From the NCBI GenBank assembly GCA_014879945.1, contig JACSRE010000381.1, positions 17,122 to 81,121 of the forward strand: a DNA stretch of 64,000 nucleotides, read 5' to 3'. This document shows positions 1 to 64,000 of this stretch, piece after piece (the first letter of the stretch is position 1; the number at the start of each line of letters is the position of its first letter). The notes under the pieces are model-generated. The model made no database searches. It saw nothing but the letters and a program-made list of their open reading frames with translations, and was not told the origin of the DNA. Source of the DNA: Myxococcus sp. (GTDB taxonomy: Bacteria > Myxococcota > Myxococcia > Myxococcales > Myxococcaceae). The translations under genes and the position numbers were made by a program.

Positions 1-137
1 GACTCTCAAAGTGCTCATGCTCAGTTGTCGCACCGGAGAACGAAAGTGCTCACCCCCGAGTCTGTAATTGGCGTTGCTGTCGGAGCATGTAGGTTTCTCG
101 GAATCGGCGAGGACCCATTGACCTCAACCGACTGAAA

Positions 138-1100
138 TCACGAGAGCTTCACCTCGAGCGCCTTCTCGAGGTCGGTGATGGCCTTCGAGAAGCCCTCGAT
201 GCCCTCTTTGAGCTTCTCGGTGGCCATGCGGTCGTCGGCGTGGAGCCGATCGAACGCCGCCTGGTCGAGGCTCAGCTTCGGGCCGCCCGCCTTCGTCGCC
301 GGGTCGAGCTTGCGCGGCAGAGGGCCTTCGAGGGCGTCGAGCTCGGCCAGCAGCTTGGGCGCGATGGTGAGGAGGTCGCAGCCGGCGAGCTCGGTGATCT
401 CACCCACGTTGCGGAAGCTCGCGCCCATCACCTCGGTGCGGTAGCCGTGCGTCTTGTAGTACTCGTAGATCTTCGTCACCGACTGCACGCCGGGGTCTTC
501 CGCGGGCGCGTACGACGCCTTGCCGGTGCTCTTGAGGTACCAGTCGAGAATGCGGCCCACGAAGGGCGAGATGAGCGTCACCTTCGCCTCGGCGCACGCC
601 ACCGCCTGATGGAAGCCGAACAGCAGCGTCAGGTTGCAGTGAATGCCCTCGCGCTCGAGCACCTCGGCGGCCTTGATGCCCTCCCACGTCGAGGCGAGCT
701 TGATGAGGATGCGCTCCTTGCCGATGCCGGCCTTCGCGTACATGGCGATGAGCTCTCTCGCCTTCTCGATGCTCTTCTGGGTGTCGTACGACAGGCGGGC
801 GTCGACCTCGGTCGAGACCCGGCCCGGCACGACCTTCAGAATCTCGATGCCGAACTCCACCGCCAGGCGGTCGACCGCGCGCTTGGCGACGGCGGCGTTC
901 GACTTGTCGGTGCTGTCGGCGCGGGCCCACTCGAGCGCCGCGGCCACCAGCGCCTGGTACTGCGGCATCGCGGCGGCCGAGGCGATGAGCGACGGGTTGG
1001 TGGTGGCGTCGCGCGGCTTGAACTTCTGAATCGACTCGAAGTCGCCGGTGTCGGCGACGACGACGGTGACGGCCTTGAGCTGCTCGAGGAAGGTAGCCAT
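138..1100 (-). CDS. tal: Transaldolase
   Basis: 320 aa [12 protein letters not shown] near the N-terminus and [40 protein letters not shown] typical of TalB-type transaldolase. Confidence 0.97.
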
Positions 1101-1208
1101 GACGACACCCTACTCCTCGACGACAGAGGTCGGCACTCCTCGTGAAGCGATCTCGCCACGAGGCACGCGCGGCTCGGCCAGGGTCATCCCCCAGCCGAGC
1201 CGTGGTGC

Positions 1209-1841
1209 TCAGTCGCCCCAGTTCAGGGGCGCTCCCGGCGCGGCCGCCCCCGCGACCCTGGCTGCGCCGTGGGAGTGCTGGCGCTCCTGCCTGACCGAGT
1301 TCGCGGTGCCGGCCAGGGTCAACCCGCCCAGCAGCACCACCGCGCCGACGAGCCGGTCGATCACCACCGGCGTCACCTCGCGCCACCCCGAGAGCGCCAC
1401 CACGCCGATGACGAGGAAGGCGGTCGCGCTGAGCGACTCGGTCACCTCGCCTCCCGGCCTCAGGATGGAGACGTCGAGCGCGCGGAAGACGCCGACGCAC
1501 AGGCACGAGACGCCGAGCACCAACGCCATCGCCTCGGGGAGGATCGGCGCGCCAGTGATGAGGCCCAACCCCGCGAGGAACCCGGCGAGCACCAGCTGGA
1601 GCGCGCCCGCGACGAGGTGTGAGGTGCCGATGGCGTGGTGCTTCATCAACGAGGCGCCGCCGGCCAGCTCGAAGAGGCTCCACCCCACCGCCAGCGCCGC
1701 CGGCAGGCGCAGCGACGACGGCGGGTCAGGCTGCGCCGAGACGGCCAACAGCGCCGACCCGACGAAGGCCAGGGCGATGCCCACGGGGAGCGCCCACGGG
1801 GCCACCTCAGGCTGCTCGATGTGCTGGTCGGCGTGCGCCAT
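1209..1841 (-). CDS. Multi-TM membrane protein of unknown function
   Basis: ORF 1209..1904 with likely start at MAHADQ; several hydrophobic segments. Confidence 0.6.
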   Translation of the reverse strand: MAHADQHIEQPEVAPWALPVGIALAFVGSALLAVSAQPDPPSSLRLPAALAVGWSLFELAGGASLMKHHAIGTSHLVAGALQLVLAGFLAGLGLITGAPILPEAMALVLGVSCLCVGVFRALDVSILRPGGEVTESLSATAFLVIGVVALSGWREVTPVVIDRLVGAVVLLGGLTLAGTANSVRQERQHSHGAARVAGAAAPGAPLNWGD

Positions 1842-1998
1842 GGTTGCCCCCGTCGCGAGTGTCATCGAGAGCCGTGAGCATCGGGCGTGCCTCTCGCGAA
1901 CCACGCGAGCCGTCGATGCGCCCCGCGATTCCCCGCTCAGAGCGACGGCTCCGCCGGTCGGATTGATGGGCTGAGGCGTCCGCGCCGCTGACCGCGAG

Positions 1999-2523
1999 TC
2001 AGGGTGGCCGGCGGATCAACAGCAGGGTTGCCGCTGCGCCCAGCGCGACCAGCAAGGCGACCAGCGCGAGCAGCACCGGGTCGACGCGCCGACGCCCCCC
2101 GCCGGGCGTGAGCGTCTTCTCGGTGTGCAGCTCGCTCGGGTCGATGACCTCGACGCGAAGGCGAACCCCGCGCGCCGAGAGCTCCGCGGTCAACCACGAG
2201 ACGAGGCGCGCGTACTCGTCGTCGGTGAAGTCGAGCGGCCCCGCGCCGCGCAGCTCCTGGGTCAGCCGCAGCGTGGGGTACTCCTTCACCGCGCACTCGG
2301 CGTTCACCAGGTCGAGCCAGCCGATGGCCACGACGGAAGGGCCGGCGACGAGCGTGAGCACCTGGCGGGACCGCTTGCCGGCCTCGGTGCTGGGCCCCAG
2401 CGGCTCCTTCACCACCAGCACGCGGTGGGCGGCGCCGACCGGCCGCGCAGCGAAGGTGCTGGTCAGCTGGTCCGCGACCCCGACGAGCGAGCGGGCCACC
2501 GTCGTGTAGGGACCCTCGGGCAT
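1999..2523 (-). CDS. Hypothetical protein with C-terminal TM anchor
   Basis: Ends a longer ORF; internal ATG (MPEGPYTTVARSLVG) at 2521-2523; C-terminal LLALVALLVALGAAATLLLIRR tail anchor. Confidence 0.6.
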   Translation of the reverse strand: MPEGPYTTVARSLVGVADQLTSTFAARPVGAAHRVLVVKEPLGPSTEAGKRSRQVLTLVAGPSVVAIGWLDLVNAECAVKEYPTLRLTQELRGAGPLDFTDDEYARLVSWLTAELSARGVRLRVEVIDPSELHTEKTLTPGGGRRRVDPVLLALVALLVALGAAATLLLIRRPP

Positions 2524-2627
2524 GCGCGCACTCTGCCAGACTCGGCGAGCTCGTCGGCGACGGTGACGACCGGGCTGGCGCTCCCGCCTCTCGTTGGGGC
2601 CAGCGGCCGGCCGAGCCGCCTCACGGC

Positions 2628-4670
2628 TCAGGGAGCCACGGCCGGCTCGTACTGCCCGAGGAGCGCCTTCAACTCGGCCTCGACCGCCAACCCGCGGCCA
2701 GCGAGATCGACGCGCTGCTGCGGGTCTTCGTGCATGTCGTAGAGCCGCACGAGGTCGCGGTGCTTTCCCGGAATCACCACCAGCTTGTAGCGGGCGTTGC
2801 GCGCCATGCGGTCCTTCGCGGCGATGACGGCCTTTCGGAACTCGGGCTTGAGCACCAGGTTGTGCCGGAACGACGCGTCGACCTCGAGGGTGTCGGCGGC
2901 GCCGGCGAGGTCGACCACCTCGGCGCGCTCGGCCTCGGTGAGGCCCGTCATGGCCTTCGACTTGGGGAAGAAGAGGTAGCAGGTCTCGGCGAAGGCGGTG
3001 AGCTGCGGGTCGGGCCGCTCGGACTTGAGCACCGCCGAGAGGTCCACCCCCTGCATCGTGGCCGGCGACGTGAGGCCGAGCAGCGCCAACACCGTCGGCG
3101 CCACGTCGACGGTGCGGGTGAGGGCCTCGACCTTCCCCGCCGGCCCGCCCGGCAGGCGCATCAAGAAGGGAATGCGGGTGCTCTGGTCGCCGCCGAAGAA
3201 GTTGGTGCCGTGGCCCAGCGTGGAGCCGGGGTCGTAGAGGTCTTCGCCGTGATCGCTGGTGACGATGACGATGGTGTCGTCGGCCAGCCCGCGCGCGTCG
3301 AGCCCGCGCAGCACCTCGCCCACCGTGTCGTCGAAGTCGCTCACCGCGCCGTCGTAGAGGTCGCGAAGGTGCTGCACCGTCTCGGGCGGCAGCGTCGGCG
3401 AGAAGCCCGTGGTGATGAGCTCGTGCGCGCGCACCTCGACCTGGTAGCGGTGCGGGCCGTCGTACCCGGGCGCGGCGTACTTCGAGTTGAAGGGGTGACG
3501 CGCGTTGTACGGCAGGTGCGTGGGGCTGACGAAGAGCACGCCGAAGAAGGGCCGCCGCGCGCGCACGCTCGCGTCGATGTCGTCGAAGAGCTGCTCGGTC
3601 AACACCGTCGGCCGCGCGGCCCACGAGAGCGAGGCGCGGCCCGGCACCAGCACGTCGCCGAAGGGCGCCGGCACCGCGCCGAAGAAGAGCGAGACCAACA
3701 CATGCGCGCGCATGGTGGCCTCGAGCAGCAGCGCCTCGAAGTTCTGAATCGGGCCGACCCGTCGCTTCGCGAACCCGAAGTCCACGAGGTCGAAGCAGTT
3801 CCCCACCCAGTCTGACGAGACGAAGGTGTCGTAGCCCTGCGCGGCCAGCAGCCTCGGCAGCAGCTCCGCGCGCGCCTCGACGGCGGCGACCTCGTCACGC
3901 GAGGGGTACATGCTGCGCAGCCCGTGCGCCGGAGGGAAGAGGCCGGTCAGCACCGTCGTCCACGACTCCAGCGTGCTGGCCGTCGAGACGTGGTGCTGCT
4001 GCAGGTCCAGCGCGTGGGCGGCGAAGGCGTCGAGGTGCGGCGTCAGCCCCTCACGCGCAGCGCCGTGAACGCCGAGGCGATCGAAGCGCCACGAGTCGGC
4101 CGCGAGCACCAGCACGTTGGGCCTCGTGAGGCGGGTGGCCTTGGGCGGCGTGGGGCGCCAGGCGGCCGCGGCGGTCGCCACGCCCAGCAGCAGCGCCACC
4201 AGCACCCTCCGCCGCGCGCCCCGCACCCAGTCGAGGACCGCCACCACCACCAGCGCCCCGAAGAGCGCGCTCGACAGCTCGAGCCCATGGAGCCGCTCCA
4301 CCGTCGAGAGGTCCACCCGCAGCTTCCGCTCCACGCTGTCGAAGAAGCCGGGGCTGAGCAGCAGCGCGGGCCCGAGCGCGCACAGCAGCACGCCCACGTC
4401 CACCACCACCATCGAGGCCACCAGCCGAGCGCCCGTCGCGCGCCCCAGCCAGGGCCTCGACAGGAAGGTCAGCGCCAGCGCGATGACGAGGTACGCCGGC
4501 AGCGCCCGCAGCTGCGCCAGCACCGCGAAGCTCAGGTACGGCCCGCGCGCGAGCGCCGCGAAGCGCTCCGCCACCTCGGACGACTGCGAGACGAAGGCCG
4601 CGACACACAGCGCCCAGACGGCGACGCAGGCCACCACCTGGAGCAGCAGCAGCTGTCGAACGCGAGCCAC
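2628..4670 (-). CDS. Membrane-embedded sulfatase/alkaline-phosphatase-fold enzyme (5 predicted TM plus periplasmic catalytic domain)
   Basis: 680 aa; RPNVLVLAADSWRFDRLG, LTGLFPPAHG, IVIVTSDHGEDLYD signatures; N-terminal TM bundle. Confidence 0.85.
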   Translation of the reverse strand: MARVRQLLLLQVVACVAVWALCVAAFVSQSSEVAERFAALARGPYLSFAVLAQLRALPAYLVIALALTFLSRPWLGRATGARLVASMVVVDVGVLLCALGPALLLSPGFFDSVERKLRVDLSTVERLHGLELSSALFGALVVVAVLDWVRGARRRVLVALLLGVATAAAAWRPTPPKATRLTRPNVLVLAADSWRFDRLGVHGAAREGLTPHLDAFAAHALDLQQHHVSTASTLESWTTVLTGLFPPAHGLRSMYPSRDEVAAVEARAELLPRLLAAQGYDTFVSSDWVGNCFDLVDFGFAKRRVGPIQNFEALLLEATMRAHVLVSLFFGAVPAPFGDVLVPGRASLSWAARPTVLTEQLFDDIDASVRARRPFFGVLFVSPTHLPYNARHPFNSKYAAPGYDGPHRYQVEVRAHELITTGFSPTLPPETVQHLRDLYDGAVSDFDDTVGEVLRGLDARGLADDTIVIVTSDHGEDLYDPGSTLGHGTNFFGGDQSTRIPFLMRLPGGPAGKVEALTRTVDVAPTVLALLGLTSPATMQGVDLSAVLKSERPDPQLTAFAETCYLFFPKSKAMTGLTEAERAEVVDLAGAADTLEVDASFRHNLVLKPEFRKAVIAAKDRMARNARYKLVVIPGKHRDLVRLYDMHEDPQQRVDLAGRGLAVEAELKALLGQYEPAVAP

Positions 4671-4710
4671 GCAGCCAGGGGCCCTACACCAACGACGCCC
4701 CGATGGAACG

Positions 4711-5337
4711 TCACTGCTTCTTCGCGTGCACCTCGAGCGTCAGCAGCACGTTGTCGGCGATGAGGTTGTCGGGCTTGCCCGGGTAGGCGATGCCGAAGTC
4801 CTTCCGGTTGATGGCGAACTCGGCCTTCACGTCGACCTGCTCGGCCCCCACCGTCACCTCGGCCGGGAAGGCGATGGTCTTCGTCACGCCGCGCAGGGTG
4901 AGGTCACCCGTCACCTCGTAGCGCGCCCCCTCGAGCCCCTTGAAGCTGCTCGAGACGAACCGCGAGGTGGGGAACTGCTCCACCAGGAAGAAGTCGGCGT
5001 CTCGAAGGTGCTGCGAGAGCTTGTCGCTGTCGGTGAAGACCGACGCCATCTCGAGGTCGACCTGCACGCGGCTCTTCGCGAGGTCGCCGTCGACGACCTC
5101 GACCACCCCCGCGAAGGTGTTGAAGCCGCCCTCGTGCTTCCCGGTCACCTTCGCGCCCACGAAGCCCACCTTCGCGTTCGCCTGGCTGAAGGGGAACCGC
5201 GTCGCGTTGGCGAGCGGCGCCAGCGCCACCTGCGCAGGCCGGGTGGGCGCCGAGACGACGGCCTTCGTCTTGTCTTTGGCGGGGTCTGGGCAGGCTGCGA
5301 GGGCGAACGCGGTGAGCACGAGCGGGAAGAGGCGCAT
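4711..5337 (-). CDS. YceI-family lipid-binding-like protein, lipoprotein
   Basis: MRLFPLVLTAFALAAC signal/lipobox; FPFSQANAKVGFVGAKVTGKHEGGFNTFAGVVEV and DLTLRGVTKTIAFP YceI motifs. Confidence 0.9.
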   Translation of the reverse strand: MRLFPLVLTAFALAACPDPAKDKTKAVVSAPTRPAQVALAPLANATRFPFSQANAKVGFVGAKVTGKHEGGFNTFAGVVEVVDGDLAKSRVQVDLEMASVFTDSDKLSQHLRDADFFLVEQFPTSRFVSSSFKGLEGARYEVTGDLTLRGVTKTIAFPAEVTVGAEQVDVKAEFAINRKDFGIAYPGKPDNLIADNVLLTLEVHAKKQ

Positions 5338-5383
5338 GCCCCCCGTATGACGAGTCCCCGCCCGGAGTTTCAAGGAGAACGTC

Positions 5384-7114
5384 TCAGGCCCGCGAGAGGA
5401 ACCGCTTCGACACCAGGTGCTCGATGAGCTCGAGCGCCGCCCCCTCGTCCACCGCGAGCTTCTTCATCAGCCGGCCCGACGCCGCGTCGACGGTGGTGGG
5501 CCTGGCGCACGCAGCGAGCGCCTCGAGCACCGCGGTGGCGGCTTCTCCCTGCTGCAGCATCGGGTCCTCGAAGGCGCGCGGGTCGAGCGCCGGAGCGCAC
5601 GCCAGGCCGGCCCCGATGACCGACCGGAGCACCGTCACCGGCGCGCCGGCCACCTTCGAGGGCACCACGTGCGCGCCGAGCCAGTCGCCGAGCGCGACCG
5701 AGCGCGTCACCGTCGTCGCCTCGAGCCTGGTGCGCCCGGTGAGCGCAGGCGCCTCGCGCTCCGCGTGCGCCGCCAACAGCTCATCGAGCCTGGCGCAGTT
5801 GCGGGTGACCGCCTTCTCGAGCGCCGCGTCGGCGAAGCGCACCATGGGGATGGCGCCGCCAGGCTTTCGTTTGCCGAAGAAGGTGAGGAAGTCGTCGAAG
5901 GTCACCGCCTCGGACACCATGCCGAAGCGCTCGGCGTGCGACGTCACCAACGCGCCGGGCTGCGACTGCAGCCGCTGGTAGCTGACCTTGCAGCCCTTCG
6001 CGAGCACCTGCTCCATCAGGCGCTGCTCCTCAGCGAGCGCGGCCGGCGTCGCCAGGGGGAGGCCGGCGATGCCGCTCACCTCGAGCTCGAGGTTGGGGTA
6101 GCGCAGGCAGTCGTCGATGGTGGCGAAGAGCGCCTCGTCGGTCGGGCACGGCTTCAAGAGGCTCGCGCCCATCAACGCCTGCCGCTGGGTCTGCGAGAAG
6201 CAGCCGATGTCGAGCACCAGCGCCACGCGGTGAAAGGTCTTCGCGAGCGCCGCCACCAGGCCCGGCGCCGGCACGCCCCAGAGGAAGTACGTCGTGCTCT
6301 GCCGCGAGAGGTCGAGCCCCGGCCACACGTCACAGAGGTACTCGGTGGAGCCGCCGGGGAAGTCGTAGCGGTACTGCCACACGCGGTCGCCGAGCTCGCG
6401 GTGGTCTTGTCGAACCGACTCGTGCGGCCTCAGGAACGGCATCGGGCGCCCGAACGACAGGCGCTGGGCCGCGCGCCGGCCGCCGCAGTACACGCAGGAC
6501 TGGTCGCAGCCCTTGCCGGGGGCGATCCACCCCGAGAAGCCGCTGAGGTCGAGCTGCGAGAGGAAGATGTCGTCGAAGTGCGAGTAGAAGACGTCGGCGC
6601 TCGCCTCGGTCTGCACGTAGCCAAAGGGCACCTTGACGGGCACGCCGTCGGGGCCGCGGTGGGCGCGGTTGGGGGCGTCGGGGTCGCCGCGACAGAGCGC
6701 CAGGAACGGCACCTCGCCGTCGCCCATCACGACGTCGTCGACGCTCTCGTGCACCAGCAGCTGCTGCCACCACAGCGCGGCGGAGTTGCCGCCCAGCACC
6801 ACCTTCACCTTCGGGTCGATGCGCTTGAGGGCCCGGGCGATGACGAGCGCGCGGTGCACGTGGAGGTACCACTTGAGGCTGATGCCCACCACGCTCGGCT
6901 TCACGCGCGCCATCAGCCGCTTGAGCGAGCGCGTCAGCCCCTCTTCGTTCTGGTCCCAGTCGCAGAGCCTGACGTACGCCTCGACGCCGTTGCGCCGCAG
7001 AAAACCCGCGAGGTAGAGGATGCCGCAGGTCGCCTCGCCGCGGCCGCCCCCGAGCAGGAGCACTGGACCGGACGAGGAGGCGCTGCGGGGTGAGGCGCGT
7101 TGGACCGCCGACAT
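5384..7114 (-). CDS. B12-binding radical SAM protein
   Basis: CDQSCVYC (CxxxCxxC) cluster motif; upstream VVGISLKWYLHVHRALVIARALKRIDPKVKVVLGGNSA cobalamin-binding-like domain. Confidence 0.85.
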   Translation of the reverse strand: MSAVQRASPRSASSSGPVLLLGGGRGEATCGILYLAGFLRRNGVEAYVRLCDWDQNEEGLTRSLKRLMARVKPSVVGISLKWYLHVHRALVIARALKRIDPKVKVVLGGNSAALWWQQLLVHESVDDVVMGDGEVPFLALCRGDPDAPNRAHRGPDGVPVKVPFGYVQTEASADVFYSHFDDIFLSQLDLSGFSGWIAPGKGCDQSCVYCGGRRAAQRLSFGRPMPFLRPHESVRQDHRELGDRVWQYRYDFPGGSTEYLCDVWPGLDLSRQSTTYFLWGVPAPGLVAALAKTFHRVALVLDIGCFSQTQRQALMGASLLKPCPTDEALFATIDDCLRYPNLELEVSGIAGLPLATPAALAEEQRLMEQVLAKGCKVSYQRLQSQPGALVTSHAERFGMVSEAVTFDDFLTFFGKRKPGGAIPMVRFADAALEKAVTRNCARLDELLAAHAEREAPALTGRTRLEATTVTRSVALGDWLGAHVVPSKVAGAPVTVLRSVIGAGLACAPALDPRAFEDPMLQQGEAATAVLEALAACARPTTVDAASGRLMKKLAVDEGAALELIEHLVSKRFLSRA

Positions 7115-7210
7115 CGTGGCTCCGGGTGAGAAGACGGCGGAGCCTAACCGCAAGTCAGCCCACGCGCCGGACCAGCGGGCAGTGCCCCGGGCCGCGGGGG
7201 GGGGCCTCGC

Positions 7211-7681
7211 TCAGTGCCGTCGCAGCTCGTCTTCGAGCCGCCACAGCGTGAGCAGCTCGTCCTTGTCCCACGCGTGCTTCGGCTCGTTCGGGCTGGCCGC
7301 GGCGCCTCCGACGGTGCTCACCCAGTCGAGGATGCGCACGGCGCGCGCCTCGTCGCTCTCGCCCGTCAGCCGCACCACCATCATCAGCTCGCGCAGCTCG
7401 GCGAACGTCTCGGCGCTGGGCCGCTCGGCCAGGTAGCGGTTGATGAACTCCAGCGCGTCGCTCCGCCTGACGACGGGCCCCCCGGCGTGCGCCTCGAGGA
7501 GCGCCAGGTGCTGGTTCACGAACGCGAGGATCATGGCGCGCTCCGCCGGTTGCACCACGCCGTCGGCCCACGCCATCTCGACCAGGGGCAGGGCGTCGAG
7601 CAGGTAGACCATCGGCCCGGGAACACCGCGGGCGACCAATCGCGACAGCGCTTCGGAGCGGGTCATCGGGACGTGTGCCAT
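7211..7681 (-). CDS. TerB-like hypothetical protein
   Basis: MAHVPMTRSEALSRL... with ADGVVQPAERAMILAFV resembling TerB-type helical domains; start ATG at 7679-7681. Confidence 0.55.
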   Translation of the reverse strand: MAHVPMTRSEALSRLVARGVPGPMVYLLDALPLVEMAWADGVVQPAERAMILAFVNQHLALLEAHAGGPVVRRSDALEFINRYLAERPSAETFAELRELMMVVRLTGESDEARAVRILDWVSTVGGAAASPNEPKHAWDKDELLTLWRLEDELRRH

Positions 7682-7795
7682 GCGTTGTCTGTAAGGAGAT
7701 GAAGGCAGGCCAACCATCGAATCGCTCGATGCGGGGCGACCGGTTTCTCTGGGTTCCATGAGGCAAGCAGCCGCCATCACTGATAGCCACGGGCC

Positions 7796-8122
7796 ATGAG
7801 CGAGCAGCGCTGTCCCATCTGCACCATGAACGACGTCCTCGCGCACGCCGAGCGCTGGGAGTGCGCCACCTGTGGCCACGAGTGGATCAGAGCGGCGGCG
7901 GCGCCGGCAGCGCGGGTGGTGAAGGACGCGCACGGGCAGGCCCTGGCCGACGGCGACACCGTGGTGTTGATCAAGGACCTCAAGCTCCGCGGCTCCTCCG
8001 AGGTGCTCAAGCAGGGCACGAAGGTGAAGGGCATTCGCCTCGTCGACGGCGACCATGAGATCGACTGCCGCATCGACGGCAGCCCCATGGGGCTCAAGGC
8101 CGAGTTCGTGAAGAAGGCGTGA
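7796..8122 (+). CDS. PhnA/YjdM-family zinc-ribbon protein
   Basis: CPICTMNDVLAHAERWECATCGHEW zinc ribbon followed by VKDAHGQALADGDTVVLIKDLKLRGSSEVLKQGTKVKGIRL. Confidence 0.93.
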   Translation: MSEQRCPICTMNDVLAHAERWECATCGHEWIRAAAAPAARVVKDAHGQALADGDTVVLIKDLKLRGSSEVLKQGTKVKGIRLVDGDHEIDCRIDGSPMGLKAEFVKKA

Positions 8123-8133
8123 CGACGTCGCGC

Positions 8134-9141
8134 TCAGGGCGCCGAGAGCTGTCCGTCGTCTGACACCCGCACGCCCGACTTCGGGAAGTCGCGCGCCGAG
8201 AGGGCGGCGATGGTCTTCTGGCCACGCCCGCGCTCGTCGGGCATCGGCACGCCCTTGCCCTCTTGCTTCGTCGAGAGCACCCTGCCCTTCACGAAGCGCC
8301 CGTCGTCGGCCAGCTCCACCTCGAGCACCACCGAGACGCCGAGCGCGCCCCCGAGGCTGAAGCGCCCGTAGGTGGCGAAGTTGCCCAGCGAGTAGGCGAT
8401 GAGGCGGCCCTGGTAGAGCTCCATCGCGCGCAGCACGTGCGGCCCGTGGCCGAGCACCACGTCGGCGCCTGCGTCGATGACGCCGCGGGCGAAGGCCTTG
8501 AGGTCGCCGCGGTTCTCACCCAGATAGCGCTCGGCGCCGTCGCGCACCCGGTCGGCCCCCAGGCCCTCGGCGCCGCCGTGGAAGCTGACGATGACGAGGT
8601 CGTGCGTCGCCGCGGCCTTCGCCACCAGCGCCTTCGCGGCGGCGAGGTCGTTGACGTCGTTGGTGGCGCCCGAGGTGTGAAACGCGACCAGTGCGAGCCG
8701 CTTGCCCTTCACGGTGAGCGTGCCGACGGAGCCAGGCGGGCCGCTCCACACGATGCCCTGGGCGTCGAGCGCCGCCTCGGTCTCGCGGCGGCAGGCCTCG
8801 CCGAAGTCACCCGAGTGGTTGTTCGCCGTCGAGCCCAGGTCGATGCCGGCGCCCTTGAGGTACGCCGCGTAGCGGGTGGGCGACCGAAACGCGAAGCAGT
8901 TGCCGCCCTTGCGGCACTTCGCCGAGGTGCCCGAGTCACACAGCGGCCCCTCGAGGTTCGCGAAGGTGACGTCGGCGTCTCGCAGCAGAGGCGCGACCGC
9001 GTCGAGCAGGTGCGCGCCGTCGTCTGGGGGGAGCACGCCCTCGGGCACCGCGGTGCCCAGCATCACGTCACCGACCGCGCGCAGGCGGAGCGTCGGCTCG
9101 GCCTGGCCCAGCAGGAGCGCGACGACGAAGAGCGACGACAT
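8134..9141 (-). CDS. CapA/PgsA-like metallophosphatase family protein
   Basis: LRAVGDVMLG, FANLEGPL, STANNHSGDFG, VLGHGPHVLRAMELYQGRLIAYSLGNF motifs of the CapA family; signal peptide MSSLFVVALLLGQA. Confidence 0.9.
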   Translation of the reverse strand: MSSLFVVALLLGQAEPTLRLRAVGDVMLGTAVPEGVLPPDDGAHLLDAVAPLLRDADVTFANLEGPLCDSGTSAKCRKGGNCFAFRSPTRYAAYLKGAGIDLGSTANNHSGDFGEACRRETEAALDAQGIVWSGPPGSVGTLTVKGKRLALVAFHTSGATNDVNDLAAAKALVAKAAATHDLVIVSFHGGAEGLGADRVRDGAERYLGENRGDLKAFARGVIDAGADVVLGHGPHVLRAMELYQGRLIAYSLGNFATYGRFSLGGALGVSVVLEVELADDGRFVKGRVLSTKQEGKGVPMPDERGRGQKTIAALSARDFPKSGVRVSDDGQLSAP

Positions 9142-9163
9142 GACGGCCTCCTGGAGACACCAC

Positions 9164-9198
9164 GGCCCTGCGACTCCCGTGGCGGAGCGCGCAGGGCC
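9164..9198 (-). terminator. Strong stem-loop after actF (possible intercistronic terminator)
   Basis: GGCCCTGCG a CTCC cgtggc GGAG cg CGCAGGGCC; perfect 9-bp outer stem plus 4-bp inner stem; no clear U-tract. Confidence 0.5.
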
Positions 9199-9215
9199 GA
9201 AGGTGAGCCGGCGCT

Positions 9216-10451
9216 TTAGTAGTTCTCGTGCGCCAGCGAGTCCGACAGGCGCGGGTCGTTGATGGGGACGACCTTGTTCTTGTTGAGGAAGAACCCGAAC
9301 GCCGCCAGGAACACCCCGAGCATGCCGATGAGGGCCGTCGCGTCGAGGTACGAGAGCGCGAAGTGCGGCTCGTGGTGGCCCCCGGTGTGCGCGCCGAAGT
9401 TCGGCATGATGAGCCAGTACATGTCGACCAGGTGCATGAAGAGCATCCACACGCAGCCGACCGCGAGGCCCACCCGGTGGCGCTTCACGTGCCGCGACAC
9501 GAAGTAGAAGAACGGCACGAAGAAGTGCAGCACCGGCAGGGCGTACGACACGTGCTGCCAGCCGCCCGCCATGCGCACGATGTAGAACTCGGTCTCTTCG
9601 GGAATGTTCGCGTACCAGATGAGGATGAACTGGCTGAACGCGATGTAGGCCCAGAAGACGCCGTAGCCGTAGACGTACTTGCCGAGGTCGTGGAAGTGCT
9701 CGGCAGTGATGGCCTTGGTGAGCACGCCCGCGCGCTGCAGCCCCATCGCCACCAGCGCGAGGAAGGCGTGGAACGCGAGGATGGACGCCGCGAAGTAGTA
9801 GATGCCGAAGATGGTCGAGTACCAGTGCGGCTGGAGCGACATCATCCAGTCGATGGCCTGGAAGCTCTGCGAGAGCGCGTAGAGGGCGATGCCCGGCGTG
9901 CTGACCAGCACCAGGCGCTTCACCAGGGCCTCGCGCGCCGCGGGGTTGGTCTCGGTGTCCATCTTGGTCGAGGTGTTGTGGAGCACCCACGCCAGCACGC
10001 TCCAGATGGCGAAGTAGATGGCCGCGCGCCCGAAGAAGGCGCCCGACGAGAGGAACCAGGTCTTGCGCGCGAGGATCTCGTCGATGTGGTCGGCGTGCGT
10101 CCACGGGTAGAGTTCGTGGAAGCCCACCGTCGCGATGGGGATGAAGAGGAACGCGAAGACCGGCAGCGTCACCGCCGCGGTCTCGGCGATGCGGCGCAGC
10201 ACGATGTGCCAGCCCGCCTTCACCGCGTGGTTGATCAGCACCCAGCCGAGGGCGCCGAGCGCGAGCGCGAGCACGCTCTCGAAGGCCCAGAGGTACGCGA
10301 ACATCGCGCGGGCCTTGTTGTCGCCGCCGGCCGAGGCCAGCGTCGCGCCCAGGCCGATGACGGCCATGGCGCCGCCGAGCATGGGCAGCTTCGCCCACAG
10401 GCTCGTCGAAGGAATCGTGATGTCGGTCGGCTTTTCGATGGCGTGGCTCAC
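9216..10451 (-). CDS. actF: Alternative complex III subunit ActF (quinol:cytochrome c oxidoreductase membrane subunit)
   Basis: 411 aa polytopic protein in the act gene order; FQAIDWMMSLQPHWYSTIFGIYYFA characteristic. Confidence 0.9.
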   Translation of the reverse strand: MSHAIEKPTDITIPSTSLWAKLPMLGGAMAVIGLGATLASAGGDNKARAMFAYLWAFESVLALALGALGWVLINHAVKAGWHIVLRRIAETAAVTLPVFAFLFIPIATVGFHELYPWTHADHIDEILARKTWFLSSGAFFGRAAIYFAIWSVLAWVLHNTSTKMDTETNPAAREALVKRLVLVSTPGIALYALSQSFQAIDWMMSLQPHWYSTIFGIYYFAASILAFHAFLALVAMGLQRAGVLTKAITAEHFHDLGKYVYGYGVFWAYIAFSQFILIWYANIPEETEFYIVRMAGGWQHVSYALPVLHFFVPFFYFVSRHVKRHRVGLAVGCVWMLFMHLVDMYWLIMPNFGAHTGGHHEPHFALSYLDATALIGMLGVFLAAFGFFLNKNKVVPINDPRLSDSLAHENY

Positions 10452-10458
10452 GAGGTCC

Positions 10459-11388
10459 TCACTTCAGCGTCTCGAAGTACTTGGCGATGCTCTCGACCTC
10501 GAGGTCGGTCACCACTGCGGGCGGCATCGCCGGGGGGTAGCCGTCGACGACCTTCGCCATCGGCTGCCGAATCGACTCGGCCAGGTACGCCAGGTCGACC
10601 ACCACGTCGCCGGCGCTCGTCTTCTCGGTCTTGCCCCACAGGCCCTTGAACGACGGGCCCACCAGCTTCGAGCCGTCGAGCGAGTGGCAGGCGTTGCAGC
10701 CCTTGTCCTTGTAGAGCTTCTTGCCGAGGTCGGCGCTCGCCTTGGTGAGGTCCACCGCGGGGCCGGAGTCTCCGCCGGGCTCCCACGAGACCGCCGGGTC
10801 CTTCTGGCGCTCGAGGTCGCGCACGTAGGCGACGATGGCCCACCGGTCGGCCACGGGAATCTGCGCCGCGTACGAGGCCATGTTGCCGCCGTTCACGCCC
10901 ACCGCGATGGCCGCGTAGAGCTTGCCGTTCTTGAGCTCCTTCACGCGGTCGCTGTGCATCGAGGGCGGGGGCACCAGCAGGCCCTTGCTGGTGTTCACCA
11001 CGCCGTCGCCGTCGCCGTTGGGGCCGTGGCAGGGGGTGCAGAAGATCTTGAAGCGCTCGTGGCCGCGGGCGATCGCCTCGGCCGTGGGCGCGCCGTCGTC
11101 GCCCTTGATCGAGGCGGGGAACGCGAGCACGAACTCGCCCTTGTCGTCGGTGCCCTTGACGAGGTGGTCGTCGTCGTCGAGCTGACCGATCGCCACCGTG
11201 CCCTCGACGGGCGCCCGCATCGAGCGGCCGTCGGCGAAGAGGCCGGTCGTGTCCTTGCGGTACGACTTCACCTTCTCCTGGGTGTCCATGTTGGGGATGA
11301 GGTGCACCGGCGGCTTGTCGGACTCCCAGCCGCGGCAGCCCGAGAGGCCCACCAGACACACCACTCCGCTCCACAAAAGGTTTCGCAT
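10459..11388 (-). CDS. actE: Alternative complex III cytochrome c subunit (ActE-like, diheme)
   Basis: Two CxxCH sites (CTPCH, CNACH); lipoprotein signal MRNLLWSGVVCLVGLSGC; act gene order. Confidence 0.88.
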   Translation of the reverse strand: MRNLLWSGVVCLVGLSGCRGWESDKPPVHLIPNMDTQEKVKSYRKDTTGLFADGRSMRAPVEGTVAIGQLDDDDHLVKGTDDKGEFVLAFPASIKGDDGAPTAEAIARGHERFKIFCTPCHGPNGDGDGVVNTSKGLLVPPPSMHSDRVKELKNGKLYAAIAVGVNGGNMASYAAQIPVADRWAIVAYVRDLERQKDPAVSWEPGGDSGPAVDLTKASADLGKKLYKDKGCNACHSLDGSKLVGPSFKGLWGKTEKTSAGDVVVDLAYLAESIRQPMAKVVDGYPPAMPPAVVTDLEVESIAKYFETLK

Positions 11389-11395
11389 GTGAACT

Positions 11396-11932
11396 CTAGG
11401 CCTCCAGCTCTTCGACGAGCGTGGCACCGGACTCCTGGAGCAGCGCCTTCGTCTTCTCGCCGTCGAAGCGCGGGTCCTCTGCCTCGATCATGATGAAGAA
11501 CTTGTCGTCGGTGACACGCTCGAACGCCTTCGAGGCGAACGCCGGGTGGTACGGCTGCGGGAGCCCGTTCATGATCCAGTTCGCGAGGAACGCGGTCACG
11601 CAGCTCGAGAGGACCGTCACCTCGTACCAGACGGGCACGAAGGCGGGGATCGAGAACAACGGCTTGCCGCCGACGATCATCGGGTAGGCCCAGCCCATCG
11701 CCCACGCCTGGAAGAAGAGCATGAAGGTCGAGCCGGTGATGCCCATCACCAGCACGGCCCAGGGCAGCTTCGAGTCGGGCACGCCCATCACCTTGTCGAG
11801 GCCGTGCACGGGGAACGGGGTGCACACGTCCCACTTCTCGTAGCCGGCGGCGCGAACCCGGGCCGCGGCGTGCGTCACCGTGGCGGGGTTCTCGTATTGG
11901 GCGAGCAGGCCCCAGTGCTTCTTGTCGCTCAT
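11396..11932 (-). CDS. actD: Alternative complex III subunit ActD (DUF3341-like)
   Basis: [43 protein letters not shown]; two TM segments; act gene order. Confidence 0.92.
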
Positions 11933-13470
11933 GAGTGACCTCCGGTGCCGGCGACCGCCGTCGAGGGAATCGCGCCACCGATGGCGGGCGCCTCGGTGTG
12001 GTGGTGCGCCGCCTCGTGCGCGTGGCCAGCGGCGTGGCCGTAGCCTTCCCAGTGCGGGTTGGCCTGCGCCATCACGCCCTTCACCTCGCTCATGGCGATG
12101 ACGGGGAAGAAGCGCACGAAGAGCAGGAAGAGGAAGAAGAAGAGGCCGAAGGTGCCCAACAGGAAGAGCACCTCGGTGACGGGCACGAAGTAGTCCCAGC
12201 TCGAGGGCAGCGCGTCGCGGTGCAGCGAGGTCACCGTGATGACGAAGCGCTCGAACCACATGCCGATGTTCACGAAGATCGACAGGACGAAGGTGATCTT
12301 CACGTTGGTGCGGATCTTCTTGAACCAGTACAGCTGCGGGGTGATCACGTTGCAGCTCATCATGATCCAGTAGGCCCACCAGTACGGCCCACCCATGCGG
12401 TTGAGGAACGTGAAGCCCTCGTATTGGTTGCCCGAGTAGGCCGCCATGAAGAACTCCATGCCGTACGCGTACCCGACGAGCGAGCCGGTCAGCAGGATGA
12501 TCTTGTTCATGTTCTCGATGTGACGAATCGTGATCACGTCTTTGAGGCCCAGCCACTGGCGCGCCGGAATCGCGAGCGTCAGCACCATCGCGAAGCCCGA
12601 GAAGATGGCGCCGGCCACGAAGTACGGCGGGAAGATGGTGGTGTGCCAGCCGGGCAGCTGCGAGACGGCGAAGTCGAACGAGACGATGGTGTGCACCGAG
12701 AGCACCAGCGGCGCCGAGAAGGCCGCGAGGATCTGGTAGGCCTTCTCGTAGGTCACCCAGTGGCGCATCGAGCCGCGCCAGCCCAGCGACAAGAAGCCGT
12801 AGAAGAAGCGGCGCCACTTGATGGTGGTGCGGTCACGCAGGGTCGCGAAGTCGGGAACCAGGCCGGTGTACCAGAAGAGGATCGACACCAGCGCGTAGGT
12901 GTTGACGGCCCACACGTCCCACTCCAGCGGGCTGCGGAAGTTCGGCCACAGGCCCATCTGGTTGGGAATCGGGAACAGGTAGTAGTCCATCCAGATGCGG
13001 CCGGTGTGCAGCGCCACGCACGAGCCGGCGCAGGCGACGGCGAAGATGGTCATCGCCTCGGCGAACCGGTTGATGCTGGTGCGCCACTTCTGGCGGAACA
13101 GGTAGAGCACCGCCGAGATGAGCGTGCCGGCGTGGCCGATGCCGACCCAGAAGACGAAGTTGACGATGTCCCACGCCCAGGCGACCGGGGTGTTGTTGCC
13201 CCAGATGCCGGGGCCTTCCCAGAAGAGGTAGCCGACGTAGCCGCCGAACATTGCCGCGCCGGCGGCCGCGAGCGCGATGCCGAACTTCAGCCCGTTGGGC
13301 GTCTGGAGGATCGGCGCCTCGTTCACCTTGCAGACCATCTCGGTGATCGCGTGGAAGTCGTGGTCACCACGAACCAGTGGCTCACGGCCCTCGATGACCT
13401 CGGGCAACACCACGTCGCCCCGCAGGTTCGGGTCGTCAGGCAGCGTCATGGTGGCAGTTGGCGTTCCCAT
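11929..13470 (-). CDS. actC: Alternative complex III subunit ActC (NrfD-like)
   Basis: About 10 TM NrfD-type protein; start ATG at 13468-13470; act gene order. Confidence 0.93.
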
Positions 13471-16400
13471 CAGGCCAGCTCCTCGTTCTCGTTGCGCACG
13501 CGGGCGAGGTAGCTGGTGCGTGGGCGAATGTTGAGTTCCTGCAGCATCTCGTAGTTGCGCTCGCTGTTCTTGAGCGCGAACACCTTCGACTTCTCGTCGT
13601 TGATGTTGCCGAAGGTGATGGCGCTGGTCGGGCACGCCTGCTGGCACGCCGGAATCACCGCGCCGTCAGGCAGCGCCTTGCGGTCGTGGCCCTGGCGCTT
13701 GGCGGCGATCTTGGCGTCGTCGATGCGCTGCGCGCAGTACGAGCACTTCTCCATCACGCCGCGGTACCGCACCGACACGTCGGGGTTGCGCTGGAGCTTG
13801 AGCGTCTTCATGCGCTCCTTCCAGTACGGCTCGACGTAGACGTTCCCGGTGTGGGTGTAGTCGAGGTAGTTGAAGCGCCGCACCTTGTAGGGGCAGTTGT
13901 TGGCGCAGTACCGGGTGCCGATGCACCGGTTGTAGGCCATCGTGTTGGTGCCCTCTTCGTCGTGCACCGTGGCCGAGACCGGGCACACCGGCTCGCAGGG
14001 CGCGTTCTCGCAGTGCATGCACGCCACCGGCTGGTGCACCGCCGCGGGCGCGTCCACGTCACCGGTGAAGTAGCGGTCGATGCGAATCCAGTGGAGCTCG
14101 CGGCCCAGCAGCACCTGCTCGCGGCCCACCACCGCGATGTTGTTCTCGGACTGGCAGGCGATCGCGCAGTAGTTGCAGCCGATGCAGGCCGACAGGTCGA
14201 TGACCATGCCCCACTGCTGGCCTTCGTAGACGATCTCGCTGTGCGGCTGAATGGGCTTCGAGGGCCGGTTCTTCGGCGTGCCGAGCGTCACCAGGTTCGC
14301 GGGCATGTCGCCCTTGTGCGCGAAGCTCTCGTCCTTCGCGTAGGCGGCGGCGGTGGCCGAGCGGAACAGCGGGCGGTCGCCCAGGCCCAGCTTGCGGTGC
14401 TCCGAGTCGGCGCTCTCGTCGAGCATCTTGACGAAGGTGAGCTCCTTCAGCGGCGACGCGGGCACCGAGAAGTGGTCTTGCGTCGACGCCAGCACCTGCG
14501 TCTTGCCCGTCTTCGTCACCTTCACGCCGGTGACGACGTTGAGGGCGCCCTCGAGCAGCGGGGTGACGTCGGCGCCGATGCCCTTCGAGACCTCTCCCTG
14601 CGCGCGGCCGTAGCCGGCGGTCATCACCAGGGTGGCGGGCGCGAGGCCGGGGAGCACGAAGGTCGGCGTGGTGATGGAGCGGCCGTTGACCGTCACCTCG
14701 ACGACGTCGGCGGTGTAGCCGTTGCGCACCACCGCGCTCTCGATGCCCAGCTCTTTGGCGACCGACGGCGCCATCAGCAGCGCGTTGTCCCAGCAGAGCT
14801 TCGACATGGTGTCGGGCAGCTCCATCACCCACGAGGTGTTGGTGAGGCGGCCGTCTTTGGCGTGCCCGTGCACCGCGACCAGCTCGTAGTTGTCCTTGCC
14901 CGGGGTGACGCTGGTGAGCGCGCCCACGGCGGTGGCGATCTCAGCCACCTTCGCCGCGGCGGGCGCCGGGGTTCTGGCGGTGCCGGCGATGACGCCGTCG
15001 TGCAGGGCCTTGCGCCAGGCCTTCTCGGCGGTGAGCTTGCCGCCCTCGGCGCGCCAGGTCGCCTCGACGAGCTTCTTGTCGCCCGTCTCGGCTTCGCCCG
15101 CCAGCTGCGCCAGCAGGGTGATGAGGGGGCGGCCCGAGAACAGCGGGAGGATGATGGGCTGCACCAGGCTGACGGTGCCGTCCCAGCCCTCGGCGTCGCC
15201 CCACGACTCGAGGAAGTGGGCCAGCGGCGCGTGCCAGGTGGCCTTGAGGCCCGTCTCTTCGGGGAAGAGGCCGAGGTGCACCGTCGTCTTGGCCTTCGCG
15301 AGCGCCTCGCCGAACTTCAGCGCGCCGGGCGCGGTGTAGACCGGGTTGACGTCGGCCAACACCACGGTGTCGATGGCGCCTTCGCCCAGCGCCTTGGTGA
15401 GCGCGGCGAGCTGCTCGTACTGGCTGGGGTGGTCGAGGGCCTCGCCCATCGAGACCGTCTGGCCGCCGCCGAGCGCCGCGTTGATGGCGAAGGCCAGCGC
15501 GTGCACCGCCGGCGGCTGGCGCTCACCGACGAACAGCGTGGCGGCGCCCTTGTTGGCGGCGAGGTCTTTGGCGAGCGCCGCGACGAACCGGGTCACGTTC
15601 GCGGGCAGCGCGGCGCCTTCGAGCGCGCCGAGCGCGCCGAGGTCGACGCCGTTGGCGGCGAGGGCCTTCGCGAGCGCCTTCATCACGTCGACGCCCTGGC
15701 TCGAGGCCACCCGCACGCGGTGGTCGGCGTTGGTGCCGGTCGCGCTGAAGGTCGACTCGGCGACGTACAGGCGCTGCATCTTCGCGAGGTCATCGCGGGT
15801 GTGCACGGCGCGCGTCGCCCCGAACTGGCGGGCCAGCTTGAGGTGGTCGGGGCCCGAGACGAGGAAGTCGGAGTCGAGGGCGAAGATGATCTTCGTCGTC
15901 GAGAGGTCGGCGTGCACGCGCGCGCCGGGCCCGAACGCCAGGTGGGCGCCCAGGTGCTGCTGGTCGGGGGCGAGCGGGTCCCACCGGACGATCTTCGCCT
16001 GCGGCAGCTTCGTGGCGACGAGCTTGAGCAGGCGCTCGGCGGTCGGCCCGAGCTCGTCTTCGACGACGATGGCCAGGCCCGCGCCCTGGGCGCCGGCGAA
16101 CTTCGTGGACAGCTCCTTGAAGAACGCGTCGAACTTCTCCCAGGTGCTGGCCTGGCCGCCCTGCATCGGGGCGCGCGCGCGCTCCGGGTCGTACAGGCGC
16201 AGCACCTCGGCCTGGGCCCAGATGTCAGAGGCGCCCAGCGAGCTGGGGTGGTTCGGGTTGCCCTCGATCTTGGTGGGCCGGCCGCCGTTGGCCTCGACGA
16301 TGAGGCCCACCGCGCCCTCGGACCGCTGCATCGCGGTCGAGTAGTACATGCGCACGCCCGGCACGACCTGCTCCGGCTGCTGCACGAAGGGCAGGATCTC

Positions 16401-16640
16401 GTCGACCGGGCGGCGAACCTGCAGGTTCTCGCAGCCGGCCAGCGCGCCCAGCGACATCGCGGCGGCGCCGATCTTCAGCGCGTCGCGGCGGTTGAAGCCC
16501 TCGGGCGTCAGCCCGTTGGGGAACTCGTCCTCCATCTGCTTCTTGAGGAGCTCGTCGCCTTCTTTGTGCGCGACGGAACGCCAGTACGTCGGCGGCTCGT
16601 TCATCTGGTCGCGAAGCGGGGCGTAGGGGTCTTTCTTCAT
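13470..16640 (-). CDS. actB: Alternative complex III subunit ActB (molybdopterin-oxidoreductase-like plus Fe-S ferredoxin domain)
   Basis: 1056 aa; [13 protein letters not shown]-terminus; [51 protein letters not shown] and CSYCAQRI cluster motifs. Confidence 0.95.
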
Positions 16641-16676
16641 GGCGGTGTCGTTCTTTCGAAGAAGACGAAGAGTCGG

Positions 16677-17399
16677 TCAGCGGTGGCAGCCGGAGCAGCC
16701 GGCGGTCGCGTAGGTGAGCAGCTCACCGTTGGGGCCGCGCTTGGCGGCGGCCGAGAGGCTGCCCGGCGGGTTGAGCGTGGCGGCGATCTTCGTCGCCTTC
16801 TCGTTCCAGGCCAGGTCGCCCTTCCAGCCCATCGCGGTCAGCTGCTCCACCGGGCGCAGGTTGGGCGCGGGGTCGGAGTGACAGTCGAGGCACCAGGCCA
16901 TCGACAGCGGCTGGGTCTGCTTGACGACCTCCATGGTGTCGATGCGGCCGTGGCAGGTCTCGCAGCCGACCGCGGCGCGGTTCTCACCGACGCCGACGCC
17001 CATGTGGGCCGAGTGGTTGAAGTAGGCGAAGTCGGGCGTCTTGTGAATGCGCACCCACTCGACCGACTTGCCGGTCTTCCACGACTCGCGCAGGGCCTCG
17101 AGCTTGGGCGAGTCCTTCTTCACCTGCGCGTGGCAGTTCATGCACGTCTGCGTCGGGGGCACGCCGCCGTGCGGGCCGCGCTCCACGTAGGCGTGGCAGT
17201 AGCGACAGTCGATCTGCATGTCGCCCGCGTGCAGCTTGTGGCTGTACTCGATGGGCTGCGTCGGTTTGTAGCCGACGTCGGTGTGCCACGGAGAGCCCCA
17301 CCAGTAGAGGGCAAACGTGACGACACCGCCGCCGACGAGCGTTCCGACGAGCGCCAGGGCTGGGGTCTGGTTCCACCACTTCGGGAAGATCTGGGCCAT
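16677..17399 (-). CDS. actA: Alternative complex III pentaheme cytochrome ActA
   Basis: Five CxxCH motifs (CRYCH, CMNCH, CETCH, CLDCH, CSGCH); N-terminal TM. Confidence 0.95.
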   Translation of the reverse strand: MAQIFPKWWNQTPALALVGTLVGGGVVTFALYWWGSPWHTDVGYKPTQPIEYSHKLHAGDMQIDCRYCHAYVERGPHGGVPPTQTCMNCHAQVKKDSPKLEALRESWKTGKSVEWVRIHKTPDFAYFNHSAHMGVGVGENRAAVGCETCHGRIDTMEVVKQTQPLSMAWCLDCHSDPAPNLRPVEQLTAMGWKGDLAWNEKATKIAATLNPPGSLSAAAKRGPNGELLTYATAGCSGCHR

Positions 17400-17500
17400 G
17401 TGAAATGCGACCTCGCGAGCGTGCGGCGTGTAGCGGTAACGGCCTTACGCCTCAAGAACGAAACGACGGCAAGAACTGCGTTCGTCGAGAGAGAATGGAG

Positions 17501-17514
17501 CTTGCTGCATGTCA
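17501..17514. promoter_or_regulatory. CTTGCTGCATGTCA motif upstream of the act operon
   Basis: 12 of 14 identical to CTTGCTGCACATCA at 23871-23884 upstream of the oxidase operon. Confidence 0.4.
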
Positions 17515-17625
17515 TTCGCCCTGCTTCGGGCGAGGAAGATCAGCGGTGAAGGCCGCGCGAAATCAGCCTGACTCCTCGCCGACAGGAGCGCGATTGCTCG
17601 CACCTGCGCCGACCTCGCGCCCCGC

Positions 17626-18258
17626 TCAAGGGTTGGGGCCGAACCGCGCGAGCAGGCGGGCGGCGTTGATGGCGTTGCCCCGGCCCGCGGAGTCGTCTCT
17701 CCAGAAGTCCCGCACCTGGCCCTCCTGGTCGACGAGCGCGAACGCGGGCAGCCCCATCTGCTCGCTCACCGTGGTGCCCGCGTCGGAGCCGCCGCGCAGC
17801 GCCCACGACGCATGGAACGAGGAGAGGAGCGGGGCGAGGGCCTCGTCGGCGCCGGTGACGACGTGCCAGCGGCCGGCGGCGAGCCCCTTCAGCGCGGGCG
17901 CAGCCGAGTCGCGCGCCACCGTGACGAAGTGAACCTTGTCGCCGAGGTCGTCGGTGTGGTCGAGGCCGCGGCCGAACGCGCGCTGGGCCTCGACGCAGGC
18001 GGCCTCACACGGGCCGTTGGCGAAGAACGTGAGGAAGACCTTGCCCGAGAGCTCCGCCGAGCCGAAGGGCCGCGCGTCGTCGACCGTTGAGAGCTGCCAG
18101 GCCCCCAGCGGCGCGATGGCCGGCGGCGCCTTCAGGAAGCGGCGCTGCATGAACGGCAGCACCGTCAGCACCACCGCGCCGAGCAGGAAGGCGATGACGA
18201 ACGGGCTCTTCCACCACGGCCCGCGGGCCTCGGGTTCTGCGGCCGACTCAGTCGTCAC
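17626..18258 (-). CDS. SCO1/SenC-like thioredoxin-fold membrane protein
   Basis: N-terminal TM, FLTFFANGPCEAACVEAQ (CxxxC) in SCO-like context within the oxidase operon. Confidence 0.65.
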   Translation of the reverse strand: MTTESAAEPEARGPWWKSPFVIAFLLGAVVLTVLPFMQRRFLKAPPAIAPLGAWQLSTVDDARPFGSAELSGKVFLTFFANGPCEAACVEAQRAFGRGLDHTDDLGDKVHFVTVARDSAAPALKGLAAGRWHVVTGADEALAPLLSSFHASWALRGGSDAGTTVSEQMGLPAFALVDQEGQVRDFWRDDSAGRGNAINAARLLARFGPNP

Positions 18259-18625
18259 CCTTCTTGCCCTTGCCCTTCTTCTTGCCGCGGTGCGCTTCGA
18301 CCTTCACCTTCTTCCACTTCTTGTACTTCCCGGGCGGCAGCCGCACGAGGGTGACCGGCACGCCCCGGTCCTCCACCACGACCCAGGCCCCGCGGTGGGT
18401 CCTGGTGTGGAACCAGCGGCCGTCGCGGCGGCACCAGTAGAAGCCATCGACGAAGAAGACCTCGTCGTCGAAGTCCTCCACCACCTGCACGCCGGGCTCG
18501 ACCACCACCAGCGCGGGGGGCGCCTGGAAGGTGATGGTCGGCAGCACGACCTCGACCTTCACACCGACCTGCGCCAACGAGCCCAGGGGACTGAGGAGGC
18601 ACACCACGGCAAGCAAGCGCTTCAT
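18248..18625 (-). CDS. Small secreted protein with Lys-rich C-terminus
   Basis: Signal peptide MKRLLAVVCLLSPLGSLAQ; GFYWCRRDGRWFHTRTHRGAWVVV; KKGKGKKGDD tail. Confidence 0.65.
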   Translation of the reverse strand: MKRLLAVVCLLSPLGSLAQVGVKVEVVLPTITFQAPPALVVVEPGVQVVEDFDDEVFFVDGFYWCRRDGRWFHTRTHRGAWVVVEDRGVPVTLVRLPPGKYKKWKKVKVEAHRGKKKGKGKKGDD

Positions 18626-18651
18626 CGGGGCTCCGCGGCAGACGGCGTGGG

Positions 18652-18855
18652 TCAGGAAGGGTCTTTCGCTGGCGCGGCGCCCGAGGCCAGCTCGGCGTCA
18701 CGCGCCTTCGAGGCGCGGTACAGCCAGAAGGCCACGCCGCCGATCATCGCCAGCGGCGAGAGCGACACCACGCCCGTCATCGCCAGGTAGGCCCACTCGG
18801 TGTTGTCCTGACCTGCGCCGCACACCGCACACGCCAGCAGCGAGAGCGCCGTCAT
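18652..18855 (-). CDS. Small membrane protein in the oxidase operon
   Basis: MTALSLLACAVCGAGQDNTEWAYLAMTGVVSLSPLAMIGGVAFWLYRASK; start overlaps the stop of the upstream gene. Confidence 0.6.
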   Translation of the reverse strand: MTALSLLACAVCGAGQDNTEWAYLAMTGVVSLSPLAMIGGVAFWLYRASKARDAELASGAAPAKDPS

Positions 18856-19460
18856 CAGAAGTACACCCGCGCGTAGATGATGGGCCACATCAAGACGACG
18901 AAGTACCAGAAGACCTGCACGCCGAAGAAGAGGCCGCCCTTCATGGTGCCCCGCAGCAGCTGCGCCGCCGCCACGGCCAGGCCCCCCAGCGCGGCGATGG
19001 CGTGCAGGCCGTGCATTCCGACGATGAGGTAGAAGAACGCGCCCAGGCGGCTCGAGGTCAGCGTGAGGCCCGCGGCGAGCAGCTGCGCCCACTCGCGGCC
19101 CTGGAGCGCCACGAAGGCCGCGCCCAACACCCACGCGGCGACGACCAACCACTTCGCGACAGGCCGCTTCTTCGCCCACGCCACCTGCGCGCCCAGCAGC
19201 ACGAAGCCCGAGAGCACCAGGGCCACCGTGTTCACCAGCGTCGCGTCCTTCGGCAACATCGGCTGCCCGGGCATCGGCCAGGTGCCGGGCATCGCGCCCG
19301 AGCGGCTGATGGTGAAGGCGCTGATGAGGCCGACGAAGAACATCACCTCGGCCACCGCGAAGATGAGCATGCCCAGCACCGCGTTGGGGACGACGGCGCG
19401 GTTGGCCGTGCGGTCGACCCCGGCCGGCATCACCTCAGGCTGTGCAGTGGCCAGGCTCAT
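18855..19460 (-). CDS. Heme-copper oxidase subunit III family protein (paralog 1)
   Basis: 201 aa; AVAEVMFFVGLISAFTISRSG and GMHGLHAIAALGGLAVAA typical of COX3. Confidence 0.85.
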   Translation of the reverse strand: MSLATAQPEVMPAGVDRTANRAVVPNAVLGMLIFAVAEVMFFVGLISAFTISRSGAMPGTWPMPGQPMLPKDATLVNTVALVLSGFVLLGAQVAWAKKRPVAKWLVVAAWVLGAAFVALQGREWAQLLAAGLTLTSSRLGAFFYLIVGMHGLHAIAALGGLAVAAAQLLRGTMKGGLFFGVQVFWYFVVLMWPIIYARVYF

Positions 19461-19466
19461 GACGTG

Positions 19467-19922
19467 TCAGTGCGCCTCGCCGGGGCTGGCGGCCCCGGGA
19501 GCGGGCGCGCCATGGTCGGCGCCGTGCTCGCCGTGGCCGCCGCCGGCCTTGAGGCCCGCCTCGACGGCCTTCTTGGCGGCCACGTTGTCCCAGTTGGTGC
19601 CCTGGTGCCGGAGCACGTCGGGGCCGACGCCGCCGACCATCACCACCATCAGGGCCAGCATGGTGAGGAGCAGGTAGGCGACGTACTTCTTCTCGACGCC
19701 CAGGTGCATGAAGTTCTTGATGACCAGGTACGCCTTCACCACCGCGATGCCGAAGGCGGTGAAGAGGGTGACGACCCGAATGCCGAGCTCGGGGCCGACC
19801 ACCGACACCACCAGGAGCACCAAAAGGACTCCCCAGATCTTCACGTAGAACGAGTCGGGGTGCGACGCGTGAGCGACCGCGTGGGACCCGGGTGCTGCGG
19901 GAGCGTGTGCCGTGTCAGACAT
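19467..19922 (-). CDS. Cytochrome c oxidase subunit IV family protein
   Basis: KIWGVLLVLLVVSVVGPELGIRVVTLFTAFGIAVVKAYLVIKNFMHLGVEKK typical of prokaryotic COX4. Confidence 0.9.
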   Translation of the reverse strand: MSDTAHAPAAPGSHAVAHASHPDSFYVKIWGVLLVLLVVSVVGPELGIRVVTLFTAFGIAVVKAYLVIKNFMHLGVEKKYVAYLLLTMLALMVVMVGGVGPDVLRHQGTNWDNVAAKKAVEAGLKAGGGHGEHGADHGAPAPGAASPGEAH

Positions 19923-19931
19923 GAGCAGTCC

Positions 19932-20504
19932 TCACTTCGCGATGTAGAGGAGGGGGAAGAGGAAGATCCACACGAGGTCGACGAAGTGCCAGTACAGGCC
20001 CGCGTTCTCGACCCGCTGGAGCTCCTTGCCCTTGGCGGCGTCGGCCGCGACGAACATCATCACGATCATGCCCGCGATGACGTGCAGGCCGTGGATGCCG
20101 GCGGCCGTGTAGTAGAACGACCAGAAGGTGTTCGAGCTGATGGTGTAGCCAGCCTTGATCTCGGCCGTCCACTCGAAGGACTTCACGACGAGGAACGCGG
20201 CGCCACCGCCGATGGTCGCCCACAAGAGCTTCGCGGCGCGCTTGCCGTCACCCCGGCTGGCGGCGTTGTGCGCGAGCACGGCCGACAACGACGAGGTCAG
20301 CAGGATGAACGTGTTGAGCGCACCCTTCCAGGTGCTGGTGTGCATCGACTGGTTGGCCCACTCGGGGTGACCCAGGCGGTGCATGAGGTACGCGCCCAGC
20401 ACGCCGCCGAAGATGACGATTTCAGAGGCGATGAGCCACCACACGGCCAGCCGGCCGGTGGGCATTCCAGTCACTTCACGGGTCGTTGCGATCGGTCGAA
20501 TCAC
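19932..20504 (-). CDS. ctaE: Cytochrome c oxidase subunit III (paralog 2)
   Basis: WWLIASEIVIFGGVLGAYLMHR and AAGIHGLHVIAGMIVM; operon context. Confidence 0.9.
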   Translation of the reverse strand: MIRPIATTREVTGMPTGRLAVWWLIASEIVIFGGVLGAYLMHRLGHPEWANQSMHTSTWKGALNTFILLTSSLSAVLAHNAASRGDGKRAAKLLWATIGGGAAFLVVKSFEWTAEIKAGYTISSNTFWSFYYTAAGIHGLHVIAGMIVMMFVAADAAKGKELQRVENAGLYWHFVDLVWIFLFPLLYIAK

Positions 20505-20515
20505 AAAGGTCTCTT

Positions 20516-22243
20516 TCAGGTCTTCGCGGGCTCTGACGCGGGCTCGGTCTGCGGCCAGTAGTCGTCTTTGCGGTCAGGGTGGCTGTACTCGTAGGGGCCC
20601 CGGTACACGTTGGGCAGCCCCTGCGGGAAGTTGCCGTGCGGCGGCGGCGACGGCGCCTGCCACTCGAGCGTGTTGGCGTTCCACGGGTTCATCGGCGCCT
20701 TCGGCCCGCGGAAGAGCGAGACGAAGAAGTTCACGAGGAAGACCACCTGGAAGGCCAGCAGCACCAGCAGCGAGATGGTGGCGAGAATTCGCAGGTCCTG
20801 CATGCCGGCCTTCATCAGGTCGGGGAAGTGGCGGTAGTCGTAGATGCGGCGGTGGTCGCCACGAATGCCGAGCAGGAACAGCGGAATGAAGATGAAGTTG
20901 AAGGGGATGATGGTGCCCCAGAAGTGCACCTTGCCCCACGTCTCGTTCATCATCTTCCCGAACATCTTGGGGAACCAGTAGGTGATGGCCGCGAACGACC
21001 CGATGAAGGCGATGGGGAAGAACGTGTAGTGGAAGTGCGCCACCACGAAGTACGTGTCGTGGAAGTAGATGTCGGCGCCCGAGGCCCCCAGGAAGATGCC
21101 CGTCACGCCGCCGAGCAGGAACTCGGCGATGAACGCCAGCGCCCACAGCATCGGCGTGGTGAGCCGAATCGAGCCGCCGTAGAGGGTGCCGATGTAGACG
21201 AACACCATCTCGGCGACCGGAATCGAGATGAGCAGCGTGGTGACGCTGAACACGTTCGCCATTCGCGGGTCGATGCCGGCGATGAACTGGTGGTGCGCCC
21301 ACACGAAGAACGAGAGCACGCCGGTGCCGATGGCCGTGTAGAGCACCGTCTTGTACGCGAAGAGCTTCTTGCGCGAGAAGACCGTGATGATCTCGGCGAC
21401 GATGCCCATCGCGGGCAGCAGCACCACGTAGACCTCGGGGTGACCGAAGAACCAGAACAGGTGCTGCCACAGCACCGGGTCGCCGCCCTTGGCCGGGTCG
21501 AAGAAGCCGGTGCCCAGCTGCTGGTCGAACATCAGCATGATCGCGCCGGCGATCAGCGGGCCGACCGAGGCCATGAAGAGGATCGAGGCGATGATGATCA
21601 TCCACACCACGATGGGCACGTCGAACATCTTCATGCCCGGCGCGCGCGAGTTCATCACCGTGGTGACGAAGTTGATGCCGCCCAGCAGGAAGGCCGCGAA
21701 CTCGAGGGCCACCGCGAAGAGCCACATCGACGACCCCAGCCCGGTGAGGCTGTACTCGGCCTTGGCTGACAGCGGCGGGTACGACGTCCAGGCGCCGCCG
21801 AAGGCGCCGCCGGGCACGTAGAACGACGCCACGAGGATGATCGCGCTGATTAGGAACAGCTGGTACGAGAGCCGGTTCAGGCGCGGGAACACCATGTCAT
21901 CGCAGCCGATCATCAGCGGGATGAGGTAGTTGCCGAGCGCGGCGATCAACACCGGCATCGCCACCCAGAAGATCATGACCGAGCCGTGGGTCGTGACGAG
22001 CGCGTTGTAGTCGGTCGCCGTGACGCGGCCGTAGCCCGGCACCGACATGCCCGGAAACGCCAGCTGCATGCGGAACGCGTAGACGGTGAAGCCGCCCACC
22101 AGCGCCATCGCCATGCCGGTGAACAGGTACTGCATGGCGATCATCTTGTGGTCGGTGGACCAGAGGTACTTCTCGACGAAGCCCGGCTCGTGGTGAGCGT
22201 GGGCGTGATCGTGGCCGTGGTCGGCGTGGGCCGCGGTGCTCAT
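20516..22243 (-). CDS. ctaD: Cytochrome c oxidase subunit I
   Basis: 575 aa; WSTDHKMIAMQYLF, HQFIAGIDPRMANVFS, DTYFVVAHFHYT. Confidence 0.98.
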   Translation of the reverse strand: MSTAAHADHGHDHAHAHHEPGFVEKYLWSTDHKMIAMQYLFTGMAMALVGGFTVYAFRMQLAFPGMSVPGYGRVTATDYNALVTTHGSVMIFWVAMPVLIAALGNYLIPLMIGCDDMVFPRLNRLSYQLFLISAIILVASFYVPGGAFGGAWTSYPPLSAKAEYSLTGLGSSMWLFAVALEFAAFLLGGINFVTTVMNSRAPGMKMFDVPIVVWMIIIASILFMASVGPLIAGAIMLMFDQQLGTGFFDPAKGGDPVLWQHLFWFFGHPEVYVVLLPAMGIVAEIITVFSRKKLFAYKTVLYTAIGTGVLSFFVWAHHQFIAGIDPRMANVFSVTTLLISIPVAEMVFVYIGTLYGGSIRLTTPMLWALAFIAEFLLGGVTGIFLGASGADIYFHDTYFVVAHFHYTFFPIAFIGSFAAITYWFPKMFGKMMNETWGKVHFWGTIIPFNFIFIPLFLLGIRGDHRRIYDYRHFPDLMKAGMQDLRILATISLLVLLAFQVVFLVNFFVSLFRGPKAPMNPWNANTLEWQAPSPPPHGNFPQGLPNVYRGPYEYSHPDRKDDYWPQTEPASEPAKT

Positions 22244-22959
22244 GGCATTCCTCCTGCGCTGGTCGGGGGCGTGGTGGGCGCCGCGTCAGCCAGCTTGGGC
22301 GCGTTGGCCTGGTTCCAGAGGCGGTGCGCCGCCTCGGTCTCGATCACGATGCGGGCCGGCATGATGCCGTGGCCGATGCCGCAGATCTCGGTGCACTGAA
22401 TGTCGAACTGGCCGGTCTGGGTGGGCTTGAACCAGCCCTTGATGATGCGACCGGGAATGGCGTCTTGCTTGAGGCGGAACACCGGCACCGAGAAGCTGTG
22501 CAGCACGTCGCGGCTGGTGAGCTCGAAGTGGTAGGTCTTGTTCAGCTCCACGTGGAGCTCGTCCACCGTCGTGATGTCGTCGGCGGTGTCGAGCTTGTTG
22601 TCGGGGCCCGGGTGCACGAACGTCCACGCCCACTGCTGGGCGATGACGCGCACGGTGCTGTTGGCCTCGGGCAGGTTGATCTTCACCTCGTGCCACACCT
22701 TGATGGCCATCACGATGATGAGCACGTCGAACACCAGCGTCGCGTAGTGCGGGAGCGCGACCCACCGCTTCTCGTGCGGCTTCTCGCCCGACACGTACTG
22801 GGCCTTCACGTTCGGCCGCGCCTTGAACTTGAAGATCAGGCCGAAGAAGACCGCCTGCGCCAGCAAGAACCAGAAGCCGACGATCGCGAGAATCAACAGA
22901 ATGACATTGTCGATGTCACCCGCGTAGGTCGATGCAGACTCAACGTACTGGTCGATCAT
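22240..22959 (-). CDS. ctaC: Cytochrome c oxidase subunit II
   Basis: N-terminal TM pair; QWAWTFVHPG, DVLHSFSVPVFRLKQDAIPG, CTEICGIGHGIMPARIVI CuA motif. Confidence 0.97.
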   Translation of the reverse strand: MIDQYVESASTYAGDIDNVILLILAIVGFWFLLAQAVFFGLIFKFKARPNVKAQYVSGEKPHEKRWVALPHYATLVFDVLIIVMAIKVWHEVKINLPEANSTVRVIAQQWAWTFVHPGPDNKLDTADDITTVDELHVELNKTYHFELTSRDVLHSFSVPVFRLKQDAIPGRIIKGWFKPTQTGQFDIQCTEICGIGHGIMPARIVIETEAAHRLWNQANAPKLADAAPTTPPTSAGGMP

Positions 22960-22973
22960 GTGCGCCGAACTCC

Positions 22974-23090
22974 TTACAGAACGAAGACGAACACGGCGCC
23001 GACGAACGCGACGGTACCGGCGATGAGGAGGAAGAAGAGGGTCTGCGCGAGCTTGTCTGAGCCAGCGGCAGGAGCGGGCGAGTCGGCCAT
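22974..23090 (-). CDS. 38-aa single-TM small protein in the oxidase operon (absent from the ORF track)
   Basis: Read directly: MADSPAPAAGSDKLAQTLFFLLIAGTVAFVGAVFVFVL*; lies in the 139-bp gap between ctaC and the upstream cytochrome c gene. Confidence 0.75.
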   Translation of the reverse strand: MADSPAPAAGSDKLAQTLFFLLIAGTVAFVGAVFVFVL

Positions 23091-23098
23091 GGGTGCCT

Positions 23099-23737
23099 CT
23101 AGCGGTTGAAGGTGGAGATGTGAGCGACCACGTTCTTCATGGCCTGCTCATCGGGGAGCGTCATCGACATCGGGCGCATCTGGCCGCCGGTGACGTCGAG
23201 CGGGTTGGCGCCGCGAATGCCGCTCTTGAACTTCTTGAGCTGGCTGACGAGGTACCAGTCGTACTGGCCGGCCAGCGGGGGCGCGTTGAGCGCCTGGTTG
23301 CCCTGGCCCTTGTCGCCGTGACAGGCCAGGCAGGTGGCGTACGAGCCAGCGCCCGCGGCGGCGTCGGCGTCTTTGAGCGACGGGGCCGACTTCACCGGCG
23401 CGAGCGTCGCGACGTAGGCGGCGACGGCCTTGACCTCGCCCTCGTCCATCATCTGGCGCGACATGGGGCGCATGCGCAGGCCCTCGAGATCTTCAGGGTG
23501 GGCGCCGCGGGCGCCGCTGCGGTACTTCGCCAATTGCGCCTCGACGTACCAGGCGGGCAGGCCGGCGATGTTGGGCGCCGCGATGTTCGCCTGCCCGGCG
23601 CCGTTCTCGCCGTGACACGAAGCACAGGCCGCGAAGAGCTCTTTGCCGGGCAGGGTCTTCTTCGCGCCGTCAGGCCTGATGCAGCCCACGGTCGCGAGCC
23701 CCGCGACGAGAAGTGCGAAAGTGATGAGTCGGTGCAT
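23099..23737 (-). CDS. Diheme cytochrome c (cytochrome c4-like)
   Basis: Two CxxCH sites (CASCHGENGAGQ, CLACHGDKGQGN) with internal duplication MRPMS...MRPMS. Confidence 0.92.
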   Translation of the reverse strand: MHRLITFALLVAGLATVGCIRPDGAKKTLPGKELFAACASCHGENGAGQANIAAPNIAGLPAWYVEAQLAKYRSGARGAHPEDLEGLRMRPMSRQMMDEGEVKAVAAYVATLAPVKSAPSLKDADAAAGAGSYATCLACHGDKGQGNQALNAPPLAGQYDWYLVSQLKKFKSGIRGANPLDVTGGQMRPMSMTLPDEQAMKNVVAHISTFNR

Positions 23738-23871
23738 GTCGAATGCTCCACAGCGACGCAGGCGGTGCGGTGCTGGCCCTGCGCGTACCGCGGCGATTTG
23801 TCACAGGGTTCCCGACCTGCCAAGCGATTTACCGCCCCGCTCGCAAGCGTGGATCATCGGCCCGAACTGAC

Positions 23872-23885
23872 TTGCTGCACATCAA
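23872..23885. promoter_or_regulatory. FNR/ANR-like box upstream of the oxidase operon
   Basis: TTGCT GCAC ATCAA matches TTGAT-N4-ATCAA at 9/10 informative positions; about 135 bp upstream of the first gene of the minus-strand oxidase operon. Confidence 0.5.
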
Positions 23886-23948
23886 GACAATCCACCTCAT
23901 TGGCGTGATGTGGGTATCCGCGGGGCTTCTAGGCAACGGCCGCCCGAC

Positions 23949-25049
23949 TTATCCGCCATCGGGCAGGAACACGCCCGGGGTGGCGGCGAAGCGCTCGAGG
24001 CAGTGCCTGGAGCAGAAGACGTAGCGGTGGCCCTGGTGGGTGTGGGCCAGCGCGTCGGCGGTGGCGCGCACCTTCATGTGGCAGACCGGGTCGACCTCGA
24101 CCGGGACGTCGGAAGTCGGGGTGGGCTCCGCGGGGGTCTCGAGCAGGTACTTCGTCAGCACCAGCAGCGCCTCGCCCGAGAGGTGGTCGTAGGCCGGCAT
24201 GTGGAGCGGGTAGCCGCGGGCGCGCCTGGCGTCGGGGGCGAGCAGCGACTCCTTCACGTAGTCGGCGTCGAAGGTGGTGACGAGCCCGTTGTCGAAGGTG
24301 ACGCGCGAGCCGGCGCGCCCGAGGAGCGCGGGGGCCAGCTCGGGGGCCTCGTGGCAGGTGGCGCAGGACAGCGCGTGGTACAGCTCGACGCCGACCGGGG
24401 CGCCCTGGGGTGCGGGCGGCGCTGGCGCGTTGGTGAGCGTGCGCACGGCGTTCTGGAGCGCCTTGAGGTCTTCCCGGTGCTCGCTGTCGAAGACGCCCCG
24501 CACCATGCCGGCGCCGTCGACCAGCACGAACACCGAGGAGTGGAGGATGGGGTCGAGCTCGCCCGGCTTGTTGGGCTCGGCGGTGACGTGAAAGCCAGCC
24601 GCGACGGCGGGAAGCGTCTTCGCGTCGGTGGCCAGCAGCTGCCAGCGCGTCTCATCGGGCGCCCACTTCTGGGCGTAGGCGGCGAGCACCGCCGGGGTGT
24701 CGTGCTCCGGGTCGACCGAGAACGAGACGAAGCGCACGTCGACGCCGGGGAGCGCGCGCTGCAGCTGCACCAGCTTCGCGGTCAACAGCGGGCAGACGGT
24801 GCGGCAGGTGGTGAAGATGAAGTTGGCGACCCAGACCTTCCCTGTGAGCGAGGGGCCGGTGACGGTGACGCCGTGCTGGTCGGGGAAGGCGAAGGCCGGC
24901 GCGGGGAAGAGCGGGGCCAGGGTCTTCTTCTCGGCGTGCGCGAGCGCCTCGGCCTTCTCGAGCGCGGCCGGCGGGCGCAGCTTGAGGGAGGCCAGGAAGC
25001 CGAGGGTGAAGAGCGCGAGGACGCCGAGGAGCGTGAGCCACTTCGCCAT
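23949..25049 (-). CDS. SCO1 domain - cytochrome c domain - YHS domain fusion protein
   Basis: VANFIFTTCRTVCPLLTAKL (SCO CxxxC), CATCH heme site, VDPVCHMKV...GHRYVFCSRHCLERF (YHS). Confidence 0.9.
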   Translation of the reverse strand: MAKWLTLLGVLALFTLGFLASLKLRPPAALEKAEALAHAEKKTLAPLFPAPAFAFPDQHGVTVTGPSLTGKVWVANFIFTTCRTVCPLLTAKLVQLQRALPGVDVRFVSFSVDPEHDTPAVLAAYAQKWAPDETRWQLLATDAKTLPAVAAGFHVTAEPNKPGELDPILHSSVFVLVDGAGMVRGVFDSEHREDLKALQNAVRTLTNAPAPPAPQGAPVGVELYHALSCATCHEAPELAPALLGRAGSRVTFDNGLVTTFDADYVKESLLAPDARRARGYPLHMPAYDHLSGEALLVLTKYLLETPAEPTPTSDVPVEVDPVCHMKVRATADALAHTHQGHRYVFCSRHCLERFAATPGVFLPDGG

Positions 25050-25097
25050 GGCGCCCCTATACCCGCGCGGCGGCCACCGCGCTCGCGACACGACGCC

Positions 25098-25874
25098 TCA
25101 CCTCACCGGCGCGGTGGGCCCGTCAGGGAGTGGGTGGGGGGCGCCGACGACCTCGAGCAGGCCGAGCCGCTCCGAGGCCACGCAGAGGCCGTAGCCGAGG
25201 TCCACCTCGCCCGCGCGCATCGCGAAGTTGGCGGAGCGGGGCGCGTGGTGGTGGTTGTTCTGGTAGCCCTCGCCGAAGACCAGCCACGCCACCAGCGGGT
25301 TGTTGCGCGAGTCGTCGGGCGTCTCGAAGTTCCGTGAGCCGTACGTGTGGGCGAAGGCGTTCACCATCCACCCCTGCACGGGGTGGGTCATCATGCCCAG
25401 CCAGTAGGCCGCGCCGAGCAGCCACGCGCCGAAGGCGACGCCCAGCACCAGCGCCACGGCGGCGTGGAGCAGGTAGGGCAACGCCCACAGCCCGCGCCGG
25501 TTGAGCCAGCTGACCTCGAAGTCGAGGTCGCGCGAGAGCCTGGTCACCTCGGGCTCCTGGTGGATCAGCCGGGCCAGCACCCGGTTGTACGACTTGAGCT
25601 GCGCGAGCATCAGCGGCAGCAGGCCGTGGTTGCGCGGGCTGTGCGGGTCGAGCGCGGTGTCCGAGTGCTCGTGGTGCAGCCGGTGCATGGTGCTCCAGCC
25701 TTTCGGGTCCAGGCCGGTCACCCAGCTCCCCGTGTGTACGACCATCCACCGAGCAAGCGACCCCAGCTTGACGGCGCCGTGGGTCAACCCGCGGTGATAG
25801 AGCACCGTGATGTAGTAGATGTTGACCATGTACATCGACAGGAAGGTCAGCAGACACAGCGAGAGGTAGAGCAC
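25098..25874 (-). CDS. Acyl-CoA/fatty acid desaturase
   Basis: Histidine boxes HRGLTH, HRLHHEHSD, QNNHHHAP; four TM; GTG start. Confidence 0.93.
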   Translation of the reverse strand: MLYLSLCLLTFLSMYMVNIYYITVLYHRGLTHGAVKLGSLARWMVVHTGSWVTGLDPKGWSTMHRLHHEHSDTALDPHSPRNHGLLPLMLAQLKSYNRVLARLIHQEPEVTRLSRDLDFEVSWLNRRGLWALPYLLHAAVALVLGVAFGAWLLGAAYWLGMMTHPVQGWMVNAFAHTYGSRNFETPDDSRNNPLVAWLVFGEGYQNNHHHAPRSANFAMRAGEVDLGYGLCVASERLGLLEVVGAPHPLPDGPTAPVR

Positions 25875-25900
25875 GGCAGCTCCTTCGTGGGGGTTCTCAC

Positions 25901-25918
25901 AGTGTACAGTCGTGCACT
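25901..25918. promoter_or_regulatory. Putative FabR/DesT-type operator
   Basis: AGTGTAC AGTC GTGCACT imperfect 18-bp palindrome between desaturase and divergent TetR-family regulator. Confidence 0.6.
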
Positions 25919-25963
25919 CAAAATCGCAACGCTCGTTCTCCCGGGCGGTGATAGAGCCGTGAC

Positions 25964-26581
25964 ATGGGGCGACCCGAGCAGAAGGAGCAGACCCGGCGGC
26001 GGTTGATCGACGCGGCCCTGGCGCTGAGCGCGGCGCAGGGCTTCGGCGCGCTGAGCCTGAGGGAGATCGCGCGCGAGTCGGGCATCACCGCGACCGGCTT
26101 CTACCGGCACTTCCGGGACCTCGACGAGCTGGGCCTGGTGCTGGTCGACGAGGTGGCGCTGACGCTGCGGCAGCTCATCCGCGAGGCGCGCAGCCGCTTC
26201 AGGGAGCAGGGCGGCCGCACCCGCGCCTCGGTCGAGGCGTTCATGGACTACGCGCACCAGAAGCCGCACCTGTTCCGCCTGCTGTTGGGGGAGCGGCTCG
26301 GCGGCTCGACGGCGTTTCGCACGGCGCTGCGGAAGGAGATCGACCGCTTCGTGGCCGAGCTGAGCGACGACCTCGAGGCCCAGGCGCGGGCGGCGAAGCA
26401 GCCGACCGCCGACATTCCCTTCGCGGCCGAGGCCATCGTGGCCATCGTCTTCAGCGTGGGCGCCGAGGTGCTCGAGCTGCCGCGGCACCGGCACCAGGGG
26501 CTCGCCGACCGCATCATCAAAGAGGTGCACCTGGTGCTCAAGGGCGCGGGCTTTCCCCTCGCGCGCGCGCGCAAGCGCTGA
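25964..26581 (+). CDS. TetR-family regulator, FabR/DesT-like
   Basis: RRRLIDAALALSAAQGFGALSLREIARESGITATGFYRHFRDLDELG; RLLLGERLGGSTAFRTALRKEI; divergent from desaturase. Confidence 0.9.
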   Translation: MGRPEQKEQTRRRLIDAALALSAAQGFGALSLREIARESGITATGFYRHFRDLDELGLVLVDEVALTLRQLIREARSRFREQGGRTRASVEAFMDYAHQKPHLFRLLLGERLGGSTAFRTALRKEIDRFVAELSDDLEAQARAAKQPTADIPFAAEAIVAIVFSVGAEVLELPRHRHQGLADRIIKEVHLVLKGAGFPLARARKR

Positions 26582-26621
26582 GGCGAGCGGAGCCGGGGAG
26601 TTCGGGTTACGACGGCCCGGT

Positions 26622-27782
26622 ATGCCCGCGCCGCTCTCGCTCAAGGTGCTCGACGCCATCTCTGAGGTGCCGAAGGAGGCCTGGAACCGGCTCCTGGCCC
26701 CTGGAGAAGCGCCGGTCACCCGGTGGGAGTGGATCGACGCGATGGAGCAGTCGGGCTCGGCGGTGCGGGAGCGCGGCTGGCAGGCGCACCACCTCACCCT
26801 GTGGCGAGGCGAGACGCTCGTCGCCACCCTGCCCGCCTACCTGAAGTTCCACTCCATGGGCGAGTACGTCTACGACTTCGGCTGGGCGAACGCCGCGCAG
26901 CAGTTCGGCGTGCGCTACTACCCCAAGCTGCTCATCGGCATGCCGCTGTCGCCGGTCACGGCGCGCAAGCTCCACGTCGCCGGGGGTGAAGACGTCGAGG
27001 CGGTGCGCGGGGTGATGATGACCGCCGCGCTCGAGCTCGCCAAAGACGTCGGCGCCTCGTCGGTGCACGTGCTCTTTCCCCACGAAGACGAGGCGCTGGC
27101 GCTCGAGCAGCTGGGCTTCTTCCGTCGGGCGACGCTCCAGTACCACTGGCGAAACCCGGGCTACCGCACCTACGACGACTACCTCTCGCGCTTCGACGCC
27201 AAGCGGCGGCACCAGCTCAAGCGGGAGCGCGGGGCGGCGGCCCAGCAGGGCCTGATGCTCCGCACCGTGCGCAGCGCGGAGCTCACCGGGGTGCACGCCT
27301 CGCTGGCGGCGCGCTTCTACGAGGCGACCGCGAGCCGCCACGCCTGGGGCCCGGTGCAGCTGACGCCCGAGTTCTTCCAGCGCGCCTTCTCGGCCATGCC
27401 CGACGCCATCGAGCTGGTGGTGGCGGAGCGGGGGCGCCAGGTGGTGGCCGGGGCCTTCAACCTGCACTCGCCGACGCACCTGTTCGGCCGCTACTGGGGC
27501 GCCTTCGAGGAGCACCCGTTCCTGCACTTCAACGTGTGCCTCTACCACTCCATCGACGACTGCATCGCCGCGGGCCGGGTGGAGTTCGAGCCGGGCGCGG
27601 GGGGCGAGCACAAGATCAGCCGGGGCTTTCAACCCACGCGCGTGCACTCGGCGCACCGCCTGCTCGACGCGCGCTTCGAGCAGGCCGTTCGCCGCGCGTG
27701 CGACCGTGAAGCCGCCGAGGTCGACCGGGTGGTGGCCGAGTCGCTGGCCATCGCCGGCATGAAGCCGTGGGGGCCGAGGTAG
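26622..27782 (+). CDS. GNAT/FemAB-like N-acyltransferase (peptidogalycan-biosynthesis-like family)
   Basis: 386 aa; HHLTLWRGETLVATLPAYLKFHSMGEYVYDFGWANA; HLFGRYWGAFEEHPFLHFNVCLYHSIDDCI. Confidence 0.85.
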   Translation: MPAPLSLKVLDAISEVPKEAWNRLLAPGEAPVTRWEWIDAMEQSGSAVRERGWQAHHLTLWRGETLVATLPAYLKFHSMGEYVYDFGWANAAQQFGVRYYPKLLIGMPLSPVTARKLHVAGGEDVEAVRGVMMTAALELAKDVGASSVHVLFPHEDEALALEQLGFFRRATLQYHWRNPGYRTYDDYLSRFDAKRRHQLKRERGAAAQQGLMLRTVRSAELTGVHASLAARFYEATASRHAWGPVQLTPEFFQRAFSAMPDAIELVVAERGRQVVAGAFNLHSPTHLFGRYWGAFEEHPFLHFNVCLYHSIDDCIAAGRVEFEPGAGGEHKISRGFQPTRVHSAHRLLDARFEQAVRRACDREAAEVDRVVAESLAIAGMKPWGPR

Positions 27783-27835
27783 CGTCGCGGGCCTGGAGGC
27801 GGCGGCGCATCCGTGACGGCCGCCGCGACTCTGCT

Positions 27836-28429
27836 ATGAGGGCTCGGGTGCGGTTGCCCCTCGTCCTCACCCTCTGCGCGGCCTCGTTCGCCTGCGGCCC
27901 GACGGTGCCCTCGTACGCCTCGAGCCTGTTCGAGGGCGACGACGAGACGTGGACGGTGACCGGCAACGGCGACGTCGAGCGGCCCAGCTTCCAGGCCACC
28001 GGGGGCAACCAGAACGGCAACATCTGCGCGACCGATGCGCTGGCGGGCGACATCTTCTATTTCGTCGCGCCGGCGAAGTACCTGGGCAACGTCAGCGTGG
28101 TGTACGGCAAGCGGTTGACGTTCGACCTGAAGACCTCGAGCCAGTTCATGTTGATCAAGGGCCGCGACGTGGTGCTCAACGGCGGCGGGCTGGCCCTCAT
28201 CCAGAACTTCCGCGACGTGCCGGGCCGCGACTGGTCGCCCCGCAGCTTCACGCTCGACGACCAGTCGGGCTGGCTGGTGGACTCCGCGACGTCCACGGGA
28301 GAGCCCGCGAGCGAGGAGCAGCTGCGCACGGTGCTGCGCAACCTCACCGCCATTCGCCTGCGCGGAGAGTTCGTCGACGGGCCGGGCGACACCACCTGCC
28401 TCGACAACGTGTACTTCGGGACGCCGTGA
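27836..28429 (+). CDS. Putative secreted lipoprotein of unknown function
   Basis: MRARVRLPLVLTLCAASFACG lipobox. Confidence 0.65.
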   Translation: MRARVRLPLVLTLCAASFACGPTVPSYASSLFEGDDETWTVTGNGDVERPSFQATGGNQNGNICATDALAGDIFYFVAPAKYLGNVSVVYGKRLTFDLKTSSQFMLIKGRDVVLNGGGLALIQNFRDVPGRDWSPRSFTLDDQSGWLVDSATSTGEPASEEQLRTVLRNLTAIRLRGEFVDGPGDTTCLDNVYFGTP

Positions 28430-28749
28430 GCGCGCGGGAGTGCACGCAGTGCGGCGCGTGCTGCGTCGCGCCCGACATCGCCGCCCTCGACAAGCCGCTC
28501 GGCCTGGCCTGCCCGCACCTGGGCCCCGACGCCCGCTGCCTGGCCTACCAGTCACGGCCGCAGGTGTGCCGCGACTACCAGGCCGACGAGCTGTGCGACC
28601 GCATCGCCGCGCCGACGCTCGAGGCGCGGGTGGCGAAGTACCTGGCGCACTTCGAGCTGCAGGCCGAGGCCGATGCGGTGGCGCGCTCGGGGCTGACGAG
28701 CCGGGCGGCCTTCTTCGCGCGCAAGGCGCGCCTCGACACCTCGAGGTGA
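28426..28749 (+). CDS. YkgJ-like cysteine-cluster protein
   Basis: GTG start overlapping upstream stop; CTQCGACCVAPDIAALDKP, CPHLGPDARCLAYQSRPQVCRDYQ. Confidence 0.8.
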   Translation: MSARECTQCGACCVAPDIAALDKPLGLACPHLGPDARCLAYQSRPQVCRDYQADELCDRIAAPTLEARVAKYLAHFELQAEADAVARSGLTSRAAFFARKARLDTSR

Positions 28750-28816
28750 TGGAGGGTGCAAGCGGTCGCGCGGTGGAAGACACTCGCCGCGCGGTTCTTC
28801 TTCGCGGAGGCGCTCC

Positions 28817-30676
28817 ATGCGGTTGGTGAAAGTCGGGCTGGCGGCGGTGAACACCACGGTGGGCGCGTTCAGCGCCAACGTCGAGCGCGCCGTCTCGCTC
28901 GCCAGACAGCTCTCCGCGCAGCAGACCAGCATCGCCGTCTTCCCCGAACAGTGCGTCGCCGGCTACCCGGCGGAAGACCTGGTGCAGTGGCAGGCCTTCG
29001 TCGACCGCCAGTGGACCGAGCTGCTGCGCTTCGCGAGCGAGACGGCGGGGCTCCCCATGGTGTCGGTGCTGGGGGTGGCCATCGCGCACCGGGGGCTGCG
29101 CTACAACTGCGCCGCGGTGGTGGGCGGCGGGCGCGTCTGGGGCCTGGTGCCGAAGGAGAAGCTGCCCACCTACAACATCTTCTACGAGGGCCGCACCTTC
29201 GCGCGCGGCTCGGCGGGCATGAAGGAGGAGCACCAGGGCGTGCCGTTTGGTGACTTCCTCTTCCAGTGCGACTTCGGCTGCGTGGGCGTCGAGGTGTGTG
29301 AAGACCTCTGGAGCGCCGACGGGCCGATGAAGCGCCGCGCGTACTCGGGCGCCGAGCTCATCTGCAACGTCTCGTCTTCGCCGTTCCGCATCGGCGTCGA
29401 GGGCACGCGCCGTGAGCTCGTCTCGACGCGCGCGGGCGACCACCAGTGCACCATCGCGTACGCCAACCAGGTGGGCGCGCAAGACGGGCTCATCTTCGAC
29501 GGCGGCGGCTTCGTCAACCAGAACGGGCGCATGGCGCTCGAGCTGCCGCGCTTTCAGCAGACCTGCGGCGCGGCGGTGGTCGACCTCGAGCGCACCACGC
29601 GGCTGCGCACCGAGAACACCACCTGGCGCGACGACCGCAAGAGCTGGGCGATGGAGAAGCCCGCGGTGCCCGTCATCGCCGTCGCCGTCACCACGAAACG
29701 AGCCGGCCTCACCTACCCCTTCCCGGCCCACCGCAGCTTCTTCCTCCCCGCGCCCGAGCCCCGGCGCACGCCGAAGGAGCAGTACTGCGAAGACCTGCTC
29801 GACGCGCTCGCGATGGGCATCGGCGACTACTACGAGAAGACGAAGGGCTTCACGCGGCTGGGCGTCGCGCTCTCGGGCGGGCGCGACTCGCTGTTGACGC
29901 TCCTCATCGCGCACCGCTACGCCAGCCGCGCCGACGTGCCCATCGAGGTGTTCTCGATGCCCACGCGCTACTCGTCGGAGGGCACCCGCGCCGCCGCGGC
30001 CCTCATCGCGAAGGAGCTGGGCGTGCGCTTCAGCGAGGTGTCCATCGACGAGGCCTTCGAGCGCGAGCTGGCGGCGGCGAAAGAGATGCTGGGGCCCGGC
30101 AGGGAGCTGACGCCCATCACGCAGCAGAACGTGCAGGCGCGGCTGCGGGCGCAGCGCATGTGGAACTGGGCCAACAGCTCGGGCGGCCTCTTCCTCCAGA
30201 CGGGCAACATGTCGGAGAAGGCGGTCGGCTACACCACCATCGGCGGCGACCTGATGGGCGCGCTGGCGGTCATCGCGAACCTGCCCAAGACGGTGGTGAT
30301 GTTCCTGCTCGAGCACCTCTTCGAGAAGCACGGCTACGCGGGCATCAAGGCGGTGACGGCGAAGCCCGCGGGGCCCGAGCTCGCGCCCAACCAGGTCGGC
30401 GAAGAGGAGCTGATGCCCTTCCCCATCCTCGACGCGTGCTTCCACCTCTTCGCGGGCGAGAAGCTGTCGCCGGCCGACGTGACGACGGCGGTGACGACGA
30501 TGTTCCCCGAGGTGCCCGCGCCGGTGCTGGCCACCTACGTCACCCGCTTCGTGAAGCTCTTCACGGTGAGCATCTACAAGTGGGTGCAGTCGCCCATCTC
30601 GCTGCACGTCGGCGCGCTGGACCTCGACCGCGAGCGCGCGCTGCAGCTGCCGGTGGTGACGCGCACGGAGTGGTGA
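28817..30676 (+). CDS. nadE: Glutamine-dependent NAD(+) synthetase
   Basis: N-terminal nitrilase domain (FPEQCVAGYPAEDL, GVEVCEDLW); synthetase P-loop VALSGGRDSLLTLLIA; FLQTGNMSEKAVGYTTIGGDLMGALAVI. Confidence 0.96.
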   Translation: MRLVKVGLAAVNTTVGAFSANVERAVSLARQLSAQQTSIAVFPEQCVAGYPAEDLVQWQAFVDRQWTELLRFASETAGLPMVSVLGVAIAHRGLRYNCAAVVGGGRVWGLVPKEKLPTYNIFYEGRTFARGSAGMKEEHQGVPFGDFLFQCDFGCVGVEVCEDLWSADGPMKRRAYSGAELICNVSSSPFRIGVEGTRRELVSTRAGDHQCTIAYANQVGAQDGLIFDGGGFVNQNGRMALELPRFQQTCGAAVVDLERTTRLRTENTTWRDDRKSWAMEKPAVPVIAVAVTTKRAGLTYPFPAHRSFFLPAPEPRRTPKEQYCEDLLDALAMGIGDYYEKTKGFTRLGVALSGGRDSLLTLLIAHRYASRADVPIEVFSMPTRYSSEGTRAAAALIAKELGVRFSEVSIDEAFERELAAAKEMLGPGRELTPITQQNVQARLRAQRMWNWANSSGGLFLQTGNMSEKAVGYTTIGGDLMGALAVIANLPKTVVMFLLEHLFEKHGYAGIKAVTAKPAGPELAPNQVGEEELMPFPILDACFHLFAGEKLSPADVTTAVTTMFPEVPAPVLATYVTRFVKLFTVSIYKWVQSPISLHVGALDLDRERALQLPVVTRTEW

Positions 30677-30837
30677 GCGTCGTCGGCTGACCGCGCCGGA
30701 CGCAGGGTGGCGCCCTCCGTCGCGACGGGCGAGCGCCTCCACGCCGGGCCGCGCAGCTTCTGCGCGCGCCGCTTCCGTCACCAGTCGGTCATGCCCGCCC
30801 CGTCGGCCGCCGCGCGACCGCTACGGTGTTCGACGTC

Positions 30838-32196
30838 ATGACGCCCCTGAGAGCCGAGCTGCTGGAGCGCTACGGGACCCGCCCCGTTCCCCGCTACACC
30901 TCGTACCCGCCCGCCAACCACTGGCGCGCGCTGAGCGAGCCCTCGTGGCCGGCGCAGGTGCTGGGCGCGATTCGACGGCCGCTCTCGCTCTACGTGCACG
31001 TGCCCTTCTGCAAGTCGCTGTGCTGGTACTGCGGCTGCAACATGCTCATCGACCACCGGGGCGAGCTGGTGGAGCGCTACCTGTCGGCCCTCGAGCGTGA
31101 GTTCGAGCTGGTGTCGCAGCGGCTCCCGGCGAACCGCGAGGTCGTTCAGGTGCACCTCGGCGGCGGCACGCCCACGCACCTCGGGCCCGCGCAGCTCGAG
31201 CGGTTGATCGGCGCCCTGCGCTCCCGGTTCCCCTGGGCGGCCGACGTCGAGGCCTCCATCGAGGTGCACCCGCCCGTCACCACCGTCGCCCAGCTCGAGA
31301 CGCTCGCGCGGCTCGGCTTCAACCGCCTCTCGATGGGCGTGCAGGACTTCGACGCCCAGGTGCAGTCGCGCGTCAACCGGCACCAGCCCTTCGCGCAGAC
31401 CCGCGACCTGGTGGCCTCGGCCCGCGCGCTGGGCTTCGAGCGCGTGAACCTGGACCTGATGTACGGCCTGCCGCTGCAGACGGTGGAGCGCTTCGCCACG
31501 ACGCTCGAGCTGGTCAAGCAGCTCGACCCCGACCGCCTGGCGCTCTTCGGCTACGCGCACATGCCGACGCTCAAGAAGCACCAGCGGCTGATCGACGCCA
31601 ACGAGCTCCCGAAGGCCGACGGCCGGCTCGCGCTGCTCGAGCTGGCCATCACCACCCTCGAGCAGGCCGGCTACACGCTCATCGGCCTCGACCACTTCTC
31701 GCGCTCGCACGACGAGCTGGTGAAGGCGCGCGCCAACGGAACGCTGCGCCGCAACTTCATGGGCTACACCACCTGCCGTGACAGCGAGGTGGTCGCGTTC
31801 GGCCCGTCGGCCATCTCGGAGGTCGAGGGCACCTTCCTCCAGAACCAGCACGACGTTCGCGCGTGGTGTGGCGCGCTCGAGGCCGGGCAGCTCGCCGTCA
31901 CCCGCGGGTGGGCGCCGACCGCCGACGACGACGTTCGACGCGCCCTCATCATGCAGCTGTTCTGTCAGCTCGACGTCGACACCCGGGCCTTCGGCGCCGC
32001 GCACGGCATCGACTTCGAGGCCTACTTCGCCGACGAGCTGACGCGCCTGGGCGAGCTGGAGCAGGACGGCCTGGTGCGACGGCGGCCCGGGCACCTCACC
32101 CTCACCGCCGAGGGGCAGCTGCTGCTGCGCAACGTCGCCAGCGTCTTCGACGCGTACCTGAAGGGCCCGCCGAAGACCCACGCGCCGGCGGTGTGA
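30838..32196 (+). CDS. hemN: Oxygen-independent coproporphyrinogen III oxidase
   Basis: PRYTSYPPANHW, PFCKSLCWYCGCN, HLGGGTPTHL, GVQDFDAQVQSRVNRHQP, DHFSRSHDELVKA: true HemN rather than HemW. Confidence 0.95.
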   Translation: MTPLRAELLERYGTRPVPRYTSYPPANHWRALSEPSWPAQVLGAIRRPLSLYVHVPFCKSLCWYCGCNMLIDHRGELVERYLSALEREFELVSQRLPANREVVQVHLGGGTPTHLGPAQLERLIGALRSRFPWAADVEASIEVHPPVTTVAQLETLARLGFNRLSMGVQDFDAQVQSRVNRHQPFAQTRDLVASARALGFERVNLDLMYGLPLQTVERFATTLELVKQLDPDRLALFGYAHMPTLKKHQRLIDANELPKADGRLALLELAITTLEQAGYTLIGLDHFSRSHDELVKARANGTLRRNFMGYTTCRDSEVVAFGPSAISEVEGTFLQNQHDVRAWCGALEAGQLAVTRGWAPTADDDVRRALIMQLFCQLDVDTRAFGAAHGIDFEAYFADELTRLGELEQDGLVRRRPGHLTLTAEGQLLLRNVASVFDAYLKGPPKTHAPAV

Positions 32197-32205
32197 GGCG
32201 CGCCG

Positions 32206-33180
32206 TCAGCGCAGCCCGGCGCGGCGACGCGCGTCGTACGAGACGATCAAGTCGGCGCCGGCGCGGCGCAACGACACCAGCAGCTCGGTCATCGCGCGCT
32301 CGAAGTCGAGCAGGCCCTTGTCGGCCGCGGCGCGCACCATCGCGTACTCCCCCGACACCTGGTACGCGACGAGCGGGTGGAGCGTGCGCTCGCGCGCGTC
32401 ACGAATGAGGTCGAGGTTCGACATCGCGGGCTTCACCAGCAGCAGGTCGGCGCCCTCGTCGACGTCGAGCATCAGCTCACGCAGGGCCTCGCGGCGGTTG
32501 TGCGCGGGCATCTGGTACGAGGCGCGGTCGCCGAAGGCCGGGGCGCTGTGCGCGGCCGCCCGGAACGGCCCGTAGAGCGCCGAGGCCATCTTGATGGCGT
32601 ACGAGACGATGCCCACGTCCTGGCACTTCGCCTCGTCGAGGGCGGCGCGAAGGGCGCCGACGCGGCCGTCCATCATGTCGCTGGGGCAGACGAAGTCGAC
32701 GCCGGCCTTCGCCAGCAGCACCGCCAGCTCGGCCAGCTTCGGCAGGGTCGCGTCGTTGACGATGTGCTGGCCCTCGACGACCCCGCAGTGGCCGTGCTCG
32801 GTGAGGCTGCACAGGCACACGTCTGCCATCAGCACCACCTCGGGCGTCACCCGGCGCGTCAGCGCGATGGCCTCGAGGTACTCGTGGAGCGGCTCGGCCA
32901 GCGGCTGCGCCTGGTCCCACTTCGCGTCGGGGACGCCGAAGAGCATCACCCCGCCCACGCCGGCGCGGTGGAGCTGCTGCACCTCTTCGGCCAGCACGTC
33001 GCCGCTGAGCTGCCACAGCCCGCTGCCCGCCGACGTCTCTCGCCTCACGCCCTTCCCGTTCACCACGAAGTACGGCTGCACCAGGTGCTCGAGCCCCACG
33101 TCGACCTCTCTGAAGAGCCGACGAATCGCGGGCGTTCGGCGCAGGCGGCGCAGGCGGGTCGCGGGGAAGGCTTCAGGCAT
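32206..33180 (-). CDS. hemB: Delta-aminolevulinic acid dehydratase
   Basis: RLRRTPAIRRLFREV; DVCLCSLTEHGHCG zinc site; VCPSDMMDGRVGALR; LVKPAMSNLDLIRD. Confidence 0.97.
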   Translation of the reverse strand: MPEAFPATRLRRLRRTPAIRRLFREVDVGLEHLVQPYFVVNGKGVRRETSAGSGLWQLSGDVLAEEVQQLHRAGVGGVMLFGVPDAKWDQAQPLAEPLHEYLEAIALTRRVTPEVVLMADVCLCSLTEHGHCGVVEGQHIVNDATLPKLAELAVLLAKAGVDFVCPSDMMDGRVGALRAALDEAKCQDVGIVSYAIKMASALYGPFRAAAHSAPAFGDRASYQMPAHNRREALRELMLDVDEGADLLLVKPAMSNLDLIRDARERTLHPLVAYQVSGEYAMVRAAADKGLLDFERAMTELLVSLRRAGADLIVSYDARRRAGLR

Positions 33181-33883
33181 GGCGGGGCTCCAGGGCAGAG
33201 AGGGCTTCGGTGAGCGGCCTCGCGCGGTCGGCCAGCTCCGCGGCGGGGAAGAAGGCGCGCGCGGCGGTGAGCGTCGACTCGCCACAGCACACCACCCGCT
33301 CGGGCGACCGGGGCTGCGCGGCGAAGAAGTTGGAGACGGCCGAGGGGCTCGCGAAGAAGGCCCCGAAGCGAGCCGGGAGCGCCTTGAGCTGCGACTCCAG
33401 CGCGGGCGGGGCGCGCGTCTGGTAGACGATGGAGCGGGTGACGGGCCCCAGGGCCGAGAGCCGCTGCACGGCCTCCTGCTGCTCGGCGCTCGCGGCCCCG
33501 GCGTCGCTCGTCGGGTACCAGAAGACGGGGTCTGAGACGCCGCGGTGGGCCAGGCGCTCCTCGATGGCGCGCGCGAGCGCCACCACGCCGCCGAAGCCCT
33601 CGACGGTGGGCCGGCCGCCACGCTCGCGCAGCAGCCGCGAGGTGGTGGGCGCGATGGCGGCCAGCTCGTCGGGGCGAACCGAGGGCAGCACCGCCGCCAC
33701 CGCGTCGACGGCGCTGGGGCTGGTCAGCACCACCACCCGGTGGCCCTCGGGCCGCCAGCGCGGCACCGGCAGCAGCGCGCGCTCGATGCAGGGCAGCGCG
33801 AACGCGTCGACGCCAGCGGCCCGCAGCGCCTCGGTCACCCGGCGGGCGTCGGCGTCAGCGCGGGTGATGGCCCAGGGCAACAC
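33173..33883 (-). CDS. hemD: Uroporphyrinogen-III synthase
   Basis: VVLTSPSAVDAVAAVLP; AFFASPSAVSNFFA; overlaps hemB start by 8 nt. Confidence 0.85.
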   Translation of the reverse strand: MLPWAITRADADARRVTEALRAAGVDAFALPCIERALLPVPRWRPEGHRVVVLTSPSAVDAVAAVLPSVRPDELAAIAPTTSRLLRERGGRPTVEGFGGVVALARAIEERLAHRGVSDPVFWYPTSDAGAASAEQQEAVQRLSALGPVTRSIVYQTRAPPALESQLKALPARFGAFFASPSAVSNFFAAQPRSPERVVCCGESTLTAARAFFPAAELADRARPLTEALSALEPRHA

Positions 33884-33975
33884 CCCACGAGTTCTACGCC
33901 CCGCCAGCGCCGGGCCGGCTCCGACATGACGGAGTTGTGACGAAGCCCGCCCGCCGGTTGGCTACTCATCACACC

Positions 33976-35016
33976 ATGGACAGACGCCAACGCTTCCTCG
34001 CCGCGCTCGCGCGTCAGCCGGTCGACCGGCCACCGGTGTGGTTGATGCGCCAGGCGGGGCGCTACCTGTCGGGCTACCGGGCGGTGCGCGCGGAGCACGG
34101 CTTCTGGGAGGTGTGCCGCACGCCCGAGCTCTCGACGCGCGTGGCCCTCGAGCCGCTCCAGCGCTTCGCCCTCGACGCGGCCATCGTCTTCAGCGACATC
34201 CTCGTGGTGCCCGAGGCGCTGGGCGCGGGGGTGTCGTTCGAGAAGGGCGAGGGCCCGCTGTTCACGAACGTGCTGCGCAGCCGCGCCGACCTCGCGAAGT
34301 GGAACACCACCGGGCTGATGGAGCGCCTGGCCTACGTGCCCAACGCGGTGAAGCACCTGTCGCAGACGCTCGACGGCAGCCACGGCCTCCTCGGCTTCAC
34401 CGGCGCGCCCTTCACCCTCTTCGCCTACAGCGTGGAAGGCGGCGGCAGCGACGACTTCCGCCACGCGCGCGCGATGTTGGCCAGCGAGCCGGGCCTGGCG
34501 CGTGACGCGATGAACGTGCTGGCTGACGCCATCGTCGAGCTGGGCCTGGCCGAGCTCGCCGCCGGCGCCGACGCGGTGCAGCTGTTCGACACCTGGGGCG
34601 GGCTGCTGACGAAGGACGAGTACCGCGCGCACGTGGTGCCGCCGCTCAACCGCGCGGCCTCGAAGCTCCGCGCGAGCGGCAAGCCCGTCATCCTCTTCAT
34701 CAAGGGCGGCATGCACCTGCTCGAGGTGCTCGAGGAGGTCGAGGTCGACGGCGTCTCGCTCGACTGGCGCACCTCGTTCACCGAGGCGCGCGCGGCCCTG
34801 CCCCACCACCTGCTGCAGGGGCAGCTCGACCCGGTGCTGCTCTTCGCGGGAGAAGAGGCCGTTCGGCAGCGCACCCGCGCGCTCCTCGACGAGCTCGACG
34901 CGCTGCCGGGCGGCAACCGCGGGTGCATCGTCAACCTCGGCCACGGAATCCTCCCGCAGACCCCCGAGCGCAGCGTGGCCGCGCTGTGTGAAGAGGTGGC
35001 GGCGCGCGCGCCATGA
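33976..35016 (+). CDS. hemE: Uroporphyrinogen decarboxylase
   Basis: RQPVDRPPVWLMRQAGRYLSGYR; FSDILVVPEALG; IVNLGHGILPQTP. Confidence 0.98.
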   Translation: MDRRQRFLAALARQPVDRPPVWLMRQAGRYLSGYRAVRAEHGFWEVCRTPELSTRVALEPLQRFALDAAIVFSDILVVPEALGAGVSFEKGEGPLFTNVLRSRADLAKWNTTGLMERLAYVPNAVKHLSQTLDGSHGLLGFTGAPFTLFAYSVEGGGSDDFRHARAMLASEPGLARDAMNVLADAIVELGLAELAAGADAVQLFDTWGGLLTKDEYRAHVVPPLNRAASKLRASGKPVILFIKGGMHLLEVLEEVEVDGVSLDWRTSFTEARAALPHHLLQGQLDPVLLFAGEEAVRQRTRALLDELDALPGGNRGCIVNLGHGILPQTPERSVAALCEEVAARAP

Positions 35017-36101
35017 CGCTGCCCGTCGCCGTCGTCGGCATGGACTTTCGCGAAGGGCCGTCGTCGGTCCGCGCGCAGCTCAAGGCGTTCGACGACTCGC
35101 CCGAGTCCCCGAGCGCCCGGCTCCGCGAGAGCCTCTTGTGCGAGGGCCTGGCGCGCATCGAGAGCTGCTCACGCATCGAGTGGGTCCTCTCGGCGCGAGA
35201 CCCGGCGTGGGCGGCCGCCCTGCTCAAGAGCGGGCTGCTCAAGGCGCTGGGCCCTTCGGGCGCGGGGCGGCGCATGCACGTGAAGCTGTCCACCGGCGCG
35301 CTCCACTACCTGCTGCGCGTCACCCTGGGCCTCGAGTCGGTCGCCGAGGGCGAGCACGCCATCGGCCGCCAGGTGCTCAAGGGCTTCGAGCAGGCCCACG
35401 CCGCCGGCACCACCGACCGCACGCTGCACCTGTGCTGGCACGCGCTGGGGCGGGTGCTCCAGGCGCGGAAAGAGACCGGCATCGGCTCGAGCGTCGGCAT
35501 TCAGTCGCTCGTCGTCGGCGAGCTGGGGAGCACCCCGAAGTCCGCCGAGGTGCAGCTGCTCGGCCGCGGAGAGATCGGCCGCCAGGTGCACAGCGCGCTC
35601 ACTCGCGAGGGCTTCGAGCGGGTGACGACCTTCGCGCGCGCCGAGCTGCCCCGCTTCCACGAGCGCGCCGCGAGGTCGGCGGTGGTGGTGGTGGCGACCG
35701 GCGGGCCCGCGCCGTGGCTCGAGCTGCCGCCGCGAACCGATTGGCCGCTGGTCATCGACGTCGGCGCCCCGGCGCAGGTGCTCGCGGCCGAGGGCTGGCG
35801 CGCGCTGGGCCTCGACGCGCTGCTGACGCGCCGGGGCCTCACCCTCGACGCCGAGGCCCTGGCCACCCTCCACACCCTCGCCGACGAAGGCACCGAGGGC
35901 CTGCGCGAGGCGCTCGAGTCGGCCCCGGGCCACCACGTGCTGCACGCCCTCGAGTCAGAGAAGCGCCGCTTCTTCGAAGACGACGTCGGCGCGATGTTGG
36001 CCGAGCTGCCGGCGAAGGAAGCGCGCCGGGTGGCCGAGACGCTGCGCGGCTTCACCCATCGACTGCTGGAAGTGACCCGGAGGGCTTCGCGTGTCCCGTG
36101 A
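35013..36101 (+). CDS. hemA: Glutamyl-tRNA reductase (divergent)
   Basis: Position between hemE and hemC; ARIESCSRIEWVL active-site region; LGLESVAEGEHAIGRQVLKGFEQA; GIGSSVGIQSLVV. Confidence 0.85.
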   Translation: MTLPVAVVGMDFREGPSSVRAQLKAFDDSPESPSARLRESLLCEGLARIESCSRIEWVLSARDPAWAAALLKSGLLKALGPSGAGRRMHVKLSTGALHYLLRVTLGLESVAEGEHAIGRQVLKGFEQAHAAGTTDRTLHLCWHALGRVLQARKETGIGSSVGIQSLVVGELGSTPKSAEVQLLGRGEIGRQVHSALTREGFERVTTFARAELPRFHERAARSAVVVVATGGPAPWLELPPRTDWPLVIDVGAPAQVLAAEGWRALGLDALLTRRGLTLDAEALATLHTLADEGTEGLREALESAPGHHVLHALESEKRRFFEDDVGAMLAELPAKEARRVAETLRGFTHRLLEVTRRASRVP

Positions 36102-36996
36102 GCTCAGGTTGGCGACGAGAGGCAGCGCGTTGGCGCGGTGGCAGACCGCGAAGGTGGCGGCGCTCCTCAACGGCCACTGCCGCGAGGTGGTCATCGAGAC
36201 CCGCGGCGACATCGACCAGGCCCCGGTGCTGGCCGGCCGCATGGAGAAGGGCTTCTTCACCGCCGAGCTCGAGCGCGCGCTCCACGACGGGAGCGTCGAC
36301 GTGGCGGTGCACTCGCTGAAGGACCTGCCGACGATTCAGCCCCCCGGCCTCTGCATCGGCGCGGTGCTCGAGCGCGCCGACCCGCGCGACTGGCTCCTGG
36401 TTCGCCGTGACGCCGTCGACCGCGCCGCGGCCGTGCCGGTGAGGCCGGGCGGCCGCGTGGGTGCGTCGTCGCTGCGGCGCATGGCGCTCTTGCGTCACCA
36501 CGCGAAGGAGCTGGTGCCCACGCCGCTGCGAGGCAACGTGCCCACCCGGGTGCGCAAGCTCGACGAGGGCGAGTACGAGGCCATCGTGCTGGCGGCGGCG
36601 GGCGTGTCGCGCCTGGGCCTCGACCTGACGCCCTTCGAGGTGTTCGCGCTGACGCCGACCGCCTGGGTGCCTGCGCCGGGGCAGGGCGCCATCGCGGTGC
36701 AGTGCCGAGACGACGACGCCGAGGTGCTCGCCCGGCTCGCCACCATCGAGCACGCCGAGAGCCGCCGTCGCGTCGACGTGGAGCGGGTGATGCTGCGCGC
36801 CTTCGAGGCCGGGTGCGCGAGCCCCTTCGGCGCCTTCCTCGCCGGCGCCCAGCTGCACGTGGGCCAGGAGCGCGAGGGCCGCTTCCTCGTCGCCCGCGCC
36901 GAGCTCGCCGCCCCGCTGACGCTCGAGCACGCCCAGGCCATGCTCCCCACCCTCGCTTTCCAGGAGACCCGCGATGCCGTCACTGAAGACCTCTGA
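36091..36996 (+). CDS. hemC: Hydroxymethylbilane synthase
   Basis: LRLATRGSALARWQT; VAVHSLKDLPT; FEAGCASPFGAF cofactor Cys. Confidence 0.97.
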   Translation: MSRELRLATRGSALARWQTAKVAALLNGHCREVVIETRGDIDQAPVLAGRMEKGFFTAELERALHDGSVDVAVHSLKDLPTIQPPGLCIGAVLERADPRDWLLVRRDAVDRAAAVPVRPGGRVGASSLRRMALLRHHAKELVPTPLRGNVPTRVRKLDEGEYEAIVLAAAGVSRLGLDLTPFEVFALTPTAWVPAPGQGAIAVQCRDDDAEVLARLATIEHAESRRRVDVERVMLRAFEAGCASPFGAFLAGAQLHVGQEREGRFLVARAELAAPLTLEHAQAMLPTLAFQETRDAVTEDL

Positions 36997-38242
36997 AGCG
37001 CTGTTCGAGCGGGCGCGGGGCCTCATGCCCGGCGGGGTGTCGAGCCCGGTGCGCGCGTTCGGCAAGGTGGGCGGCGTGCCGCGCTACGTCAGCAAGGCCC
37101 AGGGCCCCTGGCTGTGGGACGAAGACGGCAACCGGCTGCTCGACTTCTGCCTCGCGTGGGGCCCCAACATCCTCGGGCACGCGCACCCGGCCGTCGTCGA
37201 GGCGGTCACCTCGACGGCGCGCGACGGCCTCGCCTTCGGCACCCCGCACCGCAACGAGGTCGCGCTCGCCGAGCTGGTGCTCGAGGCCTTCCCGGAGCAC
37301 CAGCTGGTGCGCTTCGTCGTCTCGGGCACCGAGGCGGTGGCGACGGCGATGCGGCTCGCGCGCGGCGTCACCGGGCGGCCGCTCACGCTCAAGTTCACCG
37401 GCTGCTACCACGGCCACGTCGACAGCCTGCTGGTGAAGGCCGGCAGCGGCGTGGTGACGCAGGGCCTGTCGGACAGCAAGGGCGTTCCCGAAGGGCTCGC
37501 CGCGACGACGGTGGTGGTGCCGCTCGACGACGAGGCGGCGATGGCGGCGGCCTTCGAGCAGTACGGCCCGCGGCTGGCCGCGGCCATCGTCGAGCCGCTG
37601 CCCGCGAACAACGGCCTGCTCCTCCAGCGCAAGGCGTGGCTCGAGGCGCTGCGCGCGCAGTGCACGAAGCACGGAACGGTCCTCATCTTCGACGAGGTGA
37701 TCAACGGCTTCCGCTTCCACTTCGGCGGGTACGGGCGGCTGATGGGCGTGACGCCCGACCTGACGACGCTGGGGAAGATCGTCGGCGGCGGGCTCCCGGT
37801 GGCGGCGGTGGTGGGCAAGCGGGAGCTGCTCTCGGACCTCGCGCCGCTGGGCGCGGTGTACCAGGCGGGCACCATGGCCGGAAACCCGGTCGCCCTCGCG
37901 GCGGGCCTGGCCACGCTGACCGAGCTGCGCAGGCCCGGCACCTACGAAGGGCTCGAGGCCCTCGGCGCGCGGCTCGAGGCGCGGTGGAAGCAGCGCAGCC
38001 GGGGCATGGGGCTGCGCCGCGTGGGGTCGCTCTTCTGGCCCTGGCTCGACGCGAGCCTCCCGCCCACCACCGCCGAGGCCATCTCGCCCGAGGTGGCCGC
38101 GCGGTTCCACCAGTCGTACGCGCGCTGGCTCGACGAGGGCGTCTACCTGCCGCCGAGCGCGTACGAGGTGGGCTTCCTCTCGACGGCGCACACCCCGGCG
38201 CACGTCGATCGGTTGATCGACGTGCTGTTCCCGGAGGCGTGA
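36974..38242 (+). CDS. hemL: Glutamate-1-semialdehyde 2,1-aminomutase
   Basis: LMPGGVSSPVRAF; VSGTEAVATAMRLAR; GKIVGGGLPVAAVVGK (PLP Lys). Confidence 0.98.
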   Translation: MPSLKTSEALFERARGLMPGGVSSPVRAFGKVGGVPRYVSKAQGPWLWDEDGNRLLDFCLAWGPNILGHAHPAVVEAVTSTARDGLAFGTPHRNEVALAELVLEAFPEHQLVRFVVSGTEAVATAMRLARGVTGRPLTLKFTGCYHGHVDSLLVKAGSGVVTQGLSDSKGVPEGLAATTVVVPLDDEAAMAAAFEQYGPRLAAAIVEPLPANNGLLLQRKAWLEALRAQCTKHGTVLIFDEVINGFRFHFGGYGRLMGVTPDLTTLGKIVGGGLPVAAVVGKRELLSDLAPLGAVYQAGTMAGNPVALAAGLATLTELRRPGTYEGLEALGARLEARWKQRSRGMGLRRVGSLFWPWLDASLPPTTAEAISPEVAARFHQSYARWLDEGVYLPPSAYEVGFLSTAHTPAHVDRLIDVLFPEA

Positions 38243-39201
38243 TGGCGACCTGGCGGGCGCGCTCCGAGTACCTGGTGGCCGGCGCGGCGCTGGCGGTCAT
38301 CGCCGTGATGGTGAGCTGGTGGGCGGTGCTCGCGCGCAGGCTCGCCGGCGACGTGCTGCGCCTCGAGAACCAGCTGCACCTGCTGCGCACCGGAGAACAC
38401 CTCGAGCTGGGCGAGCGCGGCGCCCGCCTCAACTTCATGGTGCTGGGCGAGTTCAGCGCGATGGCCATCTGCCTGGTGGTGGCGGTGGGGGTGCTGCTCA
38501 CCATCGCGCGGCAGCGCACGCTGGCGCAGCTGCGCATGGAGCGCCTGCTCCAGTTCACCTCGCACGAGCTCAAGACGCCCATCGCCGGGGTGCGCGCGCT
38601 GCTGCAGACGCTGGAGCTCGGCGCGGTGCCGCGCGACCGCGAGAAGGAGTTCTTGAAGCGGGGCCTGCAGGAGCTCGACCGCCTCGAGCACCTCGCCGAG
38701 ACCATCCTCATGTGGCAGCGCTCGGTGGCGGCGGTCGGCCCGCTCGCGGCGGCGCCGGTCGACGCGCGCGCGCTGGTGGAGCAGGTGCTGGAGCACCGCG
38801 TGCGCACCGGGGTCGCCGAGCAGGTCGAGGTGGCCTCGCTCGCCCCCGCCACGGTGCTGGCCGACGGCGACGCGTTTCGCGTCATCCTCGAGAACCTGCT
38901 CGACAACGCGCGCAAGTACGGCGCGGGCGCGACGGAGCTGAAGGCCGAGCTGCGCGAGGGGGCGTGGCAGCTCTCGGTGCGCGACCATGGCCAGGGCTTT
39001 CGCGCCGAAGACGCCTCGCGGCTTTTCGACCCCTTCAAGCGCCAGAAGCACCAGGGAGTGATTCACGGGAGCGGGCTGGGCCTGTACATCTCGCGGCAGC
39101 TGGCGCTGAAGATGCACGGCGAGCTGACGGCGCACAGCGAGGGGCCGGGGCGCGGGGCGGTCTTCACCGTCTCGCTGCCGCTGCAGGAGAGCCAGCCATG
39201 A
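38242..39201 (+). CDS. Sensor histidine kinase embedded in the hem cluster
   Basis: Two N-terminal TM; FTSHELKTPIAGVRALLQTL H-box; NLLDNARKYG N-box; GSGLGLYISRQLA G-box. Confidence 0.95.
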   Translation: MATWRARSEYLVAGAALAVIAVMVSWWAVLARRLAGDVLRLENQLHLLRTGEHLELGERGARLNFMVLGEFSAMAICLVVAVGVLLTIARQRTLAQLRMERLLQFTSHELKTPIAGVRALLQTLELGAVPRDREKEFLKRGLQELDRLEHLAETILMWQRSVAAVGPLAAAPVDARALVEQVLEHRVRTGVAEQVEVASLAPATVLADGDAFRVILENLLDNARKYGAGATELKAELREGAWQLSVRDHGQGFRAEDASRLFDPFKRQKHQGVIHGSGLGLYISRQLALKMHGELTAHSEGPGRGAVFTVSLPLQESQP

Positions 39202-39881
39202 CGGAGCGGGTGTTGGTCATCGAAGACGACGCGCTGGTGCGCGATCTGGTGACGCTGAACGTGTCGCACGCGGGGTTCGAGGTGGTCGAGGCGGTGGACT
39301 TCGCCGAGGGCCAGCGGCAGCTGCTGGACGGCGCCTGGGACCTGGCGCTCGTCGACGTGATGCTCCCCGGCGGCGACGGCTTCACCCTCACGCGCACCGC
39401 CCGTGAGAAGGGCGTTCGCAAGCCCATCATCCTCCTGACGGCCCGGGGTGACGTCGCGTCGAAGGTGCGCGGCTTCGACTGCGGCGCCGACGACTACCTC
39501 GCCAAGCCCTTCGACGTGCAGGAGCTGATCGCGCGCGTCCGCGCCGCGCTGAGGCGGGCGAGCCCCGGCCCGATGCGGGAGACGCGGCTGACCGTGGGGG
39601 TGGGCTGGGTGCGCTTCGATACCGGCCAGGCGCAGACCAGCGAGGGGCTCATCTCGTTGTCCGACAAGGAGCTGCGCCTGATGCAGCTGTTCGCGAACCG
39701 CCCCGACGAGGCGCTGTCACGGGCCGACATCCTCGAAGAGGTGTGGGGCATGGACGCGTTCCCGACCGACCGCACCGTCGACAACTTCATCATGCGGCTG
39801 CGGCGGCTGTTCGAGGCCAACCCCGAAGAGCCGCGGCACCTGGTGACGCTGCGGGGCCGCGGGTACCTCTTCAAGCCATGA
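39198..39881 (+). CDS. OmpR/PhoB-family response regulator embedded in the hem cluster
   Basis: VLVIEDDALVRDL; LVDVMLPGGDGF; DDYLAKPFD; winged-helix SRADILEEVWGMDAFPTDRTVDNFIMRLR...[13 protein letters not shown]. Confidence 0.96.
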   Translation: MTERVLVIEDDALVRDLVTLNVSHAGFEVVEAVDFAEGQRQLLDGAWDLALVDVMLPGGDGFTLTRTAREKGVRKPIILLTARGDVASKVRGFDCGADDYLAKPFDVQELIARVRAALRRASPGPMRETRLTVGVGWVRFDTGQAQTSEGLISLSDKELRLMQLFANRPDEALSRADILEEVWGMDAFPTDRTVDNFIMRLRRLFEANPEEPRHLVTLRGRGYLFKP

Positions 39882-40918
39882 ACGCGCTCACCACGACTCC
39901 GAAGAAGCGGCGCGCGGTGGTGCTGGTGAACCTGGGCACGCCGTCGGCGCCGACGCCCGGGGCCGTGCGGGCCTACCTCCGCGAGTTCCTCTCGGACCCG
40001 CGGGTCGTCGACCTTCACCCCGTGGCGCGCTGGGTGTTGCTCAACCTCGTCATCTTGCCGAGGCGGCCCGGCAGGGTCGCGCCGCTGTACCAGTCGATCT
40101 GGATGGAGGACGGCTCGCCGCTGCTGGTTCACGGGCGGGCGCTCGAGCGCCAGGTGCAGGCGTTGCTCCCCGACGCCGAGGTGGTGCTGGCGATGCGCTA
40201 TGGCGCGCCGTCGCTCACCGAGGCGCTGGAGCGCATCGACGGCCTGCGCCTGCGCGACGTCACGGTGGTGCCGCTGTTCCCCCACGAGGCGAGCGCGACG
40301 ACGGGCTCGGTGCGCGAGGCGGTGTACACCCACTACCGGGGCCACCCCCGCGTGCCCTCGGTGCGCGTGGTGCCGCCGTTCTTCGATGACGCGGGCTACC
40401 TCGAGGCGCTGGCCGAGAACGTGCGCGGGCAGCTCCCCGGCGACGTGCAGCACGTGCTGTTCAGCTACCACGGGCTACCGGAGCGCCAGGTGCGCCGGGA
40501 GGACGGCACCGGGCAGTGCCTGGCCGCCACCTCCTGCTGCGCGGCGCTCACCGAGAAGAACGCCCACTGCTACCGGGCGCAGTGCTTCGCCACCACCCGG
40601 GCGATCGCCGCGAAGCTGGGCCTGGGCGACGTCAGCACCTCGTTCCAGTCGAGGCTGGGCCGCGACCCGTGGATTGGGCCTGCCACCGACGCCGCGCTCG
40701 AGGCCCTCGTCGAGCGGGGCGTCACGCGCGTGGCGGTGGTGACGCCGGGCTTCGTGGCCGACTGCCTCGAGACGCTCGAGGAGCTCGGCAAGGCGGCCGT
40801 CGAGCGCTTCCACCAGCGCGGCGGCCAGCTCACCGTCGTTCGCTGTCTCAACGACGACCCGACGTTCGCGCGCGTCATCGCCCGCCTCACCGACGCGGGG
40901 GCGCGGCGCCATGCGTGA
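39878..40918 (+). CDS. hemH: Ferrochelatase
   Basis: [60 protein letters not shown]. Confidence 0.97.
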
Positions 40919-41804
40919 GGCCTTCGCGGGGCTGCAAGAGGAGCTGCTGCGCGGGCTCTCGGCGCTCGATGGGAAGTCCTTCGTCCGCGACGCATGGGTG
41001 AAGCCGCCGGGCGGCGCCCTCGAGGGGGGCGGCGTGACGTGCGTGCTGGAGGGCGGCGGGGTGTTCGAGCGCGGCGGCGTGGCCTTGTCCGACGTGAAGG
41101 GGGCGGCGCTCCCGCCGGCGGCCACCCAGCGCAACCCGCACCTGTCGGGGCGCTCCTACCGCGCGATGGGCGTCTCGCTGGTGGTGCACCCCACCAACCC
41201 CAACGTGCCGACGGCGCACCTCAACGTGCGCAGCTTTCGCACCGACGACGGCGCGGCGTGGTGGTTCGGCGGCGGCTTCGACCTCACGCCCTACTTCTAC
41301 GAGCCCGACGACGAGGCGCATTGGCGGCGGGTGTCGCGGCAGCTCTGCGCGAGCGACGCGATGTACGAGCGGCTCTCGGCCGACTGCGACGCCTACTTCA
41401 CGCTCAAGCACCGCAACGAGCGCCGCGGGCTGGGCGGGCTCTTCTTCGACGACCTCAACGAAGCGCACCCGTTCGGCGGCGGCTTCGAGCACTGCTTCGC
41501 CTTCACGCTGTCGGTGGGCCGCGCGTTCCTCGAGGCCTACGCCCCCATCGTCGAGCGGCGGCGCGCGCAGCCGTACACCGAGGCCGACCGCGCCTGGCAG
41601 GCGTACCGGCGGGGGCGCTACGTCGAGTTCAACCTGGTGTGGGACCGCGGCACGCTGTTCGGCCTCCAGTCGGGCGGGCGCACGGAGTCGATTCTGATGT
41701 CGATGCCGCCGCACGCGAGCTGGCAGTACGGCCCGCCCGTCACCGACGCGCGGCAGCGACGGCTCGTCGAGCGCCTGACGGTCAGCCCCACAGCAGGGGC
41801 TTGA
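40911..41804 (+). CDS. hemF: Oxygen-dependent coproporphyrinogen III oxidase
   Basis: [57 protein letters not shown]. Confidence 0.98.
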
Positions 41805-42222
41805 AGACGACCATCCCGACGATGACGATCATGAGCAGCGTCGGCAGCTCGTTCATCACGCGGAAGAAGCGGTGGTTCCACGTCGCGGGCGCGGTGAGGA
41901 GCCGCTTGCGGGCGATGACGGCGAAGACGTGCGTGGCGATGAGGGCCGTCACCATCAGCAGCTTCAGCTGCAGCCACCCCTGCGAGAGCCAGCCCGGCAT
42001 CAGCGCCACCATCCACAGCCCGGTGCCGGTGGCCACGAGGCCGGCGGGCGTGGTGATGGCGTTGAGGAGCCGGCGCTCCATGACCTCGAAGCGGTCGCGC
42101 ACCACCTGCTCGGTCTCCATCGCGTGGTAGACGTAGAGCCGGAAGATGTAGAGCAGGCCCGCCATCCAGCTGATGACCGCGATGACGTGGAGCGTCTTGA
42201 GCCACAGGAACATGCGCGGCAT
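41782..42222 (-). CDS. hemJ: Protoporphyrinogen oxidase HemJ-like membrane protein
   Basis: [57 protein letters not shown]. Confidence 0.93.
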
Positions 42223-42319
42223 TTCACAGTGGCCGGGGGCGCGCGTGTCACGGCCCTGTCATGTGGTGCAGGCGGAAACCGGCGCCGCGCCGGCACGCGG
42301 TGTGCTTCGGGGAGGCCTC

Positions 42320-43135
42320 ATGACTCACGCTGGGTGGTGCCTCGGCCTCGCGGTGTGTTCAGCGGCCCTCAGCGCGGGCGCCGAGGTGGCGCTCGGGGCG
42401 GTGCAGCCGGGCGTGGAGTACGGGGTGGTGCCGCTGGTGGCCAGGCCCGGGGCCGGCGACGGGAAGCTGCACGTGGTGCGCGTCGACCCTGCGCTGGCGA
42501 CGCTGACGCTTGGCCTGGCGAGCGAAGCCGGCGCGATGCGCACCGCCGCGCAGTGGAGCGCCCAGCTCGGCCTCAGCGTCGTCATCAACGCGGGCATGTT
42601 CGAGACCGACTACCGCTCCAACGTCGGCCGCCTGGTGCACCGCCAGCACGTCAACCAGCGCGTCTGGAAGCGGTCGTACCAGTCGGTGCTGGTGATGGAC
42701 CCGGACGTCGAAGGCGTGCCCAGGGCCACCCTGCTCGACCGCGACGCGCCCGGCTTCGACGAGGCGATCAAGCCCTACCGCACGGTGGTGCAGAACCTGC
42801 GGCTCATCAAGGCGCCCGGCGAGAGCGTGTGGAAGCCGAACGGGCGCAAGTGGAGCGAGGCCTTCGTGGCGCTCGACGATCGAGGACGGCTGCTGTTCTG
42901 CTTCACCCGCACGCCCTTCGAGATGGCCGACCTGATGGCGCGGGTGCTGGCGTCGGGCCTGGGCGTGGTGCGCGCGATGCACGTCGAGGGCGGGCCCGAG
43001 GCGAGCCTGACGGTGCGCGGGAAGGGCCTGACGCTCGACCTGGCCGGGAGCTACGAGACCGGGTTCTTCGCGCGCGATGACAACCCCCGGCAGTGGGAGG
43101 TGCCCAACGTCATCGGCGTACGCGCGGTGAAGTGA
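42320..43135 (+). CDS. Phosphodiester glycosidase-family (NAGPA/DUF2233) secreted protein
   Basis: VVINAGMFETDYRSNVGRL; MHVEGGPEASLTV; signal peptide. Confidence 0.85.
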   Translation: MTHAGWCLGLAVCSAALSAGAEVALGAVQPGVEYGVVPLVARPGAGDGKLHVVRVDPALATLTLGLASEAGAMRTAAQWSAQLGLSVVINAGMFETDYRSNVGRLVHRQHVNQRVWKRSYQSVLVMDPDVEGVPRATLLDRDAPGFDEAIKPYRTVVQNLRLIKAPGESVWKPNGRKWSEAFVALDDRGRLLFCFTRTPFEMADLMARVLASGLGVVRAMHVEGGPEASLTVRGKGLTLDLAGSYETGFFARDDNPRQWEVPNVIGVRAVK

Positions 43136-43198
43136 GGCGCGGCGCCAAGGCCGACGTCGCAGTCGACTCGACGCGGCGACACGACTACGCCCCCACCT

Positions 43199-44191
43199 GT
43201 GCGAGCGACGGCCGGCCGGGTCCTTGGCGTCAGCGGCGTGGGAGCGCTGCTGGCGGCCCTGTGCGCGCTCGTCGCCCTGGCCTTCGGAGAGCAGGCGCTC
43301 GACCTCGGCGAGGCCTTCACCGCCGGCACCACCGCGCACACCATTCTGCTCTCGCTGCGCCTGCCGCGCGTGGTGCTCGCGGCGATGGTGGGCGCGGCGC
43401 TGGCGGCGTCGGGCTCGATGCTCCAGGCGCTGCTGCGCAACCCGCTGGCTGACCCGTTCGTCCTGGGCGTCTCGGGCGGCGCGGCGCTCGGCGCCACCAT
43501 CGCCATCGCGCTGGGCGTGTCGACCGCGGGGCTGGCGGGCCTGTCGGGGGCCTCGGTGTTCGCGCTCGTCGGCGCCGTGGCGTCCACCGGGTTGGTGCTG
43601 ACGGTCGGTCGCGCGAGCCGAGGCGAGAGCGCCACCGGCACCCTGCTGGCCGGCGTCATCTTCAACGCCTTCGCGCTCGCGGCCATCATCTTCATCAAGG
43701 CCCTCGTCGCGCCCGACAAGCTGGGCGAGGTGTTGTTCTGGCTGGCGGGCGCGCTGGGCCACGAGTCGTGGAGCGCCCTCGCCTTCTCGGGCACCGTCAT
43801 CACCCTCTCGGTGCTCGCGATGTGGGCGCTGGCGCCGCGCATCAACCTGCTCATGCTCGGTGACGACGACGCGCAGTCGCTCGGCGTCGACGTGCGGCGC
43901 ACCCGCCTGGCGCTGCTCCTGCTCGCGTCGGCCGCCGTCTCGGCGGCGGTCGCGCTCTCGGGGTTGGTGGGCTTCGTGGGGCTGCTGGTGCCGCACCTGG
44001 CGCGCCTGGGGCTCGGCGCCGATCAACGGCTCACCTTGCCCGCCAGCGCGCTGCTGGGTGCGTCGTTCTTGATGCTGGCCGACCTCGCGGCCCGCCTGAT
44101 GTTCCGCGTCTTCCACACCGAGCCGCCCGTCGGCGTCATCACCGCGCTGCTGGGCGGCCCGCTGTTTCTGCTGCTGATGGTGCGGCGCTAG
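43199..44191 (+). CDS. FecCD/BtuC-family iron-siderophore/cobalamin ABC permease
   Basis: LRLPRVVLAAMVGAALAASGSMLQALLRNPLADPFVLGVSGGAALGA; VSGLVGFVGLLVPHLARL. Confidence 0.93.
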   Translation: MRATAGRVLGVSGVGALLAALCALVALAFGEQALDLGEAFTAGTTAHTILLSLRLPRVVLAAMVGAALAASGSMLQALLRNPLADPFVLGVSGGAALGATIAIALGVSTAGLAGLSGASVFALVGAVASTGLVLTVGRASRGESATGTLLAGVIFNAFALAAIIFIKALVAPDKLGEVLFWLAGALGHESWSALAFSGTVITLSVLAMWALAPRINLLMLGDDDAQSLGVDVRRTRLALLLLASAAVSAAVALSGLVGFVGLLVPHLARLGLGADQRLTLPASALLGASFLMLADLAARLMFRVFHTEPPVGVITALLGGPLFLLLMVRR

Positions 44192-44595
44192 GCCGGCTTC
44201 TCGGCCGCCGTCTCAGCCGGCTTCTCGCCCTTCTTCTGGGCGGCGATCTCGGCCTTGATCTTCTCCATGTCGAGCCCGCGCACCTGCTCGATGACGCCCT
44301 CGAGCGCCGCGGCCGGGAGGGCGCCCGAGTTGCGCCCCAGCATCACGCCGTCGCGAAACACCGCGAGGGTGGGGATGGCCTGAATCTCGAAGGCCGCCGC
44401 CAGGCCCTGCTGCGCCTCGGTGTCGACCTTCGCGAAGGTGACGTCTTCGTGCTTCTTCGCGGCGGCCTCGAACACCGGCGCGAAGGCGCGACAGGGGCCG
44501 CACCACTCGGCCCAGAAGTCGATGATGAGAATGCCGCCCTTCTCGAGCGTCTTCTCGAAGTTCTGCTCCGTCAGCTCCAGCGTCCCAGCGGCCAT
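44188..44595 (-). CDS. trxA: Thioredoxin
   Basis: IIDFWAEWCGPCRAFAPVFE; KVDTEAQQGLAAAFEIQAIPTLAVFRDG. Confidence 0.96.
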   Translation of the reverse strand: MAAGTLELTEQNFEKTLEKGGILIIDFWAEWCGPCRAFAPVFEAAAKKHEDVTFAKVDTEAQQGLAAAFEIQAIPTLAVFRDGVMLGRNSGALPAAALEGVIEQVRGLDMEKIKAEIAAQKKGEKPAETAAEKPA

Positions 44596-44730
44596 GTGGT
44601 TGTCCTCTCCTCAGGTTGAGTAGTCGGTGCGGCGGGCACTTGCCCGCCAAAAAGGAGACGTGGGGTGAGAGTGCCAGAGTCCCACCGAGGATTCTCGCCG
44701 TGACCCGGGCCGGCTGGTGGGCTCTGATGA

Positions 44731-44747
44731 CCCCTTCCTCAAAGGGG
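44731..44747 (+). promoter_or_regulatory. Potential SD-sequestering hairpin ahead of 44756 CDS
   Basis: CCCCTT CCTCA AAGGGG immediately upstream of ATG; 3' arm contains the purine-rich SD. Confidence 0.4.
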
Positions 44748-44755
44748 GGGTCCAC

Positions 44756-45211
44756 ATGGCGGCTGTCGAGTTTCCGATGCACAAGAAGGCGAAGACCGCG
44801 CTCAACATCACGGGCGGGCTGCTCATCATCCTCTGCGTCACGGTGCCCTTCGCGCTGTGGGTGTTCTACCGGGTGTCGAAGGCGAAGGTGACGGTGACGC
44901 CCGAGGGCCTCGAGGCCGCTGGGTTGACGACCGACACCGTGCGCTTCGACGACGTCGCGCGCTTCGGCATCCTGCGCATCCCCATGGTGGCGCGGGGCAT
45001 CGGCGGTGTGCTGGCCAACATGAAGCTCGACAACATGGGAGAGGGCGTGAACTTCGTCTTCCGGCTCAAGAACGGAAAAGACGTGAAGTTCGTCGTCAAC
45101 CAGTACGAGCGCCACCAGGAGCTGATCGAGCTGGTCACGAAGTCGCTCCCGGTGCCGCGCGAAGACATCAAGATGGGCCTCTTGTCGTGGAAGTGGCCCG
45201 AGAAGGCCTGA
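44756..45211 (+). CDS. Hypothetical single-TM protein with PH-like C-terminal domain
   Basis: One TM then AKVTVTPEGLEAAGLTTDTVRFDDVARFGILRIPM...LKNGKDVKFVVNQYERHQELIELV. Confidence 0.7.
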   Translation: MAAVEFPMHKKAKTALNITGGLLIILCVTVPFALWVFYRVSKAKVTVTPEGLEAAGLTTDTVRFDDVARFGILRIPMVARGIGGVLANMKLDNMGEGVNFVFRLKNGKDVKFVVNQYERHQELIELVTKSLPVPREDIKMGLLSWKWPEKA

Positions 45212-45214
45212 CCG

Positions 45215-46633
45215 CTACCGAACGGGCTTCTTGCCAATCGGCGCGGGCTTCTTGAGCACCTTCGCCGGCTTGCGCTTGACCGCCACCGGCGCCTTGACCG
45301 CGACCTCGGCGCCCAGCGGCTTCATCGTCGCGCAGCTCCACGTCAGCTCGGCGGTCTGCCCCTCGGCGATGTCCACCTCGAGCTCCTTCGAGGCCCGCGG
45401 GCCCTGCTTGCCCGAGGCGGGGCAGCGGAACTGCACCAGGTGGCGGCCGACCGACAGCGAGAGCGGCTCCGCCGGCACCCCGCGGTCTTCACCGTCGAGC
45501 GTGAGCGAAGAGACGCCCACGGTGCGCACGGCCAGGAGGCCAGTCGACACGGCGGTGACGTCAAGCTCGAGCGTCCCCGCGTCCACCACCGCGGCGACCT
45601 CGGCAACCAACAGCCCCGCGTCGACCGCGGTCGGCGCGGCGACGGGCCTCGGGTCGCTCCCGCCGAAGAGCCACAGGCCGAGCACGCCCAGCACCACCGC
45701 CGCGGCCGCGACGCCTCCGCCCAGGACGAGCCGGGTGGGCCCGCCCTTGCGCAGCTGCGCGAGCAGCCGCGTGGCCTCGCCCGCCGTGGGCGGCCGCTGC
45801 GCCGGGTTCTGGTGCGTCAGCCGCTCGATGAAGTTCGCCAGGTACAGCGGCGCCGCGCCCGGCAGCGGCTGCTCTCCCGGCACGCCCCCCGAGAGCGCCT
45901 CGTGGAGCACCACCCCGAGCGCGTAGAGGTCGCTGCGGTCGTCGGCCTTTCCCCAGCGCTGCTCGGGCGCCATGTAGCGAAGGCTGCCCAGCAGCGCGGC
46001 CGACTCGGTGAGCGTGGTGGCGCCCGAGACCTGCGCGATGCCGAAGTCGCACAGCCGCGGGCCCTCGGGCCCCAGGAGGATGTTCGAGGGCTTCACGTCT
46101 CGATGCACCACGCCCGCCTCGTGCACCGCCGCGAGCGCCTCGAGCACCGCCACCGCCAGCGCGTCGACCTCGCCCGCCGGCAGCGTGCCCTTGTCGAGCC
46201 GGTGCCGCAGGTCGAGGCCCTTCACCAGCTCCATCGTGTACCAACAGAAGCCCTTGTCCTCGCCGTCCTCGAAGAGCTGCACCACGCGGGGGTGCTTCAC
46301 CTGGGCGAGCGCGCGCGCCTCGCGGCGAAAGCGCTCTCGGAGCGCCGGCTCGGCCGCCAGCATCGGAGAGAGCACCTTCATCGCCACCGGCGCGCCCACC
46401 GGAGACTCGGCCTCGTAGACCGTGCCCATGCCGCCGCTGCCCAGGCGCTGCACCAGCAGGTGGCCGCTCACCGTCTCGCCCTTGAGGTCGACCTCGGGCC
46501 AGAGCCTCGCTTGACCTGGCGCGGTCTCGACGCCGGTGAGGTCGACGCTCACCGCGCACTGGGTGCACGTCACCAGCCCGACGGTCTGCTCACGCGGCAG
46601 CGGGGTGCGGCAGGACGGGCAGAGGAAGTTCAT
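45215..46633 (-). CDS. Ser/Thr protein kinase with N-terminal zinc ribbon, TM and PEGA-like C-terminus
   Basis: [58 protein letters not shown]. Confidence 0.95.
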
Positions 46634-48444
46634 TCGGCCAACCAGTCGATCTGCAGGTCGGCCAGCTTTCGGTCGAGCGTCGGCCTCGAGATGCCGAGGG
46701 ACTCGGCTGCTTGCGCCTTCACGCCGCGGCACCGCTTCATCGCGAGCAGAATCTGCTCCCGCTCGAGCGCGGCCACCAGTTCGGCGAGCGTGTGGTGGGC
46801 GGCCGACGGTGCAGCGCGTCGCGGGGCGGTCACCTCGGGCGGCAGGTCGGCGGGCGTGATGGGGCCGTCGTCCTCCTTCAACACCAGGGCGCGCTCGAGG
46901 GCGTTGGAGAGCTGCCGCGCGTTGCCGGGCCAGCGGTACGACCCCAGGGCCGCGCGCGCAGCGTCCGAGAGCAGCGGGGGCGGCCGGCCGAGCGCGTTCG
47001 CGTGGCGGGTGAGGAACAGCTTCGCCAGCGGCAGCACGTCGTCGGGCCGGGCCCGCAGCGGCTCGAGCGTCAGCCGCACCACGTTCAAGCGGTAGAAGAG
47101 GTCTTCACGAAACTCGCCCGCCTCGACCGCCGCCTCGAGCGCGCGGTTGGTGGCCGCGACGACGCGCACGTCGACGCTGGTGACGGCCTTGCCGCCCAGC
47201 CGCGTGACGAGCTTCTCCTCCAGCGCCCGCAGCAACTTCACCTGCAGCTCGAGGGGCAGCTCACCCACCTCGTCGAGGAAGAGCGTGCCGCCGTCGGCGC
47301 GCTCGAAGACGCCGGCGTGCGCGGTCGAGGCCCCGGTGAAGGCGCCCTTCTCGTGCCCGAACAGCTCGCTCTCGGCCAGCTCGCGGGGAATGGCGCCGCA
47401 GTTCACCGCCACGAAGGGGCCGCGCGCGCGCCGGCTGGCCTCGTGAACGAGCCGCGCCAGCGCCTCTTTCCCGCTGCCCGACTCGCCGGTGAGGAGCACC
47501 GTCGCGGTGGAGGCCGCCGCGCGCCGCGCCTGGGCGACGACCTGCTGCATCGCGGCGCTCTCGGCGACGATGACGTTGGAGGACGACACGCCCTCGGGGC
47601 GCTCCACCACCAGGCGCAGCGACGCCGCCGCCGCGCTCGCCAACACCTGCGCGAGGGCCAGGGCGCTCGACTCGAAGGCGGCGCTTCGCACCCCACACAC
47701 CAGGCCCACCGGCCCGTTCGGCCCCGGCACCGGCGCGCACACCACGAAGGCCCGCTGGCGCACCACCGTCGTCGTCTGCGCGTCGTGCCGCGCGCGCAGC
47801 TGCTGCTCCTCGACCGACAAGGCCCGCTGCTGGGCCAGGCACGCGTCGGCCAACGAGGCGTTGAGCGACACCGAGGCCCCGAGGGGGAACGCCGCCTTCG
47901 GGCGCACCGCGCCTTCGGGCGTACGCGCGCAGACCACCACCTCGTCACACCCCAGCCCAACCGCGAACGCCTTCGCCAGCGCCTTCGCCGCGTCGTCACC
48001 GGTGCGCGCGAGCGCCGCCTCGAGCACCAGCCTGCCCGCCTGCTCCAGGGTGTCGGCGGTCGCGGTGGCGGCCGAGGTCATCAGGCCCAGCGGGGCGCGC
48101 GAGAGCACCAGCGTCGACTCGCCGTCGAGCGCCCGCAGCGCCTCGACGTCGGGCGCGACGAGCACCAGGGTCTCGCCGATGCCCACCTCGTCGTTGGCGT
48201 GGAGCTCGACCCGCTCGGTCAGCCGAGCGCCGTTGACCCAGGTGCCGTTGCGGCTGCCGAGGTCTCGCAGGAAGAGCGCGGCCCCTTCCGGCTCGAAGAC
48301 GCAGTGCTCGCGCGAGACCTTCTCGTCGATGAGGTGCACGTCGCAGTGGCTGCTCCGGCCCACGACGAGCCGGCGCGCGACCTCGAGCGTGACGCCGCGG
48401 CGGGGGCCGAACGCGAACGCGAGCCGCTGAAGGGGAGCCACCAC
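46630..48444 (-). CDS. Sigma54-dependent activator with FHA and GAF-like domains
   Basis: [22 protein letters not shown]...[11 protein letters not shown] (FHA); [28 protein letters not shown] (AAA, GAFTGA); Fis-type HTH C-terminus. Confidence 0.97.
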
Positions 48445-48590
48445 GGCGAGGATGATCGTCTACTGGGCGCCGCGCCGCCAATGTTCCCCGCGCTCGAAGG
48501 CTCGCCGCCCAGGGGGGCTTTGCTTACCGCCCGCTGCGTCGAACGGCGCCAGGGGCCCCGGGGCTCCAGCGTTCGCGGCGGTCACGTCGT

Positions 48591-48686
48591 TGGGCCGCCC
48601 CGGTGCGCGGAGTCTCTGAGCCCCCCAACCGCCTCGCGCCGCGAACAGCCAGGCGTCACGTCGCGTGACGGTCTGTCACGTCGCGT
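48591..48686. repeat. Three direct GTCACGTCG repeats in a divergent intergenic region
   Basis: GTCACGTCG at 48591; GTCACGTCGCGT at 48655 and 48675; offsets 64 and 20 bp (near-integral helical turns). Confidence 0.55.
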
Positions 48687-48777
48687 TGCGGCCCCGGAGG
48701 CCGCGTGCCAGCGGGCGCCCGATGAACTCCAGGTGCTTGGCGTCCGCGGCCGGGCCCTCCCGGGTCGTGCACCGCAA

Positions 48778-49482
48778 ATGGGCATGCTCCTGCCCCTCAC
48801 GCTCGTCGCCGCGGTGTCTGGCTGTCTCCCCAGTGCTGACTCGGCGCCGCTGGAAGGCGGTCGACACCAGCGCTTCGTCACGCCGAACGGCCCGGTGCAC
48901 GCGTGGTGTCCCGACGGCGCGCAGCCCGAGCTGCTCGTCGTGTACGTGCACGGCTACTTCGACACCGTCGACGACGCCTTCGCGCGCCACGGCCTCGTCG
49001 AGCAGTTCCGCGCCAGCGGGGTGAACGCGCTCTTCGTGCTCATCGACGGGCCGACGAAGAAGGCCGAGCCGGTGCGGTGGACGGCGTTCAGCCCGCTCAG
49101 GCTCGAGCTCGCGCGCAGCCTCAACGTCCCCATTCCTTCGCGCGTCGTGGCGATGGGGCACAGCGGCGGCAACCGCACCCTGCGCGACTGGACGAAGGAG
49201 CGCGTCGTCACCGACCTGGTGCTGCTCGACGCCTTCTACGGCGACCCGACGCCCTGGAGCACCTTCCTCTCCAGCGTGCCCGAAGGCCGCGTGCAGCTGG
49301 TCGGCGCGCTCACCTTCAAGAAGGCCGAGGCGTGGCGGCGGTCGCTGCCCCTGAAGAAGCAGCAGCGGGTGGAGCAGCTCGTCGCCGGCACCGACCACAT
49401 GGGCGTCGTCACCGACGGCGTGTGGATTCCGAAGCTGCTGCGAGAACGGGCCGGCGCGGTGGCCAGCCGTGGTGGCTCGTGA
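48778..49482 (+). CDS. Alpha/beta-hydrolase-like putative lipoprotein
   Basis: MGMLLPLTLVAAVSGC lipobox; VVYVHGYFDTVDDAF; VVAMGHSGGNRTL nucleophile elbow; final His in GTDHMG. Confidence 0.8.
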   Translation: MGMLLPLTLVAAVSGCLPSADSAPLEGGRHQRFVTPNGPVHAWCPDGAQPELLVVYVHGYFDTVDDAFARHGLVEQFRASGVNALFVLIDGPTKKAEPVRWTAFSPLRLELARSLNVPIPSRVVAMGHSGGNRTLRDWTKERVVTDLVLLDAFYGDPTPWSTFLSSVPEGRVQLVGALTFKKAEAWRRSLPLKKQQRVEQLVAGTDHMGVVTDGVWIPKLLRERAGAVASRGGS

Positions 49483-49485
49483 CGA

Positions 49486-51600
49486 CTACAGCGAGAGCGT
49501 GTTGCTGTTGCTGGTGTGAATCTCGTACACGCTGAAGCCGATGCTGTTGATCATCATCAGCACGTGGTCGTGGTTGTCGGGGTGCCAGAGGAACTTCTGG
49601 CGAGACCAGGTGCCCGGGTTGAGCGGGCCTCGCACCTCGTGCGCCACCGGGTGACCGCCCGGCACCAGCGGCCCCGCGCTTGAGAGCTGCAGCAGGTTCT
49701 GCCGATTGCCGGTGGCGAGGTCGATGACGACGAACTTGTCGGCGGCGCCGCCGCTGGTCCACAGCAGCGAGGTCACCGGGTCCCACACGAACCAGTTCTC
49801 GCCGATGCCGGGGTAGCCCGTGCCCACCTGAGGAGACCCGTCGCTGCTGATGATGGTGCGGTCGCCCGTCGCGGGGTTCATCGAGAACAAGCGGTTTCCG
49901 ATGACCGTGTAGAAGACGATGTTCCCCATCACCCAGCCCATGCCGCGAATGTTCTGAGGTTGGAACGTCGCGCCACCGCCGATGGGTGGGTAGGTGGTCA
50001 GCTGTGCCATCGGCGTGTTGAGCCGCATGATGGGCGTGCAGGTCGCGCCGCTGAAGGGAATGCGCACGATGCCGTCGCCCACGCCGAGGTCGCGGAACGA
50101 CAGGTAGAAGTTGCCGACCGGGTCCATCGTGAACGACTTCTCGGTGTACTGCACTGACAGCGCGCCCGAGCGAGAGGTCGGGCACTGGCCCATGGTGTGG
50201 CTCTGTCCAGCGACGTCGATGTGCCACACCAGGGTGCGGTCGCCGTTGGCAGGGTTGACGCGAATGATCTCGACGTTGTCCTGGGTGTCGGAGCCGTAGG
50301 TGTACCAGTTGCCGTCGGGGCCGACCTGCACGTCCCAGAGGTAGGGGAACGGCGCGGTGTGGCGAACGACACCGCCGACGGTCACGTTCGAGACGTAGCC
50401 CCCGCCCACCGTCTGGTACCCGCTCGGCGTGCCGATGACGCCCGAGACTACCCTGCGCGCGCCGGTGTCGATGTTGATGGCCCAGATGGCGCCGGCCGAC
50501 TGCGTATAGGTGGCGTCGCTCCAGGACATCGCGGCGATGAACTCGCGCGTGGCGGTGTTCAAGAAGCCGCCGCCGACCTCGCGGCTGAGCGAGTTGACGT
50601 CGGCCGGTCGCGGGCCCGAGCCCCAGCGATGCCCGGTGTTGTTGGCCTCACCGGGCGCCCAGCACACCGGCAGCCCACCCGTCAGCGCCTCGTTGCAGCG
50701 GCAGTCGGCTTCCAGGTTCGTGCGGTTGGCCTCGAACTGCGAGGTGGTGCAGTTGCGGTGGTAGTACGGCGACGTCTCGACCGTGGTGCTGCTGATGAAG
50801 TTGAGGTTGCGCACCGTCTCCATCGGCTGCGCCATGGTGTCGTAGAGGAGCGGGTCGATGCCCGGCTCGTAGACGTTGCGCACGCCGAGGTCTTCGTAGA
50901 CGGCGAGGTGCAGCAGCTGGTTCGGCCTCCAGTACAGGCCGTTGTTCGACATGGGGTCGAGGTCGAGCAGGATTCGGCTCGAGCTCAGCTGGCTGACGCG
51001 GGTGGCGAACATCTGCGCGCCGCGGGCGCCGTTGTTGTCCGCGTAGACGACGACGAAGGACTGGGTGCGGGTGTACACGCGGGCGATCTCGGCCGTGTTG
51101 CGAACGCGCGTCTCCCAGGGAACGGCGAAGGTCCAGAAGTTGACGGTCGGCGTCGGGCCGGCGTCGGCCGCCATGCCAGCGTCGGCCGCCATGCCAGCGT
51201 CGGTCGCCATGCCAGCGTCGGTCGCCATGCCAGCATCGGCCGCCATGCCAGCGTCGGTCGCCATGCCAGCGTCGGTCGCCATGCCAGCGTCGGTCGCCAT
51301 GCCAGCGTCGGCCGCCATGCCAGCGTCGGCCGCCAGGCCAGCGTCGGTCGCCATGCCAGCGTCGGTCACCGAACCCGCGTCACGGGGTTCGACACAGCGT
51401 CCGTTCCCGCAGGTGAGCGGGCTGTTGCAGGTGTCGTTGGGATAGCAGGGTCCTCCGAGCGTGCCAGCGGCGACGGCGCCAGCGTCAGCGGGAGGAGCCC
51501 CTGCGTCGAGATCGCGAGCTCCGGCGTCCCCCGACTGAACCGCGGGGCCACAAGCAGACAGGACGAAGGCAAAGGCCACGGCGGACCAGAAGAATCGCAT
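49486..51600 (-). CDS. Large secreted lipoprotein with DAG-rich hexapeptide repeat linker
   Basis: MRFFWSAVAFAFVLSACG lipobox; CYPNDTCNSPLTCGNGRCVEP; repeated (A[TA]DAGM) linker; large extracellular domain. Confidence 0.85.
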   Translation of the reverse strand: MRFFWSAVAFAFVLSACGPAVQSGDAGARDLDAGAPPADAGAVAAGTLGGPCYPNDTCNSPLTCGNGRCVEPRDAGSVTDAGMATDAGLAADAGMAADAGMATDAGMATDAGMATDAGMAADAGMATDAGMATDAGMAADAGMAADAGPTPTVNFWTFAVPWETRVRNTAEIARVYTRTQSFVVVYADNNGARGAQMFATRVSQLSSSRILLDLDPMSNNGLYWRPNQLLHLAVYEDLGVRNVYEPGIDPLLYDTMAQPMETVRNLNFISSTTVETSPYYHRNCTTSQFEANRTNLEADCRCNEALTGGLPVCWAPGEANNTGHRWGSGPRPADVNSLSREVGGGFLNTATREFIAAMSWSDATYTQSAGAIWAINIDTGARRVVSGVIGTPSGYQTVGGGYVSNVTVGGVVRHTAPFPYLWDVQVGPDGNWYTYGSDTQDNVEIIRVNPANGDRTLVWHIDVAGQSHTMGQCPTSRSGALSVQYTEKSFTMDPVGNFYLSFRDLGVGDGIVRIPFSGATCTPIMRLNTPMAQLTTYPPIGGGATFQPQNIRGMGWVMGNIVFYTVIGNRLFSMNPATGDRTIISSDGSPQVGTGYPGIGENWFVWDPVTSLLWTSGGAADKFVVIDLATGNRQNLLQLSSAGPLVPGGHPVAHEVRGPLNPGTWSRQKFLWHPDNHDHVLMMINSIGFSVYEIHTSNSNTLSL
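51158..51375. repeat. 18-bp in-frame tandem repeat (VNTR), about 12 units
   Basis: gccatgccagcgtcgg(t/c)c units encoding A[TA]DAGM on the minus strand. Confidence 0.9.
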
Positions 51601-51661
51601 CCGACCCGTATCTCACGCCTTGGCGCCATCAGCGGAAATTCCTGCTCACGTTGGAAAAGAA

Positions 51662-51691
51662 GACGCGGCGCCCGTTGCCAGGCACCGCGTC
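51662..51691 (-). terminator. Rho-independent-type terminator of the DUF1508 lipoprotein gene
   Basis: Minus strand GACGCGGTGCC-TGGCAACG-GGCGCCGCGTC (11-bp stem with one G.U) followed by TTCTTTTCC. Confidence 0.75.
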
Positions 51692-51737
51692 GTTCCCCTT
51701 TTCTCGACGCCGCGTGAGCGCAGCGCCGGAGCTGTCT

Positions 51738-52529
51738 TCAGCGGTCCAGCGGCTGAACGAGGCGGATGACCGTGTCGACGCCGCGCTGCGCGTTGTACTT
51801 GCTCGCGTAGAGCTGGCTGCGGCCGATGACCTGACCGTTGGCGGCCTTGAGCACGAAGTAGTGGCGACCGTCGACCGCCTCGAGCACCGAGTAGCGCGCG
51901 GCGACCAGGCCGTTGGTCTGCACCGACGCCACGCCGCCGTTCGCGCCCGTGACGCTGCTGTAGGCCTGCGACTGGAGCACGATCTCGCCGTTCTTCGCGC
52001 GCAGGTGGAAGTAGCGCTTGCCGTCGAGGCCCTTGAACACCTCGAAGCGGCCGGCGGTCTGCGGCGCCTGGGTCTCGAGCGTGGTGGCCTTGACGACCTT
52101 CTGGACCGTCAGCACCGCGCGCTCGGCGTTCGACTTCGACACGTACATCTCCGAGACGCCGATGACCTCGCCGTTGGCGGCCTTGAGCACGAAGTACGAC
52201 GAGCCGTCGCGGGCCTCACGAAGCTCGTAGCGGGCCGCGATGACGCCGTTGGTCTGCACGGTGCGAATGCCCGACGCCGCGCCCGAGGCCGACGCGTAGC
52301 CTTCGCTCGCCAGCACCTTCTCGCCGTTGCCGGCCAGCAGGTGGAAGTAGGTGTCGCCGTTGGCGCCCACGAACGTCTCGAAGCGGCCGCGGGTCAGCGT
52401 CAGCTCGTCCATCACCTGGGCCGACGAGTCCAGCTCATCGACGTCGTCGGCGATGACGGCCGAGTCGACCCCGCAGGCGGTGATGGCGAAGACGGAAACG
52501 AGGAGGGCGACGATGCGGAAGGGGTTCAT
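51738..52529 (-). CDS. Lipoprotein with four DUF1508/YegP-type repeats
   Basis: FAITAC lipobox; repeated GRFE.F.G..G..YFHL.A.NGE..L.S..Y and DG..YFVLKAANG.VIG.S..Y.SK. Confidence 0.9.
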   Translation of the reverse strand: MNPFRIVALLVSVFAITACGVDSAVIADDVDELDSSAQVMDELTLTRGRFETFVGANGDTYFHLLAGNGEKVLASEGYASASGAASGIRTVQTNGVIAARYELREARDGSSYFVLKAANGEVIGVSEMYVSKSNAERAVLTVQKVVKATTLETQAPQTAGRFEVFKGLDGKRYFHLRAKNGEIVLQSQAYSSVTGANGGVASVQTNGLVAARYSVLEAVDGRHYFVLKAANGQVIGRSQLYASKYNAQRGVDTVIRLVQPLDR

Positions 52530-52572
52530 GGTGTTCTCCGTGAGCAGGTGGTTCAACTTGCGCAGACCCATG

Positions 52573-52588
52573 TGCAGTCAGCGTGCCG
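52573..52588 (-). promoter_or_regulatory. Sigma54 (-24/-12) promoter of the DUF1508 lipoprotein gene
   Basis: Minus strand CGGCACG-CTGA-CTGCA vs consensus TGGCACG-N4-TTGCW; correct GG-GC spacing; about 45-60 bp upstream of ATG. Confidence 0.7.
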
Positions 52589-52640
52589 GGCGAGGCGCCA
52601 ACACAACCGCCTGAGATCACAACCGACGCACCTCCGGGGT

Positions 52641-52658
52641 TGTTGCTTTGAAGCAACA
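52641..52658. promoter_or_regulatory. 18-bp palindrome, candidate enhancer/UAS for the sigma54 activator
   Basis: TGTTGCTT-TG-AAGCAACA, perfect 8-bp arms between DUF1508 gene and divergent activator gene. Confidence 0.65.
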
Positions 52659-52676
52659 GATGATACGCCTTGATTC

Positions 52677-54176
52677 ATGTTGCTGCCCGAACTCAACACC
52701 GCGCGAGAGCTCCACGCCGCCGACATCGAGCAGGTGGGCCGCCGCCTGGTGCAGGTCGCCTGCGCGCAGACCCACGCCAACAACGGCGCCGTCTTCCTCT
52801 ACGACAGCAAGGCGAAGGGGCTCTCGGTCGACTTCCACGTGGTGGCCGACGTGGTGGTGACGCTGCCCGGCACCGGCACCGTGCTGCGGCCCCGGCGCGA
52901 TGGGCGGCGCAACGGCATCGCGCTGACCTGCTTCGAGTCGGGCGAGCCCTACGTCTGCAACGACACCTCGAAGGACCCGAACTACGCGAAGTACTTCCTC
53001 GACGTCGCCGCGGTGCTGGCGGTGCCGATTCCCTGGCAGGGCAAGCCGCTGGGGGTGCTGACGGTCGCCTCGTCGACGAAGCACGCCTTCACCCCGGAGC
53101 ACGTCAAGGCGCTCGAGCTGGTGGCCGCCACCTCGGCCCGCTTCCTGCGCCGCGCCCAGCTCGCCCGCGCCACCCTCGACTCGGGCCGGCCCTTCGTCAT
53201 CAAGGGGCTGTCGCCGGCGTGGCTCGAGGTGGAGCGCAAGGTCGAGCAGGTGTCGGGCACCACCGCGCCGGTGCTGGTGACGGGCGAGAGCGGCACCGGC
53301 AAGGACCTGGTCTCGCGCTCCATTCACTTCAACTCCAGGCGCAGCGGCAAGCCGTACGTCACCGTCAACTGCGCCGCCATTCCCGAGAACCTGCTCGAGA
53401 GCGTGCTGTTCGGGCACGTGAAGGGCGCCTTCACCGGCGCGACGGCGAACAAGGTGGGCGAGTTTCAGAAGGCCGACGGCGGCACCCTCTTCCTCGACGA
53501 GCTCGGTGAGCTGCCGTTGATGCTCCAGGCCAAGGTGCTGCGCGCCATCGAGCAGGGTGAGGTCAGCCCGGTGGGGAGCAACGACGCCCCGCAGCGCGTC
53601 GACGTGCGGCTGATCTGCGCCACCAACCGAGACCTCGCCCAGATGGTGCGCGAGGGCCGCTTCCGCGACGACCTCTACTTCCGCGTCTCGGTCATCACTG
53701 TCGAGCTGCCACCGCTGCGCTCGTACAAGGACAACCTCGAGATCCTGAGCCAGGTCTTCCTGCAGCAGGCGGCGAAGAAGCACGGGCGGCGCGTCGACTC
53801 CATCTCGCGCGAGGCGATGGCGCTGCTGGCGGCCCATGACTTCCCCGGCAACGTGCGCGAGCTCAAGAACTCGCTCGAGCACGCCGTCATCCTCACCACC
53901 ACCGACGAGGTGCGCCCCGAAGACCTGCCGAAGTCGATGCGCCAGGCCACCACGACGCGCGCTGGGCCGGTGGCGGCGCCGGTGAACGAGCTGCCCACGC
54001 TGGAAGAGATGCGGGAGCGCTGGGTGGGCCCGCACGAGAAGCAGTACCTGCGCGACCTGCTCATGCGCACCGAGGGCCAGGTGAGCGCGGCGGCGAAGCT
54101 GGCGGGCGTCAACCGCGTGACCTTCTACCGGCTGATGGAGAAGCACGGCGTTCGCCTCGCGCGCACCGCCGTCTGA
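52677..54176 (+). CDS. Sigma54-dependent activator with GAF domain
   Basis: GAF-like N-terminus; VLVTGESGTGKDLVSRSIHFNS; VLFGHVKGAFTGATANKVGEF; Fis-type HTH C-terminus. Confidence 0.96.
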   Translation: MLLPELNTARELHAADIEQVGRRLVQVACAQTHANNGAVFLYDSKAKGLSVDFHVVADVVVTLPGTGTVLRPRRDGRRNGIALTCFESGEPYVCNDTSKDPNYAKYFLDVAAVLAVPIPWQGKPLGVLTVASSTKHAFTPEHVKALELVAATSARFLRRAQLARATLDSGRPFVIKGLSPAWLEVERKVEQVSGTTAPVLVTGESGTGKDLVSRSIHFNSRRSGKPYVTVNCAAIPENLLESVLFGHVKGAFTGATANKVGEFQKADGGTLFLDELGELPLMLQAKVLRAIEQGEVSPVGSNDAPQRVDVRLICATNRDLAQMVREGRFRDDLYFRVSVITVELPPLRSYKDNLEILSQVFLQQAAKKHGRRVDSISREAMALLAAHDFPGNVRELKNSLEHAVILTTTDEVRPEDLPKSMRQATTTRAGPVAAPVNELPTLEEMRERWVGPHEKQYLRDLLMRTEGQVSAAAKLAGVNRVTFYRLMEKHGVRLARTAV

Positions 54177-54261
54177 CGCCCCCACCGGCCCTGCCTTTGT
54201 GACCGGCTCGGTGATGAGCCGTGCTGACGGGCGCGGGCGGCTCGAATACACAGGAGGGCAG

Positions 54262-55080
54262 ATGAACACTCCCGCCGCCGATGATGCCGAGCTGCTCAAC
54301 CGGGCCCACGCCGGAGACGCGCGCGCCATCGAGTCGCTGCTGACGAAGCACGAGAACAGCGTCTACCGCTACGGCCTGCGCATGTGCGGCAACGAGGCCG
54401 ACGCGCGCGACGTGCTGCAAGAGACGCTGCTGGCCGCGTACCGAAACCTCGCCAGCTTCCGCGGTGACTCCAAGCTGTCCACCTGGCTGTACCAGATCGC
54501 CCGCAGCTTCTGCCTCAAGCAGCGGCGCCTGCGCGAAGGCGAGCCCTCGCAGTTCGACTCGCTCGACGAGGGCCCGGCGCGGCACGTCGCGCAAGACGTC
54601 ACCAGCTCCGAGACGCGCACCCACGCGCGGCAGGTGAGCGAGGTGATTCAGGCCGCCATCGGCACCCTGCCCGCCGACCACCGCGAGGCCCTGGTGCTGC
54701 GCGACGTCGAGGGGCTGTCGGCCGAAGAGGCCGCCGAGGTCGCGGGGGTCGAGGTCGGCGCCCTCAAGTCGCGGCTCCACCGCGCGCGCCTGGCCCTCAA
54801 GCAGCGGCTCGCGGCGGTGCTCGAGACGAACGACTCGGGCATCGAGTGCCCCGAGCTCGCGACCGAGCTGGCCGCCTACGCCGCGTCAGAGATCGACCAG
54901 GCGGCCTGCGAGCGCATCGAGGTGCACCTGGCGAAGTGTGAGCGGTGCTCGGCGGCGTGCGAGTCGCTCAAGCGCACGGTGTCGATGTGCCGCGCGATTC
55001 CCGGCGGCGCCGTGCCCGCGCCGGTGAAGGCCGCGGTGATGCACGCGCTCCGGCTCGCCGGCCTGGAGACCCCTGCCTGA
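54262..55080 (+). CDS. ECF RNA polymerase sigma factor with C-terminal zf-HC2-like domain
   Basis: MNTPAADDAELLNRAHAGDARAIESLL; DVLQETLLAAYRNLASFRGDSKLSTWLYQIARSFCLKQRR; HLAKCERC zinc-finger motif. Confidence 0.93.
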   Translation: MNTPAADDAELLNRAHAGDARAIESLLTKHENSVYRYGLRMCGNEADARDVLQETLLAAYRNLASFRGDSKLSTWLYQIARSFCLKQRRLREGEPSQFDSLDEGPARHVAQDVTSSETRTHARQVSEVIQAAIGTLPADHREALVLRDVEGLSAEEAAEVAGVEVGALKSRLHRARLALKQRLAAVLETNDSGIECPELATELAAYAASEIDQAACERIEVHLAKCERCSAACESLKRTVSMCRAIPGGAVPAPVKAAVMHALRLAGLETPA

Positions 55081-55739
55081 GCGGCCGCACCCTCGTCGTC
55101 GGCGACGTGCACGGCTGCCTCGACGAGCTGGTCGAGCTGCTGCAGGTCGCGGGCTGGCGCCGGGCTGATCGCCTCGTGCTCGCCGGTGACCTGGTCGCCA
55201 AGGGGCCCGCCTCGAAGGGCGTCGTCGAGCTGGCGCGTGAACACGGCGCGCTCGGCGTGCTGGGCAACCACGACGCCCATGTGTTGAAGGCCCGCGAGGG
55301 CAAGCTCGACGCCCTCAAGGGCACGCACCTCGAGGTGGCCCAGACGCTCGATGAGGCCGACTGGCGCTACCTGGAGCTGCTGCCGCTGTGGCTCGACTTC
55401 CCCGAGCTCAACACCCTGGTGGTGCACGGCGGCCTGCTGCCGAACGTCGCGCTCGAGCAGCAACCCCGACACCTGCTGCTCAACCTGCGCAGCATCGACG
55501 CCGAGGGCCGCGGCTCGTCGCGGGTCACCGAAGGACGCCCCTGGGCCGAGCTGTGGCCGGGCCCCCGCTTCGTCGTCTTCGGGCACGACGCGCTGCGAAA
55601 GCTCCAGCGGCACCCGCACGCGCTCGGCCTCGACACCGGCTGCGTCTACGGAGGCCACCTCTCGGCGGTCTGGCTCCCCGAGCGGAGGCTGGTGCAGGTG
55701 CCCGCGAAGCGCGCGTACGTCGAGGTCGATGGGGGCTGA
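55077..55739 (+). CDS. Metallophosphatase, ApaH/PrpE-like
   Basis: VVGDVHGCLDEL, LAGDLVAKGPAS, VLGNHDAHVL, VVHGGLLP, FVVFGHDAL; nearest plausible start is a CTG overlapping the sigma stop. Confidence 0.88.
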   Translation: MSGRTLVVGDVHGCLDELVELLQVAGWRRADRLVLAGDLVAKGPASKGVVELAREHGALGVLGNHDAHVLKAREGKLDALKGTHLEVAQTLDEADWRYLELLPLWLDFPELNTLVVHGGLLPNVALEQQPRHLLLNLRSIDAEGRGSSRVTEGRPWAELWPGPRFVVFGHDALRKLQRHPHALGLDTGCVYGGHLSAVWLPERRLVQVPAKRAYVEVDGG

Positions 55740-55768
55740 GCGTCGGCTGTGCTAGCCAGTCGCCTTCG

Positions 55769-56338
55769 ATGAAGCGCCTCGTCACCGCAGAGGTCGTCTC
55801 GGCCGACTTCGCGAAAGGGCACACCACCCTCTTCGCGCCGCGCGGTCAGGTCATCGTCACCCCCGCCGCGTGGACGCGCGCCCACGAGCTCGGCGTCACC
55901 ATCGACCAATCGTCGACGCCTCCCCCCACCGCGCCGACCGGCACGGGGCCCACTACCGTCGAGCGCGTGGTGGGCGCGGGCGGTCTGGTGCTGGTGCGCG
56001 GCGCCACGGTGGAGCTCTCGACCTTCGCCGGCGCCGGCCCCGGCAAGCACGTGCAGCTCGCCGACGTCATCACCTCGCGCGACGGCTCCCCCATGGCGGC
56101 GGGCTTCATGAGCTGGAGCCGCGACGACTCGTTCGACTGGCAGCTCGACTACGACGAGGTCGACCTGGTGCTCGAGGGCGTGCTGCAGCTGACGCTCGAC
56201 GGGCAGACGCTCGAGGGCCGCCCGGGCGATGTCTTCTTCATCCCCAAAGGCAGCAAGGTGCGCTTCGGCACGCCGTGGCGCACCCGGGTCTATTACGTGA
56301 CGTACCCCGCCGACTGGGCTGCGCCGCGCGCCACTTGA
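55769..56338 (+). CDS. EutQ-like cupin protein
   Basis: YDEVDLVLEGVLQLTLDGQTLEGRPGDVFFIPKGSKVRFGTPWRTRVYYVTYPADW. Confidence 0.85.
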   Translation: MKRLVTAEVVSADFAKGHTTLFAPRGQVIVTPAAWTRAHELGVTIDQSSTPPPTAPTGTGPTTVERVVGAGGLVLVRGATVELSTFAGAGPGKHVQLADVITSRDGSPMAAGFMSWSRDDSFDWQLDYDEVDLVLEGVLQLTLDGQTLEGRPGDVFFIPKGSKVRFGTPWRTRVYYVTYPADWAAPRAT

Positions 56339-56370
56339 CGGTCGGCGGTCGCCCCTGTCAGCTGGCGCTG

Positions 56371-56763
56371 ATGGATCGATCGACCGCTGACGCCACCCTC
56401 GCAGGCCTCGAGCTCGTCCCCTTCGCCGAGAGCGCCGTCGCGCAAGCCAAAGAGCTCGAGCGCATGCTCCTCGACAACGACATTCCCGTGATGCTGGGGA
56501 AGGCCGCGGCCAAGGCGTGCTGCGGCGGCGGCTGCGGCTGTGGCGCCAAGGTGCAGGTGCTGGTGCGCGAGGCCGACGCGCCGCGAATCAGCCAGCTCCT
56601 CCAGGCCGACTGGCTCGAGGCCGTGCGCCGCGAAGGCACCGTGAACGAGGGCCTGGTGCCGCTGCGCACGCCCGCCGAGCACGAGCTCATCTGCCCGGCG
56701 TGCCAGTTCGTGGGCATTCTCGTCGACGGCATGTGCCAGGACTGCGGGCTGGTCCTCGAGTGA
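56371..56763 (+). CDS. Cys-rich zinc-ribbon-like hypothetical protein (DUF2007-like)
   Basis: CCGGGCGCG Cys cluster plus CPACQFVGILVDGMCQDCG ribbon. Confidence 0.65.
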   Translation: MDRSTADATLAGLELVPFAESAVAQAKELERMLLDNDIPVMLGKAAAKACCGGGCGCGAKVQVLVREADAPRISQLLQADWLEAVRREGTVNEGLVPLRTPAEHELICPACQFVGILVDGMCQDCGLVLE

Positions 56764-58442
56764 GGCGAGCCGTCGTCGCGTCGGTGCTGGCCTCGTTGTG
56801 CGCCTGCCCCGCCCCGCTTCGCCGGCCCGCCTCGCCCGACGTGGTGCTGACCGGCTCCATCTCGTGGGGTGGCTTCAGCCGGCGCGCCGAGCCGCTCGGC
56901 GGCGTCGCGGTCACCCTGTGGAGCGGCGCCACCCCGAAGCGCGCCACCTCGACCGCTGACGGGGCGTGGAGGCTCTCGACGCCGGCGAGCGAGCCAGCGG
57001 CGGCCACCTTGAGCGCGTGGGCCACCGGGTTTGCGCCGCACGTCCGGTCGCTCCGCGTCGGCGCCAGCACCGAGCTGCAGCTGTCGTTCGCGCTCGAGCC
57101 CCTCGAGCCCCTCGACTGCGTCGACACCGCCTGCACCGACCGCCTGGGCGCGCTGCGCTGGGACGACGCGCCCTCGGGCGTGAGCGCCGGCGGGGTCCTC
57201 CTCGACGAGGCCGACGCGCCCTTCATCCCCGGCGCGGACGCGCTGCTCACCGCCGCCGCCGTCGAGCTCGACGCTGGCACCGCGCCGCTCTCGGGCCAGC
57301 TCCGGCTGCGCGTGCCCCGGAGCACCTGGCGCTCCGTCGTTGACGCCCGGCCCGGCAGCGGCGCCATCGAGGTCTCGACCGGCACCCTCACCGCCGACGA
57401 CCGCGCCTGGCAGCCAGCGCGCGAGGCGACGCTCACCACCGAGGCTGGGCTGCCCATCGCCGAGGCCCAGCTCGACGCCATTCGCGCGGGCACCTTCGCC
57501 CCCGGCGTCACCGCCACCGTCGCGCCCATCGCGCGCGGCCTCATCGGCGTCTTCGGCGCGCCCGTCGAGCGCGGCTGCGTCGAGGGCACGCTCCTCATCG
57601 ACGGCGCCCCCGCGGCCGGGCTCACCGTCTTTCCCTTCGATGGCCAGCCCGCAGCCTCGAGCGCCACCGGCGCGGTGTGCTTCGAGGCGCCGCGCGCGCC
57701 CGAGCCCCAGCCCGCGCGCACCCAGTACGCCGGCGTCGTCTACGCCTCGACGACGGTGCCCTCGCCGACCGAGGCCGGCACCTGCGGCTCGAACCTCTGC
57801 AGGCCGCTGGGCACCCTCGCGGTGAGGAGCGAGACGGTGGCGACGGTGGCCCCCTGCCCGGTGTCGGTGCGGGTCATCGACGAGGCGGCCCAGCCGGTCG
57901 CGGGCGCCGTCGTCATCGGCATGGACGACGGGCTGACGCAGGCCGCGTTCGCCGCCATCTGCGGGAAGATGGGCACCCGCTGCACCCTGACGGGCGCGAC
58001 CGACGCGGCGGGCGTCACCTCGTTGGTGGTGCCGGTGCTGACGGGGCTCGAGCTCTCGGTGAAGGCCGACTCCATGGTGGGCTCCCGACGCGGCCGCGCG
58101 CGGCTCCTCACCTGCCCACGAGACGCCGTCACCCTCACCGCCGACCGGGGCCGTGACGTGTTGGCCATCGAGGCGGCCTTCTCGCAATCGACCATCAGCT
58201 GGTCTCCGGCCCAGGCCGCGTTTCAGCTGTTGGTGGAGCGCGACGGCGGCGTGGCGTGGAGCGTGCGCTCGACCGCCGGCTTCGGCCCGCCCGTCACCTT
58301 CGGCCAGGCGCCGCCGGGCGCGAGCGTGGTGGTGGCGCCCCAGGGCGCGCCCACGGTGGACGACGTGGTGAAGCTCTCGTTCGACGGCGTGCGGCCGTCG
58401 GGCGTCGTGGTGTCAGGCTCGGCCGGCGCGACGCGCGAGTGA
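56760..58442 (+). CDS. Secreted lipoprotein with carboxypeptidase-regulatory-like repeats
   Basis: GTG start overlapping upstream stop; VLASLCAC; GGVAVTLWSGATPKRATSTADGAWRLSTPAS. Confidence 0.65.
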   Translation: MRRAVVASVLASLCACPAPLRRPASPDVVLTGSISWGGFSRRAEPLGGVAVTLWSGATPKRATSTADGAWRLSTPASEPAAATLSAWATGFAPHVRSLRVGASTELQLSFALEPLEPLDCVDTACTDRLGALRWDDAPSGVSAGGVLLDEADAPFIPGADALLTAAAVELDAGTAPLSGQLRLRVPRSTWRSVVDARPGSGAIEVSTGTLTADDRAWQPAREATLTTEAGLPIAEAQLDAIRAGTFAPGVTATVAPIARGLIGVFGAPVERGCVEGTLLIDGAPAAGLTVFPFDGQPAASSATGAVCFEAPRAPEPQPARTQYAGVVYASTTVPSPTEAGTCGSNLCRPLGTLAVRSETVATVAPCPVSVRVIDEAAQPVAGAVVIGMDDGLTQAAFAAICGKMGTRCTLTGATDAAGVTSLVVPVLTGLELSVKADSMVGSRRGRARLLTCPRDAVTLTADRGRDVLAIEAAFSQSTISWSPAQAAFQLLVERDGGVAWSVRSTAGFGPPVTFGQAPPGASVVVAPQGAPTVDDVVKLSFDGVRPSGVVVSGSAGATRE

Positions 58443-58444
58443 CG

Positions 58445-59239
58445 TCAGCGGCCCAGGTGGCGGCGCCACTCGTCGATGGCCTCTTTGGCGTCTTGCAGGC
58501 TGACGCCGGTCTTCGCGCGGTAGAGCTTGATGGCCTCGATGACGTTGCCCTTGCGAATGGCGGCGACGATCTGCGGGTCGGTCACCGTGTCGCTGGCCAC
58601 CTGCGCGACGACCTGCGCCACCTTCTCGTTCCGGCCAGACCGCTCTCGCCACGCAGTGAGGGCGGCCTTGGCCTCCTCGAGGCCCACGCCGTGCTCGTCG
58701 CGGTAGCGCTTGATGGCGGCGATGAAGTGCCCCTGCTCCAACAGCCGCACCAGCTCGGCGTCACCGGCGACGGCTGAGGCCGCGTCAGCCACCACCTTCG
58801 CGGCCTGCGTCTTCCGGGGCTTCGCGGCGGGCAGCGGCGGCGGCGCGGGCTGGAAGGCGGTGAAGACCGGCGCCGCAGGCGCCACGGGCGCGGGCGACGC
58901 AGCGGGCGCAGGCGCCGGCGCGGCCCCAGAGGACGAGGCCGTGGCCGTGGGGACCACCGGAGCCACGAAGAGCGACGACGCTGGCGCCAGCACGCGGTCT
59001 CCCCACCCCAGGGGAATCGCCGGCGTCTGGCTCATGGGCGCCAACGGGGGCGGCACCTTCGGGTACCGCTCCTCGCGCTTCGACAGGTCGGGGTGCTCGT
59101 GCCCCCTTCGTTCGCGCCGCGGCCGCGTGCTGTGCGCCTCGGGCAGGCCGGTGACCGAGACCTGCATGAAGGACGACAGCGCCACCAGGCCGAGCAGCGC
59201 GCCCACCAACGCTCCGAGCACCAACAGGAGGATCAGCAT
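58445..59239 (-). CDS. Membrane-anchored protein with two L7/L12-C-terminal-like repeats
   Basis: N-terminal TM, Pro/Ala-rich linker, GHFIAAIKRYRDEHGVGLEEAKAAL and GNVIEAIKLYRAKTGVSLQDAKEAI. Confidence 0.8.
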   Translation of the reverse strand: MLILLLVLGALVGALLGLVALSSFMQVSVTGLPEAHSTRPRRERRGHEHPDLSKREERYPKVPPPLAPMSQTPAIPLGWGDRVLAPASSLFVAPVVPTATASSSGAAPAPAPAASPAPVAPAAPVFTAFQPAPPPLPAAKPRKTQAAKVVADAASAVAGDAELVRLLEQGHFIAAIKRYRDEHGVGLEEAKAALTAWRERSGRNEKVAQVVAQVASDTVTDPQIVAAIRKGNVIEAIKLYRAKTGVSLQDAKEAIDEWRRHLGR

Positions 59240-59252
59240 GACGCGAGGGTAG

Positions 59253-59747
59253 TCACGACTTCATCGAATCTCGGAGCGATTCGATGGCGTCTTTCGACTC
59301 CTTGAGGCCCAGGCCGGTCAGCTCGCGGTAGCGCTTGATGGCGTCGATGAGGCGGCCGCTCGAGAGGTGGCGGCGCAGCTCCGCGTCGTCGATGGCCAGC
59401 TCGGCGGTGATGCGGCGCGGCGCGGGCGGAGCGACCTGTGGAGCCGTTCGCCCGTCCTCGAGGGCGTCGACGGCCTCCTTCGCCTCCTTGAGGCTGACGC
59501 CGGTCTGGTCCCGGTAGCGCTTGATCGCTTCGATCTTCCGGCCCTCACGCACCAGCGCTGCCACGCCCTCGACCTGGTCGGCGGGCCTCGCGACCTGCGG
59601 CGCCAAAGCCTTCACCGCGCCTGCGGGGGGCGGACGCGGCGCGTCGATGACCTCGACCCGGTTCTTCGCGGCGAGGAGCAGCACCACCGCCAGGACGATG
59701 ACGGCGACCACGCCTCCGATGACCACCACCGTCATGCTGCGCAGCAT
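59253..59747 (-). CDS. Membrane-anchored protein with two L7/L12-C-terminal-like repeats (paralog)
   Basis: N-terminal TM; GRKIEAIKRYRDQTGVSLKEAKEAV and GRLIDAIKRYRELTGLGLKESKDAI. Confidence 0.8.
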   Translation of the reverse strand: MLRSMTVVVIGGVVAVIVLAVVLLLAAKNRVEVIDAPRPPPAGAVKALAPQVARPADQVEGVAALVREGRKIEAIKRYRDQTGVSLKEAKEAVDALEDGRTAPQVAPPAPRRITAELAIDDAELRRHLSSGRLIDAIKRYRELTGLGLKESKDAIESLRDSMKS

Positions 59748-59850
59748 GCCAGAGCCGGCGTGCGGCGTGTCACCGCCCCGAGGATCTTCACCGCCCCCGG
59801 CAGCGCTGCCCGCCACCACCATCGACGGCGCCGCGCCCCGACATGAAGAC

Positions 59851-59880
59851 GCCGTCGGCTCCACGAGGAGAACCGACGGC
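59851..59880 (-). terminator. Terminator-like hairpin after fadA
   Basis: GCCGTCGG-CTCC-acga-GGAG-aa-CCGACGGC followed on the minus strand by GTCTTC. Confidence 0.6.
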
Positions 59881-59905
59881 GCGGGGCTCGAGGCGACGAC
59901 GACGC

Positions 59906-61075
59906 TCAGGCCGCTTCGATGAGGGCCGCGGCGCCCATGCCGCCACCGATGCACATGGTGACGATGCCGCGCTTGCCGCCACGGCGCTTCAGCTCACGCA
60001 GCAGCGTGCCCACCATGCGGGTGCCCGAGACGCCCAGCGGGTGGCCCATCGAGATGGCGCCGCCGTTGACGTTCACCTTGTCGGCCGGCAGCCCCAGCTC
60101 GCGCATGCAGTACAGGCCCTGCGCGGCGAAGGCCTCGTTGAGCTCGAAGAGGTCGATGTCCTTCACGGTGAGCTTGTTGCGCTCCAGCAGCTTGCGCACC
60201 GCGGGCACCGGGCCGATGCCCATGATGTCGGGCGGCACGCCGGCCACCGCGTAGTCGATGAAGTAGCCCAGCGGCTTGACGCCCAGCTCCTTCGCCTTCG
60301 CCTCGCTCATCACCACCGCCGCGGCCGCGCCGTCGGTCAGCGGAGACGCGTTGCCAGCCGTCACCGTGCCCTTGGCGTCGAAGGCCGGCTTGAGCTTCTG
60401 GAGCCCCTCGAGCGTCGTCTCGGGCCGCAGAATAGTGTCGTCCGAGATGAGGGCCGTCTTCGCCTGGCCGTTCTCGTCGAACCACTTCGCGGTGATGGGG
60501 GCGATCTCGTCTTTGAACCTGCCGGCCTCACGCGCGGCGCCGGCGCGCTTCTGCGACTCGGCGGCGAACGCGTCCTGGTCGGCGCGGCTGACGTTCCACT
60601 TCGCGGCCACCTTCTCGGCGGTGGCGCCCATGGTCGTGTAGACCTCGGGGAACTTCTCCATCAGCTCGGGGTTGGCCGACACCTTGTTGCCGCCCATGGG
60701 CACCTGGGTCATCGTCTCGGTGCCTCCGGCGATGGCCACCTGGTAGTGGCCGGCCTGAATGCCCGCGGCGACCTGCGCGATGGACTGCACGCCCGACGCG
60801 CAGAAACGGTTGATGGTCATGCCCGGCACCGTGTCGGGCAGCCCGGCCAGGAGCGACGCGATGCGCGCCACGTTCATGCCCTGCTCGGCCTCGGGCATGG
60901 CGCAGCCCATCACCACGTCTTCGATCTGCTCCTTCTTGAGGCCGGGCACGCGCTCGATGGCCGCGCTGATGACGTGCGCGGCCATGGTGTCGGGGCGGGT
61001 GTCTTTGAGCTCGCCCTTGTGGGCGCGGGTGAACGGCGTGCGGGCGGTGCTGGCGATGACGACTCTCTCAGCCAT
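59906..61075 (-). CDS. fadA: Acetyl-CoA C-acyltransferase (thiolase)
   Basis: NRFCASGVQSIAQVAAGI; GGTETMTQVPMGG; NVNGGAISMGHPLGVSGTRM; CIGGGMGAAALIE. Confidence 0.97.
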   Translation of the reverse strand: MAERVVIASTARTPFTRAHKGELKDTRPDTMAAHVISAAIERVPGLKKEQIEDVVMGCAMPEAEQGMNVARIASLLAGLPDTVPGMTINRFCASGVQSIAQVAAGIQAGHYQVAIAGGTETMTQVPMGGNKVSANPELMEKFPEVYTTMGATAEKVAAKWNVSRADQDAFAAESQKRAGAAREAGRFKDEIAPITAKWFDENGQAKTALISDDTILRPETTLEGLQKLKPAFDAKGTVTAGNASPLTDGAAAAVVMSEAKAKELGVKPLGYFIDYAVAGVPPDIMGIGPVPAVRKLLERNKLTVKDIDLFELNEAFAAQGLYCMRELGLPADKVNVNGGAISMGHPLGVSGTRMVGTLLRELKRRGGKRGIVTMCIGGGMGAAALIEAA

Positions 61076-61138
61076 GGCGTGTCTCCTGAGTTCGTACGGC
61101 TTCAAAGGTAGTGAAAGGTGACGTGAGTGCAGCGGCTG

Positions 61139-61163
61139 GCGCCTGCCCGTTCGGCAAGCGCCG
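61139..61163. repeat. Intercistronic stem-loop between fadB and fadA
   Basis: GGCGCCTGCC-CGTTC-GGCAAGCGCC, 9/10 paired, 6 bp past the fadB stop. Confidence 0.5.
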
Positions 61164-61169
61164 GCGTCA

Positions 61170-63557
61170 TCAGTTCCGCAGCGGCTTGCCCTTGGTGAGC
61201 ATGTGCTCGATGCGGGCCTGGGTCTTCTCTTCGCCGCAGAGCGAGAGGAAGGCCTCGAGCTCGAGCTCGAGCAGCCGCGCCTCGGTGGTGGCGACCGACG
61301 CCGAGGTGTCGCCCCCGGTGAGCACCGTCGCGAGCTTCTTGCCAATGGTGCGGTCGTGCTCGCTGATCTGATGGTTGAGCTGCATGTCGTACAGCATCAT
61401 GTCGATGGTGGCGGCGCCGCTGCGGCCGGGGAGGAAGAACGTCGCCGGGCGCGGCGGGCGGAAGCCGCCGTTGGCCATGCCGAGCGCGACGGCCTTGGCG
61501 TCGGCGAGCTGGTGGTCGCGCGACATCGAGATGCCGTCTTGCGGGTTCATGAAGCCGGCCTCTTTGGCCTCTTCGCCGCTGGTGGCCACCTTGGCGGTGC
61601 CGATGGCGAGGAAGGCCTTCTTGAGGAAGGGCAGCGCGTCCATGTCCTTCGAGCCGACGTGCAGGCCGTACAGGTTGCGGAGCATCTGCAGGTTGCCGCC
61701 GCCGCCGGGGATGAGGCCCACGCCGACCTCGACCAGGCCCATGTACGTCTCGGCCGCGGCCTGCACGAAGTTGCCCGCCATGGTGAGCTCGGCGCCGCCG
61801 CCGAGGGTGAGCGCGAACGGCGCGGTCACCACCGGAATCGACGAGTAGCGCAGCCGCTGGTTGGCCTGCTGGAAGCCGCCGACGAGCTTGCGCACGTCTT
61901 CCCACTGGTTGTCCTTGATGGCCCACAGCAGCATGGCGATGTTGGCGCCGGCCGAGAAGTTCGCGCCGTCGTTGCCGATGACGATGCCCTTCCAGTCCTT
62001 CTCGGCGACGTCCACGGCCTTGTTCATCATCTCGATGATCAGCGTGTCGATGCTGTTCATCTTGGTGTGCAGCTCGAGCTGCAGAATGCCGTCGCCCATG
62101 TCCCACAGGGTGGCCGACTCGTTGCCGTCGACCTTCTTGTTGCCGCGCTTGAGCAGCTCGACCGAGATCTGCCGGGCGATGCGGTCGACCGGCTTCGAGG
62201 CCTTCGCCTTCACGTCCCAGTAGGTGTCGTTGAGCCCGTCGCGCGCGTAGAAGCTGGTGCGGCCGGCCTTGAGCATCTCGTCCACCCAGGGGGCCACGGC
62301 GATGCCGAGCTCCTTCATGCGCTTGACGCCCTTCTCGACGCCGTACGCGTCCCACGTCTCGAACGGCCCGAGGTCCCACGCGAAGCCCCAGCGCATGCCG
62401 CGGTCGATGTTGACGTAGTCGTCGGCGATCTCACCGAGCCGACGCGAGGCGTAGGCGAGCGTGTCGAGCGTCACCTGCTCGGCGAACTTCGCGGCCTTGT
62501 CGGAGCCGTTCATCACGGTGCGAATGCGCTCGGGCAGCTCCTCGACGTCCTTCGCGGCGCCGAGCGACTCGAAGCGCACCTTGGCCTGCGCGCGGTACTC
62601 GAGCGTCTTGAGGTCGAGCACGAGGATCTCTTTCTCGCCGCCGTCGCCCTTGCTCTTCTTGTAGAAGCCGCCGCCCGTCTTGTCGCCGAGCATCTTCTTC
62701 TCGATCATCTTCTCGAGGAAGGCGGGCGCCTTGAACGTCTCGCGGGCCTCGTCGCCGGGCAGCGAGTCGTAGCAGTTCTTCGTCACGTGGAAGAACGTGT
62801 CGAGGCCCACCAGGTCGGCCGTGCGGAACACCGCCGACGAGGGGCGGCCCATGGCGGGCCCGAAGATCTTGTCGATCTCTTCGATCGACAGGCCGTGCTG
62901 CTCCATCAGCTGGAGCGTGCGCATCATCCCGTAGGTGCCGATGCGGTTGGCGATGAAGTTGGTGGTGTCCTTGCCGTAGACGATGCCCTTGCCGAGGGTG
63001 CGCTCACCGAACTCGTGCACCCGCTTCATGATCGCCGGGTCGGTCTTCTCGCCCGCGACGAGCTCGAGCAGCTTCATGTAGCGAACGGGGTTGAAGAAGT
63101 GCGTCACCAGGAAGCGCTTCTTGAAGTCGTCGGCGGTGCCGTCGACCATGCCCTTGATGCTCATGCCCGAGGTGTTCGAGCTGACGATGCAGTCGGCGTG
63201 CACGAGCTTCTCGAGTTTGCGGAACAGATCGTTCTTGAGCTTGAGGTCTTCCTTGATGACCTCGACGACCCAGTCGCACTCCTTCAGGCGCGAGAGGTCG
63301 TCTTCGAAGTTGCCCACCTCGATGAGCGCGAGCGCCTTCTGCGACATCAACGGCGCGGGGCGCTGCTTGACCAGGTTGGCCATCGCCGAGAGCGCGAACT
63401 TGTTCCGGAAGGCCTTGGAGTCGGGCTTGTCGGTCGGCTCGGCCCTGGGGGGCACGATGTCGAGCATCAGGACGGGAATGCCGGCGTTGGCCAGGTGTGC
63501 GGCGATGCCGCTGCCCATCACGCCAGCGCCGAGGACGGCGACCTTGCGGATCTTCAT
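61170..63557 (-). CDS. fadB: 3-hydroxyacyl-CoA dehydrogenase / enoyl-CoA hydratase
   Basis: MKIRKVAVLGAGVMGSGIAAHLANAGIPV; HFFNPVRYMKLLELV; ANRIGTYGMM; C-terminal crotonase-type GIVIGNDGANFSAGANI. Confidence 0.95.
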   Translation of the reverse strand: MKIRKVAVLGAGVMGSGIAAHLANAGIPVLMLDIVPPRAEPTDKPDSKAFRNKFALSAMANLVKQRPAPLMSQKALALIEVGNFEDDLSRLKECDWVVEVIKEDLKLKNDLFRKLEKLVHADCIVSSNTSGMSIKGMVDGTADDFKKRFLVTHFFNPVRYMKLLELVAGEKTDPAIMKRVHEFGERTLGKGIVYGKDTTNFIANRIGTYGMMRTLQLMEQHGLSIEEIDKIFGPAMGRPSSAVFRTADLVGLDTFFHVTKNCYDSLPGDEARETFKAPAFLEKMIEKKMLGDKTGGGFYKKSKGDGGEKEILVLDLKTLEYRAQAKVRFESLGAAKDVEELPERIRTVMNGSDKAAKFAEQVTLDTLAYASRRLGEIADDYVNIDRGMRWGFAWDLGPFETWDAYGVEKGVKRMKELGIAVAPWVDEMLKAGRTSFYARDGLNDTYWDVKAKASKPVDRIARQISVELLKRGNKKVDGNESATLWDMGDGILQLELHTKMNSIDTLIIEMMNKAVDVAEKDWKGIVIGNDGANFSAGANIAMLLWAIKDNQWEDVRKLVGGFQQANQRLRYSSIPVVTAPFALTLGGGAELTMAGNFVQAAAETYMGLVEVGVGLIPGGGGNLQMLRNLYGLHVGSKDMDALPFLKKAFLAIGTAKVATSGEEAKEAGFMNPQDGISMSRDHQLADAKAVALGMANGGFRPPRPATFFLPGRSGAATIDMMLYDMQLNHQISEHDRTIGKKLATVLTGGDTSASVATTEARLLELELEAFLSLCGEEKTQARIEHMLTKGKPLRN

Positions 63558-63644
63558 GAACGCTCCAGGGGAAGAGGAGAAAGACTGCGAAGCGGCGCGA
63601 TCCATAGCGCAGCGCATCAGAGACGGCAGACAAATCGAGCGAGA

Positions 63645-63659
63645 GTCTCCAGTGGAGAC
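63645..63659. promoter_or_regulatory. Palindrome upstream of fadB, candidate operator
   Basis: GTCTCC AGT GGAGAC in the fadB/63814 divergent intergenic region. Confidence 0.4.
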
Positions 63660-63813
63660 ACCAACCCCCCGGGAACAGGTGGCGCGCCCTCGCCGTGTCT
63701 CGAACGTCACTCCCGCTGCGGCGCGCCGAGACAATCTGGCAGCGCCCCGGAACGCAGCCGCGCCACCTCACGAGGGGCGGGCTGATGGCACGGCCGCTGC
63801 TGAGGCGCCCGCC

Positions 63814-64000
63814 ATGACCCTCACTCGAATCACCGTCGCCGTGCTCGTCGTCATCGCCACCACGTCGCTCGCTGAAGAGCAGGAGCCCCTCACCGCGCCG
63901 ACCTGGTCCCTGGGCGCGGGGCTCTCGTTGGCCTTCGGAGGGACTTTCGGTCCCGGTGCGATGCTCGGCGGCCTCGGCGGCCTCGGCGGCGCGACGCCGG
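63814..64000 (+). CDS. Secreted/membrane hypothetical protein, truncated by window end
   Basis: MTLTRITVAVLVVIATTSLAEEQEP signal-peptide-like start; reading frame open to 64000. Confidence 0.5.
   Translation, partial: MTLTRITVAVLVVIATTSLAEEQEPLTAPTWSLGAGLSLAFGGTFGPGAMLGGLGGLGGATP

Follow-up and report, generated by a model that had tools for sequence, protein, structure and literature searches.

Gene content of the locus

The window, which is the whole stretch of 64,000 nucleotides analyzed here, contains a gene for a protein joining an SCO domain, a c-type haem domain and a YHS domain. Read along the minus strand, the order of the genes is as follows.

25098-25874, minus strand: fatty-acid desaturase, preceding the fusion gene
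23949-25049, minus strand: SCO - cytochrome c - YHS fusion protein (single ORF, Pfam, AlphaFold)
23099-23737, minus strand: dihaem cytochrome c, the first gene downstream of the fusion (PF00034 in two stretches, E 4e-28)
22240-22959, minus strand: CoxB, CuA subunit II, 239 aa, no cytochrome c domain (PF00116, E 1e-18; no CxxCH)
20516-22243, minus strand: CoxA, oxidase subunit I (PF00115, E 1.9e-130)
19932-20504, minus strand: subunit III-like protein, resembling the second subunit III gene and syntenic in relatives
19467-19922, minus strand: subunit IV-like protein, named by eye, syntenic in relatives
18855-19460, minus strand: second subunit III (COX3 Pfam match), syntenic in relatives
18248-18625, minus strand: small protein, conserved within the genus (~70% identity), no Pfam match
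17626-18258, minus strand: degenerate SCO-like protein, CxxxC kept and copper-binding His missing (PF02630, E 6e-4, under the cut-off; alignment)
9216-17399, minus strand: alternative complex III-type cluster (ActA, B, C, D, E, F; ORFs, named from order and sequence)

Downstream of the fusion gene and in the same orientation, the dihaem cytochrome c gene follows after 211 bp and coxB after approximately 1 kb, and the sequence-only reading was therefore accurate in placing it immediately upstream of the oxidase operon. The cluster at 9216-17399 exhibited matches to multihaem cytochrome, Qrc-like Mo/FeS and NrfD-like proteins, and its Act names derive from gene order and homology to Qrc-type subunits. 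Two haem c sites are present in ActE (10459-11427, minus strand). The His residue of the SCO-like protein encoded at 17626-18258 was missing in all five aligned copies; this protein also has no DPxHDT motif, is conserved beside other cox-linked fusions and is perhaps a thiol reductase partner. This His-less gene at the end of the cox block had been overlooked in the sequence-only reading, as had the continuation into the alternative complex III cluster, the caa3 type of the haem domain and the members of the fusion family that are not linked to cox genes.

Domain architecture of the fusion protein

The fusion gene is one uninterrupted frame of the minus strand that spans from an ATG at 25049 to a stop at 23949 and encodes 366 aa, with an N-terminus (MAKW) that is the start in close relatives as well. 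The order of its parts is membrane anchor, SCO, c-type haem and YHS, the predicted anchor being a hydrophobic helix at residues 2-24.

24507-24896, minus strand: SCO domain, residues 52-181, with C82, C86 and H170 (PF02630, E 9.5e-24)
24144-24401, minus strand: c-type haem domain of the caa3 subunit II type, residues 217-302, with CATCH at 229-233 and axial Met284 (PDB 1w2l, invariant columns)
23973-24092, minus strand: YHS domain, residues 320-359, with D320, C323, M325, C346 and C350 (PF04945, E 3e-9)

The motifs CRTVC, CATCH and DPVCHMKV...CSRHC that had been pointed out earlier are all present, and the claim that one polypeptide combines the three domains was borne out by the single open frame, the Pfam and PDB matches and the same architecture at 20 other loci. 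The AlphaFold model, calculated with 13 homologues (mean pLDDT 81.7), contains three folded domains besides the N-terminal helix (2-24). A Foldseek search of the PDB with this structure returned SCO structures and thioredoxin-fold proteins only, with 4hde as the best match of the SCO part (E 7e-15), and is thus informative for the SCO domain alone. A PCuAC domain was not found in the fusion protein with Pfam. Compared with the three closest relatives, the SCO, haem and YHS domains gave dN/dS values (Nei-Gojobori) of 0.19-0.48.

The SCO1-SenC Pfam score of the fusion was 84.3 bits vs a cut-off of 22.8, and BsSco (PDB 1xzo) matched at E 1.4e-22. The copper ligands C82, C86 and H170, which represent the CxxxC and the distal His, were invariant in 13 homologues.

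The closest relationship of the haem domain was to caa3 oxidases. The R. marinus caa3 cytochrome c domain (PDB 1w2l) matched at E 4.5e-10 with the single protein and at E 3.1e-24 with the family profile. The Cytochrome_CBB3 Pfam match to residues 220-301 (E 5e-4) scored 20.7 bits, under the family cut-off of 27, and the same model matched all 13 homologues at E <= 0.01 (best 1.5e-8). CATCH and Met284 were invariant, and the spacing from CxxCH to MP was 55 in 21/21 fusions. The top matches of a haem-YHS profile in other phyla spanned the haem part only, and these can be considered caa3 subunit II because, in most of them, the frame also contains a CuA motif. The C-terminal haem domain of ActE in the same window also resembles that of the fusion. 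CxxCH was missing from CoxB in all seven cox-linked loci that were checked, including the window. Since CoxB is without haem c and the haem domain of the fusion is of the caa3 type, the cytochrome c domain of caa3 subunit II here appears to sit on the chaperone of subunit II. Its position on an SCO chaperone suggests that the domain docks at CoxB and hands on electrons, either to the SCO site during assembly or to CuA during respiration. A precedent for relocating this domain is provided by F. johnsoniae, where the cytochrome c domain of caa3 subunit IIc is reportedly replaced by one on ActA (PMC5928083).

The YHS ligands were kept in 21 distinct fusion proteins. Their spacing in the window's protein, D-x2-C-x22-C-x3-C, is identical to that in the YHS domain of the M. 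phlei adenylyl cyclase, a probable copper sensor for which D178, C181, C204 and C208 have been proposed as ligands (PMC4626032); the spacing between the first two Cys was 23 in most of the 21 fusions and ranged from 22 to 28. Because haem c attachment and the anchor put the fusion outside the inner membrane, its YHS domain should face the periplasm, as judged from the sequence. The proposal of metal sensing or transfer by this domain was only partly upheld, copper binding being a better-supported reading than sensing. The bound metal could also be another transition metal, or the metal could be structural. Two other frames with YHS in the genome (L185 and L186) continue into TCPMHPEV sequences, recognized by eye, which are known from copper-type ATPases.

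Distribution and conservation of the fusion

Full-length homologues of the fusion were detected at 21 loci in 20 of the 195 sampled Myxococcota genomes, one genome containing two. With the exception of G001, which represents another family of the same order, all of these 20 genomes belong to the family of the window's genome, and many sampled members of this family exhibited SCO matches without the fusion. Identity to the window's protein ranged from 41 to 84% over the whole length among 13 aligned homologues, and CxxxC, His, CxxCH, MP and D-x2-C-x-M...FC-x3-C were all present in this order in 21 distinct proteins. The fusion is thus real and conserved. An assembly error or frameshift joining separate genes might be suspected since the window's genome consists of 448 contigs and is probably a metagenome assembly; with the same architecture and ligand spacing kept at 20 other independent loci down to ~40% identity, this explanation is excluded for all practical purposes.

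A regular expression check of the other SCO loci revealed no further three-domain frame, and a query profile of myxococcal origin did not detect the SCO-haem-YHS form in any of 828 genomes sampled from three other phyla. The cytochrome c-YHS pair was similarly not found outside the Myxococcota, where the matches listed for the 828 genomes covered either the haem part or the YHS part, and the two exceptions among them extend beyond the haem domain only via stop codons. A tblastn search of plasmids yielded no match over 80% of the fusion query and one SCO-cytochrome c fusion without YHS.

In a FastTree phylogeny of the 21 fusions, several branches within the main clade contained cox-linked members. 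When rooted on G001, this tree, whose inner nodes have modest supports, had G001, G116 and G155 as its deepest branches, none of which is known to be cox-linked. The comparison addressing a single origin of all fusions took in only two stand-alone SCO sequences.

Linkage to oxidase genes and to other SCO genes

The order fusion - dihaem cytochrome c - coxB - coxA was observed in eight genomes including that of the window (the others being G103/L033, L034, which is apparently G162, G102/L035, G077/L036, G049/L088, G159/L190 and G157/L197). In G156 the contig stops after the dihaem gene adjoining the fusion. At nine other fusion loci, the flanks examined contained no cox gene and no constant neighbour. 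One of these unlinked fusions, that of G001 (L090:7827-10560), is followed by a copper type II monooxygenase gene, whose product may have a haem site and is a candidate alternative copper client, and a stand-alone SCO gene adjoins the cox genes of this genome.

G159, whose genome is estimated to be 100% complete, has no SCO match other than the fusion, which is located at the cox operon. The window's genome contains only one other SCO match above the cut-off, behind genes for a Cu nitrite reductase-cytochrome c and an FGE-sulfatase protein. Since this second SCO gene adjoins the genes just named, the fusion is left as the SCO protein for the aa3 oxidase of the window. The corresponding locus (L002, G000:C279:10808-14185), where the Cu nitrite reductase with its fused cytochrome c is followed by the FGE-sulfatase-domain protein and then by the stand-alone SCO, could be a cassette for NirK maturation.

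No PCuAC was detected in the genome of the window. A replacement of PCuAC by the YHS domain is not supported by any contrast between genomes, as PCuAC was missing in 110 of the 117 genomes of the order, with or without the fusion.

Proposed role and alternative explanations

That the fusion serves this aa3 oxidase as its SCO chaperone is well supported, because the protein has a complete copper ligand set and an anchor, is linked to cox genes in eight genomes and is the sole SCO in one genome. These findings agree with the earlier suggestion of copper delivery for CuA assembly. That CuA is served in the cox-linked genomes is the simplest reading, while some unlinked members may have a different copper enzyme as their client, or no client at all, given the nine loci without a cox gene in the examined flanks.

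The more specific proposal, that the fusion assembles CuA in the neighbouring aa3 oxidase while its haem docks at CoxB and exchanges electrons and its YHS domain holds copper, is on balance somewhat favoured. The single N-terminal helix would anchor the protein with all three domains facing the periplasm. Judging from its Asp and three Cys, the YHS domain may bind copper and hold it near the SCO site, where the two Cys and the His of the SCO domain would take it up and then pass it on to CoxB. The haem c domain would dock at CoxB and exchange electrons, with complex III or the dihaem cytochrome c as their most likely source, and these electrons would keep the copper, or the cysteines of SCO and CoxB, reduced. 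The haem could also run the other way and take electrons from SCO, or it could give electrons to CuA; the built-in electron supply that had been suggested earlier is plausible, with donation to CuA as the alternative. A reductant is used in the CuA assembly of B. japonicum (PMC6696091), a role that could fall here to the fused haem or to the SCO-like protein lacking the His. An extended version, to which we assign a low probability, is a self-contained periplasmic CuA assembly machine in which YHS takes up and stores copper in place of a separate PCuAC or Cox17-like donor, SCO inserts it and the caa3-derived haem domain, docked on CoxB, supplies electrons from the quinol-oxidase; if true, oxidase maturation would be coupled to electron flow in its own chain.

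Alternatively, the fusion might be a lasting accessory subunit of the oxidase, in which a detached caa3 cytochrome c feeds CuA from alternative complex III or from the dihaem cytochrome c and the SCO domain is mainly a dock. The caa3 subunit II type of the haem domain, the missing haem c domain of CoxB in all seven checked loci, the alternative complex III cluster coming next in the window and the F. johnsoniae ActA precedent (PMC5928083) are in line with this explanation, but the dihaem cytochrome c encoded between the fusion and coxB could do the electron job, the copper ligands of the SCO domain show full conservation, which a mere dock would not need, and unlinked members exist; we consider it unlikely. 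Even less probable is a function mainly as a redox or copper sensor or as a thiol-disulfide oxidoreductase without copper delivery. SCO proteins can be thiol-disulfide oxidoreductases (PMC6696091), the YHS domain of M. phlei is a probable copper sensor (PMC4626032) and many members of the family are not beside cox genes. However, the copper ligand His is invariant in the fusion, its loss being a feature of the nearby SCO-like protein (17626-18258), the linkage to cox genes extends over eight genomes and a signalling partner domain is missing from the fusion. Finally, the ancestral client might have been a periplasmic copper enzyme other than CuA, making the oxidase link secondary, as the most divergent members (G001, G116 and G155) were not found beside cox genes and the G001 fusion is followed by the copper type II monooxygenase while a stand-alone SCO is positioned at the cox genes. 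We regard this as very improbable, since the monooxygenase neighbour is not conserved at other unlinked loci and cox linkage occurs on several branches of the tree.

Relationship to known systems

The SCO-cytochrome c fusion as such is already known, while the addition of YHS and the caa3-type haem domain appear undescribed; among the papers searched, none describing SCO with YHS was found. An SCO-cytochrome c fusion of P. putida was reportedly studied by Banci et al. in 2011. In Paraburkholderia, the fusion BEI72153.1 consists of SCO followed by a monohaem c domain. Its gene is close to a multicopper oxidase, and in contrast to the myxobacterial fusion it has no YHS domain and its haem domain matches Cytochrom_C (PF00034), the surroundings of the Met ligand being unlike those typical of caa3. 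On a Paraburkholderia megaplasmid, an unannotated SCO-cytochrome c fusion was noted in the vicinity of a multicopper oxidase gene (L189:3851-4783).

For SCO proteins, Cu(I) vs Cu(II) delivery, thiol reductase action and the source of electrons are debated, and a natural fusion of SCO with a copper-binding module and with a haem domain of the type adjoining CuA makes the electron source and the copper donor of SCO testable in one protein. In myxobacterial genomes with several SCO genes, the fusion may also help to pick the one that serves the oxidase.

With B. subtilis BsSco, human SCO1 and B. japonicum ScoI the fusion shares the thioredoxin-like fold, CxxxC with a distant His, the N-terminal anchor and cox linkage (Foldseek TM-score ~0.8-0.85, normalised to the known SCO1/SenC structures), but these three proteins have neither haem nor a YHS domain. 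The caa3 subunit II proteins of R. marinus (1w2l) and T. thermophilus (2yev) possess the same type of haem domain, which is fused to the CuA domain there and to the CuA chaperone in the myxobacterial protein. The M. phlei cyclase resembles the fusion in the Asp and three Cys of its YHS domain, with spacings of 23 and 4 between Cys, yet it is a signalling enzyme, whereas the YHS domain of the fusion is predicted to be periplasmic and is part of an SCO protein; YHS domains are also known from copper-transporting ATPases. A. fulgidus CopZ, in which a redox domain fused to a copper chaperone reduces Cu(II) (PMC7558416), similarly combines both functions in one protein, but it is cytosolic, uses an iron-sulfur cluster instead of haem and has a different chaperone fold. 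The fusion is a new combination of known parts and not a new kind of system.
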